From positions 80,302 through 144,301 of the forward strand of contig CACMTR010000003.1 of the NCBI GenBank assembly GCA_902616715.1: DNA of 64,000 nt, in the 5' to 3' direction. Shown here piece by piece: positions 1 through 64,000 of the stretch; the stretch's first letter is position 1, and each line of letters opens with the position of its first letter. Made by a program: the position numbers and the translations under genes. Below the pieces are notes generated by a model. The model did no database searches. It saw only the letters and a program-made list of their open reading frames with translations, and was not told where the DNA came from. This DNA is from an uncultured SAR86 cluster bacterium. GTDB lineage: Bacteria; Pseudomonadota; Gammaproteobacteria; Magnimaribacterales; AG-339-G14.

Positions 1-1140
1 AATCATTGCCCTAATTTTTTGAGCTTTAAGGTAGTAAGCATTAAAATATCCTGCCGAGAGACAATAAGTTCCTATAAGAATTCTTTTCTTTACTTCTTCT
101 CCAAATCCTTCGGATCTTGTCCTTACATATAGATCTTCTAAATCTCTTGGATTATCACAGCGATAACCAAATTTAATTCCATCGTATCTGGATAGGTTTG
201 CTGAACACTCAGCTGGCGCAATCACATAATATGAAGGAAGAGAATAATCTAAAAAAGGTAATTCTATTTGCTTAGTTTTGAATCCGTTTTTTTCAAGTAT
301 CTTTATGCTCTCTAAGAAATTATTTTTGACATTAACGTCTTCAATTTTTTCAATTATCTCCATTGGAACTCCAATTGAATGCTCCATGTTAGAAATAGTT
401 TCTTCTTTAAGATTAGGCACCTTTGAATTTATAGATGTCGAGTCTTTTTCATCAAATCCTGAAATTATTTCGAGCGCAATGGCAGAGTCTAATGCAGATT
501 TAGCAAAAATACCTGCTTGATCAAGACTTGAAGCGAATGCAATCATTCCCCACCTTGATACTCTTCCGTAAGTAGGCTTTATGCCTGTTATTCCGCAAAA
601 AGAAGCAGGTTGTCTTATAGAACCCCCTGTATCCGTTCCTGTTGCAAAAGCGCATAAGTTTGCTTTTACTGCCGCTGCAGAACCTCCAGAAGATCCACCA
701 GGACTCTTAAGGGGATTAATTGGATTTTTAACTTTTCCAAAAAAACTTGTTTCATTTGAAGAGCCCATTGCAAATTCATCCATATTAGTTTTTCCAAGCA
801 TAATAGTTTTAGAATTGTCTAATTTTTCAAATACAGTGGAAGAGTAGGGAGATATAAAGTTTTCTAACATCTTAGACCCACATGTTGTCTTATGTCCTTT
901 AACACAAAAGATATCTTTGTGAGCAATCGGAATTCCCTGAACAGGACTTTGTCTATCTTTTAAATTATCAATTACTTTTGCTTGTTCAAGTGCATTTTCA
1001 TTTAAAGAAATGAAGCAATTTAGATCTTTATTTTCTTTGATATTTTCTAAATATAAAGAAGTTAATTCATACGAAGATATTTCTTTCTTTTCAAGAAGGC
1101 CAATCTGGTCTTCCAAATTTAATGAGACTATATCGTTCAT
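1..1140 (-). CDS. gatA: Glutamyl/aspartyl-tRNA amidotransferase subunit A (3' end cut by window edge)
   Basis: Amidase subunit of GatCAB, which converts misacylated Glu-tRNA(Gln) and/or Asp-tRNA(Asn) to the correct amide form. Reading the minus strand from ATG at 1140 gives 380 uninterrupted codons running off the window start. The amidase signature is visible: catalytic Lys in the IPIAHKDIF stretch near residue 74 and the Gly/Ser-rich [13 protein letters not shown] segment with the two catalytic serines, followed by [12 protein letters not shown]. The start overlaps the gatC stop (ATGA), so the two are translationally coupled. gatB is expected beyond the window. Identification is from family motifs; only the C-terminal part is missing. 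Confidence 0.96.
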
Positions 1141-1430
1141 TTTTGGTCTATAACTTTCGGAGATAAATAATATCCATCATCTGATTGGGGAGCATTTTTT
1201 ATATATTCATCTCTTTCGATATCTTCTGAAACTAAATCCTCTCTTAAATTTTGAGCTTTGCTTAAAGGATGACTCATCGGCTTAACATTTTCAGTATCAA
1301 CTTCATTCATTTGATCCACCATCAATAAAATAGATTCCAATTCCTTGGAGATTTTTTCTTTCATTGATTTTTCAATCTCTAGTTTTGACAATAGAGAAAT
1401 ATTTTTAAGAGTATCTTCTGAAATTTTCAT
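1137..1430 (-). CDS. gatC: Glutamyl/aspartyl-tRNA amidotransferase subunit C
   Basis: Small 97-aa subunit that wraps around GatA and stabilises the GatCAB complex. It has the usual length of the family (about 95-100 aa), the N-terminal helix with [18 protein letters not shown], the middle segment with [18 protein letters not shown], and the C-terminal end with the LREDLV and [12 protein letters not shown] blocks typical of GatC. It is the first gene of a minus-strand gatCA(B) operon and overlaps gatA by 3-4 bp. It is divergent from mreB across a 77-bp gap, which must carry both promoters. Confidence 0.95.
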
Positions 1431-1450
1431 ACAATAAGGTAATTTAAGTT

Positions 1451-1459
1451 ATTATAACA
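1451..1459 (-). promoter_or_regulatory. Candidate extended -10 promoter for gatC
   Basis: On the minus strand the gatC-mreB gap contains TGTTATAAT, a perfect TGn extended -10 hexamer. It would place transcription start near 1444, leaving a leader of about 14 nt before the gatC ATG. No good -35 is needed for an extended -10. The gap holds no clear Shine-Dalgarno for gatC. Inference from consensus only. Confidence 0.45.
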
Positions 1460-1507
1460 AACGCAAGTTAAAAAAATTTATTGAAATTTTACATTTAAAT
1501 TTTATCT

Positions 1508-2554
1508 ATGGTTTCTTTATCAAAATATTTAAAAGGTTTTTATTCTACAGATTTATCCATAGACCTAGGAACAGCAAATACCTTAGTTTATGTAAAAGGG
1601 AGGGGTATTGTTCTCGATGAGCCCTCAGTGGTTGCAATAAAAAAAACTGATGGTCATAGATCTGTTGTAGCTGTTGGATCTGAAGCAAAAAGAATGCTTG
1701 GAAGAGTTCCGGGTAATATCGACGCAATTCGGCCATTAAAGGATGGAGTAATTGCAGATTTTCAAGTTACAGAAAAAATGCTTCAGCATTTCATTCAAGA
1801 AGTGCACGGAGAAAACTTTTTTAGACCCAGCCCAAGAATTTTAATTTGTGTTCCTTGTCAATCAACTCAGGTAGAGAGAAGAGCAATAAGAGAATCTGCT
1901 CTTCAAGCTGGGGCTAGAGAAGTAAGATTAATAGAAGAGCCAATGGCTGCTGCTATAGGGGCAGGGCTTCCAGTTGAAGAAGCTTCTGGGTCAATGGTAG
2001 TTGATATTGGAGGAGGAACAACAGAAATTGCAATTCTCGCTTTGAATGGAGTCGTTTTTTCTAGCTCTCTTAAAACTGGTGGGGATAGATTCAACGAGTC
2101 CATAGTGTCATATTTAAGAAGAAAATATGGAGTTTTAGTCGGAGAATCAACAGCAGAGAGAATAAAAGAAAACGTAGGCTGCGCTTCCGCAGACAGTGAA
2201 ATCAGAGAAATGGAAGTAAGGGGAAGAAATTTAGCAGAAGGGGTTCCAAATACACTTAATATCTCAAGCACCGAAATTTATGAAGCTATTTCAGGGCCTT
2301 TGTCATCTATATTACAGTCTATAAGAAATGCTTTAGAACAGTCTCCGCCTGAATTGAGTTCTGATATTTCAGAAAGAGGAATCGTTCTTACTGGAGGAGG
2401 AGCATTATTAAGAGACCTAGATATTATGATATCTGAACAAACTGGTATCCCAGTAATTATTGCAGAGGATCCTTTAACTTGTGTAGCAAGAGGTGGCGGA
2501 ATCGCTCTAGATTTATTGGACAAATATGATGTAGATTTATTATCTACCGAGTAA
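1508..2554 (+). CDS. mreB: Rod shape-determining actin homologue MreB
   Basis: Cytoplasmic bacterial actin that forms membrane-bound filaments guiding the elongasome. The 348-aa length is standard. Actin-fold ATP motifs are present: phosphate-1 DLGTANT (19-25), phosphate-2 [10 protein letters not shown] (166-175), the connecting [13 protein letters not shown] (143-155), and the adenosine motif [14 protein letters not shown] near residue 290. First gene of mreBCD; mreC begins directly after its stop codon with no gap. Its presence argues for a rod-shaped cell, with mraY, murG and ftsI elsewhere in the window. Confidence 0.98.
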
Positions 2555-3403
2555 ATGTACAATAAAGAATTAAAGCAGACGCAGATATCTCAAACCGCTA
2601 TCTTCACAACTGGTTCAATGAGAGCCTCAAAAATTTTGCCTTCTTTCATTTTAGTACTAACAGTTTTTTTTTCAGATTATTTTTTTAATTACGGAAAGGA
2701 TATTAGATTATTTTTTCTAAAAACTTCTCAACCTATTACTGAAATTCCTGTAGCTATCGAAAATGTTTACGATAGATTAGTTTTTTTCTTTAGTTCCCAA
2801 AATCAGCTTTTTAATGAAATAAATAATCTAAATAAAGAAATAGAGAGATTAAATTTTGAAATTTTAAAAATGAAGGGATTAGAAAATGAAAACATTGAGC
2901 TTTCTGAATTAATGAATCTTTCCAAAAGAGAACAATTTTCTTTTTCAATGTTAGGAGAAATTAAAAGTAAATCTTTTTTTCCAAATGAATCCCTAAATGT
3001 CTCGACCGATGTAACAAAGATAAATAACAATATGGTAGTGTTAAATCGAAATGGAATGATAGGACAAATAGATCAGGTTTTACCAAACTCGGTTAAAGTT
3101 TTACCAATCTACGAAAAAGACAACATTGTTCCAGCATACTTCCCAAGAACCGGCTTAAATATTATCCTTAAAGGAACGGGAAGAGATAAGTTATTTTCTA
3201 TTGAAAATCTAAGTAGTGGCGTTAACTTAAAGATAGGAGATGAGATTTTTTCTTCTGGGTTAGGAGGAAAATTTCCAAAAGGTTATTTGATTGGAAAAGT
3301 TAAAAGGATTTCTAACGATCCAAATTTAAAATTCCAAACCGTTGAAGTCCAATCCACAGCAGTTTTTGATAATGGTTCAAAAGTATTATTTATATCACCA
3401 TGA
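2555..3403 (+). CDS. mreC: Rod shape-determining protein MreC
   Basis: Inner-membrane bitopic protein linking MreB to the periplasmic elongasome (PBP2/RodA). The 282-aa product has a short cytoplasmic tail, one hydrophobic segment around residues 28-46, a coiled coil rich in E/K/L heptads around 85-125, and then the beta-rich MreC domain, including a FPKGYLIGKV block near the C-terminus typical of the family. The start ATG abuts the mreB stop; the stop overlaps the mreD start (ATGA). Identification rests on these features and on the mreBCD order. Confidence 0.93.
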   Translation: MYNKELKQTQISQTAIFTTGSMRASKILPSFILVLTVFFSDYFFNYGKDIRLFFLKTSQPITEIPVAIENVYDRLVFFFSSQNQLFNEINNLNKEIERLNFEILKMKGLENENIELSELMNLSKREQFSFSMLGEIKSKSFFPNESLNVSTDVTKINNNMVVLNRNGMIGQIDQVLPNSVKVLPIYEKDNIVPAYFPRTGLNIILKGTGRDKLFSIENLSSGVNLKIGDEIFSSGLGGKFPKGYLIGKVKRISNDPNLKFQTVEVQSTAVFDNGSKVLFISP

Positions 3404-3906
3404 CTGAATTTTTAGATCAAAAAAGACCATCTTACCCAGTTTATATAACTATTGGACTCACAATAATTTTTTTTGCTTTAACAGAAATTATTCTTAGAAA
3501 CCTTTTCCCGTTATTTCTGAACATACCACTAACACTTATGTGTCTTATATATTGGAATATGGCGCTTCCAAAAAGTGTTGGCTTAACTTGGGCAATTTTA
3601 TGTGGCTTTATTTTGGATTTATCACAAAATCTAGTTTTGGGAACTAATGTAATGATTTTTTTAGTATCTTCCTATTTAATACAAAGATATTTTCATAGAT
3701 TAAGAGCTTTATACAGAGTACAACAGTCTTTAATAGTCGCCGGTATGGTTTTTACCTATCAATTGATATTTATAATTTCTTTTTTAAACTTTTCTAAAGA
3801 AATACTTTTAGAACTAATATTATTTACAATAATTTCAGCTTTAATTTGGCCAGTAATTTTTGGCTTATTGAGATTTATAAGAATAAAATTTACTTACATA
3901 AATTAG
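3400..3906 (+). CDS. mreD: Rod shape-determining protein MreD
   Basis: Polytopic inner-membrane protein of the elongasome. The 168-aa product is almost entirely hydrophobic with five or so predicted membrane spans, the usual length and layout for MreD, including the LCGFILDLSQNLVLGTN segment near residue 65. It is translationally coupled to mreC by a 4-bp overlap. Its TAG stop is interleaved with the TAA stop of the convergent mgtE in the 4-bp sequence TTAG (3903-3906), so no terminator can lie between them. The family diverges fast, so context carries much of the call. Confidence 0.9.
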   Translation: MTEFLDQKRPSYPVYITIGLTIIFFALTEIILRNLFPLFLNIPLTLMCLIYWNMALPKSVGLTWAILCGFILDLSQNLVLGTNVMIFLVSSYLIQRYFHRLRALYRVQQSLIVAGMVFTYQLIFIISFLNFSKEILLELILFTIISALIWPVIFGLLRFIRIKFTYIN

Positions 3907-5237
3907 CTATAAAAAACTGTCGCTAATCCTAAAAAAGACAAAAATCCGACCACGTCTGTAATAGTCGTTACTATTACACTTCCCGCAATGGCAGGATCCA
4001 ATTTAAAAAACTTGAGCATTAAAGGAATTCCCATTCCACTTATTACCGCCATAAATAAATTAATTATCATTGATAATAGAATAATCAAGGCTATAGTAAT
4101 TTCATTAAACCAAAAGTAAGAAATAAAGCCGAGAACCAAAGCCCAAAAAAATCCATTTACCAATCCTACCGTGATTTCTCTCGAAAGAAGATAAAAATAG
4201 TTTGAAGACATTATTTGACCTAAAGCTAATCCTCTGACCGTTATGGTTAGTGTTTGAGTAGCGGCAACTCCTCCCATGCTCGCAATTATCGGCATCAATA
4301 CTGCTAAGAAGATTACCTCTTCGATAGTATCTTTAAAAATGTTTATGACTGAGGAAGCAATAATTGCCGTAAACAGATTTATACCTAACCAAAAACCTCT
4401 ACTTTTTATTGCCGATGACGTTTTTTCAAAAGTGTCGCCACTTAAGCCTGAAAATTGTTTTAAAGATTCGTCGGCTTCTGATTTTATTTCGTCAATTACG
4501 TCATCAAATGTGATTCTGCCTATCAAGTTGTTTTCATCGTCAATAACAGGAGCTGATATTAGATCTTCTTTTTCGAATATTTTGATAACCTCATTTGAAT
4601 TGAGTTTTGCATTTAGAGGTTTTTTTTCAACCATTATATTTTTAATAATCTCTCCAGGAGGATTAGTAATGAGATTTGAAATAGGCAAAACACCTCTAAA
4701 TTTATTATTTCTGCTAACTACAAATAAGTTGTCTGTAGACAAAGGAATATCGTTTTTAATTCTAAGATACCGCGTAACTAGTTCGACAGAATGATAAGGT
4801 CTAACAACAATGACATCAGTATTCATCAAACCCCCGGCAGAATCTTCAGGATATTTTAAAACTTTTTCTAAAATATCTTTATTTTGATAAGACATTTTTT
4901 CAAGAACTTCTTTCATTATTTGTTCTGGAAGATCTTGTAATATGTCTGCTATTTCATCGGTTTCAAGATCTTTTGTGACTTGTGCAACTTCATCTGGATC
5001 CATATACGATAAAATAGTTTCTCTGACATCATCAGATAAATTTTTTAAAATTTCTCCCTCGTTTCTTTCTTCAATTAGTTGCCATATAAAGGCCCTCCTT
5101 TTTGGCGGACTTGATTCAATAATTAGTGCTATTTCGTATGCTGGTAAAGAGTTGAACAACTCTTTAGATTCGTTGTATTTACCTTTATTGAGAATTTTTT
5201 GAATGTCATCGTTATCAGATTTTAATTGATCGCTCAT
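3903..5237 (-). CDS. mgtE: Magnesium transporter MgtE
   Basis: Mg2+-gated Mg2+ channel of the inner membrane. The 444-aa product has the full layout: acidic N-terminal superhelical domain (about 1-130), two CBS domains (about 135-255, including GRITFDDVIDEI), a plug helix, and five transmembrane helices with the signature PIIASMGGVAATQTLTITVR. It ends the chain kdsD-lptC-lptB-rpoN'-mgtE and overlaps the previous gene by 4 bp. In many gammaproteobacteria mgtE follows rpoN-hpf-ptsN-rapZ-npr; here those genes between rpoN and mgtE are gone. No room for an upstream Mg2+ riboswitch. Confidence 0.96.
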   Translation of the reverse strand: MSDQLKSDNDDIQKILNKGKYNESKELFNSLPAYEIALIIESSPPKRRAFIWQLIEERNEGEILKNLSDDVRETILSYMDPDEVAQVTKDLETDEIADILQDLPEQIMKEVLEKMSYQNKDILEKVLKYPEDSAGGLMNTDVIVVRPYHSVELVTRYLRIKNDIPLSTDNLFVVSRNNKFRGVLPISNLITNPPGEIIKNIMVEKKPLNAKLNSNEVIKIFEKEDLISAPVIDDENNLIGRITFDDVIDEIKSEADESLKQFSGLSGDTFEKTSSAIKSRGFWLGINLFTAIIASSVINIFKDTIEEVIFLAVLMPIIASMGGVAATQTLTITVRGLALGQIMSSNYFYLLSREITVGLVNGFFWALVLGFISYFWFNEITIALIILLSMIINLFMAVISGMGIPLMLKFFKLDPAIAGSVIVTTITDVVGFLSFLGLATVFYS

Positions 5238-5464
5238 AGTTCAATTTTTCGATCATGAGAAGAAGGTATTTTTAATTTTGCTCTGTACTTCGAAATCGTT
5301 TTTCTGGAAATTAATACTTTATTTTTTTTTTCAAATAAAACTTTTAGTTTTTCGTCAGTAAGTGGAAACGATTTATTCTCTTCATCTATAGCTTGTTGTA
5401 GAAATTCTAAAAGAAGAGTTTTTTTTGTTTTTTTTAAATTTAATTTAATTTTGCTAATTTTCAA
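5234..5464 (-). CDS. Stand-alone RpoN-box (sigma-54 C-terminal domain) protein
   Basis: 76-aa protein that corresponds only to the C-terminal DNA-binding tail of sigma-54. Residues 25-73 follow the end of RpoN closely: IDEENKSFPLTDEKL matches the helix before the box, and ISRKTISKYRAKLKIPSS (52-69) matches the RpoN box that reads the -24 promoter element (ARRTVAKYR...IPxS in known RpoN). Region I and the core-binding domain are absent. The gene sits in the conserved rpoN position right after lptB, overlapping it by 11 bp, and overlaps mgtE by 4 bp. The start is TTG at 5464; there is no Met in the rest. The open frame and coupling suggest it is expressed, but it cannot be a normal sigma factor. 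Confidence 0.85.
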   Translation of the reverse strand: MKISKIKLNLKKTKKTLLLEFLQQAIDEENKSFPLTDEKLKVLFEKKNKVLISRKTISKYRAKLKIPSSHDRKIEL

Positions 5465-6170
5465 AAGAGTCTCCCAAATATACTTTTTTTACAGTTTCAT
5501 CTTTAAGAATTTTTGCAGATGAGCCTTCTGCAATAATGTTTCCTGAATTAATAACAAAAATTTTTTCACAAATATCAGTAGTGGCCTTTACATTATGATC
5601 ACTAATTAATATACCCAAACCTTTTTTGGTTAACTTTTGAATTAATTCCTTTAGATCGTCTATTGCCAAGGGATCTATTCCTGCGAAAGGTTCATCTAAC
5701 ATAATAAATTTTGGATTTAATGCAATTGACCTAGCGATTTCAACCCTTCGTCTTTGACCACCAGAAAGCTCTCTACCTTTTTGATTAGAAAGTGATGAAA
5801 TTTTAAATTCTTCCATAAGTTCAGTAATTCTCTTTTCAATTTGCTGTTTTGAAATTGTTTTTGTTTCTAAAGAGGATCTTAAATTATCTTTAACTGACAG
5901 ATTCCTAAAAATTGAAGGTTCTTGAGGTAGATATACTAAGCCTGCATCAGCCCTTGAGCTTAATGAAAGATTAGTAATTTCAGAATTATTCAGTAAAACC
6001 TTCCCATTAGTGGGTTTGGTTAATCCAGCTAAAATATAAAAAAGTGTTGTTTTTCCGGCTCCATTAGGACCTAGTAAACCGGTAATTTCATTCAGACCTA
6101 TATTGATTGAAATCTCATTTAAAATAGAGTTCTTACCATAAGACTTGCTTATTTTAATCGTTTCAATCAT
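5454..6170 (-). CDS. lptB: LPS export ABC transporter ATP-binding protein LptB
   Basis: Cytoplasmic ATPase of the LptB2FG complex, which extracts LPS from the inner membrane and drives it to the cell surface. The 238-aa product shows Walker A GPNGAGKTT (34-42), signature LSGGQ (135-139), Walker B FIMLDE (155-160) and the switch His192 in SDHNV. Length matches the family (about 240 aa). Its start overlaps lptC by 8 bp and its end overlaps the RpoN-box gene by 11 bp. Confidence 0.97.
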   Translation of the reverse strand: MIETIKISKSYGKNSILNEISINIGLNEITGLLGPNGAGKTTLFYILAGLTKPTNGKVLLNNSEITNLSLSSRADAGLVYLPQEPSIFRNLSVKDNLRSSLETKTISKQQIEKRITELMEEFKISSLSNQKGRELSGGQRRRVEIARSIALNPKFIMLDEPFAGIDPLAIDDLKELIQKLTKKGLGILISDHNVKATTDICEKIFVINSGNIIAEGSSAKILKDETVKKVYLGDSFEN

Positions 6171-6723
6171 TTAGTGTTTCATACCTAACGTTAGTACTTT
6201 TTAAGATTTTTTTTTCAGATAAATCAACTAAAATTGAATCTGCTGAATATATTTGACCTTCGTAGAAAAGTTTCAATTCTTCAGATACTTTTGCAGTATT
6301 TTCACTAAGATTTAATTCTAAACTTCCAATAACTCCATTGAAATTTTTATCATCAAAAGTACCTTCAAAATTAACTGTATCTTCGAATACAAAAATATTA
6401 GATTTATAAAAAAAATCTGCATTTTTCGAAATGCCTGATATTTTTAAATTTTTTTTGTCATCAAAATTTACTTTCGGACTAAATAAACGCATAAAGTCTG
6501 AATCCGCCAGGCTATTGAGCATTTCGCTTTTAATAGAAAAATCAATTGTTTTGTCAGAAAAAAAAACTTTTAAACTGACTTCATCGGCTTGGAAAATGTT
6601 TTTTACAATAGGATCGTTGACTTCATCTTTTGAAGAAACTATAAAATTTGATGTTAAAAATAGTGAAATTCCTATTAGGCTGATTAACAAAATGGAATAA
6701 ATAATTATATTTTTTTGCATCAA
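6163..6723 (-). CDS. lptC: LPS export system protein LptC (probable)
   Basis: Periplasmic LPS shuttle anchored in the inner membrane, which passes LPS from LptB2FG to LptA. The 186-aa product has one uncleaved-looking N-terminal membrane segment (about 5-25), no signal-peptidase site, then a beta-rich domain whose first strands (NIFQADEVSLKVF, IDFSIKSEMLNSLA) fit the LptC/LptA jelly-roll family. Lengths of LptC and LptA are alike; the non-cleaved anchor favours LptC. Normally kdsD-kdsC-lptC-lptA-lptB is seen; here only one gene stands between kdsD and lptB, so kdsC and lptA are missing from the locus. Overlaps kdsD by 4 bp. Confidence 0.75.
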   Translation of the reverse strand: MMQKNIIIYSILLISLIGISLFLTSNFIVSSKDEVNDPIVKNIFQADEVSLKVFFSDKTIDFSIKSEMLNSLADSDFMRLFSPKVNFDDKKNLKISGISKNADFFYKSNIFVFEDTVNFEGTFDDKNFNGVIGSLELNLSENTAKVSEELKLFYEGQIYSADSILVDLSEKKILKSTNVRYETLND

Positions 6724-7700
6724 ATAATTTTTGCTTCTAGTAAATCGTGCATTCTTAAAAGACCAGTAATTTGCCCATTTTTATTTTTTACAAGCAGGGA
6801 AAAAACTTTATATTTTTCCATTTGAGATATAGCGTTTGAAATAAGCTCGTTTTCATTAATAAACTTAAAATTTACAGTCATTACTTTTGACAAAGCTGTT
6901 TTGTTTATATCAATTTTTTTTTCCAAACATCTCCTTAGATCTCCATCAGTAAAAATCCCAACAATTTTCTTTTTTTTATTTATCATTGTTAAACCATGTC
7001 CTGCTGAAGATATAGGATAAATAGCATCATAGATTTTTGTATTTTCAGATAAAGAAGGAATGTCTTTTTTATAAACCATAAGGTCTTTAGCAGTAAAAAA
7101 TTTCTTACCTAGACTTCCACCAGGATGGTTTTCAGCAAAATCTTTTGGAGAAAAATTCTTTGCTTCAAGTAATGAAATTGCTATGGCATCGCCCAGTAAT
7201 AACATTGAAGTGGAGCTTGTAGTAGGCGCTAAATCCATTGGACAAGCTTCTTCATCAATTTGCAAAGTAATGGATATTTTTGAATTTTCAGATAAAGTTG
7301 ATTTTTCGTTACCTGTTACAGAAAGAATATTTTTAACTTTTTTCTTACAACTCGGGAGGATTTTAAGAATTTCTTCTGTTTCTCCAGAAAACGAAAAAAC
7401 TATTAGAAGATCTTTTTTTGTTAACATTCCCAAATCTCCATGGCTAGCTTCTGCTGCATTGATATAAATCGCTGGTGTTCCTGTAGAAGAAAGGGTAGAG
7501 CAAATTTTTTCTGCTATATTTCCTGATTTACCTATACCCATTAAAAATAAATTTCCATTATTACTCAATATTTCCTGACAGAACTTATTATAATTTTTAG
7601 AATTTAATTCCAATGGAATTTTAGAGATAGAATCTATTTCTTTTTTAAAAGTATTTTTAGCCGATCTGAAGAAATTGAAATTTATAATTCGATTAACCAT
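6720..7700 (-). CDS. kdsD: D-arabinose 5-phosphate isomerase KdsD
   Basis: Converts ribulose 5-phosphate to arabinose 5-phosphate, the first step of Kdo synthesis for LPS (kdsA is also in this window at 40383). The 326-aa product has an N-terminal SIS sugar-isomerase domain (FLMGIGKSGNIAEKICSTLSS near 52-72, then EASHGDLGML) and two C-terminal CBS domains (about 205-325). Length and order match the family. First gene of the minus-strand lpt chain and divergent from mlaC across about 60 bp. Confidence 0.95.
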   Translation of the reverse strand: MVNRIINFNFFRSAKNTFKKEIDSISKIPLELNSKNYNKFCQEILSNNGNLFLMGIGKSGNIAEKICSTLSSTGTPAIYINAAEASHGDLGMLTKKDLLIVFSFSGETEEILKILPSCKKKVKNILSVTGNEKSTLSENSKISITLQIDEEACPMDLAPTTSSTSMLLLGDAIAISLLEAKNFSPKDFAENHPGGSLGKKFFTAKDLMVYKKDIPSLSENTKIYDAIYPISSAGHGLTMINKKKKIVGIFTDGDLRRCLEKKIDINKTALSKVMTVNFKFINENELISNAISQMEKYKVFSLLVKNKNGQITGLLRMHDLLEAKII

Positions 7701-7759
7701 TTTTATGCTTTTATATGCTATTCACAGAGTTTTATAATAAACTATTGCAACTTTTTTTC

Positions 7760-8362
7760 ATGCGCAATTTTTTCTTTATTTTATTGTTCTTTTCTTCTCA
7801 TTTGATATTTTCCGACGAAATTCTGGAAATTTATCTAGACGAACAACATTATAAGTTGTTTGATTACATAAATAAAAAAAGTGACCTAATTGATGAAGAC
7901 TATGATGCTTTTATAAAGGGATTTGAATTATCAATTAAAGAAATTATAGATCCTAAGGAGATATCAAAAAGGGTGATGGGCAAAAAAATTTATAATGAAG
8001 CTTCAGACCCTCAAAAAGAAAAATTCAATTTAAAATTTAAAAATACACTTTTTGAATCTTATGCATCAGCTTTTAAAGAAATTAATTACGAAGACCTAAA
8101 AATTGTTTCGCATTATCATCCAAAAGAAAACATGAATAATGCAGTAGTTAAATTAAAAGTTAACTTATCTGGAAGAAATATTGATTTTGTCTACAAAATG
8201 AAGTCAATAAATGGAAATTGGAAAATCATAGGCTTGATAATTGATGGAGTAGATTTAATTTCTATATTCAGGAAACAATTCATCAATCTTTTTTTGGAGG
8301 GTAATAAAAATATAAATTACGCAATAGATAATTGGGATCTTCCTGTAGAAGCAAATGGATAA
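7760..8362 (+). CDS. mlaC: Periplasmic phospholipid-binding protein MlaC (orphan)
   Basis: Soluble periplasmic carrier of the Mla lipid-transport pathway between the MlaA outer-membrane complex and MlaFEDB. The start chosen is ATG at 7760, which gives a good signal peptide ([18 protein letters not shown]) and a 200-aa precursor; an upstream in-frame ATG at 7715 adds 15 residues and is less likely. The mature part fits the Ttg2D/MlaC family: [17 protein letters not shown] and the [16 protein letters not shown] segment near the end. In relatives it lies in mlaFEDCB-ibaG-murA, opposite kdsD; here only mlaC remains, overlapping murA by 8 bp. Confidence 0.85.
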
Positions 8363-9617
8363 ACTTTTAATAAGCGGAGGAAGAAGTCTTGAAGGTTCTC
8401 TTAGAGCATCTGGAGCAAAAAATTCTGCCCTTCCAATTCTAGCTTCTTCAATTTTGTTGAAAGATAAATTAATAATTCGAAACATTCCTCATTTGAATGA
8501 TATTACCACGATGATTGAATTATTAAGTTCTATGGGCGCAGAAATGACAGTGAGCGAAAATATGGATTTAGAAATAGACTCTTCAAAATTAGAAAATCCT
8601 TTGGCGAGATATGAATTAGTAAAAACTATGAGAGCATCTATATTGGTTTTGGGCCCATTGTTGTCTAGATATCACGAGGCTGAAGTTGCTTTACCCGGAG
8701 GATGCGCTATAGGTAGTAGACCCGTTAACCTTCATATTGATTGCATGCGTCAATTAGGTGCCGAAATAGATATAGTTGATGGCTACATAAAAGCAAAAGC
8801 TAAAAATGGTCTTAGTGGAGGAAACATAAATTTCTCTACGGTCACTGTAACAGGTACAGAAAATGCAGTAATGGCTGCCGTGCTTGCAAAAGGGAAAACA
8901 GTCATTACGAATGCTGCAAAAGAACCCGAAGTAGTAGATTTAGTCATGTGTCTTAAAGAAATGGGAGCAAAAATTCTTGGTGCAGGTAGTGACCGAATTG
9001 AAATAGAGGGCGTTGATTCACTTCAACCATGTGATTATTCAGTTATGGCTGATAGGATTGAAATTGGAACTTACCTAACAGCAGTAACAATGACCAAAGG
9101 AAATGTAGTAATAAAATGTTCACTTCCATCTGTATTAGAAACTATTTTAGAGAAGTTGAAGTTAGCTGGAGCCAATATAGAAATTAACGATGAAGAAATT
9201 AATCTGGAAATGGATAAAACTCCGAATCCAGTAGATATCACTACAGCTCCTTTTCCTTTGTTCCCAACTGATATGCAAGCTCAATTTATTGCCTTGAACT
9301 CAATTTCGAATGGCAAGTCTAAAGTGATAGAGAATGTTTTTGAAAATAGATTTATGCACGTACAAGAGTTGATAAGAATGGGTGGAAATATCAAACTCGA
9401 AGGAAATACTGCTTTCATAGAAGGCAATACAAATGGATTAACCGCAGCCCCAGTGATGGCAACTGATTTGAGGGCATCGGCTAGTTTAGTGTTAGCTGGT
9501 CTGGTAGCAAAAGGACAAACTAAAGTCGATAGGATTTATCACATTGATAGAGGATATGAACGGATTGAAGAAAAATTAAATCTTCTAGGTGCAAATATTG
9601 AGAGAGTATCCGAATGA
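8355..9617 (+). CDS. murA: UDP-N-acetylglucosamine 1-carboxyvinyltransferase MurA
   Basis: First committed step of peptidoglycan synthesis: adds enolpyruvate from PEP to UDP-GlcNAc in the cytoplasm. The 420-aa length is exact for the family. Catalytic Cys117 lies in [11 protein letters not shown] (the fosfomycin target), the N-terminal GAKNSALP block is at 20-27, and the C-terminal [13 protein letters not shown] motif is near residue 370. Overlaps mlaC upstream (8 bp) and hisG downstream (ATGA). The murA-hisG-hisD order is common in gammaproteobacteria. Confidence 0.98.
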
Positions 9618-10228
9618 GTGTGCTTATTGCTTTACCTAAAGGGAGATTATTAAAGGAAGTTCAAAATCTTTTCAAAAAAATTGACATTGAATTCGATACT
9701 GATTCAAGAAAATTAATTATTGATACATCTCAAAAATGGTTAAAAGTTGCTATTTTGAGAACTTGGGATATCCCCAAATTTGTAAATTATGGAGCAGCTG
9801 ACATTGGAGTGGTAGGAAAAGATATTCTTTATGAATCTAAACTTGACAACAATTTTTATGAATTAATGGATTTAAAAATAGGCAACTGTAGGATGTCTCT
9901 TGCTTCTGTTGATAACGAAATTTCAAGTACTAAAAAAATAAAAGTCGCTTCGAAATACCCTGAATACACTAAACAATATTTTTCTTCAAAGTCTAAAGAT
10001 ATTGACTTATTAATACTCAAGGGAGCTATAGAAATCGCTCCTATTCTCGGTATATCAGATTGTATTGTAGATTTAGTCCAAACTGGCAAAACACTCAAAG
10101 AAAACGGTTTAAACGAAATCGAAAAGATTTCAGACATTAGCTCTAGGTTAATTGTTAATAAGTCTTCTTATAAATCAAAATTTGAAAGAATAAATTTAAT
10201 TTTCAAAAAGCTTAGAGAAAATAAATGA
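9614..10228 (+). CDS. hisG: ATP phosphoribosyltransferase HisG, short form
   Basis: First enzyme of histidine biosynthesis, joining ATP and PRPP. The 204-aa length marks it as the short form, which lacks the C-terminal regulatory domain and, in known cases, needs the HisRS-like partner HisZ; hisZ is not in this window. Family motifs are visible: [11 protein letters not shown] at the start, [15 protein letters not shown], and [17 protein letters not shown]-like [10 protein letters not shown] near residue 155. Coupled to murA and hisD by 4-bp overlaps. Confidence 0.94.
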
Positions 10229-11544
10229 AGAAATTTATTCTAAAACAAGAAACTTTTAAAGATTTTTTATTATTTCAAAGATCAAAAGATCCTTTAAAAG
10301 ATCTTGATGCAGTTTCCGAAGATGTAAGAGAAATAATTTCAAAAGTAAAACTTAAAGGAGATGAAGCTCTTATTCAATATACTAAAAAATTTGATAATTT
10401 AAATTTATTAAATATTAATGAGTTAATATTCAATAAAGATGATATGCAGCATGCATATGCTCAACTTGATAAGAAAAAAAAAGAAAGTCTTAGTTACTTA
10501 AAAGATAGAATTAAAAGGTTTCACGAATCAATTCCTTTAGAAGATTGGCACTTAAAAGATAAAATTTTTGAGAAATACGGACAAGTGTCGCGTCCTATCA
10601 ATAGAGTTGGTCTTTATGCTCCTGGAGGTAACGCAATTTATCCTTCTTCCGTTTTAATGACTTCTGTGCTTGCAAAAATAGCAGGAGTTAAGGAGATTTT
10701 ACTCTCCTTTCCACCATCACGTTCGGATTTAAAAGAACTTATGCTTGCCTCAGCATATATTGGTGGAGTAGACGAAATAGTTTGTTTAGGCGGTGCTCAG
10801 TCGATTGCAGCTATGACCTATGGAACTGATTCTATTAAAAAAGTAGATAAAATTTTTGGTCCTGGAAATCAATACGTCGCAGAAGCAAAACGTCAGGTAT
10901 ATGGCATTGTTGGGATCGATGGTATGACAGGACCGTCAGAAGTAATGATTATTGCCGATAGATCAGCTAATAGTGAAATGCTTGCGGTTGATTTAATCGC
11001 TCAAGCAGAACATGGATCGAACTCAACTTGTATTCTAGTTCTCATAGATTCAAAAGATAACGAGAAGATAATAGAAGAAATAAACATTAGTTTTGAAGAC
11101 TTAGGTTATGGAGAAAATTCAAACGCTTATCATTCATTAAAAAATTACGGGCGCATAGTCAATGTTAAAAATTTTGAGGAGGCTATAGAAGTCTGCAATG
11201 AGTTCAATCCAGAACATCTTCAGATTATTTTAAAAAAATATGACAATGTTGATCTTAAGCAACTTTATGCGGGAGCTATTTTCTTGGGTCAAAATAATTC
11301 AGCAGTCTTAGGCGATTATTGTGCTGGTCCAAGTCACGTAATCCCTACTAATGGCGCAACTAAGTTTAGTTCTCAATTGTCTGTTCAAGATTTTTTTGTT
11401 AATTCATCCTTTACTCACATAGGAGATTCAAGAAGTGAAGATTTTGAAAAAGTACTTGAGAATTCAAAGTTCATTGCCGAACTTGAAGGATTGATGGCAC
11501 ATGCCAAGGCAGTTGGCTCGAGGATAAAAAAACTTTTTAATTAA
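10225..11544 (+). CDS. hisD: Histidinol dehydrogenase HisD
   Basis: Last step of histidine synthesis: NAD- and Zn-dependent oxidation of histidinol. The 439-aa product has the family length and blocks RVGLYAPGGNAIYPSSVLM, GPGNQYVAEAKRQVYG, DGMTGPSEVMIIAD and DLIAQAEHGSNS, plus PSHVIPTNGATKFSS. Start ATG overlaps the hisG stop. It converges on the DegS-like gene with an 8-bp overlap (11537-11544). hisC, which often follows, is not here. Confidence 0.97.
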   Translation: MKKFILKQETFKDFLLFQRSKDPLKDLDAVSEDVREIISKVKLKGDEALIQYTKKFDNLNLLNINELIFNKDDMQHAYAQLDKKKKESLSYLKDRIKRFHESIPLEDWHLKDKIFEKYGQVSRPINRVGLYAPGGNAIYPSSVLMTSVLAKIAGVKEILLSFPPSRSDLKELMLASAYIGGVDEIVCLGGAQSIAAMTYGTDSIKKVDKIFGPGNQYVAEAKRQVYGIVGIDGMTGPSEVMIIADRSANSEMLAVDLIAQAEHGSNSTCILVLIDSKDNEKIIEEINISFEDLGYGENSNAYHSLKNYGRIVNVKNFEEAIEVCNEFNPEHLQIILKKYDNVDLKQLYAGAIFLGQNNSAVLGDYCAGPSHVIPTNGATKFSSQLSVQDFFVNSSFTHIGDSRSEDFEKVLENSKFIAELEGLMAHAKAVGSRIKKLFN

Positions 11545-12286
11545 TTATCTCGTCGTATATTCTAAGAACTTCGTCAATTGGAATTGCAAAATTTAAACCT
11601 TGGCTTCCGCCGGATGTAGTTTCAATCAAATTTGTTATACCAATCAAATTTCCTTCTCTGTCTATCAACGCTCCTCCTGAATTTCCAGGATTTATTGAAG
11701 CGTCAGTTTGGATAAAGGATCCATTAACGTTTTTAAACTGTCTATTTATTGCACTTACAATACCCATACTAAAGGATTTTCCTAAGCCTTGAGGATTACC
11801 AATAGCAATAACTTGTTCTCCAACCCTAAGATCATCAATATTTCTTTTTATCTTAAGTGGTTTTAAATTTGAATTATTTATTGTTTGAATTACTGCTATA
11901 TCTGAAATTTCACTAAATCCTAAGATCACTGCTTCATTAATTTCTCCATTGTTTAATTCAATTATTAGTTTTTGGTTGTTTTTATAAGCTTCTTTAATCA
12001 CATGATAATTAGTGACTATTTTCCCATCATTATCAAAGACAACTCCAGATCCATTTGGAAAAAAACCAGTTTTCACAACTTGTTGATACCTTTTAAAACC
12101 TAATAAATTTGATTTCTCTTGCCAAGCTTTCCATTTTTTTATACTCCATATATTTACTACTGAAGGAGAGGCTTTTTCTAAAACATCTGGCAAGCTTTTC
12201 GAGCTCGTTAAATTTAAAAAAATAAATCCAGAAAGAAGACCTAATAGAAGCCAGATTGAAATTGAAAAAACAGTTTTTTTATTCAT
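11537..12286 (-). CDS. Membrane-anchored DegS-like trypsin-family serine protease lacking a PDZ domain
   Basis: 249-aa protein with one N-terminal membrane anchor (about 7-26) followed by an HtrA-type protease domain facing the periplasm. Catalytic residues are His95 (TNYHVI), Asp129 (ISDIAV) and Ser203 (NPGNSGGAL). It ends at the LNFAIPID block that in DegS and AlgW leads into the PDZ domain; those proteins are about 350-390 aa, so the whole PDZ domain is missing. Its place beside hisD and rplM-rpsI is the usual degS/algW site. Known DegS starts the sigma-E stress response when its PDZ senses unfolded porins; whether this one does so is unclear. Confidence 0.88.
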   Translation of the reverse strand: MNKKTVFSISIWLLLGLLSGFIFLNLTSSKSLPDVLEKASPSVVNIWSIKKWKAWQEKSNLLGFKRYQQVVKTGFFPNGSGVVFDNDGKIVTNYHVIKEAYKNNQKLIIELNNGEINEAVILGFSEISDIAVIQTINNSNLKPLKIKRNIDDLRVGEQVIAIGNPQGLGKSFSMGIVSAINRQFKNVNGSFIQTDASINPGNSGGALIDREGNLIGITNLIETTSGGSQGLNFAIPIDEVLRIYDEIIN

Positions 12287-12293
12287 TGAAGTT

Positions 12294-12322
12294 TTGAAAT
12301 TATAACTTCTCTGAGTTATTAT
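12294..12322 (+). promoter_or_regulatory. Promoter of rplM-rpsI(-petABC-sspA)
   Basis: TTGAAA (12294-12299), a 17-bp spacer and TATTAT (12317-12322) match the sigma-70 consensus closely. Transcription would start near 12329, about 22 nt before the rplM ATG. It lies in the 64-bp gap between the divergent protease gene and rplM, and no other strong promoter is seen before petABC. Confidence 0.6.
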
Positions 12323-12350
12323 TCACGCCCTCAAACTTAATTTTATAAAA

Positions 12351-12779
12351 ATGAAGACTAAAAGTTTTAAAATTAGTGAAGTTGATCAAAAATGGCATCT
12401 AATAGATGCAGAAAATAAAACCTTAGGAAGATTATCCTCAAGAGTTTCTTCAATTTTAATGGGTAAGAATAAATCGCAATACACCCCTAACAACGATTTA
12501 GGAGATTTCGTTGTAATAATTAATGCTGAAAAAATAAAGCTTACTGGTAATAAAGAATCCCAAAAAAAATATTTTAGGCATTCAGGATATCCTGGGGGCT
12601 TAAAATCTACTAATGTACAAGAATTACGAAAAGACAAACCTGAGCAAATAATTCTTAGAGCAGTAAAAGGCATGCTTCCAAAGAATAAACTGGCTGATAA
12701 AATGATTTCAAAATTAAAAGTCTATAAAGGACCAGCTCATCCACATGTCGGTCAAAAACCTGAAATATTAGAATCATAA
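12351..12779 (+). CDS. rplM: 50S ribosomal protein L13
   Basis: Early-assembling large-subunit protein. The 142-aa length equals the family norm. Recognisable blocks are [23 protein letters not shown] near the start, [19 protein letters not shown], and the HSGYPGGLK and [15 protein letters not shown] segments. Pairs with rpsI 4 bp downstream, as in nearly all bacteria. Confidence 0.99.
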
Positions 12780-12783
12780 AAAT

Positions 12784-13176
12784 ATGGATCCAGAAAAAAC
12801 ATACGCTACCGGAAGGAGAAAGACTTCTACCGCCAGAGTTTACTTAACTAAAGGCAAAGGAAATATATTAGTAAACGATATACCTTTAGAAGAATACTTC
12901 GGAAGAGAAGTTGCTAAAATACTTGTTATGCAACCTTTAGTACTATTAGAAATTGCAGATAAATTCGATGTCGATGTGAAAGTCTCGGGCGGAGGTTCTT
13001 TTGGTCAAGCTGGAGCTATTAGACATGGAATATCAAGAGCTTTAGAAAAATATGATGTTGATTTTAGGAAATCACTTAAGTCTGCAGGATATTTAACTAG
13101 AGACTCTAGGCAAGTAGAACGAAAAAAAGTTGGATTAGTAAAAGCAAGAAAATCAAAGCAATTTAGTAAAAGATAA
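12784..13176 (+). CDS. rpsI: 30S ribosomal protein S9
   Basis: Small-subunit protein whose C-terminal tail reaches the P-site tRNA. 130 aa, with [15 protein letters not shown] at the start, [19 protein letters not shown] in the middle and the basic tail [18 protein letters not shown] at the end, all diagnostic. Followed after 4 bp by petA, the usual arrangement in Pseudomonas-like gammaproteobacteria. Confidence 0.99.
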
Positions 13177-13180
13177 TTTT

Positions 13181-13777
13181 ATGGTTCAGCCTATATCTCC
13201 TCCAAATCCTGGAAGAAGAAAATTTTTAAGCCTAATAACTGGTTTTATGGCATCAGTGGGTGCAGTTTTTTTAGCTATACCTTTTTTAAGTGCTTTTAAA
13301 CCCAGTGCAAGAGCTGAAGCTGCTGGAGCGCCTGTTCAAGTAGATATATCTTCTTTAGTTCCAGGTCAAATGAAGGTTGTAGAATGGCGAGGCAAACCAA
13401 TATTTGTTGTAAAAATGGCAGAAAGTACAGTCAAATTACTTTCTTCAAATCTTACTAGATTGGCCGACCCAAATGGAGATGATTCTAATCAACCAGATTA
13501 TGTAAAAAATCAAATTAGATCAAGAAAAGAGGGCGTTGCAGTTATAACTGGCGTTTGCACACACTTAGGATGTTCTCCAAAATATTATCCTGAAACAGGG
13601 TCTGTCGCATTTGATTCAGATTGGCAAGGAGGATTTTTCTGTCCATGTCATGGCTCAAAATTTGACATGGTTGGTAGAGTATACGCTGGTGTTCCTGCAC
13701 CAACGAATATGGATGTTCCCCCACATTATTTCCCTAGAGAGGATTTATTAGTTATTGGTTTAGACGGAGTTTCGTAA
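13181..13777 (+). CDS. petA: Ubiquinol-cytochrome c reductase Rieske iron-sulfur subunit
   Basis: Rieske 2Fe-2S protein of the bc1 complex, passing electrons from ubiquinol to cytochrome c1. The 198-aa product begins with a twin-arginine type anchor ([17 protein letters not shown], 11-27). Cluster ligands sit in CTHLGC (126-131) and CPCHG (154-158), with the disulphide-forming cysteines in the same motifs. The start of petB overlaps the stop by one base (TAATG). Confidence 0.98.
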
Positions 13778-15000
13778 TGTTACAGTGGATTAATAGTAGA
13801 TTTCCTATCACCGATTTAGTCGAAAGACATCTTTCAAAATATCCTGCACCTACAAATCTAAATTTTTGGTATTTATTTGGATTTTTATTAATCATTGTTT
13901 TAGTAATGCAAATTCTTACAGGACTTTGGTTAATGATGAACTATACAAATACTGCAGAGGAAGCATTTTCTTCCGTTGAGTACATCATGAGAGATGTAGA
14001 ATACGGCTGGTTACTAAGATACCTGCACGCAGCAGGAGCATCTGCCTTCTTTGTTTTAATTTATCTTCATATGTTTAGAGGCATGATGTATGGCTCCTAT
14101 CAGAAACCAAGGGAATTAATATGGCTCGGCGGTTGGGTTACTTACGTTTTACTTTGCGCGGAAGGCTTCACAGGGTATGTTTTACCTTGGGGGCAAATGT
14201 CTTTCTGGGCTGCACAGGTGATAATATCTTTATTAGGATCTATTCCTTTAGTAGGAGAAGATTTAGCTACTTGGGTCAGAGGAGATTACCTGATTTCAGG
14301 AATTACTCTCTCGAGACTTTTCGCCTTTCATGTCGTTCTTCTTCCTATTATGTTAATTGCAGTAGTTTTCTTTCATATTCTAGCTTTACATGAGATTGGT
14401 TCCAATAACCCTGATGGAATTGATATTAAAAAACACGTAGATGATGACGGTGTGCCTTTAGACTCAAAACCTTTCTATCCATATGACATAACACATGATG
14501 TATATGCCTTAGGAGTATTTTTATTATTTTTCTGCGCAATAGTTTTTTTCTTTCCTGGTGGGGGAGGATACATTCTTGAAACTGTAAACTTTGAACCTGC
14601 AAATCCACTCTCAACTCCGGAACATATTGTGCCCTCCTGGTATTACACTCCATATTATGCAATGTTAAGAGCTGTAGATTTTTCTTTATTTGGATTAACA
14701 GCAAAATTTTTAGGGTTTGTGACTATGGCAGCGGGAATAGCAATTTTTGCTGCGTTACCTTGGCTCGATAGAAGCCCCGTAAAATCGATTAGGTACAAAG
14801 GTGTTTTCAGTAAGATTTTCCTAGCCGGATTTGTCGTAAGTTTTTTTGTTTTAGGATACTTAGGATTAGTTCCCCCAACCGAAATAAAAAACATTTTAGC
14901 TAAGGTTTTTACCATTATTTACTTCTCCTATTTCTTGTTGATGCCAATTTACACAAGATTAGAAAAATGTAAGCCTGTCCCTGAGAGAGTACCTACATAA
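13777..15000 (+). CDS. petB: Ubiquinol-cytochrome c reductase cytochrome b subunit
   Basis: Membrane core of the bc1 complex, binding two b-type haems and the quinone sites Qo and Qi. The 407-aa product is the full-length proteobacterial form (not split as in b6f). Visible landmarks: paired haem histidines in [12 protein letters not shown] and YLHMFRG, then FHVVLLP and HILALHEIG; the [12 protein letters not shown] block; and a PEW-like Qo motif as [12 protein letters not shown]. About eight membrane spans. Confidence 0.98.
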
Positions 15001-15003
15001 AAT

Positions 15004-15663
15004 ATGAAGCTTCTTTCAATTCTGCTTTTATTTTTTACTTTTAATTCATTCGCTGCTGACGAGTATAGTTGCGGCTCTATTGAATGCGATGAGTTTAAAG
15101 TAAATATTAGTAACAATGCAGATCTACAAAATGGACTGTCTACTTACATGAATTACTGTTACGGATGCCATTCACTTCAATACTCAAGATATAAAAGAGT
15201 TGCTGATGATCTAGAAATCCCTATTGATCTATATGTTAATAACTTAATTTATGATGGATCTAAACCCGGCGAGCTCATGAAAATAAGTCTTTCAAAAGAA
15301 GATGCTGTTAATTGGCTAGGCGCTTATCCTCCAGATTTGACTCTTGAAGCTAGGGTTAGAAAGCCAGAATGGATATATACTTATTTAAGAAGTTATTATT
15401 CCGATTCATCAAGACCCTACGGGGTGAACAATCTCGTTTATAAAAATGTTTCTATGCCTCATGTACTAGAAGATCTTCAGTCTTCAATGACTGAAAATGA
15501 ATATAATAAGGTGATCAGCGATCTAACCAACTTTTTAGTTTACGTTTCTGATCCGTCTTCAAGAGAGAGAAAACAAATGGGGGTTTATGTTTTACTTTTT
15601 TTATTATTATTCACTTCTTTTGCTTTTTTACTATACAGAGAGTATAAAAAGGAACTTAAATAA
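15004..15663 (+). CDS. petC: Ubiquinol-cytochrome c reductase cytochrome c1 subunit
   Basis: Periplasmic c-type cytochrome of the bc1 complex, receiving electrons from the Rieske protein. The 219-aa precursor has a signal peptide (1-17, cleavage after SFA), a haem site CYGCH (C52, C55, H56), a likely axial Met in NVSMPHVL near residue 155, and a C-terminal membrane anchor (about 194-212). Directly follows petB with a 3-bp gap and precedes sspA by 11 bp. Confidence 0.96.
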   Translation: MKLLSILLLFFTFNSFAADEYSCGSIECDEFKVNISNNADLQNGLSTYMNYCYGCHSLQYSRYKRVADDLEIPIDLYVNNLIYDGSKPGELMKISLSKEDAVNWLGAYPPDLTLEARVRKPEWIYTYLRSYYSDSSRPYGVNNLVYKNVSMPHVLEDLQSSMTENEYNKVISDLTNFLVYVSDPSSRERKQMGVYVLLFLLLFTSFAFLLYREYKKELK

Positions 15664-15674
15664 AAAAATCCCAA

Positions 15675-16313
15675 ATGAGTTTGCTTAAAAATAGGTCCTC
15701 GATGGTCCTTTTCCATGATGAAATAGGACACAGAAGCCAAAAGGTAAGGATTATCCTACAAGAAAAAGAAATCTCTTGTGATTTAGAGGCTTTAGATTCA
15801 TACAATATCCCTAAAGAAATTTTAGACGTAAATCCGGATGGTTCTCTTCCATTACTTATTGATAGAGAGCTTTCACTTTATAATTCAGCCTTAATTGTAG
15901 AGTATTTGGACGAAAGATTTCCGCACCCACCTTTGCTACCTGTTTATCCGGTAGCAAGAGCTCAAACTAGATTAATTTTAGATAGACTAGAAAAAGATCT
16001 GTCTCATCATTTGGATATCATTGAAAATGAAAATTCATCCAAAGCTGATTTAAGTAAAAGTAAAAATTCGCTAGAAACAAACTTAAAAAATTCACTGATT
16101 CTTTTTGGTAATTCTTCATTTTTCAATGAAGATGAATTTTCAATCTTAGATGCTGTCGTAAGTCCTATATTATTTAGATTAAACTTTTATGGAATAAAAA
16201 TCCCAAATTCTAAGGCCGCAATTGGAATAAAAACCTACATGGAAAGAATATTTGAAAAAGAATCTTTTAAATCGAGTTTGACTGAATCAGAGAAAGAAAA
16301 ATTTTTGATTTAA
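15675..16313 (+). CDS. sspA: Stringent starvation protein A (GST-fold, RNA-polymerase associated)
   Basis: 212-aa glutathione-S-transferase-fold protein that in E. coli binds RNA polymerase and alters transcription under starvation. It has the N-terminal thioredoxin-like domain (MVLFHDEIGHRSQKVRIILQEKEI; NPDGSLPLLIDRELSLYNSALIVEYLDERFPHPPLLP is family-typical in short blocks) and an all-helical C-terminal half. Position after petC is canonical. The usual partner sspB is missing: lpoA converges on it, with interleaved stop codons in TTAA (16310-16313). Confidence 0.9.
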   Translation: MSLLKNRSSMVLFHDEIGHRSQKVRIILQEKEISCDLEALDSYNIPKEILDVNPDGSLPLLIDRELSLYNSALIVEYLDERFPHPPLLPVYPVARAQTRLILDRLEKDLSHHLDIIENENSSKADLSKSKNSLETNLKNSLILFGNSSFFNEDEFSILDAVVSPILFRLNFYGIKIPNSKAAIGIKTYMERIFEKESFKSSLTESEKEKFLI

Positions 16314-17455
16314 AATCTTTGTTGTATTTGATCTCCCTCAAAATCTACAGAGATTGGTTGTAAAATAATCTTATTGTTTCTTGCCGAATATTGCCCTAAA
16401 AATCCAAAATAGTCTTTGTCAGATACAATTCCCAAAGTATCAAATCCAAGTGAATAAATTATTTTTTCATCGGAAGAGAGCTTTAAAAATTCTTGATCAC
16501 CAAAATTCATTTTATTCACTAAGATCGGATACTCCAACCCTTTAGAAGAGTTCAAATCATTTGGAGTAGAGGAATTACTCCAAGCATCGAAGTGATTGGG
16601 CATATTAAATACCTTTATGTCTTGAAGAAGATTAAATTTAAGAGCGGGTAAAATTCTTTTTGTTGACTCTGAATTAGAACTCAAGATTATGGAACTAATG
16701 TCTTGTCTCTTTCTGGATGTAAATTGCAAATCTCTGTTGAGTATTCTTTCGATTTTTTTATTTCTTTCTAAACTTTCTCTTTGATCAAAAATTTCAGAAA
16801 CAAACGTTTCAAAATCATCATTATTTTTTAAAAAAATTAAATTATCTTCATTAATTATCAAATTATTTTTTTCTGAAAAAAATTTAAACTTTTCAATTTC
16901 TTTAATTTTCGAACTGATAAATATGAATTTATTTTCTTCAATTATTTTTAAGATGCTTGGCTCATTGAAGAAGATTTGATTTCTTATTGAAATCTCTCTG
17001 TAGTCATTTAAAGGGTCTTCATTCTCAAGATTAATCACATATGTTCTAGATTTATCAAAATTACATTCTTTTAATAAGTTTTCTTTTAACGAATTTCTAA
17101 AAATAATATGAATCACGGTAGCTTGATTATTTTCCTTACATGAACTCAACTTTTCATTTGTACTTATAAAAGATACTTTCTTTTGCCTATTAGAGTATTT
17201 GTTATTTAGATAATAACTAGCTAGAAAACCTTGTGTAAAAATAGATTCTTTTTTGGTAAGGTTTTCAGATCGAATAATTTCAAAATCCTTGTTCATAGAA
17301 ATGCTTTTGATTTCTCGATAGATTTTTTCAGTAATTACATTTGAGGGTAAATTTAAGTTAAATTCTTCAAAATTTTTATCACTTGTTGACGAACAACTTA
17401 AGAACAATGAAAGAATTGATGAATAAACTAATATTTTAAAAGGAGAATAAATCAT
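16310..17455 (-). CDS. lpoA: LpoA-like penicillin-binding protein activator, short form (lipoprotein)
   Basis: Outer-membrane lipoprotein expected to activate PBP1A. The start chosen is ATG at 17455: it gives a lipoprotein signal with lipobox LFLSC, and the further in-frame 39 upstream codons lie over the rsmI start. The mature protein is about 360 aa. E. coli LpoA is about 680 aa with an N-terminal TPR domain and a C-terminal periplasmic-binding-protein-like domain; only the latter appears to be present here. The call rests largely on lipobox, size of the C-domain and the conserved lpoA/rsmI pairing, as sequence similarity is weak by eye. Confidence 0.72.
   Translation of the reverse strand: MIYSPFKILVYSSILSLFLSCSSTSDKNFEEFNLNLPSNVITEKIYREIKSISMNKDFEIIRSENLTKKESIFTQGFLASYYLNNKYSNRQKKVSFISTNEKLSSCKENNQATVIHIIFRNSLKENLLKECNFDKSRTYVINLENEDPLNDYREISIRNQIFFNEPSILKIIEENKFIFISSKIKEIEKFKFFSEKNNLIINEDNLIFLKNNDDFETFVSEIFDQRESLERNKKIERILNRDLQFTSRKRQDISSIILSSNSESTKRILPALKFNLLQDIKVFNMPNHFDAWSNSSTPNDLNSSKGLEYPILVNKMNFGDQEFLKLSSDEKIIYSLGFDTLGIVSDKDYFGFLGQYSARNNKIILQPISVDFEGDQIQQRF
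17441..17445 (+). promoter_or_regulatory. Shine-Dalgarno of rsmI
   Basis: AGGAG (17441-17445, within AAAAGGAGAA) lies 5 nt before ATC at 17451 and 8 nt before ATT at 17454. No ATG, GTG or TTG follows at useful spacing in the rsmI frame. The site is inside the first codons of the divergent lpoA and helps decide the rsmI start. Confidence 0.65.
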
Positions 17456-18290
17456 TAACTCAAAAGGAACATTATATTTAGTTGCAACACCTATTGGAAA
17501 TTTAAAAGATTTTTCTTTTAGAGGCATTTCGACCTTGCAAGAAGTAGATTTTGTATTAGCTGAAAACACCAAGAAAACAAAATTCTTACTAGAAAGATAT
17601 GGTGTTAAAAATAAAGTAGTACTTTTTAATGATTTTTCAACTAAGAAAAAAATTCAATCATTAGTCTATAGTATTTCCAAAGGTAAAAATGCTGCATTAG
17701 TATCTGATGCTGGAACTCCTTTAATTTCTGATCCAGGAACAAATCTAGTTCAGGCAGCCATTGAGGAAAAAATTAAGGTTGTACCTATTCCTGGCGCAAG
17801 TTCGTTAATAAGCGCGCTCGTGGCCTCAGGTCTTTCAGCCGAAAAATTTATTTTTTATGGATTTCTTCCTAAAAAAGAGGGCGAGTTAAAAAAACTTTTT
17901 GAAGAAATAAGATTTGAGACTAAAACTCAAATTTTTTTTGAATCTCCAAAAAGAATTAAAAAAACGCTATTGATAATTCAAGAGGAATTTAATTTAAACC
18001 AAAAGATTGTTATAGCCAGGGAGCTAACAAAAATTTACGAGGAATTCTATAGAGGCAAAGTCTCAGATCTTTCTGAAATTCTATCTAATAACTCTAATAA
18101 TATAGAAAAAGGAGAGTTGGTAATTATCCTAGAAGGGTCCAATGAAAAATATGAGATAGATAACCTTCTTGAAGAAATTCTTTTTAAAGAGCTTAAACCT
18201 TTATTAACTCTCAGACAGATATCGAAAATAATCTCTAAAATTTCTTCTAAGGACTCTAAAGAAATTTATAACTTTTTTTTAAAAAAATAA
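17454..18290 (+). CDS. rsmI: 16S rRNA 2'-O-methyltransferase RsmI (probable ATT start)
   Basis: Methylates the ribose of C1402 of 16S rRNA using SAM. The conserved N-terminal SAM-binding block GTLYLVATPIGNLKD is encoded from 17466, ahead of the first usable TTG at 17535, so the gene must start before it. Between the in-frame stop at 17448 and that block only ATC (17451) and ATT (17454) can serve as starts, and both follow AGGAG. With ATT the product is 278 aa, close to E. coli RsmI (286). Other motifs: ENTKKTKFLL, ALVSDAGTPLISDPG, PIPGASSLISALVASG. A base missing from the assembly would be the alternative explanation. Confidence 0.88.
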   Translation: MNSKGTLYLVATPIGNLKDFSFRGISTLQEVDFVLAENTKKTKFLLERYGVKNKVVLFNDFSTKKKIQSLVYSISKGKNAALVSDAGTPLISDPGTNLVQAAIEEKIKVVPIPGASSLISALVASGLSAEKFIFYGFLPKKEGELKKLFEEIRFETKTQIFFESPKRIKKTLLIIQEEFNLNQKIVIARELTKIYEEFYRGKVSDLSEILSNNSNNIEKGELVIILEGSNEKYEIDNLLEEILFKELKPLLTLRQISKIISKISSKDSKEIYNFFLKK

Positions 18291-18296
18291 TATAAT
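18291..18296 (+). promoter_or_regulatory. -10 element of rnpB
   Basis: A perfect TATAAT begins on the base after the rsmI stop codon. Start of transcription 7 nt later would be about 18303, exactly where the first strand of the RNase P RNA P1 helix begins. The -35 region is poor and lies within rsmI. Confidence 0.6.
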
Positions 18297-18302
18297 CTGC
18301 TC

Positions 18303-18632
18303 GAGTTGACCGAGTAATCGCTAACTATGTTAGAGGAAAGTCCGGGCTCCGCAGGATAAAACGCCAGGTAACGCCTGGGGATAGTGAAAACTATTACGGA
18401 AAGTGCAACAGAAAATATACCGCCGAAAGGTAAGGGTGAAAAGGTGTGGTAAGAGCATACCGGATATTTGGAGACAAATATTGCTTTGTAAACCCCGTTT
18501 GGAGCAAGACTAAATAGAGATTCTATAATGTGATCCGCATTGAATCTGGGTAAGTTGCTAGAAATTTATGGTGACATAAATTCAAGATGAATGATTACAT
18601 AAAACAGAACCCGGCTTACGGGTCAACTCAAC
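18303..18632 (+). ncRNA. rnpB: RNase P RNA, bacterial type A
   Basis: Catalytic RNA that matures tRNA 5' ends. The P1 helix closes GAGTTGACC (18303-18311) with GGTCAACTC (18621-18629). Conserved blocks appear in order: GAGGAAAGTCCGGGCTCC near 18333, ACAGAAA-ATA-CCGCC near 18408, GGTAAGGGTGAAAAGGTG with GGTAAGAGCATACCG near 18430, GGAGCAAGACTAAATAG near 18500, and ACAGAACCCGGCTTACGGG before the 3' end. Length about 330 nt is slightly short of E. coli (377). Location between rsmI and mraZ is as in Pseudomonas. No clear intrinsic terminator follows. Confidence 0.97.
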
Positions 18633-18680
18633 CTAAATGTCCTTTGAAATATATAAAATAAGTCTAAAATCTATTTATTT

Positions 18681-18740
18681 AAAGTCTTTAAAAGTGTGTA
18701 AAAGTGTGTAAAAATATACATAAGTGTACATAATAGGGAC
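18681..18740 (+). promoter_or_regulatory. MraZ operator: tandem 10-bp repeats upstream of mraZ
   Basis: Six consecutive 10-bp units read AAAGTCTTTA, AAAGTGTGTA (twice), AAAATATACA, TAAGTGTACA, TAATAGGGAC, ending 5 bp before the mraZ ATG. The GTG-containing core repeated at exactly one helical turn is what MraZ binds in other bacteria to control its own dcw operon. The two identical central units are the clearest. A sigma-70 -10 may be embedded (TATACA, 18715-18720). Confidence 0.75.
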
Positions 18741-18745
18741 AAAAT

Positions 18746-19222
18746 ATGGCTGGTATATACGGCTTCAGCAGTTTAGTTTTAGATACTAAGGGAAGAATAG
18801 CAATGCCAGCAAAATATAAAGATCAGTTAAAAAATTTAGCTGGCGGCTCCATCATTGTTACTCGAGATCCTCAATACCCTTCTTTATTAATTTATCCAGG
18901 AAATTTATGGAAAAAAATTTCAAGCTCCTTTGAAGAATTATCTGGTTTGAACCCGGAAATAAGATCTTTACAGTGGAATTTTCTAGGAAATGCACATTAT
19001 ATTGATTTTGATATATCTGATCGCATGACTGTTCTTCTTCCAGCTCCGCTAAGAGAATATGCTCAATTAAAAGAAAAAGCCAAAGTTGTTCTGATTGGTA
19101 TGGGTCAGAAATTTGAGTTATGGAGCGAAAAAAATTGGAAGATAAAAGAATCTGGAAAGAAATTAAGTTCTGAAAGAATTGAAATCAATCTTCCAGAAGA
19201 AATTAAGGAAATACCATTTTGA
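18746..19222 (+). CDS. mraZ: Transcriptional regulator MraZ
   Basis: AbrB-fold DNA-binding protein that autoregulates the dcw cluster as a ring-shaped oligomer. The 158-aa product contains the duplicated MraZ half-domains: LDTKGRIAMPAKYKD near residue 13 and FDISDRMTVLLPAPLREYAQL near residue 92. First gene of the dcw operon; the repeated operator lies immediately upstream. Its stop overlaps the rsmH start by 4 bp. Confidence 0.96.
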   Translation: MAGIYGFSSLVLDTKGRIAMPAKYKDQLKNLAGGSIIVTRDPQYPSLLIYPGNLWKKISSSFEELSGLNPEIRSLQWNFLGNAHYIDFDISDRMTVLLPAPLREYAQLKEKAKVVLIGMGQKFELWSEKNWKIKESGKKLSSERIEINLPEEIKEIPF

Positions 19223-20079
19223 ACCATATATCTGTTATGCCCACAGAGGCGCTGGACAATCTTCTTCATAATAAAGAAGGTGACTATCTAGACTGTACTT
19301 TTGGTACTGGCGGACACTCTAGAAGAATTCTTGAGAACATAGGTATTTCTGGTTCTCTTAAGGCAATAGATAAAGATCCAAAAGTCCAAAAATTTGCCAA
19401 TCAAATTCTTGATAAAAGATTTGAATTTAAAAATATAAGTTTTTCTGATTTAGAAAATTCATTTCCAAGTGAATCATTTGATGGAATGTTGATTGATTTA
19501 GGTATTTCGTCATTCCAGCTTGATGATCATTCTAGGGGCTTTAGTTTTAAATCTGAGTCAATTTTAGATATGCGAATGAATCAGACTCAAGGTCTTACTG
19601 CCTTTGAATGGCTAAATAGTGCGAATGAAAAAGAAATTGCTGATGCGTTTTATTATCTTGGTGAAGAGAGAAAGTCTAGAGCATTAGCAAAACAAATAGT
19701 TGAAAAGAGGAAAAAAAGAAAAATTTCTTTAACTTCTGATCTTACAAATCTTAAATTTCCTTATAGCCGATCTAAAAAACATCCTGCAACCAATATTTTT
19801 AGAGCTATTAGAATGTTTATAAATAATGAAATAGAAGAATTAATTTCTGTTTTAAAAAGTTCATTGAGCCTTTTAAAGAAGGGTGGGAAATTAGTAGTCA
19901 TTTCGTTTCACTCGATAGAAGACAGAATCGTAAAAAACTTTTTAAGAGGCCGTCTTGAAAACGTATCCCTAGAAAGTTATATGAAGTCTGAAGGTAAATT
20001 AATTAAACCCACTGAAGAAGAAGTGTTTAACAATCCTAGATCAAGGAGTGCAATTTTGAGAGTAGGTAAAAAATTATGA
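19219..20079 (+). CDS. rsmH: 16S rRNA (cytosine-N4)-methyltransferase RsmH
   Basis: Methylates N4 of C1402 in 16S rRNA, the same nucleotide whose ribose RsmI modifies; the two genes lie 1 kb apart here. The start codon is TTG in the overlap with mraZ. The 286-aa product shows HISVMPTEALDNLL, the SAM motif DCTFGTGGHSRRIL, DGMLIDLGISSFQLD, RGFSFKSESILDMRMN, and near the C-terminus GGKLVVISFHSIEDRIVKNF. Slightly shorter than E. coli (313). Confidence 0.97.
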   Translation: MNHISVMPTEALDNLLHNKEGDYLDCTFGTGGHSRRILENIGISGSLKAIDKDPKVQKFANQILDKRFEFKNISFSDLENSFPSESFDGMLIDLGISSFQLDDHSRGFSFKSESILDMRMNQTQGLTAFEWLNSANEKEIADAFYYLGEERKSRALAKQIVEKRKKRKISLTSDLTNLKFPYSRSKKHPATNIFRAIRMFINNEIEELISVLKSSLSLLKKGGKLVVISFHSIEDRIVKNFLRGRLENVSLESYMKSEGKLIKPTEEEVFNNPRSRSAILRVGKKL

Positions 20080-20300
20080 ATGATCAATTTCCTATAATTT
20101 TAATTTTTAGTTTTTTAATTATAGGTATTTTGTCTTCCACTATTACAAAATCCATGAACGTTCATGAAATGCGTTCAATCAATTCTCAATTAGATAAAGA
20201 ATTTGAAAGATACTTGGTTCTGGATAATGAAAATATAAGAATAAAAAATTTAATAGATACAGAAAATAATTCAATAACCTTAAATAATTTCGATGAATAA
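20076..20300 (+). CDS. ftsL: Cell division protein FtsL (very short)
   Basis: Bitopic divisome protein that pairs with FtsB (here at 42481) through a coiled coil and activates FtsWI. The 74-aa product has a 4-5 residue cytoplasmic tail, one membrane segment (about 6-25) and a coiled coil with VHEMRSINSQLDKEFERYL. E. coli FtsL is 121 aa with a cytoplasmic tail of over 30 residues; that tail is nearly absent here. Identification depends on topology and on the position after rsmH. Confidence 0.82.
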   Translation: MNDQFPIILIFSFLIIGILSSTITKSMNVHEMRSINSQLDKEFERYLVLDNENIRIKNLIDTENNSITLNNFDE

Positions 20301-21513
20301 TCAAAATATCAAAGTAGGAATTGACATTGGCACGTCAAAAGTTGTGTGTTTGATTGTGGAGTCAAATCCTGAAGGACTTAAGGTTCTTGGTCTAGGCACA
20401 CATCCATCAAAAGGTTTAAAAAATGGAGTTGTGGTAGATATTGAATCAACGGTCTCAGCAATACAAGAGGCTACTAACAAAGCAGAGCTAATGTCTGGAA
20501 TCAGAGTCCATCAAGCTTATGTTGGAATATCTGGAGGAAGTTCCAATGGATTGAATTCAGAAGGAGTTGTCCCAATCAAAGACAAAAAAGTAAAAATTAG
20601 TGATGTAGAAAAAGTAATAACTGCTGCAAAAGCTCAAAGTATTCCAGATGGATATAAACTTTTACATATTCTGGCGAGGGAATATGCTATTGATCAACAA
20701 AGTGGAATCAAAGAGCCTCTTGGAATGGCGGGCGTAAGGCTAGAAGCAAAAGTTCATTTAGTCTCATGTGAAAAAAATGCAGCTGAAAATATTTCTTCAT
20801 GCATGAAAGCATGTGGCATTTCAGTTCAAGACTATGTTTTAGAACAATTGGCATCAAGTTACTCGGTACTTTCTCAAGATGAAAAGAAACTTGGCGTCTG
20901 CCTCATAGATTTAGGCGGAGGGACATCTGATGTTGCTATATTTATGGATGATTCAATTAGTCATACTATCAATATTCCTGTTGGCGGAGATCATGTAACC
21001 AATGATATTGCTAGAGCAATTCAAACTCCTACTGCTCAAGCTGAAGAATTAAAGAAAAAATATGGATGTGCGTCTAGTTCGCTTACAAGTGAAGGAGAAA
21101 AAATTTCGACTCCATCTATTAACGGGAGAAGCGATAAAGTTTTTTCTCGACAGGCATTAGCAGATGTTATTGAACATAGATATGCGGAAATTTTTCAGAT
21201 GATTAGACAAAGATTAGAAATCAATGATCTCTCTCAATATTTACCTGCGGGAATCGTATTAACTGGAGGAGCTTCAAAAATCGAAGGGATATCACAATTG
21301 GGTGAAGAAATTTTTCAAGTCCCTGTCAGAGTTGGTAAACCTAAAGGACTGATTGGTTTATCAGATATTTTAAAAAATCCTGTTTATTCCACTTCTACAG
21401 GCTTAATTTTATATGGTCAAAAAGTTACGGAAGAGGAATTTGTAGATTTTGCTTTTATTAGAGAAAAAGGCTTATTCAATAAAGCTTTTAAATGGATTCA
21501 AAATAATTTTTAG
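20293..21513 (+). CDS. ftsA: Cell division protein FtsA
   Basis: Actin-like protein that tethers FtsZ to the membrane and recruits late divisome proteins. The 406-aa product has KVGIDIGTSKVVCLI at the N-terminus, the 1C subdomain after residue 80, LIDLGGGTSDVAIF near residue 206, GIVLTGGASKIEG near 330, and a C-terminal amphipathic helix (NKAFKWIQNNF) for membrane binding. It overlaps ftsL by 8 bp. Its place between ftsL and ftsZ-ftsI is unusual; normally ftsQ-ftsA-ftsZ end the cluster. Confidence 0.97.
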   Translation: MNNQNIKVGIDIGTSKVVCLIVESNPEGLKVLGLGTHPSKGLKNGVVVDIESTVSAIQEATNKAELMSGIRVHQAYVGISGGSSNGLNSEGVVPIKDKKVKISDVEKVITAAKAQSIPDGYKLLHILAREYAIDQQSGIKEPLGMAGVRLEAKVHLVSCEKNAAENISSCMKACGISVQDYVLEQLASSYSVLSQDEKKLGVCLIDLGGGTSDVAIFMDDSISHTINIPVGGDHVTNDIARAIQTPTAQAEELKKKYGCASSSLTSEGEKISTPSINGRSDKVFSRQALADVIEHRYAEIFQMIRQRLEINDLSQYLPAGIVLTGGASKIEGISQLGEEIFQVPVRVGKPKGLIGLSDILKNPVYSTSTGLILYGQKVTEEEFVDFAFIREKGLFNKAFKWIQNNF

Positions 21514-21516
21514 TTT

Positions 21517-21523
21517 AGGAGGT
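21517..21523 (+). promoter_or_regulatory. Strong Shine-Dalgarno of ftsZ
   Basis: AGGAGGT ends 4 nt before the ftsZ ATG at 21528. It is the best ribosome binding site seen in the dcw cluster, where most genes overlap and rely on coupling. This fits the need for FtsZ in far higher amounts than FtsA, from the same message. Confidence 0.8.
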
Positions 21524-21527
21524 AATT

Positions 21528-22652
21528 ATGAACTGGAAAGTAGTTGAAAAAGGTAACAACTTAGGAGCTTTAATTAAAGTGATAGGAGTTGGTGGATGCG
21601 GAGGAAATGCAGTTGATCACATGGTAAAAAGCGGATTGGAAAATGTAGAAACCATCTCTATTAATACTGATAGCCAAGCTCTTGATGCAAGCGTTGCAGA
21701 AGTTAAACATTGCTTAGGTGAAATCAGTAATTCTGGCCAAGGTGCGGGAGCAAATCCTGATATTGGAAGAGATACTGCTTTAGATGACTATGAAAGAATT
21801 GAAGCTTTATTAGAAGGTTCAGATATGGTTTTTATTGCAGCAGGAATGGGAGGAGGAACTGGAACTGGTGCTTCGCCAATTATTGCAAGGGTAGCAAAAT
21901 CGGTTGGGGCTTTGACTGTAGCAGTTGTAACAAAACCTCTTAATTTAGAAAGGAAAGATAAAGTTGCGGATGATGGTATTAAAGCCCTTAGAGACGAAGT
22001 TGATTCTTTAATAACAATTCCGAATCAAAAACTAGCTGAAGTTTTTGGGGATGATATTGATTTTCAAGATGCTTTTGCTCACGGCAACGATGTTCTTCTT
22101 GGTGCTGTTAGAGGAATTTCAGATATTATTACCAACGTAGGTACGATCAATGTAGATTTTCAAGACGTTAAAGCTGTTATGTCTGAGAAGGGCACAGCGA
22201 TGATGGGAACAGGTATAGCTAGTGGACCCAGCAGAGCCATAGAGGCGGCTTCTTCTGCAGTTGGTAGTCCTTTACTAGAAGATATTAATTTAGAAAATGC
22301 TAAAGGTGTTTTAGTAAATATATCTGCCAAAGATAAAATAGGAATGAAAGAGATAGATAAAGTTCTCGAACAAGTAAATCAGTTTTCTTCGGAAGGAGCT
22401 TTAATAATTCCCGGGGTTGCCATTGATAAATCCATGGAAGCCGGAGATTTAAAAGTAACAATCGTGGCAACTGGTCTAGGAGATGCAAAACAAAAGAAAG
22501 GTTCTCTCGCAGATGATCCATTTGGATTTAAGGTTTCTAGTGCTTCAGGAACTAAAGTAAAACCAATAACTGATTTTGAAACCATTGAAAAAAAGACTCC
22601 CTCATCAGATTATTTAGATATTCCTTCCTTTGTTAAAAGGCAGATAGATTGA
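21528..22652 (+). CDS. ftsZ: Cell division protein FtsZ
   Basis: Tubulin-like GTPase that forms the Z ring. The 374-aa product has the tubulin signature GGGTGTG (108-114), the N-terminal IKVIGVGGCGGNAVDHM, the T7-loop region with NVDFQDVKAVM, and a short linker ending in the C-terminal peptide DYLDIPSFVKRQ, which binds FtsA and ZipA. The linker is shorter than usual. lpxC, which commonly follows ftsZ in gammaproteobacteria, is absent; ftsI follows after one base. Confidence 0.99.
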   Translation: MNWKVVEKGNNLGALIKVIGVGGCGGNAVDHMVKSGLENVETISINTDSQALDASVAEVKHCLGEISNSGQGAGANPDIGRDTALDDYERIEALLEGSDMVFIAAGMGGGTGTGASPIIARVAKSVGALTVAVVTKPLNLERKDKVADDGIKALRDEVDSLITIPNQKLAEVFGDDIDFQDAFAHGNDVLLGAVRGISDIITNVGTINVDFQDVKAVMSEKGTAMMGTGIASGPSRAIEAASSAVGSPLLEDINLENAKGVLVNISAKDKIGMKEIDKVLEQVNQFSSEGALIIPGVAIDKSMEAGDLKVTIVATGLGDAKQKKGSLADDPFGFKVSSASGTKVKPITDFETIEKKTPSSDYLDIPSFVKRQID

Positions 22653-22653
22653 T

Positions 22654-24300
22654 TTGCATTTTGAATTTACAAATAAGTACAGAGAATTAACTATATGGTC
22701 AATAGTTTTTTTACTGTTACTTTCCTTACCAGTAAGATTTTATTTTCTTGAAAAATATCAATCCGAAATTGCAATAAAAAAATCTGTATCTATTTCGGAA
22801 AGGTCAACAGATATTTTGGCTCGAAGAGGAAAGATTACAGATAGAAATGGAGAAATTTTAGCTGAAGATATCCCTTCCTATGAGATCGGTCTGGAAATAA
22901 GTAAATTTTCTTTTAATCCCGATGAGATCTCAAAAATTTCTTCTCTTTTAAATATAGAATCAAAAAGATTAAAAACTAGAATTTCCAGACGAGATAAAAA
23001 GTATTTGGTGTTAAAAAGAAATGCATCTGTTGAAACATTTTTAAAAATTAAAGCCCAAAAAATCAAAGGAATTGTAGGTTATAAAAAATATACTCGCACC
23101 TATCCTAAAGGAGCGCCTTTTTCGCAAATCGTTGGAGTTGTAAATACTTTTGATAATTCAGGAATCCAAGGAATTGAATTAAGTCTAAATTCATTGCTTA
23201 CCGGAGCCAATGGAAAAAAAAATAATTTAAAAACTAGAAAAAATAAAACAATAAAGACTTCAATAGAAAATCCTTCTCATGGAAGAGATATTCGTCTCAC
23301 GTTGGATGCAGATCTACAGTCTGAAGCTTACAGCATACTTGCTAAGACCGTAGATGAGCATGATGCAAATTCAGGATCGATGGTAGTTATCGATCCTGAA
23401 AGTTTTGAAATTCTTGCAATGTCTAATTATCCAAGCTTTGATCCAAATGATAGAAAAAAAATTATGATTGGAACTCTTGAAAATAAAGCCGCTACCGATT
23501 TGTTTGAGCCAGGATCAACAGTTAAGCCAATAATCATGGCTGCAGTTTTACAAAGCGATAATTCTATTGAGAACGAACTTATAAATACTAGTCCAGGATT
23601 TATTGATTATGAAGGTTTTATAACCAAGGATTTTAAAGATTATGGAACTCAAAATTTATCTCAAATAATATCTAATTCAAGTAATGTTGGGATGATAAAA
23701 CTATGTGACAAATTTGATGCAGAAACTATTGTTAACGGTTTTCATAAAATGGGATTCGGTAAATATATGAACGAAATTTTTATTTCTACTAGAGAGGGTT
23801 ATCTTCCACCAATTAATAAATTGAGTAAAAGAGATAAAGTAAGTTTGTGTTACGGTTACGGATTGCAGACAACTTTGTTAGAGCTAGTAAGTTCTTATTC
23901 AATTTTGTATTCTCAAGGCAAGTCAAAGCCGCTGAGTTTAATATTTGACACTGCTCTTGATGAGCATGAGCAAGTTATTCCAGTTGAATTATCTTTAAAA
24001 ATGGAAAAAATGTTAACAGCGGTTGTTAGTGAAGGAACTGGTAGACGAGCACAAGTCAAAGGAATTAAAACTTCCGGCAAAACCGGCACAGTAAAAAAAA
24101 TTGGAAATCTTGGCTACGAAGAGCAATCATTAAATGCACTTTTTGTTGGTCAGGCTTCCTTAAATCAAAAAAACTTAATAGTCGGGGTTATTATTAGAGA
24201 CTCGCAAGTTAATGGAAGTGGAGGTGGAGATGTTGCTGCACCTTCGTTTGCAAATTTTATAAATAAGATTCGTCAAAAAGAAGGATATTATGACTTTTGA
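22654..24300 (+). CDS. ftsI: Peptidoglycan D,D-transpeptidase FtsI (PBP3)
   Basis: Septal transpeptidase working with FtsW. The 548-aa product starts at TTG (22654), one base after the ftsZ stop. It has one N-terminal membrane anchor (about 11-31), the class-B dimerisation domain with RGKITDRNGEILAEDIPSYEI, and a transpeptidase domain with STVK (288-291), SSN (343-345) and KTG (477-479). Length agrees with FtsI (about 560-590). It overlaps murE by 11 bp. Confidence 0.97.
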   Translation: MHFEFTNKYRELTIWSIVFLLLLSLPVRFYFLEKYQSEIAIKKSVSISERSTDILARRGKITDRNGEILAEDIPSYEIGLEISKFSFNPDEISKISSLLNIESKRLKTRISRRDKKYLVLKRNASVETFLKIKAQKIKGIVGYKKYTRTYPKGAPFSQIVGVVNTFDNSGIQGIELSLNSLLTGANGKKNNLKTRKNKTIKTSIENPSHGRDIRLTLDADLQSEAYSILAKTVDEHDANSGSMVVIDPESFEILAMSNYPSFDPNDRKKIMIGTLENKAATDLFEPGSTVKPIIMAAVLQSDNSIENELINTSPGFIDYEGFITKDFKDYGTQNLSQIISNSSNVGMIKLCDKFDAETIVNGFHKMGFGKYMNEIFISTREGYLPPINKLSKRDKVSLCYGYGLQTTLLELVSSYSILYSQGKSKPLSLIFDTALDEHEQVIPVELSLKMEKMLTAVVSEGTGRRAQVKGIKTSGKTGTVKKIGNLGYEEQSLNALFVGQASLNQKNLIVGVIIRDSQVNGSGGGDVAAPSFANFINKIRQKEGYYDF

Positions 24301-25705
24301 TGAATTGATTTCTTTAATTTTGGAATTAAAAAAGAATTCTGGATGTAATTCCATAAAATTAAATTCAAAATTTATAAAAAAGAATGACATTTTTATAAGC
24401 ATTTCTGAAGATTCAAAAAAAAATTTAGAAAACGTTTCTGACGCAATCTCCAAAGGCGCCCAATTAATTATTTCGAGCGACAAAGACCAAAAAAATAAAA
24501 ATTCTTTAATAAAATATTTTCCAAATTTAAAAAATAAGCTTGGTGAGATTTCTAATATTTTTTATGAAGAACCCTCAAAAAATATTAAAGTTTTTGGGAT
24601 CACTGGTACAAATGGAAAATCATCTGTCTCTTATTTCCTTCACCAAATATTTACAAAAAGCAATTTTAGATCGGCTTTGCTGAGTTCTGTTAAAAATAAA
24701 AAAAAAGAAATTTTCTTTTCAGAATTAACTACTCCTGATACGTTCTTTTTGAACCAATTTATCTCTAATTTACCTGACGAAAATTACAAGTCTGTTATCT
24801 TAGAGGTCTCTTCTCATGCTATTCATCAAAAAAGAATTGAAGGACTAGATTTCAATTTTGGGTGTTTTACAAATATTAGTAGAGATCATTTGGATTATCA
24901 TAAATCTATGAAAGAGTATGCAAGAGTTAAAGAAAGTTTTTTTTTGGATAATGCTTTTGAATCTTGTTTAATTAATGTCGACACTTCTTTAGGTAAAAAG
25001 ATAAAGAAAATAAATAGCAATTTTTTTTCATTTTCTTCAAAGCAAAAAAATGTCGACTTTTTTTTTGATGAAAAAAACGTACTCCATCACGACCAAAAAA
25101 CTTATAACTTAAAAAATTACTCAAATTCAAATTTTATGCAAATTAATTTAGCTATGGCTTTATCTTTAGCAATTGTCTCAAAATTAAAAATAAATCTAAA
25201 AAATATTAAAAACGTATTAAGTCCATCGGGGAGATTCGAAAAACTAGAGGTTATTAAAGGAAAATATTGCGTAATTGATTATGCTCATACTCCTGTCGCT
25301 CTCGAGACGATATTAAGCGAAGTTAATTTATCTCATAAGGGAGACGTCATTTCAATTTTTGGCTGCGGGGGAGATAGAGATAAAGGGAAAAGAGCAAAAA
25401 TGGGAGAGATAGCAGAAAAATATTCAAATGAACTAATAATCACAAATGACAATCCTCGGTGGGAAGATCCTCTTGAAATTAAAAAAGACATAATGAAAGG
25501 ATTAAAAAAATTATCTCAAGCCAATTTTATTTATGACAGAGAAGAGGCTATTAAGAAAGGGTTTTACTTATTAGAATCCGCAAAAAAAGATTCTGTTTTA
25601 CTTATCGCTGGAAAAGGACATGAGGATTTTCAAGAGATTGAGGGAAAAAAATACTCTTTCAGTGACAAGAAAATTATTCAGAAATTAAGTGATGTTGTTA
25701 GATAG
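24290..25705 (+). CDS. murE: UDP-MurNAc-L-Ala-D-Glu:meso-diaminopimelate ligase MurE
   Basis: Adds the third residue of the peptidoglycan stem peptide. The 471-aa product has the ATP site GTNGKSS (106-112), the FTNISRDHLDYH block and, near residue 385, the DNPR motif that selects meso-diaminopimelate over lysine. So the wall is of the usual Gram-negative DAP type; dapA lies at 61780. Overlaps ftsI and murF. Confidence 0.97.
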   Translation: MTFDELISLILELKKNSGCNSIKLNSKFIKKNDIFISISEDSKKNLENVSDAISKGAQLIISSDKDQKNKNSLIKYFPNLKNKLGEISNIFYEEPSKNIKVFGITGTNGKSSVSYFLHQIFTKSNFRSALLSSVKNKKKEIFFSELTTPDTFFLNQFISNLPDENYKSVILEVSSHAIHQKRIEGLDFNFGCFTNISRDHLDYHKSMKEYARVKESFFLDNAFESCLINVDTSLGKKIKKINSNFFSFSSKQKNVDFFFDEKNVLHHDQKTYNLKNYSNSNFMQINLAMALSLAIVSKLKINLKNIKNVLSPSGRFEKLEVIKGKYCVIDYAHTPVALETILSEVNLSHKGDVISIFGCGGDRDKGKRAKMGEIAEKYSNELIITNDNPRWEDPLEIKKDIMKGLKKLSQANFIYDREEAIKKGFYLLESAKKDSVLLIAGKGHEDFQEIEGKKYSFSDKKIIQKLSDVVR

Positions 25706-26939
25706 AAAGCTTTCAAAGATTGTCAAAATAACAAACTCTAAGTTATTTGGTAAAGATTTAGTTTTTAAAAGAATATCTACTGATACGCGAACTTTAAAAA
25801 AAGGTGATTTATTTCTTGCTTTGAAAGGAGAAAATTTTGATGGTCATGATTTTATAGAAAAGGCTATTTCTAAAGGCGCAAGTTCGATAGTCTCTGAGAA
25901 AGATTTAAGTTTCAAAATAAGTTATATAAAGACAAAAAATAATCTCCTTTTCTTAAAAAAGCTTGCAGAACAAATAAGGAAAAATTTTAAGGGCACTATA
26001 TTTGCCATTACTGGCAGTAATGGCAAAACTTCTACTAAAGAAATATCATTTTTGATCTTGAGTCATATTTTTGGTAAAAAAAAGATTTTTAAGTCTCCTA
26101 AAAATTGGAATAACGAACTTGGACTCTATTTTTCTTTATTGGAATTAGAATCAAATCATAACTATGCTGTATTTGAGCTAGGAACAAATTTTCCTGGAGA
26201 AATTGATGCCCTATCCAAGTTACTTAAACCTCATCATGGGTTAATTACCAATATAGGTCGTTCACATTTAGAATTTCTTAAAAATCTCGAAGGTGTTGCA
26301 AATGAAAAATCAGAACTTTTTAAAAATGTTCAAAAAACTGGATTTTGTTTTGTAAGGGCGCAAGATCAGTTTAGAAAAATTCTTTTTGATAAAGCGAAAG
26401 GGAAAAATTTAATCTTTCTAAAAAATGATAAAAAAGAAATTTTCGATTTAAATTTTGATGCATCTATTAAAATAATCGAAGCTGCTTTAAATCCAGAAAT
26501 TTCAGCAGTGGAGAAAAATAAACTTAAGAACAACATAAAAAAAATTATTAAAGTTCCTGGAAGGATGGAACAAAAAGTCGGTCCCAAAAACACTACTATT
26601 ATTGATGATTCATACAACGCAAATCCTGATTCTTTTTTAGCTGCATTTAATGAAATTTCTAAACTTAGTTTCAAAAAAAAGATCTGTGTTATGGGGAAAA
26701 TGGGAGAGCTTGGAAAAAATTCTACTCAACTTCATGATTCTGTAATAAAAGAATCACTAAATTATTTTGATCTTATTTTTTGCGTTGATTTTGAATCTAA
26801 AATTTCTGACGAAAAAATAAAATACATTTCAAAAAGTGAGGTACAAAAACATATCAAAGGTTTTTTTGGAATAGATACTTTAATTCTATTTAAAGCATCA
26901 AGATCAGTTAAAATGGAATCAGTTATAAAACTTGCTTGA
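25689..26939 (+). CDS. murF: UDP-MurNAc-tripeptide:D-Ala-D-Ala ligase MurF
   Basis: Adds D-Ala-D-Ala to the stem tripeptide. The 416-aa product has RISTDTRTLKKGDLFLALKGENFDGH near the N-terminus in family-typical form, ATP motif ITGSNGKTSTKE, and DDSYNANPDSFLAAF in the middle, which is diagnostic for MurF. Start is GTG at 25689 or ATG at 25692. Somewhat shorter than E. coli MurF (452). It overlaps murE by 14-17 bp and ends next to mraY. Confidence 0.96.
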   Translation: MMLLDRKLSKIVKITNSKLFGKDLVFKRISTDTRTLKKGDLFLALKGENFDGHDFIEKAISKGASSIVSEKDLSFKISYIKTKNNLLFLKKLAEQIRKNFKGTIFAITGSNGKTSTKEISFLILSHIFGKKKIFKSPKNWNNELGLYFSLLELESNHNYAVFELGTNFPGEIDALSKLLKPHHGLITNIGRSHLEFLKNLEGVANEKSELFKNVQKTGFCFVRAQDQFRKILFDKAKGKNLIFLKNDKKEIFDLNFDASIKIIEAALNPEISAVEKNKLKNNIKKIIKVPGRMEQKVGPKNTTIIDDSYNANPDSFLAAFNEISKLSFKKKICVMGKMGELGKNSTQLHDSVIKESLNYFDLIFCVDFESKISDEKIKYISKSEVQKHIKGFFGIDTLILFKASRSVKMESVIKLA

Positions 26940-26940
26940 T

Positions 26941-28023
26941 ATGCTTTTACCTTTTCTAGATTTTTTAGCCGAAAGTTATGGACCTTTTCGTATATTTAAC
27001 TATTTTACTTTTCGAGCAATTCTTGCGACCTTAACATCCCTTATTTTTTGTCTCGTATTCGGCAAATATTTTATTTCTTTTTTAGAACATAGAAATTTTG
27101 GTCAAGTAATTCGACAATTAGGACCAGAAAAACATTATGAAAAAAAAGGCACTCCAACTATGGGAGGAATTTTAATTTTAGCTGCAGTAACTTTTTCTTG
27201 TTTATGTTGGGGTGATTTTGGAAACAGGTATCTTTGGGTAATGATTTTTTTGATCATCTCTTTCGGCACTCTTGGTTTTTTAGACGATTTTTTAAAACTT
27301 AAGTTCAATTCAAGCGACGGTCTTTCAGCAAAAATGAAAATTTTCTGGCAAATATTATTTGCATCAATCATTGTTACCTACCTTTACCTTTCTCATTCGA
27401 TACCACAGGAAATTAGTTTATATCTTCCTTTTTTGAAGGATTTTGCTTTAAATCTAGGTATTTTTTTTATTTTCTTTTCTGTTTTTGTAATCATTGGAAC
27501 AAGTAACGCTGTGAATCTAACCGACGGTTTAGATGGATTAGCTATTATGCCTTCCGTTATGGTTGCAGGGGGCCTCGGTATCATTGCTTATATTTCTGGA
27601 AATATTATTTTTGCTGAATATTTAAATATTGTTTATTTACCTGGTACGGAAGAATTACTCATTATTTGTGGAACGATAATTGGGGCGGGTATTGGGTTTC
27701 TTTGGTTCAATACTTATCCAGCTCAAATATTTATGGGCGATGTAGGTTCATTATCCCTTGGAGCTGCCTTAGGGGGCATGGCCGTAATTTTAAGACAAGA
27801 AGTAATATTAGCCATTATGGGAGGTGTCTTTGTAATTGAGGCCCTTTCAGTAATCATTCAAGTGACCTCTTTTAAATTGACGGGGAAAAGAGTTTTCAAA
27901 ATGTCTCCGATCCATCATCATTTTGAACTGTCTGGATGGGCTGAACCAAAAATAATTGTAAGGTTTTGGATTATTACTTTAATTTTAGTTTTAATAGCAT
28001 TGGCATCATTTAGATTGCGTTAG
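26941..28023 (+). CDS. mraY: Phospho-MurNAc-pentapeptide transferase MraY
   Basis: Membrane enzyme that makes lipid I on undecaprenyl phosphate. About 360 aa and ten membrane spans. Family motifs: KKGTPTMGGILIL near residue 69, GFLDDFLK with the DD pair, NAVNLTDGLDGLA, and FMGDVGSLSLGAAL; the histidine-rich SPIHHHFEL is near the C-terminus. ATG at 26941 directly follows the murF stop and is preferred over the TTG at 26932, which would only add three residues. Confidence 0.97.
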   Translation: MLLPFLDFLAESYGPFRIFNYFTFRAILATLTSLIFCLVFGKYFISFLEHRNFGQVIRQLGPEKHYEKKGTPTMGGILILAAVTFSCLCWGDFGNRYLWVMIFLIISFGTLGFLDDFLKLKFNSSDGLSAKMKIFWQILFASIIVTYLYLSHSIPQEISLYLPFLKDFALNLGIFFIFFSVFVIIGTSNAVNLTDGLDGLAIMPSVMVAGGLGIIAYISGNIIFAEYLNIVYLPGTEELLIICGTIIGAGIGFLWFNTYPAQIFMGDVGSLSLGAALGGMAVILRQEVILAIMGGVFVIEALSVIIQVTSFKLTGKRVFKMSPIHHHFELSGWAEPKIIVRFWIITLILVLIALASFRLR

Positions 28024-28025
28024 AA

Positions 28026-29237
28026 ATGCATTCAGAAGAAAAATATGTTCTTATTTTAGGCGCAGGACAGACAGGATTGTCAGCAACAAATTTTTTGAAA
28101 ACAAAAAATTTTAAAATATTCGATACAAGAAATTTTATCGATTTGCCTGAAAACATCAAAAATAACTTTCTAATTAAAGAAAATTTAATTTCAGAGGATG
28201 GAATAAATATAAAATTAATTGACTACGTAATTTGTTCTCCTGGTTTTGATCTATCTCATCAGCTAATAAAAAAACTAAAAGATAAAAACATTAGGATTAA
28301 AAGCGATATAGAAGTTTTTATAGAAAATAATGAATCAAAAATAATTTTAGTTTCTGGCACAAATGGAAAGACAACAGTTTCTCTTCTTTTGGAAAAATTT
28401 ATATCTTTGAAAGGTTATAGCTCAAAAGCTATCGGTAACATAGGTAGACCGGCCCTAGATTATGTCCACATAAAAAAGGATTATTTCGTGATAGAAGTCT
28501 CTAGTTTTCACTTAGAAATCTCAGATAATCTAAAATCTGACATATCAATACTTTTAAATATCTCGGAAGATCATCTAGATAGACATAAAACATTTGATAA
28601 CTATAAAAATATTAAAAATTCTATTTTCAATAATTCGAATATATCCATTGGTAATAAGGACGATGAAAATATAAGAAAAGATCTCACAAATTATTTTGAC
28701 GGAAACATAAATCTTGATATTGCAAATCTGAATGCAGTAAAAGCAACTTTAGATAATATAGGCATAAATTATTCATTTGAGGAGCTTGAAGAACAAAACT
28801 TCAAACCTGAGCATAGAATGGAATTTTTTTACAAAGATAAATTAAATAGAATTTTTATAAACGATTCAAAGGCTACAAACTGTGGTGCAACTCTAGCTGC
28901 AATTAACTCAATCAAAGGGGATGAAAAGATTTTTTTAATATGTGGAGGGCAAAGCAAAGGCGCTGATTTCTCGAGGTTGGCACAAGAAATAAAAAAAAAT
29001 TGTTATGGGGTTATTATTTACGGAGAGGATAAAAATTTAATAATTGACGAATTGAGCGATTTTAATAAATTGACTGCTGATAGTTTTGAGGAGGTAATTT
29101 CTTTGTGTCTAAAAGTGTCAAAGCCCGATACTAAAGTTTTGTTTTCTCCAGCATGTGCAAGTTTTGATATGTTTAAAAATTTTGAAGACAGGGGTAACAA
29201 GTTCAAACAATTCATTTTAAATGAGAGAAACTCTTAA
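28026..29237 (+). CDS. murD: UDP-MurNAc-L-Ala:D-Glu ligase MurD
   Basis: Adds D-Glu to UDP-MurNAc-L-Ala. The 403-aa product has LILGAGQTGLSATNFL at the N-terminus, ATP motif VSGTNGKTTVSLLL near 117, LLNISEDHLDRH near 180, and FINDSKATNCGATLAAI near 275. Slightly shorter than E. coli (438). Overlaps the ftsW start by 17 bp. Confidence 0.96.
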   Translation: MHSEEKYVLILGAGQTGLSATNFLKTKNFKIFDTRNFIDLPENIKNNFLIKENLISEDGINIKLIDYVICSPGFDLSHQLIKKLKDKNIRIKSDIEVFIENNESKIILVSGTNGKTTVSLLLEKFISLKGYSSKAIGNIGRPALDYVHIKKDYFVIEVSSFHLEISDNLKSDISILLNISEDHLDRHKTFDNYKNIKNSIFNNSNISIGNKDDENIRKDLTNYFDGNINLDIANLNAVKATLDNIGINYSFEELEEQNFKPEHRMEFFYKDKLNRIFINDSKATNCGATLAAINSIKGDEKIFLICGGQSKGADFSRLAQEIKKNCYGVIIYGEDKNLIIDELSDFNKLTADSFEEVISLCLKVSKPDTKVLFSPACASFDMFKNFEDRGNKFKQFILNERNS

Positions 29238-30408
29238 ACAGTCTAAGGCCCAAAGAATTATTTTTGGAGAATTCTACAGAGATCTTAAATTTTCAGATTT
29301 GGATTTTGGTATTTTTGTTAGTGTGATTTTTTTAAGTTTGTTAGGGATTGTCATGGTTGCCTCTGTAACAATTCCTTTGACGGATGGTTCGTTATCGATG
29401 GCATTCAATCATATTTTCAAACTGGTACTTGCAGTTTTCGTTGGTTTAATTGTGTTTAGATTTTCTTTAGAAATTTGGAAAAGTATAGACATAGGACTAA
29501 TTTTGTTTTCCTTTTTCTTACTAACCTTAGTATTTATTCCTTTTATAGGACATGAAGCAAATGGCGCCTCAAGATGGATAAGATTGTTTGGGTTTTCGTT
29601 TCAACCATCAGAACTAATGAAATTTTCTTTAATAGTCTACATATCATCTTACTGTTACAGAAGAATGACCGAATTTAAAGAAAAATGGATAGGTTTTTGG
29701 AAACCTGTTTTAGTTGTTGTTTTAGCAATTGCACTGGTTTTACTAGAACCAGATCTAGGTTCGTCAGCAGTAATCTTTTTAATATCTTTGACAATAATGT
29801 TCATTGCAGGAGCACCCTTAAAACAAATGTCTATAATTTTATTTATGGGCTCAATGGTTTTCGTAAGCATGATAATTTTAGTACCTTGGAGAATGCAAAG
29901 AATTCTAAGTTTTGTTGATCCTTGGAGCGCTTATGGAGAAAGTGGTTATCAATTGTCCCAAGCCTTAATTGCTTTCAGCAGAGGAGATTTATTTGGAGTA
30001 GGCTTAGGAGAAAGTCTACAAAAATATCATTATTTACCAGACGCCCAAACAGATTTTATTTTTGCAATCATTGCCGAAGAGTTGGGATTAATTTTTTGTA
30101 TATTTTTGATCTTAATATATGGATATCTAATTTTTAAATCGTTCTCCTTAGGAAGAAATTCAAGAATACACAATAAATTCTTTGAATCTTATATTTCTTA
30201 TGGGATAGGAATTTGTATTGCATTTCACGTTTTTATAAACATAGGAGTTTCAAGTGGTATGCTTCCTACGAAAGGACTGACCTTGCCTTTCATTAGCTTT
30301 GGAGGCACAAATTTGATGCTCATGTTTGCTTTAATAGCTTTACTTTTTAGAATCAATATAGAGTTAAATGAAAACTCAAAAATTGAAGGCAAGGTGATGA
30401 GTGGCTAG
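29221..30408 (+). CDS. ftsW: Septal peptidoglycan glycosyltransferase FtsW
   Basis: SEDS-family polymerase that builds septal glycan strands together with FtsI. 395 aa with about ten membrane spans. Recognisable blocks: GANGASRWIRLFGFSFQPSELMK-type region near 110-130 containing the SEDS signature, DLGSSAVIFLI near 180, DAQTDFIFAIIAEELGL near 280 with the catalytic-region Asp, and LPTKGLTLPFISFGGTNLM near 345. Start ATG lies within the end of murD. Confidence 0.96.
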   Translation: MRETLKQSKAQRIIFGEFYRDLKFSDLDFGIFVSVIFLSLLGIVMVASVTIPLTDGSLSMAFNHIFKLVLAVFVGLIVFRFSLEIWKSIDIGLILFSFFLLTLVFIPFIGHEANGASRWIRLFGFSFQPSELMKFSLIVYISSYCYRRMTEFKEKWIGFWKPVLVVVLAIALVLLEPDLGSSAVIFLISLTIMFIAGAPLKQMSIILFMGSMVFVSMIILVPWRMQRILSFVDPWSAYGESGYQLSQALIAFSRGDLFGVGLGESLQKYHYLPDAQTDFIFAIIAEELGLIFCIFLILIYGYLIFKSFSLGRNSRIHNKFFESYISYGIGICIAFHVFINIGVSSGMLPTKGLTLPFISFGGTNLMLMFALIALLFRINIELNENSKIEGKVMSG

Positions 30409-31492
30409 TCCAAAAACCATATTTATTGTTGCTGGGGGTACAGGAGGACATGTATTTCCTGCTAAAAGGGTAGCGCAAAAGTTTATTGAGGAAGGTTTTA
30501 AAATTATTTGGATAGGGACCAGCCGAGGTCCTGAAAAAAATATTTGCAAAGATTTAGGGATAAGTTTTATCCAAGTTCCTTTGTATGGATTTAGAGGGAA
30601 AAACTTTTTTACAAAACTTAAAGCTCTATTTGCTTTCTTCATTAGTGGATTTATTTTTTACTTTAAATCAAGTCCGCTAGATAGAAAAAATTACCCCATG
30701 CTTGTATTTGGAGGCTATGTATCTTTGATATCGTTTTTTTACTTTAAAGGGCCTGTGTTTTTGCAGGAACAAAATACTATTCCCGGATCTGTTTCTAAAC
30801 TACTTTTTACAACCAATAAAGTCTCAAAAATCTTTTGTGGATTCGAGAAGACAAAAATTTTTTTTGAGGAGTTAAATAAAAAATATATCAAGATAATCAA
30901 CACTGGAAATCCTATTGGAAAAATTAAAAAAACAAATGAGAGAAACTTAGACTTGAATGAATTTAATATTTTAGTGATGGGAGGAAGCCAAGGATCAAAG
31001 TTCTTAAATGAATTTGTCTCGAGAGTATTGATTGAAATAAAAGATAATTTTCCAATTAAAATAAAACATCAATGCGGACTAAATAACGTTTCCTATTTAG
31101 AAAAAACATATTCTTCTATGGAAAATGATATATCTATTACAGAATTTATAAAAAATATCGATGATGCTTATCAATGGGCAGATTTAGTGATTTCAAGGTC
31201 AGGCGCTCTAACCGTTTCAGAACTTATCGCGTCAAGATCTGCTGCTATTCTCGTGCCACTAAAAATTTCTATTGACGATCATCAAAAAGAAAATGCTAAT
31301 TATCTAATTTCCAATAATGCCGCTTGGATTCTAGAAGAAACAGATTCTTTTTCAGTTGAACTAAAAAGTCTTTTAGTTTCAATTTTAAAAAATAGAGAAA
31401 GTCTTTTGCAAAAAAAACAAAGCATTAGTCAAATAGAAATCAAAGATTCAGAAACAATAATATTTAACGAAGTAAATGCTTGGTACCAATAA
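30401..31492 (+). CDS. murG: UDP-GlcNAc:undecaprenyl-PP-MurNAc-pentapeptide GlcNAc transferase MurG
   Basis: Makes lipid II on the cytoplasmic face. 363 aa, start GTG at 30401 within the ftsW end. GT-B fold motifs: IVAGGTGGHVFPAKRVA near the N-terminus, VFGGYVSLISF, EQNTIPGSVSKLL, VMGGSQGSKFLNEF at the start of the second domain and ISRSGALTVSELIASRSAAILVPL-type acceptor loop near 265. Overlaps murC by 17 bp. Confidence 0.97.
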   Translation: MASPKTIFIVAGGTGGHVFPAKRVAQKFIEEGFKIIWIGTSRGPEKNICKDLGISFIQVPLYGFRGKNFFTKLKALFAFFISGFIFYFKSSPLDRKNYPMLVFGGYVSLISFFYFKGPVFLQEQNTIPGSVSKLLFTTNKVSKIFCGFEKTKIFFEELNKKYIKIINTGNPIGKIKKTNERNLDLNEFNILVMGGSQGSKFLNEFVSRVLIEIKDNFPIKIKHQCGLNNVSYLEKTYSSMENDISITEFIKNIDDAYQWADLVISRSGALTVSELIASRSAAILVPLKISIDDHQKENANYLISNNAAWILEETDSFSVELKSLLVSILKNRESLLQKKQSISQIEIKDSETIIFNEVNAWYQ

Positions 31493-32843
31493 TTTAAAGA
31501 AGATTCATCTAGTTGGAGTTGGTGGTGCCGGTATGAGCGGAATCGCTGAAATATTAATTAACATGGATTATGAAGTATCTGGTTCTGATATTCACTCGTC
31601 TCAAATTACCGATAGGCTCCAAAGCCTTGGTTTAACTTTTTTTAATTTCCATGACAAAAAAAATCTAAAAAATGTAGATCTAGTTGTTTTTTCTTCAGCT
31701 ATAAACAGTAACAATCCAGAATTAATTGAGGCTAAAAATAAAGAAATTAATACAATTCGAAGAGCTGAAATGTTGGCGCAGTTAACCAGTTTAAGAGAAA
31801 GCATTATCTTTGCTGGAAGTCATGGCAAAACTACTACTACATGCATAGCTGCTCATATTTTTAAAGAAAATAATTTGGATCCAACATATATTATCGGAGG
31901 GAAGGTTAGTTCATTCGAATCTAATGCTAACTTAGGGAGCGGAAGACATATTCTTGCTGAAGCAGATGAGAGTGATGGAAGTTTTTTATTATTCACTCCC
32001 GATAAAGCTGTTATCACAAGTATTGATAATGATCATTTAGAAGCATATGGTCAGTCTGTAAAAAAATTGGAATTTTCCTTTATTGAATTTATTCAAAAAG
32101 TGAAAAAAAAAGTTTTTATCTACGATGAAAAAAAAGCATTAATAAAAAATTTAACTTCTGAGCTTAATATTTTCACTTATGGTTTTGATATGCACTCCGA
32201 CTTTCAAATATTAGATTTTTTTCAAAATGAGCAGGGTTCATTTTTTAGCCTTAAAAATAATATTAATGATACTTTGTTTGACTTCGAAATTAATATGCAT
32301 GGAAGACATAATGTTTTAAATACAGTAGCAGCTATTATCGTATCTTTAGATGAAGGAATGACTTATTCAAGTATAAGTAAGTCTTTAAAAACTTTTCCTC
32401 AAGTTGAAAGGAGATTTGAGATTATTAGTAAAAATGTTTTTTCGAAAAATATAATCTTAATTGATGATTATGGACATCACCCTACAGAATTAATTAATAC
32501 CATTAATACGATTAAAGAAATATGGCCAGATAAAGAAATGGTAATGGCTTTTCAACCTCATCGATATAGCCGAACCAAAGCCTTGTTTAATGAGTTTATT
32601 GAAGTGTTATCAAAAATTGATAATTTAATTCTCCTTGAAATATATCCTGCGAGTGAAGCTCCAATTCAGAATTACTCAAGTCATGACCTCTTTAAAAAAA
32701 TTAGGATTCTCAATAAAAAGTCTGTGTTAGTTAATGGAATAGACGAAGCTTTCGTTGAATTTAAAAAATTTAATAATGAGAAATATATATTTCTCACACA
32801 AGGCGCAGGTAACACATCAATACTTGCTTCAAAGTTTAAATAA
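31476..32843 (+). CDS. murC: UDP-MurNAc:L-alanine ligase MurC
   Basis: First Mur ligase, adding L-Ala to UDP-MurNAc. The 455-aa product has IHLVGVGGAGMSGIAEIL near the N-terminus, ATP motif AGSHGKTTTT near 110, the EADESDGSFL block, and LIDDYGHHPTEL near 328, diagnostic for MurC. Its stop (32841-32843) is followed after one base by the GTG of ddl. Confidence 0.97.
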   Translation: MLGTNNLKKIHLVGVGGAGMSGIAEILINMDYEVSGSDIHSSQITDRLQSLGLTFFNFHDKKNLKNVDLVVFSSAINSNNPELIEAKNKEINTIRRAEMLAQLTSLRESIIFAGSHGKTTTTCIAAHIFKENNLDPTYIIGGKVSSFESNANLGSGRHILAEADESDGSFLLFTPDKAVITSIDNDHLEAYGQSVKKLEFSFIEFIQKVKKKVFIYDEKKALIKNLTSELNIFTYGFDMHSDFQILDFFQNEQGSFFSLKNNINDTLFDFEINMHGRHNVLNTVAAIIVSLDEGMTYSSISKSLKTFPQVERRFEIISKNVFSKNIILIDDYGHHPTELINTINTIKEIWPDKEMVMAFQPHRYSRTKALFNEFIEVLSKIDNLILLEIYPASEAPIQNYSSHDLFKKIRILNKKSVLVNGIDEAFVEFKKFNNEKYIFLTQGAGNTSILASKFK

Positions 32844-32844
32844 A

Positions 32845-33756
32845 GTGGAAAATTTAAAAAAATTAAATTATGGAGTCTTAGGAGGAGGCTATTCAAATGA
32901 AAGAAATATTTCTTTAAAAAGTGCTGAGGCTGTAAATAATGCTCTTAACGAAGAGGGGTATAAATCAAAAATCCTTGATGTCGATAACAAAAAAAAATTA
33001 TTCTCTAAAGATTCTTATAAAAACTTTGATTTTATCTTTGTGCTCATTCATGGTTTAGGCGGGGAAGATGGAGAACTACAAAATTTTTTCGAAGAAATAA
33101 GACTTAGTTATTCTGGAAGCAGTTCAAAAGCCTGCAAAAAATCTTTTGATAAAAAAACAGCAAAAACTTTTCTCTCTGAGAACATATTGACTCCGGAACA
33201 ATTTCTATGGAACTCATTTGAAGGAAAAATTGAATTTAATACACATCAGGTCAAAAGATTAGTTGTTAAGCCTACCAAAGAAGGTTCTAGCTTAGGGGTT
33301 TCTATTATAGAAAATAAACCTGATCTCATAAAAATGGCAATTGAAAAAGCTTCAAAATATGGAGAGTTTATGATTGAAGAATTTATTGAAGGAAGTGAAA
33401 TAACTGTAGCTCGGGTTGGAAACGAAAATTTTCCACCTGTACAAATCATTCCTGAAAATCAATTTTATGACTTTCAAGCAAAATATAATTCTTTTAATAC
33501 AAAATATGTTAAAGCTGATTATTCCAGAGAAAGACAGAGTGAATTAGATCAATTAATTACACAAATTAATATCGATTTTAATTGTAAAGCTTGGTCTCGA
33601 GTAGATTTAATCGACGATGGAGAAAATTTTTATTTTCTCGAGCTCAATACAGTTCCTGGAATGACAAATAGTAGCCTGGTTCCAAAAGCCGCAAAGTTTG
33701 CTGGCATAGATTTCAATAAACTGGTTATTCAAATAATTAAAAGTTCTCTTGATTAG
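32845..33756 (+). CDS. ddl: D-alanine:D-alanine ligase
   Basis: Makes D-Ala-D-Ala for MurF; alanine racemase lies at 36450. The start chosen is GTG at 32845, one base after the murC stop, giving 303 aa as in DdlB of E. coli (306); an upstream in-frame ATG at 32755 lies inside murC and would add 30 foreign-looking residues. ATP-grasp motifs: YGVLGGGYSNERNISL, VLIHGLGGEDGELQNF, VKPTKEGSSLGV, EEFIEGSEITVA and ELNTVPGMTNSSLVP. Last gene of this dcw cluster; ftsQ should follow but does not. Confidence 0.95.
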   Translation: MENLKKLNYGVLGGGYSNERNISLKSAEAVNNALNEEGYKSKILDVDNKKKLFSKDSYKNFDFIFVLIHGLGGEDGELQNFFEEIRLSYSGSSSKACKKSFDKKTAKTFLSENILTPEQFLWNSFEGKIEFNTHQVKRLVVKPTKEGSSLGVSIIENKPDLIKMAIEKASKYGEFMIEEFIEGSEITVARVGNENFPPVQIIPENQFYDFQAKYNSFNTKYVKADYSRERQSELDQLITQINIDFNCKAWSRVDLIDDGENFYFLELNTVPGMTNSSLVPKAAKFAGIDFNKLVIQIIKSSLD

Positions 33757-33777
33757 ATCGATCGTCGTAGGTAAACT
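33749..33777 (+). promoter_or_regulatory. Candidate promoter of rpsF-rpsR-rplI-dnaB-alr
   Basis: TTGATT (33749-33754), a 17-bp spacer and TAAACT (33772-33777) lie at the end of ddl and in the 77-bp gap before rpsF. Start of transcription would be near 33784, about 50 nt before the rpsF ATG. A good Shine-Dalgarno (AAGGAG, 33818-33823) precedes the start codon. Confidence 0.45.
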
Positions 33778-33833
33778 CACTCCGTTTTCTTGAGTCTTCT
33801 ATTAGATTCAAACCCATAAGGAGACAATAAATT

Positions 33834-34289
33834 ATGAATCATTATGAAATAGTTTTCGTGGTTGACCCACAGCTTGATACAGAAGCTAAATTGTTCAATA
33901 AGTGCTTAGACACAGTGAAATCAATTGATGGTCTAACTCATAGATCTGAAGATATTGGAGTTAGAAAGCTTGCCTATCCTATTAACGATAAAAATACAGG
34001 TCATTATTTTTTACTTAATATTGAATGTGATCCCGAAAAATTAAAAGATGTCGAGGCATTATTTAAATTCGATGAGTCTATAATGAGGTCTTCATTAGTC
34101 AAAAAGAAAAGAGCTGAAACAGAACCATCTAGCTTAATGACTCAAACAAAAAATCAACTTAAAGCTGAAACTTCCCTAGAACCTTCTTTGGATGAAAAAA
34201 AAACTGATAAAGATACTAAAAAGCAAGAAGAACAAAGTGAGGCAGATGCCCAGAAAGAAGTTTCTAAACCAGATCCAGAAAATAATTAA
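33834..34289 (+). CDS. rpsF: 30S ribosomal protein S6 with long charged tail
   Basis: Binds S18 on the platform of the small subunit. The first 95 residues are a normal S6: MNHYEIVFVVDPQLD at the start, RRLAYPI-like RKLAYPINDKNTGHYFLLNIE in the middle and FKFDESIMRSSLVKKK. Residues from about 100 to 151 form a low-complexity, Glu/Lys/Gln-rich tail, longer than in E. coli S6. Followed by rpsR after 14 bp; priB, present between them in enterobacteria, is absent. Confidence 0.97.
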   Translation: MNHYEIVFVVDPQLDTEAKLFNKCLDTVKSIDGLTHRSEDIGVRKLAYPINDKNTGHYFLLNIECDPEKLKDVEALFKFDESIMRSSLVKKKRAETEPSSLMTQTKNQLKAETSLEPSLDEKKTDKDTKKQEEQSEADAQKEVSKPDPENN

Positions 34290-34303
34290 TTTAAAAAAAT
34301 AAT

Positions 34304-34570
34304 ATGAGAAGAAAAACTGAAAAAAGAAGCTCTCAAAATCAAGAAACTTTGGTTAAGTCAAAAAGAACCTGCCAATTTACTGCAGCCAATGTTGAAGAAA
34401 TTGATTACAAAGATGTTGAGTTATTGTCTAAATTTATAAATGAAATGGGTAAGATATCACCAGCTAGAATGACTGGCACAAGCGCTAAATATCAAAGACA
34501 ACTAACTAAGGCTATTAAAAGAGCGAGACAATTAGCTCTACTGCCTTACACAGACAGTCATAGAGTTTAA
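34304..34570 (+). CDS. rpsR: 30S ribosomal protein S18
   Basis: Partner of S6 on the small subunit. The 88-aa product carries the conserved core [50 protein letters not shown], seen here in order, after a basic N-terminal stretch. Length is slightly above the usual 75 aa because of that basic extension. Followed by rplI with a 2-bp gap. Confidence 0.98.
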
Positions 34571-34572
34571 AA

Positions 34573-35019
34573 ATGAAAGTAATTCTTAAAGAATCTATTA
34601 CCGGATTGGGATCCCCTGGAGACCTGGTTAATGTTAAGTCTGGGTATGGAAGAAATTTTCTTATGCCCACAGGGAAAGCTATACCTGCTACTGAAGAAAA
34701 TTTAAAAGTCTATGAAGCAGAAAAAACTAAACTTGCAGAATTAGAAAATAAAAAAATTAAAGAAGCAAAAGAAATTGAAAGTAAATTATCAGGTTTTAAT
34801 CTTGAAATTAAAGTTGCTGTAACAGATGAAGAAGCAATGTATGGATCCATAGGTACAAAAGAAATATCAGAATCACTTAACGAAAAAGGATTTGCAATTG
34901 ACAGACAATCTATAAGGCTTCCCGAGGGGGTTTTAAAAGAACTTGGAGAATTTGATTTAGACATAGAACTTCATCCTGAAGTTGTTTCTAAAATAAAAAT
35001 TGTTTTAAAACCTGAATAA
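34573..35019 (+). CDS. rplI: 50S ribosomal protein L9
   Basis: Two-domain protein at the base of the L1 stalk. The 148-aa product has the N-terminal signature GLGSPGDLVNVKSGYGRNFL with MPTGKAIPAT, a long connecting helix (about 45-75) and the C-terminal domain with AMYGSIGTKEISESL. Length equals the family norm. Third gene of the rpsF operon. Confidence 0.98.
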   Translation: MKVILKESITGLGSPGDLVNVKSGYGRNFLMPTGKAIPATEENLKVYEAEKTKLAELENKKIKEAKEIESKLSGFNLEIKVAVTDEEAMYGSIGTKEISESLNEKGFAIDRQSIRLPEGVLKELGEFDLDIELHPEVVSKIKIVLKPE

Positions 35020-35038
35020 TTAAAATCTAATTTGTCTT

Positions 35039-35072
35039 AACTGGTTTGAGATGGGAGAATATCAAACCTGTT
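35039..35072 (+). promoter_or_regulatory. Inverted repeat in the rplI-dnaB gap
   Basis: GGTTTGA (35043-35049) pairs with TCAAACC (35062-35068); past one T-T mismatch three more pairs form, giving a 10-11 bp stem with a 12-nt loop. The loop holds GGGAG and an ATG (35051) that opens an 8-codon frame ending in TGA overlapping the dnaB ATG. No T-run follows, so it is not a standard terminator. It could set the ratio between ribosomal proteins and DnaB, or be a protein-binding site. Function unproven. Confidence 0.45.
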
Positions 35073-35073
35073 T

Positions 35074-36453
35074 ATGAGAAAAGTATTTGATCAGCCTTCA
35101 TCAGTAGAAGCAGAAAAAGCTGTTTTGGGTGGATTATTACTGGAGCCAGAATTGTGGGATACGGTTTCTGTTTCAGTGGATGAGGAAGATTTTGTTTTAT
35201 TAGAACATCAGCTCATTTACAGAGCAATAAGGCGATTAAGAGATCATGGAAATGAGTTAGACACTGTGACTTTAATAGAGTCCTTAACCAACGATCCAGA
35301 TATATCTTCCGTCACGAATTTCAATCAAAACGACTATATTAAACAACTAGCTTCCGATACTCCTGGGACTGCAAATTTTATCAATTACACCGATATTGTT
35401 AAACAGACTTCAAATTTAAGAAAGTTAATTTCTACAGCATCGGATATCTCAAGTATCGCAAAAGAATCAGATTCGTTTGAAATTGAAGATACTTTTAGTC
35501 AGGCAGAAAGTAAATTGATTAATCTTAGGGATTCTATCGATCGAAAGAAAGGACCAACTCTTGCGAAAGATTTAATAAAACCTGTTTATGACAATATTGA
35601 AGAAAATATAAATTCAACAACCCCATTAATTGGCCATTCAACAGGATTTAGAGATTTAGATAAATTAACACTAGGTCTTCAGGATGGAGATTTAATATTA
35701 GTAGCTGGAAGACCAAGCATGGGAAAAACTGCCTTTGGGTTGAGTATTGCAGCAAATTTTATTGAAAATAACATTCCAGCAGTATTTTACAGCTTAGAAA
35801 TGTCATCTAGGTCAGTAATGTACAGACTTATTTCCATTTTATCTAAAGTAGAATTAAAAAAAATATTCCAAGCCAAAGAGCTTACAGACTCAGATTTTGA
35901 AAAAATAGGCAAGGCAGTTGAACTGCTAGAAAAAAGTAATTTTTTTATAGATGATACTTCAGCTCTTAGTCCTTCAGAAATTCTTTCTAGATCTAGAAAG
36001 CTTAAAAGAGAGCATCCTGAGTTAGGCTTGATTGTTTTAGATTACCTTCAGTTGATGAAGGCAGATATAAGCAACCCCAGTAGGGTTAATGAAATGAGTG
36101 AAATATCAAGAGCAACCAAAGCCTTAGCAAAAGAATTGGATGTTCCAGTTATTGCTTTATCACAATTGAACAGAGCCTCAGAAACTAGAACAAACAAAAT
36201 GCCTATAATGGCCGATTTAAGAGACTCAGGAGCCTTAGAACAAGATGCAGATTTAGTTGTTTTCCCCTTTAGACCAGAATTTCATGAGCCAACTCCTGAA
36301 AATAAAGGAATTGCCAAGGTTATAGTTGCTAAACATAGAAATGGCGAAACTGGTGATGTACTTCTTCATTGGGCTGCTAGATATACTTCTTTTGAAGATC
36401 TTGCTTTAAACGATCCTGCATATGATAACCCCTCATTTAATAATCAAAATTGA
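35074..36453 (+). CDS. dnaB: Replicative DNA helicase DnaB
   Basis: Hexameric ring helicase at the replication fork. The 459-aa product has the N-terminal domain (PSSVEAEKAVLGGLLLEPELWD), the linker, and a RecA-like motor with Walker A AGRPSMGKTAFGL near 210, FYSLEMSS, Walker B LIVLDYLQLM near 320, and the DLRDSGALEQDADLV block near 385. rplI-dnaB-alr is conserved in gammaproteobacteria. Its stop overlaps the TTG start of alr. Confidence 0.98.
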   Translation: MRKVFDQPSSVEAEKAVLGGLLLEPELWDTVSVSVDEEDFVLLEHQLIYRAIRRLRDHGNELDTVTLIESLTNDPDISSVTNFNQNDYIKQLASDTPGTANFINYTDIVKQTSNLRKLISTASDISSIAKESDSFEIEDTFSQAESKLINLRDSIDRKKGPTLAKDLIKPVYDNIEENINSTTPLIGHSTGFRDLDKLTLGLQDGDLILVAGRPSMGKTAFGLSIAANFIENNIPAVFYSLEMSSRSVMYRLISILSKVELKKIFQAKELTDSDFEKIGKAVELLEKSNFFIDDTSALSPSEILSRSRKLKREHPELGLIVLDYLQLMKADISNPSRVNEMSEISRATKALAKELDVPVIALSQLNRASETRTNKMPIMADLRDSGALEQDADLVVFPFRPEFHEPTPENKGIAKVIVAKHRNGETGDVLLHWAARYTSFEDLALNDPAYDNPSFNNQN

Positions 36454-37544
36454 GTCGTCCAACTATTGCTGAAGTAAATCTTTCAGCATTAAATAAAAAC
36501 GTAAGAAAATTAAAAAAACTTACTAATTCTAAGATTTACCCAGTGGTAAAAGCCGATGCTTATGGTCACGGTTTGAAAATGGTAGTTGAAAGTATTGATC
36601 CATTAATTTCAGGATATTGTGTTGCAACATTTGAAGAATCTTTAGAATTAAGAAAAATTACAAAGAAAAATATTGTATGCATGGAAGGACCTTACGATTA
36701 TTCCGAATTAAAAATTTTTGAAAAACTTAATATTGATTATGTCATTCACTCTTTTAGACAAATTTCTTTTTTAGAAAATCTGAGAAATCTAAAAGTAATT
36801 GGCAAAAATAAAATATGGTTAAAAATAGACACCGGAATGAATAGGTTAGGATTCAAGGAAAATGAAATTTTAGAGGCCTTTTCTAAAATAAATTCGACAA
36901 AAAAAAGTTTGGTTTTGATGAGCCATCTCTCATCTTCTTTGTCTAATAAGAATTCGAGGTTAATCACAAATAGTCAAATAAAAATGTTTAAAAAATTTGA
37001 GTTAAAGCTAAAGAAAAAAAAGCCAAATTTGATTTCAAGCCTTTGTAATTCAGGAGGGTTAATCAATTTCAAAAGATCTCATAATGACATTTCAAGACCA
37101 GGAATAAGTATTTTCGGAAGTAAAGCCGATGACGAGAAATCTGAAATAGATTTAGAGCAAGTAATGACTTTGAAATCCAAATTTATAAGCATAAAAAAAA
37201 TTAATAAAGGAGATAGGGTAGGATACGGGGGAACTTGGAAGGCAAAAAAAGAAACAGTCATTGGAATTTTACCCATAGGATATGCCGATGGCTATTTAAC
37301 AGGAATGGGAAATTCTGCTTATGTTCTCGTTGAAGGTGTAAAAGCAAAAGTTATTGGCCGAGTTTCAATGGATTTAACTGCAGTAGACCTTAGTAATTGT
37401 AAAAATCCAGATTATGACTCTGATGTCGTATTATGGGGAAATAATTTAAAGATCGACAAAGTCTCTAAGTTTGCAAATTCTATACCTTACGTGTTGATGA
37501 CCTCAGTTTCTACGAGGGTTAAACGAGAATACGTATTTAAATAA
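36450..37544 (+). CDS. alr: Alanine racemase
   Basis: PLP enzyme giving D-Ala for peptidoglycan (ddl, murF are upstream in this window). The 364-aa product starts at TTG overlapping the dnaB stop. PLP-binding Lys34 lies in YPVVKADAYGHG, the substrate site GMNRLGF is near 130, and the PVGYADG-like ILPIGYADGY with RVSMDLTAVDL are near 275-310. Family length. Confidence 0.97.
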   Translation: MSRPTIAEVNLSALNKNVRKLKKLTNSKIYPVVKADAYGHGLKMVVESIDPLISGYCVATFEESLELRKITKKNIVCMEGPYDYSELKIFEKLNIDYVIHSFRQISFLENLRNLKVIGKNKIWLKIDTGMNRLGFKENEILEAFSKINSTKKSLVLMSHLSSSLSNKNSRLITNSQIKMFKKFELKLKKKKPNLISSLCNSGGLINFKRSHNDISRPGISIFGSKADDEKSEIDLEQVMTLKSKFISIKKINKGDRVGYGGTWKAKKETVIGILPIGYADGYLTGMGNSAYVLVEGVKAKVIGRVSMDLTAVDLSNCKNPDYDSDVVLWGNNLKIDKVSKFANSIPYVLMTSVSTRVKREYVFK

Positions 37545-37613
37545 CCTTATTTTTAAAAATTATAAAATTAAAAAAGTTATTTACATTCTTTTGTTATAAC
37601 AGATAATTGTTAG

Positions 37614-38702
37614 ATGAAAATTAATTACTTGCAAGAAACTCCCAGGAAACTTAAAGAATTTCCAGTAGAAAACGAACTTAATTTATCAGAGCAAGAAGTA
37701 ACTGATGTCGCAGAAATATTCAGCACGCCTTTGACCGGTTCTTATAATTGGGATTACACAGTTCAAGATAATAGAATTAAGAAACTTTATGAACTCGGAA
37801 AAGAACTTAACTGGAATGTAGAAAAGGATATTGATTGGAACAGACCTCTACCTGAAAGAGAAGAAACTCCTCCCGAGATATTTTGGGATCAATATGAGCC
37901 GTACCAGAAATTATCTAATGAAGATAAATTCGAATTCTTAAGACACAGAGCTTCATGGTCTTTAAGTCAGTTCCTTCATGGAGAACAAGGCGCATTATTG
38001 GTTGCATCTCAATTGGTGTCTTGCGCGCCAACATTTAATGCCAAATTATATGCTGCATCTCAAACTTTTGATGAGGCAAGACACGTAGAAGCATTTAATA
38101 AATATCTTCAGACTCGACAAAAACTAATGTATCCAGTTGGTTCGGGCTTAAAATCATTATTAGATAAGATTCTCACAGATCCTAGATGGGACTTAAAATT
38201 CATAGGCATGCAGATTATTATTGAGGGACTTGCTCTTGCTGCATTCAACTTAGCAAAACAAACTTCAAATGATCCAGTTTTTAGAGATATGCTTTACCTA
38301 ATTATTAGAGATGAAGCTAGACATGTTACTTTTGGTGTAAATTATCTTGAAGAATATCTTAAAAATTTATCTCAAGAAGAGCTTGAAGAAAGAGCTATGT
38401 TTGCTTATGAAGCATGTGTCGTTATGAGAGGGAGATTATTATCCGCAGAAGTATACGAAAAGTTTGGATGGGATGTAGAGGATGCCCTTGAATTTCAATC
38501 AAAAACAGATGTAACCAATAATTTCCAACATCTTTTATTTACAAGAGTTGTACCTAATTTATCTAGAATTGGTTTAATTACTGAAAAAGTAAGACCTTTA
38601 TATGATGAACTAGGCGTTCTGGATTATGAAAGCTGGCCAACCGATGGTGATATTGATTGGGCCTCTTTAAAGCAACCTTTAGATTTATCTGAATCTGCAT
38701 AA
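37614..38702 (+). CDS. Diiron ferritin-like protein, probable oxidase/oxygenase of unknown substrate
   Basis: 362-aa soluble protein with the full ligand set of a carboxylate-bridged diiron centre in a four-helix bundle: Glu124 (HGEQ), Glu154 and His157 (DEARH), Glu204 (IIEG), Glu234 and His237 (again DEARH). The doubled ExxH pattern resembles ribonucleotide reductase R2-like and AurF-like oxygenases more than iron-storage ferritins. It stands alone between alr and pyrG, with its own 69-bp upstream gap containing TATAAC. No neighbouring reductase or ferredoxin gene suggests a substrate (the nearest ferredoxin is 47 kb coordinate 46902). Function not assigned. Confidence 0.75.
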   Translation: MKINYLQETPRKLKEFPVENELNLSEQEVTDVAEIFSTPLTGSYNWDYTVQDNRIKKLYELGKELNWNVEKDIDWNRPLPEREETPPEIFWDQYEPYQKLSNEDKFEFLRHRASWSLSQFLHGEQGALLVASQLVSCAPTFNAKLYAASQTFDEARHVEAFNKYLQTRQKLMYPVGSGLKSLLDKILTDPRWDLKFIGMQIIIEGLALAAFNLAKQTSNDPVFRDMLYLIIRDEARHVTFGVNYLEEYLKNLSQEELEERAMFAYEACVVMRGRLLSAEVYEKFGWDVEDALEFQSKTDVTNNFQHLLFTRVVPNLSRIGLITEKVRPLYDELGVLDYESWPTDGDIDWASLKQPLDLSESA

Positions 38703-38748
38703 AATTTATTTATTGAAGCACTAGCAATTATTTGCTAACCTGATATTC

Positions 38749-38770
38749 CATCTTGAGATAAAAAAGATGG
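38749..38770 (+). promoter_or_regulatory. Hairpin enclosing the pyrG start codon
   Basis: CCATCTT (38749-38755) can pair perfectly with AAGATGG (38764-38770) across an 8-nt loop. The ATG of pyrG (38767-38769) is in the 3' arm and the only Shine-Dalgarno-like bases (GAG) are in the loop. A second short repeat, TAGCAA/TTGCTA (38723-38738), lies just upstream. If formed in the mRNA the stem would hinder initiation. Could be chance in AT-rich DNA. Confidence 0.35.
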
Positions 38771-40386
38771 CATCTAATCCTAAATATTTATTCGTAACCG
38801 GTGGCGTAGTTTCATCACTCGGAAAGGGTATTTTCTCTGCTTCCCTTGGAGCAATACTTGAAAGTAGAGGTTTAAAAGTCACAATTCAAAAATTAGATCC
38901 TTATATAAATCTAGATCCTGGCACAATGTCTCCTTTTCAGCATGGTGAGGTTTTTGTTACTGAAGATGGATCTGAAACCGACTTAGATTTAGGACATTAT
39001 GAAAGGTTTCTAGATTCGAAAATGTCTAAATTAAATAATTTTACTGCTGGTCAAGTTTATGAACATGTCCTAAAAAGAGAAAGGAAAGGAGATTTTCTTG
39101 GATCTACTGTTCAAGTTATTCCTCACATAACTGACGAAATCAAAAAGAGAATTGTTAAATGTGCTAAAGGAAATGATATTGCGATAATTGAAGTAGGAGG
39201 AACAGTAGGAGATATTGAATCACAACCTTTTTTAGAGGCTATCAGACAAATGAAACTTGAATTAGGAAGCAATAGAGCTCTTTTTGCTCATTTGACATTA
39301 ATTCCCTTTTTGGCTTCATCTGGGGAGATAAAAACTAAGCCTACGCAACATTCAATTAAAAATTTATTATCCCATGGAATCCAAGCTGATTTATTAATTT
39401 GCAGATCTGAAAACCCCTTACAAAAATCAGATTCAAAAAAAATATCTTTATTTACTAATGTTGACGAAAAATGTGTGTTTTCAATTCCTGATGTAAATTC
39501 AATTCACTCAATACCTGAACTTTTAAATTCTCAAGGTCTTGATAAGCAGATAACTGAGAAGTTGAGACTTAAATCTAAACCAGCTAATTTAAACAGATGG
39601 AAGAAAGTTTCAAGATTAGAGAAAAATAGAAAAGGAATTACTAAAATAGCATTAGTTGGAAAATACACTGAGTTAGCTGACTCCTATAAATCAGTGAACG
39701 AAGCTCTTGTACATGCGGGAATTCATAATAAAACAGAAGTTGAAATAGAGTATTTCGACTCTCAAGATTTTAATAATGGCGTAACGAAATTTAGACCACA
39801 AGGAATTTTAATTCCTGGCGGATTTGGCGGCAGAGGAATTGATGGGATGATTAACGTTGCCAAATTTGCGAGAACGAAAAATATTCCATTCTTTGGTATT
39901 TGCTTAGGAATGCAAGTTGCTGTGATTGAATTTGCAAGAAACGTCTTAAAAATTTCAGCAAATAGTACAGAATTTGAGAAAACCACAAAACACCCTGTGA
40001 TTGCATTAATTACCGAATGGATGGATAAAAAAGGCTTAACACAGATTAGAAATGAAAATTCTGATAAGGGCGGAACTATGAGGCTTGGTAGTCAAGTATG
40101 TATTTTGGAAAAAAATAGCAAGATGTCAAAAATGTATGGTGGCAGAAAAATCTCAGAACGACATAGGCATAGATATGAATTTAACAGTAATTATTTAAGA
40201 AAAATAAAGTCGAAAGGAATGAACGTAGTTGGATTCTCAGAGGACAAAAACTTAGTAGAAGCCATTGAACTTAAGGGACACAAATGGTTTGTTGGGTGTC
40301 AGTTTCATCCCGAATTTACTTCAGATCCAAGAACAGGACATCCTTTATTTAATGGTTTTATTAGAGCTGCTAAAGTAACTAAATGA
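38767..40386 (+). CDS. pyrG: CTP synthase
   Basis: Makes CTP from UTP with glutamine as nitrogen source. The 539-aa product has the synthetase domain with [23 protein letters not shown] at the N-terminus and [30 protein letters not shown] in family form, then a class-I glutamine amidotransferase domain with catalytic Cys in FFGICLGMQ near 380 and His/Glu in QFHPEF near 515. Overlaps kdsA by 4 bp; pyrG-kdsA-eno is a standard order. Confidence 0.98.
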
Positions 40387-41204
40387 AAAAGATTATTCTT
40401 GATGGATTAGAGATATCTAATGAAGATAAAATTTGTTTTTTTGCTGGCTTAAATATTTTAGAGACCGCTGAACAAACACTAGAGGTAGCTTTTAATTTAA
40501 GAGATATATGTAGCAGTCTTGAAAATCCTTTTATATTTAAAGCTTCTTTTGATAAGGCCAATAGATCTTCAATTAATTCTTATAGAGGACCTGGAATTAG
40601 CAATGCTATTGAAATTTTTAAAGAACTTAAAAAAGAAAATATTAAAATTGTTTCAGATGTGCACGAAATAGGTCAGATTTCATTATTTCAAGAATTTATC
40701 GACATTATTCAAATTCCGGCATTTTTGTGCCGTCAAACCGACTTGATTAAAGAAGCTTGTGAAACAAAAAAACCTATCAACATTAAAAAAGGTCAGTTTT
40801 TATCTCCAAATCAAATGATAAATATTGTAGAAAAATGCAGCGCATTCGGAAATGAAAATATTTTGCTCTGCGAGAGAGGCACTACTTTTGGATACAACAA
40901 TCTTATTGTTGATATGCTTGGGTTATCTGAAATGAAAAAAATAGGAAACCCAATTGTGTTTGATGTAACTCATTCTCTTCAGATTCCTGGAGGACAAGGA
41001 GATGCTGCTAGTGGGAGAGGAGAGCAAGCTTTAGATTTAGCTCTTTCAGGAGTGGCTCAGGGAATTGCAGCTTTATTTATAGAAACTCATCCTTCTCCAA
41101 AAGACGCAAAATGTGATGGACCATCTGCTACCAAATTAAGTGAAATGGCTAATATTTTAAAGAAGGTATCTGATTTAGATTCTTTTATTAAAACTCAAAA
41201 ATGA
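40383..41204 (+). CDS. kdsA: 3-deoxy-D-manno-octulosonate 8-phosphate synthase KdsA
   Basis: Condenses arabinose 5-phosphate (from KdsD) with PEP to Kdo-8-phosphate for LPS. The 273-aa length is typical. Blocks: [12 protein letters not shown], the [10 protein letters not shown] segment, [27 protein letters not shown]-like [28 protein letters not shown] and [18 protein letters not shown]. The Asn of the KANRSS motif suggests the metal-independent class. Coupled at both ends by 4-bp overlaps. Confidence 0.97.
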
Positions 41205-42478
41205 AAATCAAGAAAATAAATTCTATTGAAATTTTAGATTCTAGAGGAACGCCTACTGTAATGACTTCAATTGAATTAGAAGATGGCACTATAGAATTCG
41301 GATACGTACCTTCAGGTGCTTCAACTGGCTCTAGAGAAGCTATTGAAAAAAGAGATGGAAAAGATAATTTTAATGGAAAAGGATTAGACTACACCATTAA
41401 AAATGCAGCAGAGAACTTATTTCCATCTCTCATAGGGTTTGATTTAGAAAGTCAATTGGATTTTGATACAAAATTAGTTGATCTAGATGGATCTGAAAAT
41501 AAAGAAAACTTTGGAGCAAATATTTTACTTTCATTATCGTTGGCGGCTTGTAAAGTATCGGCCTCCCTTTCAAAAAAACCCCTTTATTCACATATTAACG
41601 AACTAGCAAAATCTATTGGAATTGATGCGGAACTAAAGGCGCCGTTACCTATGATGAACATCTTAAATGGAGGAGCGCATGCTAACAATGGATTGGATTT
41701 TCAAGAATTTATGATTCAACCTTTTGGATTTAAAACCTTTAAAGAAAGTGTCATTTGTGGAGTAGAAGTTTTTCAAGAATTAAAAAAAAATCTAGCCAAA
41801 AAAGGTTTTTCGACTGCTGTAGGTGACGAGGGAGGATTTGCTCCAAATATAAATTCCTCAGAAGAAGCTTTAGATCTTATTTGTGAAGCTATTACTTCGT
41901 CTGGATATAAAGTGGGAGACGAAGTATCTTTTGCATTAGATTGCGCTTCAACAGAAATTTTTAATAACGATGTTTATGAACTTAATAAGAAAAAATTATC
42001 TTCTCACGATTTAATAAAATTTCTTAAATCATTAAAAGATAAGTTTCCAATCACATCAATTGAAGATGCTCTGGATGAAAATGATTGGAACGGTTGGGTT
42101 GATTTAACAAAAATCTTGGGTTCAGAAACTCAACTAGTAGGAGATGATTTATTTGTAACGAATAAAATTTTTTTAAATAAGGGCATCGAAATGAAAGCAG
42201 CAAATTCGGTTTTGATAAAAATCAATCAAATTGGAACCTTAAGCGAAACTCTTGAAACAATAAAGCTTGCTTTTGATAACAAATTTAAATGTATCATTTC
42301 TCATAGATCAGGTGAAACAGAGGATAACTTCATTGCTGATCTCGCAGTTGCAACTGGTGCTGGACAAATTAAAACTGGGGCGCCTTCAAGGTCAGACAGA
42401 ACCTCTAAATACAATCGATTGTTATTTATTGATTCAATAGAAAATCTTACTTTTGACGGAGAAAAAGAAATCAGATAA
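41201..42478 (+). CDS. eno: Enolase
   Basis: Interconverts 2-phosphoglycerate and PEP; in many bacteria it also joins the RNA degradosome. The 425-aa product has the N-terminal SIEILDSRGTPTV, VPSGASTGSREAIEKRDG, GDEGGFAPN near 208, SIEDALDENDW near 285, and the signature LIKINQIGTLSETL with SHRSGETED near 365. Overlaps kdsA; ftsB follows after 2 bp. Confidence 0.99.
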   Translation: MKIKKINSIEILDSRGTPTVMTSIELEDGTIEFGYVPSGASTGSREAIEKRDGKDNFNGKGLDYTIKNAAENLFPSLIGFDLESQLDFDTKLVDLDGSENKENFGANILLSLSLAACKVSASLSKKPLYSHINELAKSIGIDAELKAPLPMMNILNGGAHANNGLDFQEFMIQPFGFKTFKESVICGVEVFQELKKNLAKKGFSTAVGDEGGFAPNINSSEEALDLICEAITSSGYKVGDEVSFALDCASTEIFNNDVYELNKKKLSSHDLIKFLKSLKDKFPITSIEDALDENDWNGWVDLTKILGSETQLVGDDLFVTNKIFLNKGIEMKAANSVLIKINQIGTLSETLETIKLAFDNKFKCIISHRSGETEDNFIADLAVATGAGQIKTGAPSRSDRTSKYNRLLFIDSIENLTFDGEKEIR

Positions 42479-42480
42479 AA

Positions 42481-42714
42481 ATGATTTTTTCAAAAAAAAA
42501 CTTTGCACTATTTCTGCTTTTATCAATGACGATTATTTTTTTTTACTATACGATTGATATTTTCTCAGGCGATTATAGTTTTTCTGAGATAAGAAAGTTG
42601 AATGCCGACTTAGAAAATTTGAAAATTTCAAATGATCTTTTGGAGAACGAGAATAAAGTCTTATTTCAAGATTATGAAGAATTAAAAAAAGATAGGGATG
42701 CATTAAATGAGTGA
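42481..42714 (+). CDS. ftsB: Cell division protein FtsB
   Basis: Bitopic divisome protein that pairs with FtsL. The 77-aa product has one N-terminal membrane span (about 9-25) and a coiled coil (ADLENLKISNDLLENENKVLFQDYEELKK region, 38-70). Length is a little under the norm (about 90-100). Position between eno and ispD is highly conserved and supports the call. It overlaps ispD by 8 bp. Confidence 0.88.
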   Translation: MIFSKKNFALFLLLSMTIIFFYYTIDIFSGDYSFSEIRKLNADLENLKISNDLLENENKVLFQDYEELKKDRDALNE

Positions 42715-43420
42715 ACAATATCTTGCATTGATACCCGCAGCAGGAGTTGGATCAAGGGCCAAATTAAAAATGGCTAAACAATTCACTGCGATTGGCTCTA
42801 AAACAATTATCGAATACGCATTAGATCCTTTTTTGTTAGACGAAAACTGCAAAAAAATCTGTGTTGTAACACAAGAAGATAATGAAGCTTGGACATCTTT
42901 GTCTATTTCAGGGCACGAAAAGATTGTTTCTTGCATAGGTGGAGATACGAGAATGGAATCAGTCTTAAGAGGCTTGGAGTTGTTAATGGAATCAGAAGAC
43001 AAAGGTTCGTTAGTTGCAATCCATGATGCAGCAAGACCATGTTTATCTAATGAAGATTTAAAAAAAATAATTGATTTTGCTAATGAAGAAATGAAAGAGG
43101 AAGGTCAAGGTGTTTTTCTGGCTCACCAACCCTCTGAAAGTGTTAATCTGGGAGACAAAAATAAAGTTACTAAAAGTTTAGATCGTTCAAAAGTTTGGTT
43201 ATCAGCAACCCCACAAGTTTTTTTCTTAGAGGACATCCTCAAAGCATTGGAAAGTGCCAAAGAAGATGAAAAGTTTTTTTCTGATGAAGTTGGCGCAGCT
43301 TTCACCTTTTTTAAAAATACTATTAGTCCGTTGCTATCTGACCGAATGAATATAAAAGTTACTAAAAAAGAGGATTTAGTTCTCGTCGAACAATATCTCA
43401 AGCTATCTGGAAGAATATGA
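42707..43420 (+). CDS. ispD: 2-C-methyl-D-erythritol 4-phosphate cytidylyltransferase IspD
   Basis: Third step of the MEP isoprenoid pathway, supplying the undecaprenyl carrier used by MraY. The 237-aa product has ALIPAAGVGSRAKLKMAKQF (nucleotide-binding loop with the conserved Arg and Lys), GGDTRMESVLRGL, and VAIHDAARPCLS near 103. Partner ispF follows with a 4-bp overlap. Confidence 0.97.
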   Translation: MSEQYLALIPAAGVGSRAKLKMAKQFTAIGSKTIIEYALDPFLLDENCKKICVVTQEDNEAWTSLSISGHEKIVSCIGGDTRMESVLRGLELLMESEDKGSLVAIHDAARPCLSNEDLKKIIDFANEEMKEEGQGVFLAHQPSESVNLGDKNKVTKSLDRSKVWLSATPQVFFLEDILKALESAKEDEKFFSDEVGAAFTFFKNTISPLLSDRMNIKVTKKEDLVLVEQYLKLSGRI

Positions 43421-43896
43421 CGCATTTCAGAATTGGTAATGGCTTTGATGCTCATAAAATAAAAAAAGGCAATGGAATTACACTTGGTGGAATTTTTATT
43501 CCTTGCGATTACAGTTTAATAGCTCATTCGGATGGAGATATCATCTCTCACACCGTCTGCGATGCTTTATTAGGAGCGGCAAATTTAGGAGATATTGGAG
43601 TTCATTTTCCAAATACTAAAAAATTTAAAAATATTTCAGGAAAAGAAATGATTGAGTCAGTACTAGATAAACTCCAAAAACAAAATTATGAAATATCTAA
43701 CATTGATATAACTTATATCGGAGAAGTTCCAAGATTGAATAGCCATAAGCGCGAAATCATAAATTGTTTATCTAAATTTCTAAAAGTTGATGAAGAAAAA
43801 ATATCTTGTAAAGCAACAACTACAGATCAACTTGGATTTATGGGTAAAAAAGAAGGGGTAGCTTGTCTTGCAAATGTATTAATTTATAAAAATTAA
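43417..43896 (+). CDS. ispF: 2-C-methyl-D-erythritol 2,4-cyclodiphosphate synthase IspF
   Basis: Fifth step of the MEP pathway. The 159-aa product shows RIGNGFDAHK (metal-binding Asp and His), HSDGDIISHTVCDALLGAANLGDIGVHFP-type region in which both blocks are intact, and KATTTDQLGFMGKKEG near the end. Length standard. truD, which often follows, is absent; surE follows after 3 bp. Confidence 0.98.
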   Translation: MTHFRIGNGFDAHKIKKGNGITLGGIFIPCDYSLIAHSDGDIISHTVCDALLGAANLGDIGVHFPNTKKFKNISGKEMIESVLDKLQKQNYEISNIDITYIGEVPRLNSHKREIINCLSKFLKVDEEKISCKATTTDQLGFMGKKEGVACLANVLIYKN

Positions 43897-43899
43897 TTA

Positions 43900-44580
43900 A
43901 TGAATATTCTTTTGACTAATGACGATGGAATAGAACATCCAGGCATCCAAACACTTATCTCAAATCTTTCGGAAGAACATAATGTCTTTACAATGGCACC
44001 AGATAGAAATAGAAGTGGATTTGGAAGTGCTATAACTTTTTTAACAGAAACAAAAGCTAAAAAGATAAAAGAAAATATTTATAGTCTTGATGGAACTCCA
44101 GTCGATTGTGTAAAAAATGCTTTAGAATTTTATTGTCCATTTGAGCCTGATATTGTGGTTTCTGGAATAAATCCAGGACCAAATTTAGGGCCAGTTTTAT
44201 TATATTCTGGAACTGTAGGAGCAGCATTCGAAGGAAGAAATTTAAAATATCCTTCTATTGCTGTTTCTGTGGCTTCTTTTGAGATAACAGATTATGGTTT
44301 TGCGGCAAATATCGTAAAAGACATCTTAAATAAAATTAATAAATTAAATTTAGATTCATCTTCTATATTGAATCTTAATGTTCCTGACCATAAAAAGTTT
44401 AAAAATCCCTTATTAAAAGTAACAAAGACTTACCTAAATGAGCAAAATAGAGATGAAGGAGATTTTTTAGAAGATCAAAAATGTTTGGAAGAAGGATCTA
44501 TTTCTTTATCTCCAATTAAACTGGAAACAATTTCCAATGCTAATTTTAAAGACCTTACAGATTTTCTTGATGAGCTTTGA
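43900..44580 (+). CDS. surE: 5'-nucleotidase / survival protein SurE
   Basis: Metal-dependent phosphatase acting on nucleoside monophosphates. The 226-aa product has the diagnostic ILLTNDDGIEHPGI at the N-terminus with the paired metal-binding Asp residues, APDRNRSGFGSAIT, and SGINPGPNLGPVLLYSGTVGAAFEG near 88, seen here as consecutive blocks. It ends 11 bp inside the pcm start. Confidence 0.96.
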   Translation: MNILLTNDDGIEHPGIQTLISNLSEEHNVFTMAPDRNRSGFGSAITFLTETKAKKIKENIYSLDGTPVDCVKNALEFYCPFEPDIVVSGINPGPNLGPVLLYSGTVGAAFEGRNLKYPSIAVSVASFEITDYGFAANIVKDILNKINKLNLDSSSILNLNVPDHKKFKNPLLKVTKTYLNEQNRDEGDFLEDQKCLEEGSISLSPIKLETISNANFKDLTDFLDEL

Positions 44581-45265
44581 AAAATCAGTAAATTTAAATT
44601 ATCAGAGAGCTAGAAAAGCCTTGGTTGAGGAGATTTCTTCAAAAGGGATTTCAGATTTAAGAGTTTTAGATGCATTTTTAAATACTCCAAGACATCTATT
44701 TATTGACGGAGCATTTTCCTCCAGAGCTTATCAAGATATGTCTTTGCCAATAGGATATCATCAAACTATTTCACAACCTTTTGTGGTTGCAAGAATGATT
44801 GAATTAATTTTAAAAGGAAATATCTTTGATAAGGCCCCTTTAGGTACAATTCTTGAAATTGGTACAGGATGTGGGTATCAAACTGCTATTCTTTCAAATT
44901 TTTGCAGAAAAGTTTTTTCTATTGAGAGAATTTCCCCTCTGGCCGAAAGAGCTAAAGCTAACTTGCAATCTGCTGGCATAAAAAACTATCTTATTAGATG
45001 TGCTGACGGATCATTAGGTTGGCCAACATTTAAAAAATTCGATGCGATAATTTGCTCTGCTGTCTCTAATAATGTTCCTGAACCGTTGATAAAACAATTA
45101 AATGTTTCTGGAAAGCTAATCTGCCCAGTAGGAAATGAAAAAAATCAAAATTTAGTGTTAATTGAAAAAAAAGAAAAAAAAGAAATAATTAGAAAAGTTT
45201 TGGACCCAGTTTTATTTGTACCAATGCTTCCAGGAATTGTAAATGAGGATAAAGTCAAAAAATAA
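44570..45265 (+). CDS. pcm: Protein-L-isoaspartate O-methyltransferase
   Basis: Repairs isoaspartyl residues in aged proteins using SAM. Start chosen is ATG at 44570, overlapping the surE stop and giving 231 aa; an earlier ATG at 44537 would add 11 residues. Motifs: TPRHLFIDGAF, SLPIGYHQTISQPFVVARM, the SAM loop ILEIGTGCGYQTAIL near 90, and FDAIICSAVSNNVPEPLI. In relatives surE-pcm is followed by nlpD-rpoS; neither is present here. Confidence 0.96.
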   Translation: MSFEKSVNLNYQRARKALVEEISSKGISDLRVLDAFLNTPRHLFIDGAFSSRAYQDMSLPIGYHQTISQPFVVARMIELILKGNIFDKAPLGTILEIGTGCGYQTAILSNFCRKVFSIERISPLAERAKANLQSAGIKNYLIRCADGSLGWPTFKKFDAIICSAVSNNVPEPLIKQLNVSGKLICPVGNEKNQNLVLIEKKEKKEIIRKVLDPVLFVPMLPGIVNEDKVKK

Positions 45266-45306
45266 AGTGTAGAAACATAATGAAGTGAATTGTAAAATAA
45301 ACCAAT

Positions 45307-45516
45307 ATGCAACGTTTAAACAATTTTTTTAAAGACCATCTTTCAAAGTGGGCCTTAGTCTGGTTTGGGTTTCTCTTTTGGGGAAGTATTTTTAGCGCTT
45401 TTTTAATATTATTTTTTCAAAATATAGACAATAATTTTTTATACGCAATTGGTTATTTTTTTGGATTTTTATTTGGAATTATTTCTAAAATTAATAAATG
45501 GTCATGGATAAATTAG
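45307..45516 (+). CDS. Small two-span membrane protein, function unknown
   Basis: 69-aa product with two hydrophobic stretches (about 15-36 and 44-60) rich in Phe, Trp and Leu, separated by a short acidic loop (NIDNN). I do not recognise a family. It lies 41 bp after pcm and its end overlaps the start of the desaturase gene by 19 bp, which suggests coupling and perhaps a role beside the membrane desaturase. No Shine-Dalgarno is obvious. It may be a real small gene or a chance frame. Confidence 0.5.
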   Translation: MQRLNNFFKDHLSKWALVWFGFLFWGSIFSAFLILFFQNIDNNFLYAIGYFFGFLFGIISKINKWSWIN

Positions 45517-46442
45517 CATTTCAAGAAAATTTAAATCAGCAAGATTTTATTCAAGATCACGACCTTTCTTTGGAGGCGGAGAAGAAAATAGCTCGATCTT
45601 TCATGGGAAGAATTGAATGGGAGATGATTGTAATTGGTCTCTCTCAATTTATTGTTTGGCTTGGAGTCTGGGGATTAGTTCTAAATGGGTTAATGCCTCT
45701 TTGGCTCGGCTTTTTCATTTTATTGATATCAACTACTTTTGCATATCTACCTTCTCATGCTGGTCAGCATGGACATCTTTCTGGTAATAAAAAAAATTTA
45801 GAGTGGTTAGATTTTGTAGTTGGTCAAATTTCTTTAATTCCGCTCGCTCAATCCCATGACATATTAAAAGTTACCCATCTAAAACATCATGCACACACCA
45901 ACGACCCCAGTCGTGATCCTGACTATACACATACTCATACAAGAAGTTGGTTTGAATCAGCACTTATAGTTCATAATCAAACCGGAGATAGAAGTGAGAG
46001 TATCAATCAAATGATAGAAACTTGGATAGATACTGAACCTAAATTTAAAGAGGCTGTTGATAGAGGAACTTTATTTTCTTTGGGATTTTTTGTGATTCAA
46101 ATTGTAATGGCAATTAATTTTCCCTTAGAAACTTTATTTTTGTGGTGGTTGCCTAGAAAATTTACCGTTTCGTATTTAGGAGTAATTTTTTCTCATATGC
46201 CTCATCGTGATTTACCCGTTGGAAGGCATGCAGATACAAGGTTTTGGGCAAATGGGATTATTAGATTTTTTAACCACTCGATGCAGATTCATGCAATGCA
46301 TCATATGTACCCAAAAATTTGTCATCATGACGAACCGAAAGCAATAGAAGCTTTAAGACCTTTCATGATAGAAAGGGGGATACCAGGAGCAGATAAAATT
46401 CCTGAAAAGATTACTAATAATCCTCTTACAAGCTTAGGTTAA
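45498..46442 (+). CDS. Membrane fatty-acid desaturase family protein
   Basis: 314-aa integral membrane protein with three histidine boxes for a diiron centre: HAGQHGH (87-93), HLKHH (127-131) and HAMHH (265-269), with an additional HHDEP just after. About four membrane spans around them. This is the fatty-acid desaturase/alkane hydroxylase superfamily; the substrate cannot be told from sequence. Start is ATG at 45498 or 45504. Nearby genes encode a hotdog thioesterase and a ferredoxin, which could supply acyl chemistry and electrons, though both are on the other strand. It ends 2 bp from the convergent thioesterase gene. Confidence 0.88.
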   Translation: MVMDKLAFQENLNQQDFIQDHDLSLEAEKKIARSFMGRIEWEMIVIGLSQFIVWLGVWGLVLNGLMPLWLGFFILLISTTFAYLPSHAGQHGHLSGNKKNLEWLDFVVGQISLIPLAQSHDILKVTHLKHHAHTNDPSRDPDYTHTHTRSWFESALIVHNQTGDRSESINQMIETWIDTEPKFKEAVDRGTLFSLGFFVIQIVMAINFPLETLFLWWLPRKFTVSYLGVIFSHMPHRDLPVGRHADTRFWANGIIRFFNHSMQIHAMHHMYPKICHHDEPKAIEALRPFMIERGIPGADKIPEKITNNPLTSLG

Positions 46443-46444
46443 TT

Positions 46445-46879
46445 TTAAATCTTGTCTAAAGGGGTTGCTCCATCAGCAATTTCGGTTGGTTGTATCGTAT
46501 GAAGTAAAGTTGCGGCAAGCTTGTTTTCAGAATTAAATAGCTTTCCTTCGACCGTAGCAAGTTTTTTACCCAATTTTATTATTTTAACTTCTATAGTGGC
46601 TTCACCTAAGGGTACGGGTCTATGAAAAAGGACATGTAAATCAGTTGTGAGCGGTCTAAATTTAAATTCGTATGCACTAATAATTACCATAGCTGTAGCA
46701 TCATCAAGCGCAGCGGTTATCATCCCACCTTGAACCATATTCATTGGGTTTGAAGTTTCTTTGGGAAAGGTAACTTTAAATTTGTAAATATCACCCTCAG
46801 TTTCAATATATTCTAAATTTAAAAATTCAGCTGTTTTTCCTGGCTTTTTTTTATTTAACCAATCAAGTGATATGTCCAT
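46445..46879 (-). CDS. PaaI-family hotdog-fold thioesterase
   Basis: 144-aa single-domain hotdog protein likely to hydrolyse an acyl-CoA or aryl-CoA thioester. The family segment NMVQGGMITAALDDATAMVI (about residues 47-66) carries the usual HGG-like motif with Gln in place of His and the catalytic-region Asp, and LTTDLHVLFHRPVPLGEATIEV follows in strand pattern. A clear Shine-Dalgarno (AAGGAG) precedes the ATG. It follows the ferredoxin gene in the same direction with a 22-bp gap. Substrate unknown. Confidence 0.82.
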   Translation of the reverse strand: MDISLDWLNKKKPGKTAEFLNLEYIETEGDIYKFKVTFPKETSNPMNMVQGGMITAALDDATAMVIISAYEFKFRPLTTDLHVLFHRPVPLGEATIEVKIIKLGKKLATVEGKLFNSENKLAATLLHTIQPTEIADGATPLDKI

Positions 46880-46901
46880 TTGTCTCCTTGTTGTTGTTCA
46901 A

Positions 46902-47228
46902 TTAATCTAAAATTAATGCTTCTATTTTATTTTTAGATTGTGCCCAGTTTTCAGCATCTGGAAGAGCATCTTTTTTTTCTGAGATATTTGGCCAAATTTT
47001 TGAATATTTTTCATTTATCTTTATAAATTCTATTTCATCCGCAGGAACCTCGTCTTCTGCATATATTGCATTTACAGGGCATTCAGGTTCACATAGACCA
47101 CAATCAATGCATTCTTCTGGGTCAATAACTAGTGTATTTTCACCTTCATAAAAACAATCTACAGGACACACTTCAACACAGTCTGTGTGCTTACAATTTA
47201 TGCAAGCTTGCCCAACAATAAAAGCCAT
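46902..47228 (-). CDS. fdxA: 7Fe-type ferredoxin FdxA
   Basis: Small soluble electron carrier with one 3Fe-4S and one 4Fe-4S cluster. Start chosen is ATG at 47228, which gives 108 codons including stop and a normal N-terminus ([17 protein letters not shown]); a longer frame up to 47297 would run into pncC. Cysteines: C9, C12, C17, C21 in [14 protein letters not shown] and [12 protein letters not shown] near residue 40. The C-terminal 40-residue extension is typical of Azotobacter-type FdI relatives. The gap to the divergent pncC is only 20 bp. Confidence 0.94.
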
Positions 47229-47234
47229 AGATAA

Positions 47235-47246
47235 ATTATAATTTAA
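47235..47246. promoter_or_regulatory. Symmetric -10 shared by divergent fdxA and pncC
   Basis: The 20-bp gap contains the perfect palindrome AAATTATAATTT, which presents TATAAT on both strands at the same place. From either side the hexamer lies about 6-7 bp from the ATG, so transcription would start at or next to the start codon: both mRNAs would be leaderless. Neither gene has a Shine-Dalgarno. Confidence 0.5.
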
Positions 47247-47248
47247 AT

Positions 47249-47740
47249 ATGGATATATCAGAGAGCGTTTTAAACACCTTAGCAGAAAAAGTTGCAACCT
47301 TATTATCAGAAAGAAAACTCACTATTTCTACAGCTGAGTCTTGCACAGGTGGTTGGGTTGGAAAAGAATTAACTGGGATTCCGGGAAGTTCTAAATGGTA
47401 CGGAACAGGATTTATAACATATTCAAATCAGGCGAAACATAATTTACTAAACGTTCCTAAAGAATCTTTAATAAATCATGGAGCAGTTTCTAAAGTTGTT
47501 GTTGAAGAAATGGCTAAAGGAGCAAAAGAACAAAGTAAATCAGATTTAAGCATAGCCGTAAGTGGAATAGCTGGACCTACTGGAGGCACAGAAGATAAGC
47601 CAGTAGGATCAGTTTGTTTTGCATATTCTGATAATAAGGGTACAAAAAGCTTTGAAAAAATATTCTCAGGTTCAAGAGATGAGGTAAGAAGGGCAAGTGT
47701 AAAATTTATTCTTGAAGAAATTATTAATAATTTAAATTGA
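47249..47740 (+). CDS. pncC: Nicotinamide-nucleotide amidase PncC (CinA C-terminal domain family)
   Basis: Deamidates NMN in the pyridine nucleotide salvage cycle. The 163-aa product is the stand-alone CinA C-terminal domain. Motifs: [22 protein letters not shown] with catalytic Ser31, the [14 protein letters not shown] block, and [20 protein letters not shown] near 103-120. Placement next to recA is typical of gammaproteobacteria. The start has no Shine-Dalgarno and follows a -10 directly. Confidence 0.94.
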
Positions 47741-47787
47741 TTGCAAAAAAAATAAAAATAAAGTTATAATACTGTAAATTTATACAG
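47741..47787 (+). promoter_or_regulatory. recA promoter with LexA (SOS) box
   Basis: TTGCAA (47741-47746), 18-bp spacer and TATAAT (47765-47770) form a sigma-70 promoter. Directly downstream, CTGT-N8-ACAG (47772-47787, within ACTGTAAATTTATACAGT) matches the gammaproteobacterial LexA operator and covers the expected transcription start. recA should therefore be repressed by LexA and induced by DNA damage. lexA itself is not in the window. Confidence 0.88.
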
Positions 47788-47795
47788 TAAAAATT

Positions 47796-48824
47796 ATGTC
47801 AACAAAAAATACAAAAAAAGAAGAAGTATCTTCAGATAAATCAAAAAATTTAGCTTCAGCAATCAATCAAATTGAAAGTCAGTTTGGTAGTGGAACAATT
47901 ATGAGAATGGGGGATAAAAAAGTTGAAGATATTCCTAGCATTTCTACTGGATCATTAGGATTAGATTTGGCGCTCGGCGTAATGGGTCTTCCGCGAGGAA
48001 GAGTGGTTGAAATATTCGGTCCCGAATCTTCAGGTAAAACCACACTTACACTTCAAGTTATTGCTGAGTGCCAAAAACTTGGAGGGACAGCAGCTTTTGT
48101 AGATGCTGAACATGCTTTAGATCCAATATATGCAGCAAAATTAGGGGTAAAAGTTGATGATTTATTATTGTCGCAACCCGATACAGGTGAACAGGCCCTC
48201 GAAGTAGCAGATATCATGGTCAAGTCAGGTGGAGTAGATGTACTTGTAATAGATTCTGTAGCCGCTCTAACTCCTAGAGCTGAGATAGAAGGCGAAATGG
48301 GTGATCATCATGTTGGTTTACAAGCTAGGTTAATGTCTCAAGCCTTAAGAAAAATAACTGGAAATATCAAAAGATCTAATACTTTGGTAATTTTTATAAA
48401 TCAAATACGAATGAAGATTGGAGTAATGTTTGGCAACCCAGAGACAACATCAGGTGGAAATGCTTTGAAATTTTATTCTTCAGTTAGACTTGACATAAGG
48501 AGAATAGGAACAGTTAAAGATGGCGATGAGGTAAGCGGAAACGAGACAAGAGTTAAAGTAGTTAAGAATAAAGTTGCCCCACCTTTTAGACAAGCAGAAT
48601 TCCAGATTTTATATGGCAAGGGTATTAATAAAGCAGGGGAATTATTAGATATTGGAGCTGAACACAAAATTGTTGAAAAAGCTGGCGCTTGGTATTCTTA
48701 TAATGATGAAAAAATTGGCCAAGGAAAAGTTAATGCTAGTGAATTTTTGAAGCAAAATCCAAAAATCATGAAAGAGATTGAGGATAAAATTTATAAAGCT
48801 ATCAAAGAATCAGAAATAAATTAG
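47796..48824 (+). CDS. recA: Recombinase RecA
   Basis: Strand-exchange ATPase and co-protease for LexA. The 342-aa product has Walker [10 protein letters not shown] (75-83), Walker [15 protein letters not shown] near 150, loop L1/L2 regions ([46 protein letters not shown] in short blocks) and an acidic C-terminal end. recX does not follow: proS converges 2 bp after the stop codon. Confidence 0.99.
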
Positions 48825-48826
48825 AT

Positions 48827-50089
48827 TTAATTTTTCAGTCTATTAATAATTTCGTTGAGTTTTATTACTTCTTTCTGTTGGTTATTTCTTTTTATTAATT
48901 CTACAGTTTGATCGCTTGATACCTTGTCTCCTATGACTAATTGATAAGGCACGCCTACTAAATTTGCATCTCTAAATTTTACTCCAGGGTTTAAATCTCT
49001 ATCATCAAAAAAAACGTCTATATTATTTTCTTTTAGTTCTAAATATAGTCTCTCTGCTTCAGAATTAATTTGTTCATTATTCTTTTGATTTATAAGAATT
49101 ATGTAACATTTAAAAGGTGAAATGGATTCAGGAAATAATATTCCATCATCATCAAAATTTTGTTCAATCGCAGCTGCAACGATTCTTGAAACACCAATTC
49201 CATAACAACCCATAAATATTTCTTTCAAAACATTATCTTTTTGTACTGTCAATCCCATTGCCTTGCTGTACTTTGTCCCTAATTCAAATATATGACCTAC
49301 TTCAATTCCTTTTTTTAAGCTAAGTTTTCCGTTGCCATCGGGACTGGGCATTCCACTAATTTTTTTAGGATTCTTTTCATCTAATAGCTCAATATTGATA
49401 GCAAAATCACTTTTGTCGCTAAATGCTAATGTATCCTCTCCAGAGTCAGCCAGGACATGAAATTCTTCAGATTTGTCACCTCCGATTGACCCTGAGTCTG
49501 CTGAAACTACTTTGTAATCAAGTCCAATTTTATCAAATATCTTTTTGTAAATTTTTTTCATATTTAAATAAGTTTCATGCATTGAAGCTTCATCAATATC
49601 AAATGAATAAGCATCTTTCATTAAGAATTCCCTTGCTCTCATGACTCCAAATCTTGGCCTAATTTCGTCTCTAAATTTGTCTTTTATTTGATAAAAAGTT
49701 TTTGGAAGGTCTTTTGGACTTGTAATTTCTTTTTTAGCAATATCAGTAATTATTTCTTCATGAGTAGGTCCTAGATAAAAATCTCTTTGATTTCTGTCCT
49801 TGAACCCAAGTAATTCAGGACCATATTCTTTTGATCTACCTGACTCGTCCCATAAATCTTTAGGTTGGACTAAAGGCATAATAATTTCCAAACAATTTCC
49901 TTGATTGAGTTCCTTTCTAATAATATTCTCTACTTTTCTTAGTATTAAAGTACCAAGAGGCAACCAAGTATAAATGCCTGAAGCGATAGGCTTTATCATG
50001 TTAGCTTTAATCATTAATTTATGACTAATTAATTCTGCATCAGAAGGCGTGTCCCTAAGAGTTTTGAAATGATATAAAGAAGCTTTCAT
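48827..50089 (-). CDS. proS: Prolyl-tRNA synthetase lacking the INS editing domain
   Basis: Charges tRNA(Pro) with proline. The 420-aa product is a bacterial-type class II enzyme by its motif 2 region (FRDEIRPRFGVMRAREFLMKD, around 139-159, in conserved order) and motif 3 (MGCYGIGVSRIVAAAIEQ). In E. coli (572 aa) a domain of about 180 residues between SDYAANIE and PSPDGxGxL clears Ala-tRNA(Pro). Here SDFAINIE (227-234) is followed after only 13 residues by PSPDGNGKL (248-256), so the domain is cleanly missing. Short ProRS forms are known in alphaproteobacteria. C-terminal anticodon domain is intact. Confidence 0.95.
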   Translation of the reverse strand: MKASLYHFKTLRDTPSDAELISHKLMIKANMIKPIASGIYTWLPLGTLILRKVENIIRKELNQGNCLEIIMPLVQPKDLWDESGRSKEYGPELLGFKDRNQRDFYLGPTHEEIITDIAKKEITSPKDLPKTFYQIKDKFRDEIRPRFGVMRAREFLMKDAYSFDIDEASMHETYLNMKKIYKKIFDKIGLDYKVVSADSGSIGGDKSEEFHVLADSGEDTLAFSDKSDFAINIELLDEKNPKKISGMPSPDGNGKLSLKKGIEVGHIFELGTKYSKAMGLTVQKDNVLKEIFMGCYGIGVSRIVAAAIEQNFDDDGILFPESISPFKCYIILINQKNNEQINSEAERLYLELKENNIDVFFDDRDLNPGVKFRDANLVGVPYQLVIGDKVSSDQTVELIKRNNQQKEVIKLNEIINRLKN

Positions 50090-50160
50090 TGGAAAAATAA
50101 CTTATGATTCAATATATTTTGCCTTAAATTTATTTAATTTGTTAATTAACGAGAATAATT

Positions 50161-50445
50161 ATGCCAATTTATGAATTTCAATGCTCAAAATGCAATAAGA
50201 AATTTGAAAAGATACTAAGCATTTCCGATTCTAATAAGAAAGTAAAATGTGACTGTAATGAAAAAGCTTTAGCTAAAAGGGTAGTAACAGCTCCAAGTTT
50301 TAGATTAGACGGAAAAGGATGGTATGAAACAGATTTTAAAACTGGAACAAAGAAAAATTTAGTACAATCTAAAGATCCTAAATCATTAACTAAGGAACAA
50401 AAAAATAAATCTACAAAAAAAGAACAACCAAAATCTAAATCTTAA
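50161..50445 (+). CDS. FmdB-family zinc-ribbon protein
   Basis: 94-aa protein with an N-terminal zinc ribbon: MPIYEFQCSKCNKKFEKILSIS gives the first CxxC, and CDCNEKA a second cysteine pair near residue 31, fitting the FmdB/CxxC regulatory family. The remainder is basic and low-complexity. The family commonly sits directly before aspS in gammaproteobacteria, as here with no gap. Molecular function is not known. Confidence 0.88.
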   Translation: MPIYEFQCSKCNKKFEKILSISDSNKKVKCDCNEKALAKRVVTAPSFRLDGKGWYETDFKTGTKKNLVQSKDPKSLTKEQKNKSTKKEQPKSKS

Positions 50446-52209
50446 ATGAGCTCAAAAATTTTCAATCTCTCTATTTCTGATGAGGGGAAAACAGCAACTG
50501 TTAGCGGATGGGTCGAAAAAGTTAGAGACCATGGAGGAGTAATTTTCATAGATCTAAGAAAAGATCTTGATCTTGTTCAAGTGGTTATTGAGCCAAGTGA
50601 AAAAGAAATTTTTACAGTTGCTGAAAACATTAAAAACGAGTTTGTGATTGAAGTATCTGGCCTTGTAAGAAAGAGGCCAGATGGTAAGGAAAATACAAAA
50701 ATGAATACGGGAGAAATAGAAGTTTGCGCAAACAAACTTCATGTCTTTTCTAAAAGTAAACCTTTGCCTTTTCAATTAGACGAGTATTCAAATGCAGGAG
50801 AAGAAATAAGGCTTAAATATAGATATTTAGATTTAAGAAGGCCGGAGATGCATGAAAATCTTATCATGCGTTCTGAAATCAATAACTTCGTAAGAAACTT
50901 TTTAGTTAAAAAAGGATTCGTAGATATAGACACTCCTATGATGACCAAAGCTACTCCTGAAGGTGCAAGAGATTTTTTAATTCCTAGCAGAGTCAATCAA
51001 GGTAAATTTTATGCTCTTCCTCAATCACCACAACTATTTAAGCAACTCTTGATGGTAAGTGGTTTTAGTAAATATTTTCAAATAGCTAGATGCTTTCGAG
51101 ATGAAGATACTAGAAAAGACAGACAACCAGAATTTACTCAGATTGATATCGAGATGTCATTCACTAGTTGCGAAGAAATAATGAATATTTCAGAAGACTT
51201 AATTGTTAAATTATTCAAAAAAATATTGAAAGTTGATCTCGTAAAATTTCCTAAAATCACTCATAAAGAATCTATGGAAAAATATGGCACTGACAAACCA
51301 GATTTAAGGAATCCAATCATTCTTCATGATGTTAAAGATTTATTTATAGATTCTAATTTTAAGGTTTTCAAAGATCCAGCGAATGATGAAAAATCGAAAC
51401 TAGTAGCATTGAAACTTAAGATAGACATTAGCAGAAGTCAAATTGACGAGTACACAAAATTTGTGGGGAATTTTGGAGCTAAGGGTTTAGCTTATATTAA
51501 AGTAAATGACATATCTGATATTGAAAAAGGACTCCAATCTCCTATTGTTAAATTCTTATCTAAAACAGAATTACAGAACTTAGTGAAAAAATTAGATCTT
51601 AATAACGGCGAAGTTGTTTTTTTTGGTGCTGGAAACAAAAAAATTGTTTTAGATTCTATGAGCGCTTTTAGACAGAAACTTGCAGAAGATTTTGATTTAA
51701 TCGATAAAACCTCCTGGAAGCCAGTTTGGATTACAGATTTCCCGATGTTTGATGAAACTTCTGAAGGAACACTAACTCCAAGCCATCATCCTTTTACAAA
51801 ATCGTTAAGTACTTTGGACCTATTAGAAAAATCTCCTGAACAAGCCATATCAGAGGCATATGACTTAGTTTTAAATGGCTTTGAATTAGGAGGAGGTTCT
51901 ATGCGTATTCATGACATAGAAGAACAAAAAAAAATTTTTTCTCTTTTAGGAATTAGTAATGAAGAAGCTAAACAAAAATTTGGATTTTTTCTTGAAGCTT
52001 TAGAGTATGGATGTCCCCCTCATGGAGGAATAGCTTTTGGTCTGGATAGAATAGTGATGTTAATGGCCAATGAAGATTCTATTCGCGATGTAATAGCTTT
52101 TCCTAAAACTCAATCTGCAATGTGTTTAATGACTGATGCTCCAGATAAAGTTTCTAACGATGAACTAGAAGATTTATCAATTAAATCTACTTTTGAGGAG
52201 ACAGAGTAA
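50446..52209 (+). CDS. aspS: Aspartyl-tRNA synthetase, probably non-discriminating
   Basis: Bacterial-type class II synthetase of 587 aa with the OB-fold anticodon domain, class II core (motif 2 FRDEDTRKDRQPEFTQIDIEMSF in order near 220; motif 3 GIAFGLDRIVMLM near 527) and the inserted GAD domain. His29 (VRDHGG) and Gly80 (RKRPDGKEN) match the residues that in Pseudomonas aeruginosa go with charging both tRNA(Asp) and tRNA(Asn); E. coli has Leu and Lys-type residues there. With GatCAB present, an indirect route to Asn-tRNA is plausible. Followed directly by yebC. Confidence 0.95.
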   Translation: MSSKIFNLSISDEGKTATVSGWVEKVRDHGGVIFIDLRKDLDLVQVVIEPSEKEIFTVAENIKNEFVIEVSGLVRKRPDGKENTKMNTGEIEVCANKLHVFSKSKPLPFQLDEYSNAGEEIRLKYRYLDLRRPEMHENLIMRSEINNFVRNFLVKKGFVDIDTPMMTKATPEGARDFLIPSRVNQGKFYALPQSPQLFKQLLMVSGFSKYFQIARCFRDEDTRKDRQPEFTQIDIEMSFTSCEEIMNISEDLIVKLFKKILKVDLVKFPKITHKESMEKYGTDKPDLRNPIILHDVKDLFIDSNFKVFKDPANDEKSKLVALKLKIDISRSQIDEYTKFVGNFGAKGLAYIKVNDISDIEKGLQSPIVKFLSKTELQNLVKKLDLNNGEVVFFGAGNKKIVLDSMSAFRQKLAEDFDLIDKTSWKPVWITDFPMFDETSEGTLTPSHHPFTKSLSTLDLLEKSPEQAISEAYDLVLNGFELGGGSMRIHDIEEQKKIFSLLGISNEEAKQKFGFFLEALEYGCPPHGGIAFGLDRIVMLMANEDSIRDVIAFPKTQSAMCLMTDAPDKVSNDELEDLSIKSTFEETE

Positions 52210-52944
52210 ATGGCAGGTCATTCTAAATGGGCAAATATTAAACACAGAAAAGGTAGACAGGATGAAAAAAAACAAAAGATTTTTTCAAAGTTAATTAGAG
52301 AGATTACAGTAGCATCTAAATTAGGCGGAGTTGAAGCATCTGATAATCCAAGACTAAGGCTGGCACTAGATAAAGCTCTAGGAGCTAATATGCCTAAAGA
52401 TACCATTGAAAGGGCTATTTCTAGAGGGGCAGGAGACTCAGATTCAGGAAATTTAGAGGAAATAACTTATGAAGGTTATGGCCCTAACGGAGTAGCTGTA
52501 TTAATAGAAGCAATGTCAGATAATAAAAATAGAACTGTTGCAGAGGTTAGGCATGCATTTTCTAAATGTGGTGGAAGTTTAGGAACGGATGGCTCAGTAT
52601 CCTATTTATTCTCTAAAAAAGGTCAAATTATTGTAAAAGAATCTAATCAGGAGAAATTATTAGAGCTACTCATTTCTGAAGGAATAGAAGATATAGAACC
52701 ATCTAATGAAGACTTAACTTTAATTTTTACAGAGCCTAATAATATTCATAATGTAAAAAATGTTTTACTCAAAGAAGGAATAGAAATCATTGAGGCGGAA
52801 ATGATTATGGATTCCAGTCAAAACGTAGAATTAAACTCAGAGGAAACAGAAAAGGTTTTAAAATTACTAGAAAATCTAGAGGACTTGGATGATGTTCAAA
52901 ACGTATTTTCAAATGCAGAGTTTTCTCTCGACCAGGTGACTTGA
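52210..52944 (+). CDS. yebC: YebC/PmpR-family protein
   Basis: 244-aa protein of a universal family linked to translation of difficult stretches and to transcriptional control. Family blocks: MAGHSKWANIKHRKGRQD at the start, ASDNPRLRLALDKALGANMPKDTIERAI near 40-70 in intact order, and YEGYGPNGVAVLIEAMSDNKNRT near 92. It abuts the aspS stop, is followed after one base by a nuclease gene, and would normally be followed by ruvCAB. Confidence 0.97.
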   Translation: MAGHSKWANIKHRKGRQDEKKQKIFSKLIREITVASKLGGVEASDNPRLRLALDKALGANMPKDTIERAISRGAGDSDSGNLEEITYEGYGPNGVAVLIEAMSDNKNRTVAEVRHAFSKCGGSLGTDGSVSYLFSKKGQIIVKESNQEKLLELLISEGIEDIEPSNEDLTLIFTEPNNIHNVKNVLLKEGIEIIEAEMIMDSSQNVELNSEETEKVLKLLENLEDLDDVQNVFSNAEFSLDQVT

Positions 52945-52945
52945 T

Positions 52946-53353
52946 ATGACGAATTCCAGAAATAAAGGTGCTGCATTTGAAAGAGAAATTGCTAAATTAA
53001 TAAACGAAGAATTTTCTTTATCAATTCCTTTAAAGAGAATTTTGGAACAAACCAGAGAAAAATTTTTACCTGATTTAATTTTAGGCAGGTGGTATTTAGA
53101 ATGTAAACGTTATGGCCATGGAAATGAACCAATAGAGAAATGGTGGGATCAAGTTATAGATTCTACAAAAGCAGAAGGATTTCCTGCTCTTATTTATAAG
53201 TTTAATAATAGGCCAATAAAAGTCAGAGTTCCACTTCATAGTGTTAATCCTGAATTACAAAAAAACAATAACAATACATGCGATCTTCTCTGGAAAGATT
53301 TTATTTATCTGCTAAAGAATTTGTATATTGAAGATATAGAAAAACACAAATAA
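52946..53353 (+). CDS. PDDEXK nuclease resembling phage/Hjc-type Holliday-junction resolvases
   Basis: 135-aa single-domain protein with a complete PD-(D/E)xK site: Glu12 in KGAAFEREIAKL, Asp43 in LPDLILG, and Glu52-x-Lys54 in YLECKRYG. The order (helix with GxxFERE, basic stretch KRILEQTR, PD, ExK, then WWDQV) resembles small phage-encoded PDDEXK endonucleases and archaeal Hjc resolvases. It sits between yebC and ybgC, precisely where ruvC-ruvA-ruvB stand in relatives; no ruv genes are present. Gene spacing and base composition match its neighbours, so any transfer is old. Resolvase activity is inferred. Confidence 0.78.
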   Translation: MTNSRNKGAAFEREIAKLINEEFSLSIPLKRILEQTREKFLPDLILGRWYLECKRYGHGNEPIEKWWDQVIDSTKAEGFPALIYKFNNRPIKVRVPLHSVNPELQKNNNNTCDLLWKDFIYLLKNLYIEDIEKHK

Positions 53354-53358
53354 TAAAA

Positions 53359-53766
53359 ATGTCTTCATTACAAATAAGAATTTACTTTGAAGATACTGAT
53401 GCTCAAGGCCTAGTTTATAACTCAAATTATCTTAAATTTCTGGAAAGAGGACGAACAGAGTTTTTAAGAAATTTGGGTTATGACCAAAAAAAACTCTTAA
53501 AAGAAGGATTAATATTTGTTGTAAAGAAAGTAAATTTAGATTTTCTTAAGCCAGCAGAATTAGATGAAATAATAGAAGTTAAGAGTAAAATTGAATCAGT
53601 TAAGAAAGTTAGTTTTACTTTTGTTCAAGAAATATTTGATTCAAACCAAAAAAAAATATTAGACGCAAATGTTAAATGTGGCTGCTTGGAAATTAAAAAT
53701 AAGAAACCTTTTAAAATACCTAATGGGTTATACCAATCAATGAAAGAAAATATCGATGGCATTTGA
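53359..53766 (+). CDS. ybgC: Acyl-CoA thioesterase YbgC (Tol-Pal associated)
   Basis: 135-aa hotdog thioesterase. The N-terminal block IRIYFEDTDAQGLVYNSNYLKFLERGRTEFLR holds the catalytic Asp of the 4-hydroxybenzoyl-CoA thioesterase subfamily (given here as adjoining short blocks). In gammaproteobacteria it heads the tol-pal operon and associates with phospholipid synthesis enzymes. It overlaps tolQ by 11 bp and follows the nuclease gene by 5 bp. Confidence 0.94.
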   Translation: MSSLQIRIYFEDTDAQGLVYNSNYLKFLERGRTEFLRNLGYDQKKLLKEGLIFVVKKVNLDFLKPAELDEIIEVKSKIESVKKVSFTFVQEIFDSNQKKILDANVKCGCLEIKNKKPFKIPNGLYQSMKENIDGI

Positions 53767-54424
53767 ATTAAATCTTTTATCTCTTTTCATTCAAGCAAGC
53801 TTAGTAGTTAAATTAGTTCTAGTCACTTTGCTGATTGTCTCTTTTGTTTCTTGGTGGTTTATCATCGAAAAATACATAACTTTTAAAAGAGTTGAAAAAG
53901 ATATCTATGAGTTCAATCAACTCTTTTGGGGTAAAAATAGTTTAGATAATATTTTTTCTAAAGTTTTAAATAAAGAAAAATTAGTAGGAATTGAACAGAT
54001 TTTTTTTGTAGCATACAAAGAATTTAAAGATTCTAAAGATAAAGGCATTAATTTTGAATCGATAAAAAAGATCATAGAAATCTCTATTTCTAGAAACGAA
54101 GAAACACTATCTAAAAGACTCTCTTTCTTATCAACTGCTGCTTCAGTAAGTCCTTATATAGGTTTGTTTGGAACCGTTTGGGGAATAATGAATGCTTTTG
54201 GCGGGTTATCTCAGTTAACTCAGGTCTCTATAACAGTCGTAGCTCCTGGTATTTCCGAGGCACTGATAGCTACTGCTCTTGGTCTTTTTGCTGCTATTCC
54301 AGCTTTAATTTCTTATAACTGGAATTTGAATAAAATAAATACTTTTATCAATGAGTACTCTAATTTTTCTGAAGAACTCATCATTATCCTTGCAAAAGAA
54401 ATAGATGAGAACAAGAGACTCTAA
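53756..54424 (+). CDS. tolQ: Tol-Pal system proton channel subunit TolQ
   Basis: Inner-membrane motor subunit (MotA/ExbB family) that with TolR uses proton flow to drive TolA. The 222-aa product has three membrane spans (about 15-35, 125-147, 160-182) and the family region YIGLFGTVWGIMNAFGGL and ISEALIATALGLFAAIPA, with the conserved Thr and Pro residues. Overlaps tolR by 20 bp. Confidence 0.97.
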   Translation: MAFELNLLSLFIQASLVVKLVLVTLLIVSFVSWWFIIEKYITFKRVEKDIYEFNQLFWGKNSLDNIFSKVLNKEKLVGIEQIFFVAYKEFKDSKDKGINFESIKKIIEISISRNEETLSKRLSFLSTAASVSPYIGLFGTVWGIMNAFGGLSQLTQVSITVVAPGISEALIATALGLFAAIPALISYNWNLNKINTFINEYSNFSEELIIILAKEIDENKRL

Positions 54425-54824
54425 AAAATATTTAGCTGAAATTAATGTTATTCCTTATGTGGACATTATGTTGGTCCTTCTGTTAATTTTTATGGTAACA
54501 GCGCCTTTCTTAATTCAAGGAATTAAAATTGATTTACCTCAGGTTGATTCAGCACCAATCGAAGATTTTGAAAATAATTCCTTAACTATTTCCATTGATT
54601 CAAAAGGAAATTATTTTCTTGAACTTGATACTTTTAAAAACATTTCTATGGACTTAATAAAATTAGAATCTGAATTAATAAAAATAATTCCTAAAAATAA
54701 AATTGAAATTTTTATCCGCGCAGATTCACAGGTTATTTTTAATGATGTAGCGTTGTTAATGTCTTCTTTGCAAAAACTCAAACCGAATTCAATCAACTTT
54801 CTTACAGAGCCAAAAGATGATTAA
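54405..54824 (+). CDS. tolR: Tol-Pal system protein TolR
   Basis: Bitopic motor subunit (MotB/ExbD family). The 139-aa product carries the N-terminal block EINVIPYVDIMLVLLLIFMVTAPF, with Asp19 in the membrane span as the expected proton carrier, followed by IDLPQVDSAP and a periplasmic domain ending in FIRADSQVIFNDV. It overlaps tolQ (20 bp) and tolA (8 bp). Confidence 0.97.
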   Translation: MRTRDSKKYLAEINVIPYVDIMLVLLLIFMVTAPFLIQGIKIDLPQVDSAPIEDFENNSLTISIDSKGNYFLELDTFKNISMDLIKLESELIKIIPKNKIEIFIRADSQVIFNDVALLMSSLQKLKPNSINFLTEPKDD

Positions 54825-55407
54825 TTTGTATCTAGGATTTTTTTTATCTTTTTTTGGACATTTAATAGTTTTATTAATGGTTCTTATAGACTTTTCTATC
54901 TTCTTTCCTAATAAACAGAATTATGAAGTCATTCCAATTGGCTTTATTCTAGAAAATAAAGAAAAATCTCATTCACAAGTAATTCAAGAAAAATTATTCT
55001 CTCTTAAGGAACTAGAAATAAATAATCCTGAATTCACTAATTTGATTAGTTCTGAAGAAAATATAAATACAAACGGTCTTTTAATTTCAGTAAAACAGTC
55101 TTTGGATAAATTGGAAGAAGAAAAATTTAAAAAGACTATTATTATAATTCAAAAAAAATTTATTGAATTATGGAATAAACCTTTTGTTCTTAATGAAGAT
55201 ATAAAAGTTTCCATCAAAATAAAATTAGCACCTTCTGGAGAAATTTTATCTAAAACTTTAATTGAGTCGAGCGGTAACGATAAATTTGATGATTCAGCAA
55301 TGAAAGCTGTTAGTAAAATAAGTTTCCTTAAAGAAGTATCTAATTTAAGGAGAGAGGATTTTGAGAGGTATTTTAGAGAAATTAATCTAGTTTTTAAATC
55401 AAGATAA
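54817..55407 (+). CDS. tolA: TolA, short form without the long helical domain
   Basis: Periplasm-spanning link between the TolQR motor and Pal/TolB. The 196-aa product has an N-terminal membrane anchor (about 5-29), a short helical middle with EEEKFKKTIIIIQKKFIELWN, and a TonB/TolA-type C-terminal domain (VSIKIKLAPSGEILSKTLIESSGNDKFDDSAMKAVSKI region). E. coli TolA is 421 aa with a helical domain of over 200 residues. Position between tolR and tolB makes the call firm, though sequence similarity is low. Confidence 0.87.
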   Translation: MINLYLGFFLSFFGHLIVLLMVLIDFSIFFPNKQNYEVIPIGFILENKEKSHSQVIQEKLFSLKELEINNPEFTNLISSEENINTNGLLISVKQSLDKLEEEKFKKTIIIIQKKFIELWNKPFVLNEDIKVSIKIKLAPSGEILSKTLIESSGNDKFDDSAMKAVSKISFLKEVSNLRREDFERYFREINLVFKSR

Positions 55408-56679
55408 ATGAAAATTTTCTTTATTATTTTAATTTATTTTTTTAGTTTAAATTTTGAAGCTAAGTTAAAAATAGAAATTATAAAAGGATCTGAGGAACTC
55501 CCTGATATAGCCATCGTTCCTTTCAAAAGTAGTTTTGGAAGGCAGTTTGAATATGATGTCAGAGATTTAATCAATGAAAAGTTAACGCTATTTGGAGAGT
55601 TTGATTCTCTCGAATTAGAGAGAATGTTATCTTTTCCTTTTAATGAAGAAAGTTTTTATAGAAGAGATTGGGAGCTTCTATCTATGGACTACGTAGTTTT
55701 TGGAGAAGTTGATGAAACGGAAGGAAATTTGGTTCTAAATTATTTTGTTGCCGACATTGGCCTTAAAAGAATTATTCTTCGTGGAGATATAACAGGAGAA
55801 AAAAATAATATCGAATTAATTACAAAAAAAATTAGTGATAGAGTTTATGAAAGCATCACAGGTTTAAAAGGGATTTTTAATACAAAACTTGCGTACATTT
55901 TAAATCCAGAGCCAAATAAATACAGTATTTGCGTCTCGGACATTGATGGAGATAATGAAGAAATTTTATTTTCTTCAAATTCACCTTTAATGTCTCCCGA
56001 CTGGTCATCAGACGGTAATAAGCTTGCATATGTGTCTTTTGAAAAAGGTTTTGCAGAGATTTATATACAAAACTTATTGACGGGTATAAGAGAAACTATT
56101 CCAACTCTTGGAATGAGCAAAAGTGCTCCAGTTTGGTCTCCTGATTCTAAAAATTTAGCATTTGTAATTTCTATGTCTGGAAATCCAGATATTTATAATT
56201 ACAACCTAAAAAATAAAAAAATTTCTAGACTAACTAGTCATTATGGAATTGACACAGAACCAGCTTGGTCACCAGACGGAAAAAAATTATTATTCACATC
56301 AAATAGGTCGGGAAGTCCCCAAATTTTTGAGATTAAAATATCTAATAAGAGAATAAAACGTGTGACTTTGGATGGAAGCTATAATGCAAGAGCTAGATTT
56401 TTTCCTGATGGAAAAAATATTGTTTTTGTTCATGGAAATAATGGTATTTTTCATATTGCCACTAGAAATCTTAAAGATAGATTTGTAAATATTGTAACTC
56501 AAACAACATTAGACGAATCACCAACAATTTCTCCTAACGGACACATAGTTATCTATTCAACGAAAAAAGAAAATCAGGGTTATTTAGCGGGTATAACTAT
56601 CGATAGAAAGTCTAAATTTCAACTACCAGTCAAGAAGGGGTCTGTTAGAGAGCCATCATGGTCTCCTTTTTTGAACTAA
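55408..56679 (+). CDS. tolB: Tol-Pal system beta-propeller protein TolB
   Basis: Periplasmic protein that cycles between TolA and Pal. The 423-aa precursor has a signal peptide (about 1-18), an N-terminal alpha/beta domain (IAIVPF-like [12 protein letters not shown]) and a six-bladed WD40-like propeller with repeats [30 protein letters not shown] and [22 protein letters not shown]. It starts directly after the tolA stop. Confidence 0.97.
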
Positions 56680-56691
56680 AAAAGTCTGCAT

Positions 56692-56731
56692 TTGTCTAAA
56701 AAAGATATATATAAATTATAATAATTAGGAG
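56692..56731 (+). promoter_or_regulatory. Candidate internal promoter and Shine-Dalgarno of pal
   Basis: The 57-bp tolB-pal gap is the only real gap in the tol cluster. It has TTGTCT (56692-56697), a 19-bp spacer and TATAAT (56717-56722), then a strong AGGAG (56727-56731) 5 nt before the pal ATG. Separate extra transcription of pal fits its known abundance. Such a short leader would leave the Shine-Dalgarno at the 5' end of the message. Confidence 0.45.
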
Positions 56732-56736
56732 ATATC

Positions 56737-57201
56737 ATGAAATTTTTAAAAACTTTACCTATAATTTTTTTAATATTTTTAATAAGTTGTTCAACACAAG
56801 TAAGTGATTCTATCAGTCAAACAAATTATAAAGAAGTTGAAGGAATAAACTTTGATGAAAAGGATAAAATTGATACTTCTCTAGAGGATAAAGTTTTCTT
56901 TGATTTTGATAAAAGTACTCTAAATAACGATACAAAGAAAATTCTCTCTCAATATGTTACAGAATCAGAAAAGGCAAAAATTATAAGACTTGAAGGTCAT
57001 TGTGATGAGAGAGGCACAAGAGAATACAATTTAGCTCTTGGTGAAAAAAGGGCAATTGAGGTAAAAAATTACTTAATAATTCAAGGAGTGTCTTCGTCAA
57101 AGATTAAAATTATTAGTTATGGAGAAGAGAAACCTATCAGCTTTGGTTCTACAGAATCAGATTGGAAACAAAATAGAAGAGTTGAGATTGCATTATTTTA
57201 A
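56737..57201 (+). CDS. pal: Peptidoglycan-associated lipoprotein Pal
   Basis: Outer-membrane lipoprotein whose OmpA-like domain binds diaminopimelate in the wall. The 154-aa precursor has a lipobox (FLISC) at residues 14-18, a short linker, and the OmpA-C motif VFFDFDKSTLNNDTKK near 52, LEGHCDERGTREYNLALGEKRA near 85-105 (blocks adjoining) and ISYGEEKP near 125, with the conserved Asp and Arg for DAP binding. Followed by cpoB after 15 bp. Confidence 0.98.
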   Translation: MKFLKTLPIIFLIFLISCSTQVSDSISQTNYKEVEGINFDEKDKIDTSLEDKVFFDFDKSTLNNDTKKILSQYVTESEKAKIIRLEGHCDERGTREYNLALGEKRAIEVKNYLIIQGVSSSKIKIISYGEEKPISFGSTESDWKQNRRVEIALF

Positions 57202-57216
57202 TCAGCTTTTATCAAA

Positions 57217-57924
57217 ATGAATAAGTTTCTTTTATCTTTAATTCTAGTGTTTCTCTCTGGAAATTTTCTAGCACAGAGTCAACAAGAATCTTTAGAAATA
57301 TTGTTGGAAAAATTGAATAAACTTGAAGAAGAAATAGCTAATCTTTCAAATAATTTAGATCAAAATACCTATGAGCTTCAAAGAATTGAAGATGCTAATC
57401 AACTAAGATATATGGACCTAGATAAACGCATACACCAGCTTGAGACTTTAATCCTTCTATCAAATGAAGACGACAACCAAGATCAAATAGTATCGGGTGA
57501 TATCGATGAAAACCCTTTATCTGATCTCATAGCCAATGACGAATCTGAAGAGGAATTTTTGTTATGGTCTAATTCTTTAAAACTTATTGAGAATTCTAGA
57601 TATTCAGAAGCTGCTGAAAACCTCAGATTATTGATTTTATCTTTTCCTCGAGGAGAATATTCCATTGAGGCTTATTTTTATTTAGGAGATATTTATTTTC
57701 AACAACAAATGTACCAAGATTCTATTGAGACATTCAATTCACTTCTTATTAATTTTCCCGAAAATAATAGAACTCCGGAAACCATCTTCAAATTAGGATT
57801 AAACTTTCTTCGACTTGAGGATGAAATAGCTGCTATAAGCAATTTTAATAATGTTATACAAAATTATCCTGAATCCAGTGCAGCCATCCTTTCAGAGGAA
57901 GAATTAGTTAAACTTAATAATTGA
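57217..57924 (+). CDS. cpoB: Cell division coordinator CpoB (YbgF)
   Basis: Periplasmic TPR protein that links Tol-Pal constriction with PBP1B in E. coli. The 235-aa precursor has a signal peptide (about 1-19, cleavage after FLA), a coiled coil for trimerisation (about 25-72: LEILLEKLNKLEEEIANL), and C-terminal TPR repeats (AYFYLGDIYFQQQMYQDSIETF; KLGLNFLRLEDEIAAISNF). Last gene of the tol-pal cluster. Confidence 0.94.
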   Translation: MNKFLLSLILVFLSGNFLAQSQQESLEILLEKLNKLEEEIANLSNNLDQNTYELQRIEDANQLRYMDLDKRIHQLETLILLSNEDDNQDQIVSGDIDENPLSDLIANDESEEEFLLWSNSLKLIENSRYSEAAENLRLLILSFPRGEYSIEAYFYLGDIYFQQQMYQDSIETFNSLLINFPENNRTPETIFKLGLNFLRLEDEIAAISNFNNVIQNYPESSAAILSEEELVKLNN

Positions 57925-57929
57925 TTTGA

Positions 57930-57935
57930 TATAAT
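57930..57935 (+). promoter_or_regulatory. -10 element of tRNA-Lys
   Basis: TATAAT starts 5 bp after the cpoB stop and ends 11 bp before the mature tRNA. A weak -35 (TTAAAC, 57908-57913) is at 16 bp. The C-rich stretch CCCCTCAC between is GC-rich for this genome, as in stringent discriminators. Confidence 0.5.
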
Positions 57936-57946
57936 CCCCTCACTTT

Positions 57947-58022
57947 GGGTCGTTAGCTCAGTTGGTAGAGCAGTTGGCTTTTAATCAATTGGTCATAGGT
58001 TCGAATCCTATACGACCCACCA
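57947..58022 (+). tRNA. trnK: tRNA-Lys (anticodon TTT)
   Basis: 76-nt cloverleaf with acceptor strand GGGTCGT pairing with ACGACCC, D arm GCTC-AGTTGGTAGA-GAGC, anticodon loop CTTTTAA (anticodon TTT), T arm AGG-TTCGAAT-CCT and an encoded CCA end. Only tRNA gene seen in the window. crcB starts 6 nt after its 3' end, so the two are probably transcribed together. Confidence 0.98.
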
Positions 58023-58028
58023 AGGTTT

Positions 58029-58382
58029 ATGACTTATTTTTTAATTTTCATAGGTGGAGGTCTAGGAGCAGGATCTAGATTTTTTCTTTCAAATCTTTTT
58101 GGAAATTTTTCAATTTTTGGTTTCGGTATAAGCACCTTAATTGTCAATATAATAGGATGCTTTTTTATTGGTTTTTTTATGACAGAAAATTTAGACTTTA
58201 CTAAGTCCTTGCAGCTATTTTTTGTAATTGGTTTTCTGGGTTCTTTTACTACTTTTTCGACTTTTACTAAAGAAGCAATTTTGTTTTATGAACAAATAGG
58301 AGTTTTTGAAAGTTTGATTTATATTTTCATGACTTTTATTTTTTGTTTAATATCTACTTATATTAGTTATAGGCTTTTTTAG
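58029..58382 (+). CDS. crcB: Fluoride channel CrcB/Fluc
   Basis: Dual-topology dimeric channel that exports toxic fluoride. The 117-aa product has four membrane spans and the family motifs GGGLGAGSRFFLSN near the N-terminus, TLIVNIIGCFFIGFF near 36-50 with the conserved Asn, and GFLGSFTTFSTFTKE near 75-89 with the Phe box and central Na+ site. It starts 6 nt after tRNA-Lys, so a fluoride riboswitch cannot precede it. hinT follows directly. Confidence 0.95.
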   Translation: MTYFLIFIGGGLGAGSRFFLSNLFGNFSIFGFGISTLIVNIIGCFFIGFFMTENLDFTKSLQLFFVIGFLGSFTTFSTFTKEAILFYEQIGVFESLIYIFMTFIFCLISTYISYRLF

Positions 58383-58736
58383 GTGAGTAAGACAATCTTT
58401 CAAAAAATCATAGATAGAGAAATTCCTTCAGAAATATTATATGAGGATGAATTTTGTATTGTAATTAAAGATATCGCTCCTAAAGCTCCTGTACATCTTT
58501 TAGTCATTCCAAAAAAACTAATTACAAAATTATCAGAAAGTTCTGAAGAGGATACCAAATTGCTTGGACATTTGCTGAAGATAGTAAGAGAAATGGCTAA
58601 AGAACATGGAATAGAGGAGGCTTTTAATGTGATTATAAATAATGGGGAAAAAGCCGGACAAACTGTATTTCACTTACATATTCATATTTTAGGCGGAGAT
58701 AAAGTCAAACTCTCTTCAGAATTAATTACAGATTAA
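58383..58736 (+). CDS. hinT: HIT-family purine nucleoside phosphoramidase HinT
   Basis: Nucleotide hydrolase of the histidine-triad superfamily. The 117-aa product starts at GTG immediately after the crcB stop. The triad HLHIH is at 97-101 (H97, H99, H101) within TVFHLHIHILGG, preceded by KAPVHLLVIPKK and NNGEKAGQ. Length and motif order are those of bacterial HinT. It ends 2 bp from the convergent bepA. Confidence 0.95.
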   Translation: MSKTIFQKIIDREIPSEILYEDEFCIVIKDIAPKAPVHLLVIPKKLITKLSESSEEDTKLLGHLLKIVREMAKEHGIEEAFNVIINNGEKAGQTVFHLHIHILGGDKVKLSSELITD

Positions 58737-58738
58737 TA

Positions 58739-60166
58739 TTAAGATAATTCTCGAAGAGCTTTTTTTGTTTCAAATATATCTTCTAGTCTACTGACGATTG
58801 ATTCTCTTATTTCAAAAAAATTTTTAGAAAGTTTTAATGCTTCTCTTAATTGAAAGATTGCTGCATCATATCTTCCTGTGAGCATAAAATATTCAGCTCT
58901 GGACCTATGAAGACCTAATATGTTTCCTGCTAGACCTTGAGCTTCTGCAAGTTGATACCAAACGGAAGGATCCGAAGGTCTATTTCTGCTTAATTCGCTT
59001 AAAATTATTTCAGCCTTTCTTGCTTGATTGTTTTGTAAGTAAGCTTTGGAAAGAATTTTTGAAATTGCGTAATTATTTTTGTTCAAACTTAATAATGTTT
59101 CACCTACTGAGACAGCTTCAAAGTTATTTTCTTCCTCTAAATGAAGTTCCATTAAAGTGGTTTGCAAAATTAAGTTATTTGGAAATTGATCAAGTAAAGC
59201 TCTAAGAAGTTTAAATGCTGAAGGAAAGTTCTTCAATTTTTTGTGAGATAAAACCAAGCCATACTCAGCTGCTACAATTGATTTTTGATTAATACTAGAA
59301 AGTAATATTTTTTCATATTCCTTGATCAGATCTCTGGGATTATTTGATGATGAAACAATTGATCTAGCTTTAATTAAGTAAAAATCAAGAGAATCTCTAT
59401 ATTCTCCCCTCGGCTCTATAGAATTTTCTCTTAGTCGAGCATCAGTAATTCTTTCTTTCGGAAGAGGATGACTCATAAGATAAGAAAATTCCTCATCATT
59501 TGCTCCCCTTGATCTTTGAAGCTTCTGGAACATACTAGACATCCCTTTTGGGTCAAATCCAGCTCTAACAAGATTATTAAAACCAATTCTATCCGCCTCT
59601 TTTTCGTTACTTCTGGTGTAATTAATTGAAAGTTGCTGAATAAGAGCGGGGCCAAGGTATATTCCTTCTGCACTTCCTGAGGCTGCTGCAACTGCTACGC
59701 TTCCTAAAATTAAAAGAGCATTTCCCAAAGCAGTGACTTGAGATTGAGATCTTGCAAAATGTCTTTGACTTAAATGAGCTAATTCGTGACACATCACTGA
59801 CGCAAATTCTGCTTCAAAATCAGTTTTAAGAAACATACCTTTGTTAATTCCAATTATTCCTCCCGGTGCGGCAAATGCATTAATTGATTCGTCATCGATT
59901 ACTACAAATTCATATCTTCTGTCTCTTACTTCACTAGTTTCAGAAATTCTATAAATTAAATCTTCTATGTAAGTGGTTGTTAGAGGATCTTCATACTCTT
60001 TTACGGATGATCTAAAAATTGAAAGCCATAATCTTCCCAAGTCGTATTCTCCTGACAAAGAGATTGAAGCTGAAGAGGGGTCACCCAACAATGGAAGATT
60101 ATCTTCCGATTGATTTAAAGAAATAGAAGAGAAGGTTAAAAGTAAAAATATATAAAAATATTTCAT
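58739..60166 (-). CDS. bepA: Periplasmic M48 metalloprotease/chaperone BepA
   Basis: Helps assemble and degrade outer-membrane proteins, notably LptD in E. coli. The 475-aa precursor has a signal peptide (1-18), an M48 protease domain with zinc motif HELAH (127-131) and a third-ligand region RSNEKEADRIGF near 190, and a C-terminal TPR domain (about 300-475). Length is close to E. coli BepA (487). The neighbours perM-bcp-dapA-bamC keep the ancestral order. Confidence 0.95.
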   Translation of the reverse strand: MKYFYIFLLLTFSSISLNQSEDNLPLLGDPSSASISLSGEYDLGRLWLSIFRSSVKEYEDPLTTTYIEDLIYRISETSEVRDRRYEFVVIDDESINAFAAPGGIIGINKGMFLKTDFEAEFASVMCHELAHLSQRHFARSQSQVTALGNALLILGSVAVAAASGSAEGIYLGPALIQQLSINYTRSNEKEADRIGFNNLVRAGFDPKGMSSMFQKLQRSRGANDEEFSYLMSHPLPKERITDARLRENSIEPRGEYRDSLDFYLIKARSIVSSSNNPRDLIKEYEKILLSSINQKSIVAAEYGLVLSHKKLKNFPSAFKLLRALLDQFPNNLILQTTLMELHLEEENNFEAVSVGETLLSLNKNNYAISKILSKAYLQNNQARKAEIILSELSRNRPSDPSVWYQLAEAQGLAGNILGLHRSRAEYFMLTGRYDAAIFQLREALKLSKNFFEIRESIVSRLEDIFETKKALRELS

Positions 60167-60219
60167 TTAAAAAAAGTATAATTCCTAAGATATTTTAATT
60201 AAATATCGCTTTTTTTAAT

Positions 60220-61275
60220 ATGGTCAAATTCTTAAAAAATTTCTTTGATACTTATTTTTTTAAAGAAGAACAATATGCAGCTTTGGTTTTGTTACTTATA
60301 GCGCTAGTTTTAATTTATTTTGTAGGAAGCTTAATAACCCCTTTTTTCATTTCGTTATTGATTGCTTATTTATTAAATGGAGCAATGGCTTTTTTTGGCT
60401 CTAGGGGAGCGTCAAAAAAAACTTCATTATCTCTTGCATTTATAATCTTTACTGCCTTTTATGTTTCTATTTTTTTGCTACTTCCTTTAATCACCTCTCA
60501 GATTGGATCATTAATTAATGAACTTCCTGCTATTGCAAATTATGTTGAAAAACTTGCTCAAAATTTATTAAAAGCGTATCCGGAACTTTTTTCACAAAGC
60601 CAGGTTGATGGGTTAGCAGGAAGTATTACCTCTTTCTTTCCTACTATTGCGGAGCAAATTCTAATCCAAATGAATGCAGGTTTTTCTGCAATGATGAACG
60701 CATTGATATACATAATTTTGATTCCTTTTTTTGTTTTTTTCTTTTTGAAAGATAAAAATGAAATGATTGAATATGCTACTTATTTTCTTCCTAAAAATTC
60801 TCAGCTTTTATCTACACTTTGGTCTGATTTAAATATTCAATTATTTGGTTACATAAGAGGTAAAGCCTTAGAAATGATAATTGTTGGATGCATTACTTCA
60901 TTAGTTTTTGCACTAATAGGAGTTAACTATTCAATACTATTGGGAATTATGGTTGGCTTGTCGGTTCTTGTCCCTCTGTTTGGAGCAATTATCGTTACCA
61001 TTCCTGTCGTAGCTATAGGTTTGTTTCAGTACGGTTTAGAATCTACTTTCTTTATATTTTTAGCAAGTTATTTAATTATTCAAGCATTAGATGGAAATTT
61101 TTTATTCCCATTGTTATTGGGAAGAGAGGTAAATTTGCATCCCGTTTTGATTATATTAGCAATTTTAATTTTTGGAGGTATTTGGGGCTTTTGGGGCCTT
61201 TTATTGGCTGTACCAATTGCTACTTTTATAAGGGCTATTTTGAGAGCTTGGCCAAAAAAAGAATTAGCTAGTTAA
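60220..61275 (+). CDS. perM: PerM/AI-2E transporter-family membrane protein
   Basis: 351-aa polytopic membrane protein of the PerM (YfgO) family. Landmarks: two close N-terminal spans around 17-52, a soluble central region (about 85-150), PFFVFFFLKDKNEMIEY near 168, and C-terminal spans with GLSVLVPLFGAIIVTIPV and LHPVLIILAILIFGGIWGFWGLLLAVP. Substrate not known; the AI-2 exporter label applies to only some members. It lies between bepA and bcp as in E. coli and overlaps the end of bcp by 12 bp. Confidence 0.9.
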   Translation: MVKFLKNFFDTYFFKEEQYAALVLLLIALVLIYFVGSLITPFFISLLIAYLLNGAMAFFGSRGASKKTSLSLAFIIFTAFYVSIFLLLPLITSQIGSLINELPAIANYVEKLAQNLLKAYPELFSQSQVDGLAGSITSFFPTIAEQILIQMNAGFSAMMNALIYIILIPFFVFFFLKDKNEMIEYATYFLPKNSQLLSTLWSDLNIQLFGYIRGKALEMIIVGCITSLVFALIGVNYSILLGIMVGLSVLVPLFGAIIVTIPVVAIGLFQYGLESTFFIFLASYLIIQALDGNFLFPLLLGREVNLHPVLIILAILIFGGIWGFWGLLLAVPIATFIRAILRAWPKKELAS

Positions 61276-61731
61276 GCTAATTGCTTCTAAAACTTCATCT
61301 GCGTGCCCTGGAACTTTTACTTTTCTCCACTCTTTGACTAATTTACCTTTTTCGTCAATTAGAAAGGTACTTCTTTCGATTCCCATGTATTTTTTTCCAT
61401 ACATATTTTTTTCTTTGATGACGTCAAAAAGATTACAAAGAGACTCTTCTGGGTCAGAAATTAGTTCAAAAGGAAATTTATATTTTTCAATAAATCCTTC
61501 ATGAGATTTTATGCTTTCTCTTGAAACTCCAAAGATTTCTGTATTGAGTTTCTTAAATTGAGGATATAGATCTCTAAAATTTTCACCTTCTGTAGTGCAC
61601 CCAGGGGTGTTATCTTTAGGATAAAAATAGATTACAACCTTTTTTCCTAGGAGATCTTTTGAATTTAGTTCCGATTTTCCTGTAACTGATACCTTAAAAT
61701 TAGGAACTTTTTTGTTAATTTCGACTTTCAT
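61264..61731 (-). CDS. bcp: Peroxiredoxin Bcp/PrxQ
   Basis: Thiol peroxidase reducing hydrogen and organic peroxides. Start chosen is ATG at 61731, giving 155 aa and the normal N-terminus (MKVEINKKVPNFKV); an upstream ATG at 61776 would add a hydrophobic stretch not usual in the family. Peroxidatic Cys45 lies in PKDNTPGCTTEG. The resolving Cys five residues on, seen in E. coli Bcp, is absent. Convergent overlap with perM. Confidence 0.94.
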   Translation of the reverse strand: MKVEINKKVPNFKVSVTGKSELNSKDLLGKKVVIYFYPKDNTPGCTTEGENFRDLYPQFKKLNTEIFGVSRESIKSHEGFIEKYKFPFELISDPEESLCNLFDVIKEKNMYGKKYMGIERSTFLIDEKGKLVKEWRKVKVPGHADEVLEAISLTS

Positions 61732-61779
61732 ATTAAGAATTAAATTATTAATTAAAATTAATATAAAATAAAGCATTTA

Positions 61780-62670
61780 ATGAAGATTTCAGGCGCAATT
61801 ACAGCATTAGCTACTCCAATGAAGGTTGATGGATCATTGGACTTCTTATCTCTTGAAAAATTAATTGAGTTTCAAATCTCAGAGGGAATTAATGCCTTAG
61901 TTGCCGTTGGAACTACAGGGGAATCTGCAACAGTTGATGTTAAGGAACATTTAGAAATTATTGATTTTTTTATAAAAATTTCAAATGGAAGAGTTCCAAT
62001 TATTGCTGGAACTGGAGCAAATTCAACAAAAGAAGCTATAGAGCTAACGGAAGAAGCAAGAGTGCTAGGGGCTGATGCAGCTTTATTAGTATCGCCTTAT
62101 TATAATAAACCAACTCAAGAAGGTCTTTTTCAGCATTTTTCTGAAATTGCAGACACCGTTGATTTACCTCAAATCATTTATAATGTTCCCTCAAGGACTG
62201 CAAGCAATATTGAAGTTGATACAGTAGAAAGATTGTGTTCAAACAAAAATATAATAGGAATAAAAGACGCTACAGGAGATCTTAATATTTTTGAAGATCT
62301 TAAAAGACAATGTTCGTTTGAAATTAATTCTGGCAACTTTGCTATTTATTCCGGAGATGATGAAACATCTTTTGATTTTATTTCTCGAGGCGGACATGGA
62401 ACAATATCAGTAACTTCAAATATACTTCCAAAATTAGTCTCAGAAATGTATGAGGCTGCAAAAAATAATTCCCAACCAGGAGATGAAATTAACAAAAAAT
62501 TATCTAAAATAAATAAACTTTTATTCTTAGAATCAAATCCAATACCCGTAAAATTTGCTTTACATTTGATGGGTATAATAGACAAAGGGATAAGACTCCC
62601 CTTAACTTGGTTAGATGAAAAATTTCATCAAGACATTCAGAATGAATTAAAAAATCTTGAATTAATTTAA
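61780..62670 (+). CDS. dapA: 4-hydroxy-tetrahydrodipicolinate synthase DapA
   Basis: First committed step toward diaminopimelate and lysine. The 296-aa product is a TIM barrel with Thr45-Thr46 (GTTGES), Tyr134 (IIYNVPSRT) and the Schiff-base Lys162 (GIKDATGD), plus SGDDETSF near 191. It supplies the DAP used by MurE. gcvR, found next to dapA in E. coli, is absent. bamC follows directly. Confidence 0.98.
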   Translation: MKISGAITALATPMKVDGSLDFLSLEKLIEFQISEGINALVAVGTTGESATVDVKEHLEIIDFFIKISNGRVPIIAGTGANSTKEAIELTEEARVLGADAALLVSPYYNKPTQEGLFQHFSEIADTVDLPQIIYNVPSRTASNIEVDTVERLCSNKNIIGIKDATGDLNIFEDLKRQCSFEINSGNFAIYSGDDETSFDFISRGGHGTISVTSNILPKLVSEMYEAAKNNSQPGDEINKKLSKINKLLFLESNPIPVKFALHLMGIIDKGIRLPLTWLDEKFHQDIQNELKNLELI

Positions 62671-63624
62671 ATGAAGTTATTAATATTTTTCTTTTCAATT
62701 TCTCTTTTGGCATCTTGTGCAACCGATCCTTCGGATGAAAGGTCTAATAAATATTTAAATGAAAAAAATAATAAAACCTTAGGAGAAATAATTGATAGAA
62801 AAATAAATGATTCAATAGATTTTTATCCAATACCTGACACAGAGGTAAATATTTCATTGCAGACCTATGATTTACCCATGCCAAATCAATTTTTTTCAGC
62901 AGAAAACAAAAATGAAATTAGATTGCACTCCTTGGGGGAGATCAGATGGATTTATGTTGGTTTAGAACCCAGCAAAGTATGGCCCATCTTAAAAGAGTAC
63001 TTAGAAAGTGATGACCTTAAGTTAGGGATTATAGATCCAAACAAAGGAATTATGGAAAGCAAAACTTTTGATTATTTAGGTAAATTATCTAAATTTGAGT
63101 ATAAATTAGAAAGAGGGCTACAAAGAGAAAGCTCTGAGTTATTTATTTCTCATTTAGTTCAAGAAAACGATAATTGGATAAAAGTAAAATTAGAGACGGA
63201 ATTAGTAGAAAATAATTCTAAAAAATTATTAGACTATTTTGGTAATTCTGGCCCAATAAGCGGCACTTCATTAATTGCCTTAAATTTGAATAATGAGGAC
63301 AAAGCAATAGTTTTTGAAGATGAAGAGGACGGAGAAATAAAAATAAAGGTTATGATAGGTTTTCCAAGAGCTTGGGCTGCAGTTGAAAGGTCAATTAAAA
63401 TTGCTGGTTTAGATTTAATAGATAAAAACAGAGAAGAGGGAAAATTTTATCTATCTATTAAAGGAGACTCTTCTTTTTTTAGAAGAAATGATAGTGATCA
63501 AATAATCCAAGTAAGAATTAACAAAATTGAGGAAAATATTTCAATAATTTCTGTTTTCATGGAAAATAAAGACTTAGAAACTTCTCGTGAAATTATTTCT
63601 CAAATAAACCAAGCACTTACTTAA
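62671..63624 (+). CDS. bamC: Outer-membrane assembly lipoprotein BamC
   Basis: Accessory lipoprotein of the BAM complex. The 317-aa precursor has a lipobox (LLASC) ending at residue 16, an unstructured N-terminal stretch with DFYPIPD-like residues, and two helix-grip domains (about 85-200 and 225-315; RWIYVGLEPSKVWPILKEYL and PRAWAAVERSIKIAGL). Weakly conserved, but dapA-bamC-purC is a firm gammaproteobacterial order. Confidence 0.92.
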   Translation: MKLLIFFFSISLLASCATDPSDERSNKYLNEKNNKTLGEIIDRKINDSIDFYPIPDTEVNISLQTYDLPMPNQFFSAENKNEIRLHSLGEIRWIYVGLEPSKVWPILKEYLESDDLKLGIIDPNKGIMESKTFDYLGKLSKFEYKLERGLQRESSELFISHLVQENDNWIKVKLETELVENNSKKLLDYFGNSGPISGTSLIALNLNNEDKAIVFEDEEDGEIKIKVMIGFPRAWAAVERSIKIAGLDLIDKNREEGKFYLSIKGDSSFFRRNDSDQIIQVRINKIEENISIISVFMENKDLETSREIISQINQALT

Positions 63625-63626
63625 AC

Positions 63627-64000
63627 ATGTTAGAAAGAAAAGAATTACTTAAGACAGGGAAAGCAAAATCTCTTTACCACACAGATGATCCGTCAAAATT
63701 AATTATGGAATACAAAGATGACACATCGGCTTTTGACGGAAAAAAAATTGAACAAATAGCTGGAAAGGGAACAGTTAATAATAGGTTCAATAGTCATATT
63801 ATGGAACATTTAAAAAAGAATGATGTTCCTAATCATCACTTAGAAGTTTCAAACCCTAATGAAAGCATAGTCTTATCTTTGGATATGTTCCCAATAGAAT
63901 GTGTTGTAAGGAATTTTGCTGCAGGAAGTATCTGCAAAAGACTAGGTTTAGAGGAGGGTATGAAAATGGATCCTCCGATTTTCGAATTTTTTTATAAAGA
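63627..64000 (+). CDS. purC: SAICAR synthetase PurC (3' end beyond window)
   Basis: Joins aspartate to CAIR in purine synthesis. ATG at 63627 is 2 bp after the bamC stop; 124 codons are visible with no interruption. Family blocks: LLKTGKAKSLYHTDDPSKL near the start, YKDDTSAFDGKK, and VVRNFAAGSICKRLGLEEG near 95-113. The C-terminal half is outside the window. Confidence 0.97.
   Translation, partial: MLERKELLKTGKAKSLYHTDDPSKLIMEYKDDTSAFDGKKIEQIAGKGTVNNRFNSHIMEHLKKNDVPNHHLEVSNPNESIVLSLDMFPIECVVRNFAAGSICKRLGLEEGMKMDPPIFEFFYK

Follow-up and report, generated by a model that had tools for sequence, protein, structure and literature searches.

The SAR86 order has most probably replaced RuvABC, in place and only once, with a phage-derived resolvase that resembles the archaeal enzyme Hjc. 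This is a non-orthologous replacement: where other Gammaproteobacteria have ruvC, ruvA and ruvB, these genomes have a single small nuclease gene. The function of this nuclease is inferred, without biochemistry. Few recombination genes of bacteria are as conserved as those for RuvAB and a partner resolvase (PMC1193525).

A preliminary description of this DNA had suggested such a swap at the ruvCAB locus. Order-wide presence and absence, synteny and a predicted fold now support it, with the cleavage of junctions still an inference.

The nuclease gene and its borders

The gene is found at 52946..53353 on the forward strand of the window, by which is meant the whole stretch of 64,000 nucleotides that was analysed, from a SAR86 host in the Gammaproteobacteria. 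It starts with ATG, forms an open reading frame and encodes 135 amino acids. Its annotation as a Hjc-like PD-(D/E)XK nuclease rests on matches to PF24608 and phrog_244, a structural model and residue invariance. The predicted active site is made up of E12 (52979-52981), R13, R31 (53036-53038), D43 (53072-53074), E52 (53099-53101) and K54 (53105-53107).

Two genes, both on the forward strand, border the former ruvCAB site. To the left is yebC (52210..52944), assigned by reading frame, synteny and spacing, and to the right ybgC (53359..53766), assigned by reading frame and synteny. Further out, again on the forward strand and assigned by reading frame and synteny, are the conserved upstream neighbour aspS (50446..52209) and the conserved downstream block tolQ-tolR-tolA-like-tolB-pal-ybgF (53756..57924).

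The preliminary description had reported a lone 135-aa gene between yebC and ybgC, a complete site of E12, D43, E52 and K54, and the presence of recA. All three hold up. The frame is open over its full length, and the four residues belong to a larger set that is identical in 38 of 38 SAR86 sequences (R5, K7, G8, E12, R13, R31, Q35, D43, E52, K54, Y56, W66, W67, Q69, P80 and K85). The recA gene, with its Walker motif GPESSGKT, is located at 47796..48824 on the forward strand, about 4 kb upstream of the nuclease gene.

Next to recA, the prolyl-tRNA synthetase at 48827-50089 on the reverse strand is of the short form, with 420 amino acids. The usual gammaproteobacterial enzyme is longer.

Spread across the order

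A profile of 27 sequences was used to search 203 genomes of the SAR86 order for the nuclease gene. It is present in 181 of these, in 4 out of 4 families and 22 out of 22 genera, almost always as a single copy. Among the 22 genomes without it, 18 also have no yebC match, in 3 the contigs break off within yebC or just past it, and in the last one the sole yebC contig looks foreign. Because none of the 22 has an assembled SAR86 locus, every genome in which that locus is assembled carries the gene.

The arrangement yebC-nuclease-ybgC is seen in 64 of 65 GTDB loci; the remaining locus is short, with no ybgC found downstream. Fifteen further loci from the four families read aspS-yebC-nuclease-ybgC-tolQ-tolR-tolB-pal, except for the one from the fourth family. 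Surveyed across the clade, the interval after yebC contains the nuclease wherever the locus was read. The sole fourth-family locus read, L236 (G191:C4), has no ybgC that could be found between the nuclease and tolQ.

For the nuclease gene, dN/dS among near relatives is 0.04-0.14; some pairs are close to saturation at synonymous sites. The gene is under purifying selection. This matters for the idea that it is merely a phage remnant or selfish nuclease which ended up at a ruvCAB deletion by chance, with no role at junctions but possibly one in, for example, anti-phage defence or restriction. That the family is of phage type fits such an idea, as does the presence of restriction and defence nucleases among the fold relatives, at lower scores. 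It fits poorly with a gene that is kept in one place throughout the order, at these dN/dS values and with an invariant active site. No phage genes adjoin the chromosomal gene in the loci that were read. Moreover, its start is one base away from the yebC stop in the window, and from -1 to +10 bases away over the 13 loci measured, a spacing that would indicate translational coupling. A chance remnant is thus very unlikely.

Absence of RuvABC and RusA

RuvC (PF02075) is not found in any of the 203 order genomes, with 8 control genomes testing positive. The RuvC-negative set includes 40 genomes that are at least 90% complete, and several genomes on a single contig. Of 274 genomes sampled evenly from the class Gammaproteobacteria, 260 do have RuvC.

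RuvA (TIGR00084) is absent from 202 of the 203 genomes. The one match above the cut-off is on a foreign-looking contig of 3.25 kb, beside one long transporter-like open reading frame, and the genome concerned has no strong match to RuvB. For RuvB_N the order delivers only weak AAA+ cross-matches, at 27-36 bits, in frames of around 420 and 530 amino acids. These sizes suggest, by inference, that the frames are ClpX and DnaX. RusA (PF05866) is likewise found in 0 of 203 genomes. An intact ruvABC elsewhere would have refuted the preliminary description, and in these searches of the order there is none.

In other Gammaproteobacteria, yebC is followed by ruvC-ruvA in 12 of the 12 loci read. In 7 of those, ybgC and tolQ come next, after a gap that fits ruvB. 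It follows from this comparison that the swap is exact, with ruvCAB out and one small gene in. It had been claimed earlier that relatives carry ruvCAB at this spot. This is right for other Gammaproteobacteria, but not for the order itself, which is without ruvCAB throughout.

It might be objected that the ruv genes are present and were missed, either in incomplete genomes or because their sequences have diverged. Many of the genomes are indeed partial, and that of the window is 85.7% complete. This objection is already contradicted by the RuvC counts, which include the 40 genomes at or above 90% completeness and are set against positive controls and the class sample, and by the ruv locus itself, which is assembled and has the nuclease in its place. 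Assembly gaps as the cause of the absence are ruled out on the same grounds. Hardly any probability remains for this objection.

Among the sampled class genomes, 11 outside SAR86 also have neither a RuvC match nor the SAR86-type nuclease (G205, G206, G225, G240, G256, G274, G295, G331, G411, G438 and G470). Some of these are small and nearly complete, like G240, which is 1.1 Mb and 98% complete.

RecG and the proposed mechanism

Most of the order has RecG. Full-length matches are found in families f1, f3 and f4 and in part of f2, and the genome of the window is among them (664.7 bits). Five genera of f2 (g6, g7, g11, g12 and g13, with for example genomes G092 and G100) have no full-length RecG match. 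Their best matches in this search are at E-values of about 1e-95 to 1e-110, which are probably Mfd, or are far weaker. These five genera include genomes of one or two contigs. If the absence of RecG is confirmed, these f2 lineages would lack any canonical branch-migration helicase.

Because RecA is present and RuvABC and RusA are gone, junction resolution is the likeliest role of the nuclease. The proposed course of events is that the ancestor of the order lost the block of ruvC, ruvA and ruvB that lay between yebC and ybgC-tolQ, and that a single phage-derived Hjc-like PD-(D/E)XK nuclease took both its place and its job. By inference from Hjc, the enzyme would most likely be a homodimer. This dimer would bind the four-way junctions made by RecA and cut opposing strands, using a Mg2+-dependent site of acidic, metal-binding residues (E12, D43, E52) together with K54, and the resulting nicks would be sealed by ligase. 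RecG would take on any branch migration that is needed. The substrate and its cleavage, the dimer, the transfer from phage to cell and the functional replacement are all inferred. YqgF was not among the families searched, and could share in the junction work.

Family assignment

The 135-aa protein matches Pfam family PF24608 (PDDEXK_15, 'Phage putative PDDEXK endonuclease') with an E-value of 1.9e-10 and 41.3 bits, against a curated cut-off of 27. It also matches phrog_244 ('RusA-like Holliday junction resolvase') at 3.8e-13. The tests for membership of this family are passed on profile score, on a complete PD-(D/E)XK site and on the family signature.

No profile match is found in the protein for RuvC (PF02075), RusA (PF05866), RecU (PF03838) or Hjc (PF01870), and NCBIfam provides no name for it. 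Of 59 family members, 9 do match PF01870, weakly, with a best E-value of 3.1e-4. This means that the nuclease is presumed to work like Hjc, by inference only, yet is not a member of PF01870. The PHROG label 'RusA-like' is ruled out as a family assignment by the missing PF05866 match and the Hjc-like fold.

Structure comparison

The AlphaFold2 model of the nuclease has a mean pLDDT of 90.5. With this predicted model as the query, Foldseek against the PDB returns Hjc throughout ranks 1-12. A second structural aligner has Hjc/Hje at ranks 1-10, with Z scores of 7.9-10.6. The best of these superpositions has a Z of 10.6, at 2.6 A over 101 residues with 25% identity. Below them in the second aligner are SPARDA and DUF820-type nucleases, with a Z of about 7, and RecU at 6.5. 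Restriction enzymes rank below Hjc in both comparisons. There is no Vsr among the matches listed, which does not exclude one.

A PDB sequence search with the nuclease itself, or with query A2, gives no meaningful match. A profile of the phage relatives gives five, with E-values of 0.065-0.52. Each of these is weak by itself, and they are informative because all five are Hjc. In the profile alignment, the four catalytic residues E, D, E and K of the phage relatives fall in the Hjc positions. In Hjc these residues are E12, D42, E55 and K57 (PMC6555300).

Some caution is in order, as COG4636, the function of which is open, has also given Hjc-like fold recognition (PMC551604). On the predicted model, Hjc scores about 3 Z units above the COG4636/DUF820 fold type, and the evidence from locus and context is added to this. 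The preliminary description had seen a pattern like that of phage-type and archaeal resolvases, which is borne out by the family match and the predicted fold. It would have been undone by a structure clearly of another PDDEXK class; on the predicted model, the structure is not clearly of such a class.

Phage relatives and origin

On viral contigs, 112 relatives of the nuclease were found, of which 80 were kept, and there are further relatives in phage records. All 59 aligned family members match PF24608/phrog_244. Phage copies are seen in recombination modules. In Roseobacter phages, a relative sits beside a PD-(D/E)XK nuclease, an ssDNA-binding protein and a helicase. In a Klebsiella phage, ligase, Sak4, SSB and a Cas4-type exonuclease are a few kb away at most, and in a lambda-like Pseudomonas phage it is downstream of NinB and a recombination-enhancement protein. 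Prophage-like loci in other Gammaproteobacteria have it near a RecE-like exonuclease or SSB.

On viral contigs L110-L116 (including L111 and L113) there is a copy with around 62% identity to its SAR86 counterpart, surrounded by genes for endolysin and for structural parts of the virion. The contigs are possibly SAR86 phages, and possibly donors or recipients of the gene. That they are mislabelled host DNA is ruled out, since they have no yebC or tol genes and do have phage lysis and structural genes.

In the tree, which has a midpoint root only, a single viral sequence joins 38 SAR86 sequences in a group (100/99) within the phage diversity. The placement of this viral sequence is not settled, and a clade of SAR86 alone is neither established nor excluded (p-AU 0.374). 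The gene has apparently been captured from phages, where the direction from phage to cell is inferred. Going by the sequences, a single capture at the base of the order would be the simplest reading.

The lysis and structural regions in which some phage relatives are found would suit a debranching or packaging role equally well, and this counts against a dedicated resolvase. The nuclease could be a general enzyme for branched DNA or flaps, active for example in debranching or fork trimming and retained from a phage replication or packaging module, with junctions being resolved by YqgF/RuvX, or with resolution being dispensable because RecG dissolves them. The closest viral copies are among lysis and structural genes, and RecG is indeed widespread in the order. 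Promiscuity on branched DNA is common among phage resolvases (PMC3864405), and a resolvase role has been proposed for YqgF (PMC1193525). What such an enzyme does not account for is that the gene sits exactly at the lost ruvCAB site, and that five genera seemingly lack RecG too. The fold margin also favours Hjc over other PDDEXK enzymes. A general nuclease is therefore clearly the less likely option, but it can't be dismissed, and an Hjc-like resolvase remains the best explanation.

A different putative resolvase at the same spot

SAR86 bin G095 contains a foreign-looking contig, L274 (G095:C26, 12081 bases), with a 97-aa protein at 5578-5871, between yebC and tolQ. The contig has a GC content of 28.8%, its yebC is only 47% identical, and the upstream genes are different. 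Its origin is perhaps alphaproteobacterial.

This protein matches phrog_2002 ('Holliday junction resolvase') at 4.5e-10, and shares 76-84% identity with the majority of the viral proteins found. The viral homologues adjoin genes that resemble the small and large terminase. For a model of one of these homologues (pLDDT 76.9), the best structural matches are Hjc, with modest Z scores of 6-7. A phylum search for the 97-aa nuclease came up with 0 out of 174, in a sample with no known holder, and is hence uninformative.

The contig is a hint that another lineage has made such a replacement independently. It is conceivable, with doubt somewhat outweighing support, that different phage resolvases have independently filled the yebC-tol slot in more than one marine lineage, and that some SAR86 genera resolve junctions without RuvAB or RecG. 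If so, chromosomal recombination in the RecG-less genera would proceed without a canonical branch-migration helicase.

Comparison with known systems

The nuclease shares its chromosomal position and presumed role with RuvABC, but has no RuvA or RuvB partners. RuvC itself has an RNase H-type fold. RusA is a phage-borne resolvase that acts without RuvAB, and a relative of the nuclease occupies a similar region in a lambda-like phage. Unlike RusA, the SAR86 nuclease does not match PF05866, and RusA is absent from the order.

Archaeal Hjc/Hje (PF01870; PDB 1gef, 1hh1, 1ob8, 2wcw) is similar in size and fold, in the KG..(x)ER motif with which helix 1 starts, and in the order of the four catalytic residues. 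The SAR86 nuclease differs in its longer R31-D43 loop, its WW.Q helix and its bacterial or phage host. With phage PDDEXK_15 (PF24608/phrog_244) it shares the signature R.KG...ER, LEQ, D, ECK, WW.Q, P.LIYK, but in SAR86 it is encoded by a core gene of the chromosome, in single copy at the ruvCAB site, rather than by a phage gene.

The precedent is RecU of the Firmicutes (PF03838), also a PD-(D/E)XK resolvase with a related fold, which stands in for RuvC across an entire bacterial group. There, RuvAB is kept, and RecU rarely adjoins the RuvAB genes (PMC1193525). In SAR86, by contrast, RuvAB is lost, and the newcomer occupies the former ruvCAB site.

Non-orthologous replacement of a resolvase is therefore known. 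What is new is that it is in place, order-wide and phage-derived, and that RuvAB is also lost. No open-access paper was found that joins SAR86 with ruvC or 'Holliday junction'; most subscription papers were outside this search.

The finding provides a functional handle on a large family of phage nucleases so far named only 'putative'. It also makes testable whether a lone resolvase is sufficient when RuvAB is missing and, as seems to be the case in some genera, RecG as well. If true, it would mean that a virus-derived enzyme can take over a housekeeping step of recombination. As SAR86 is common in surface seawater, the replacement bears on recombination in natural marine populations.
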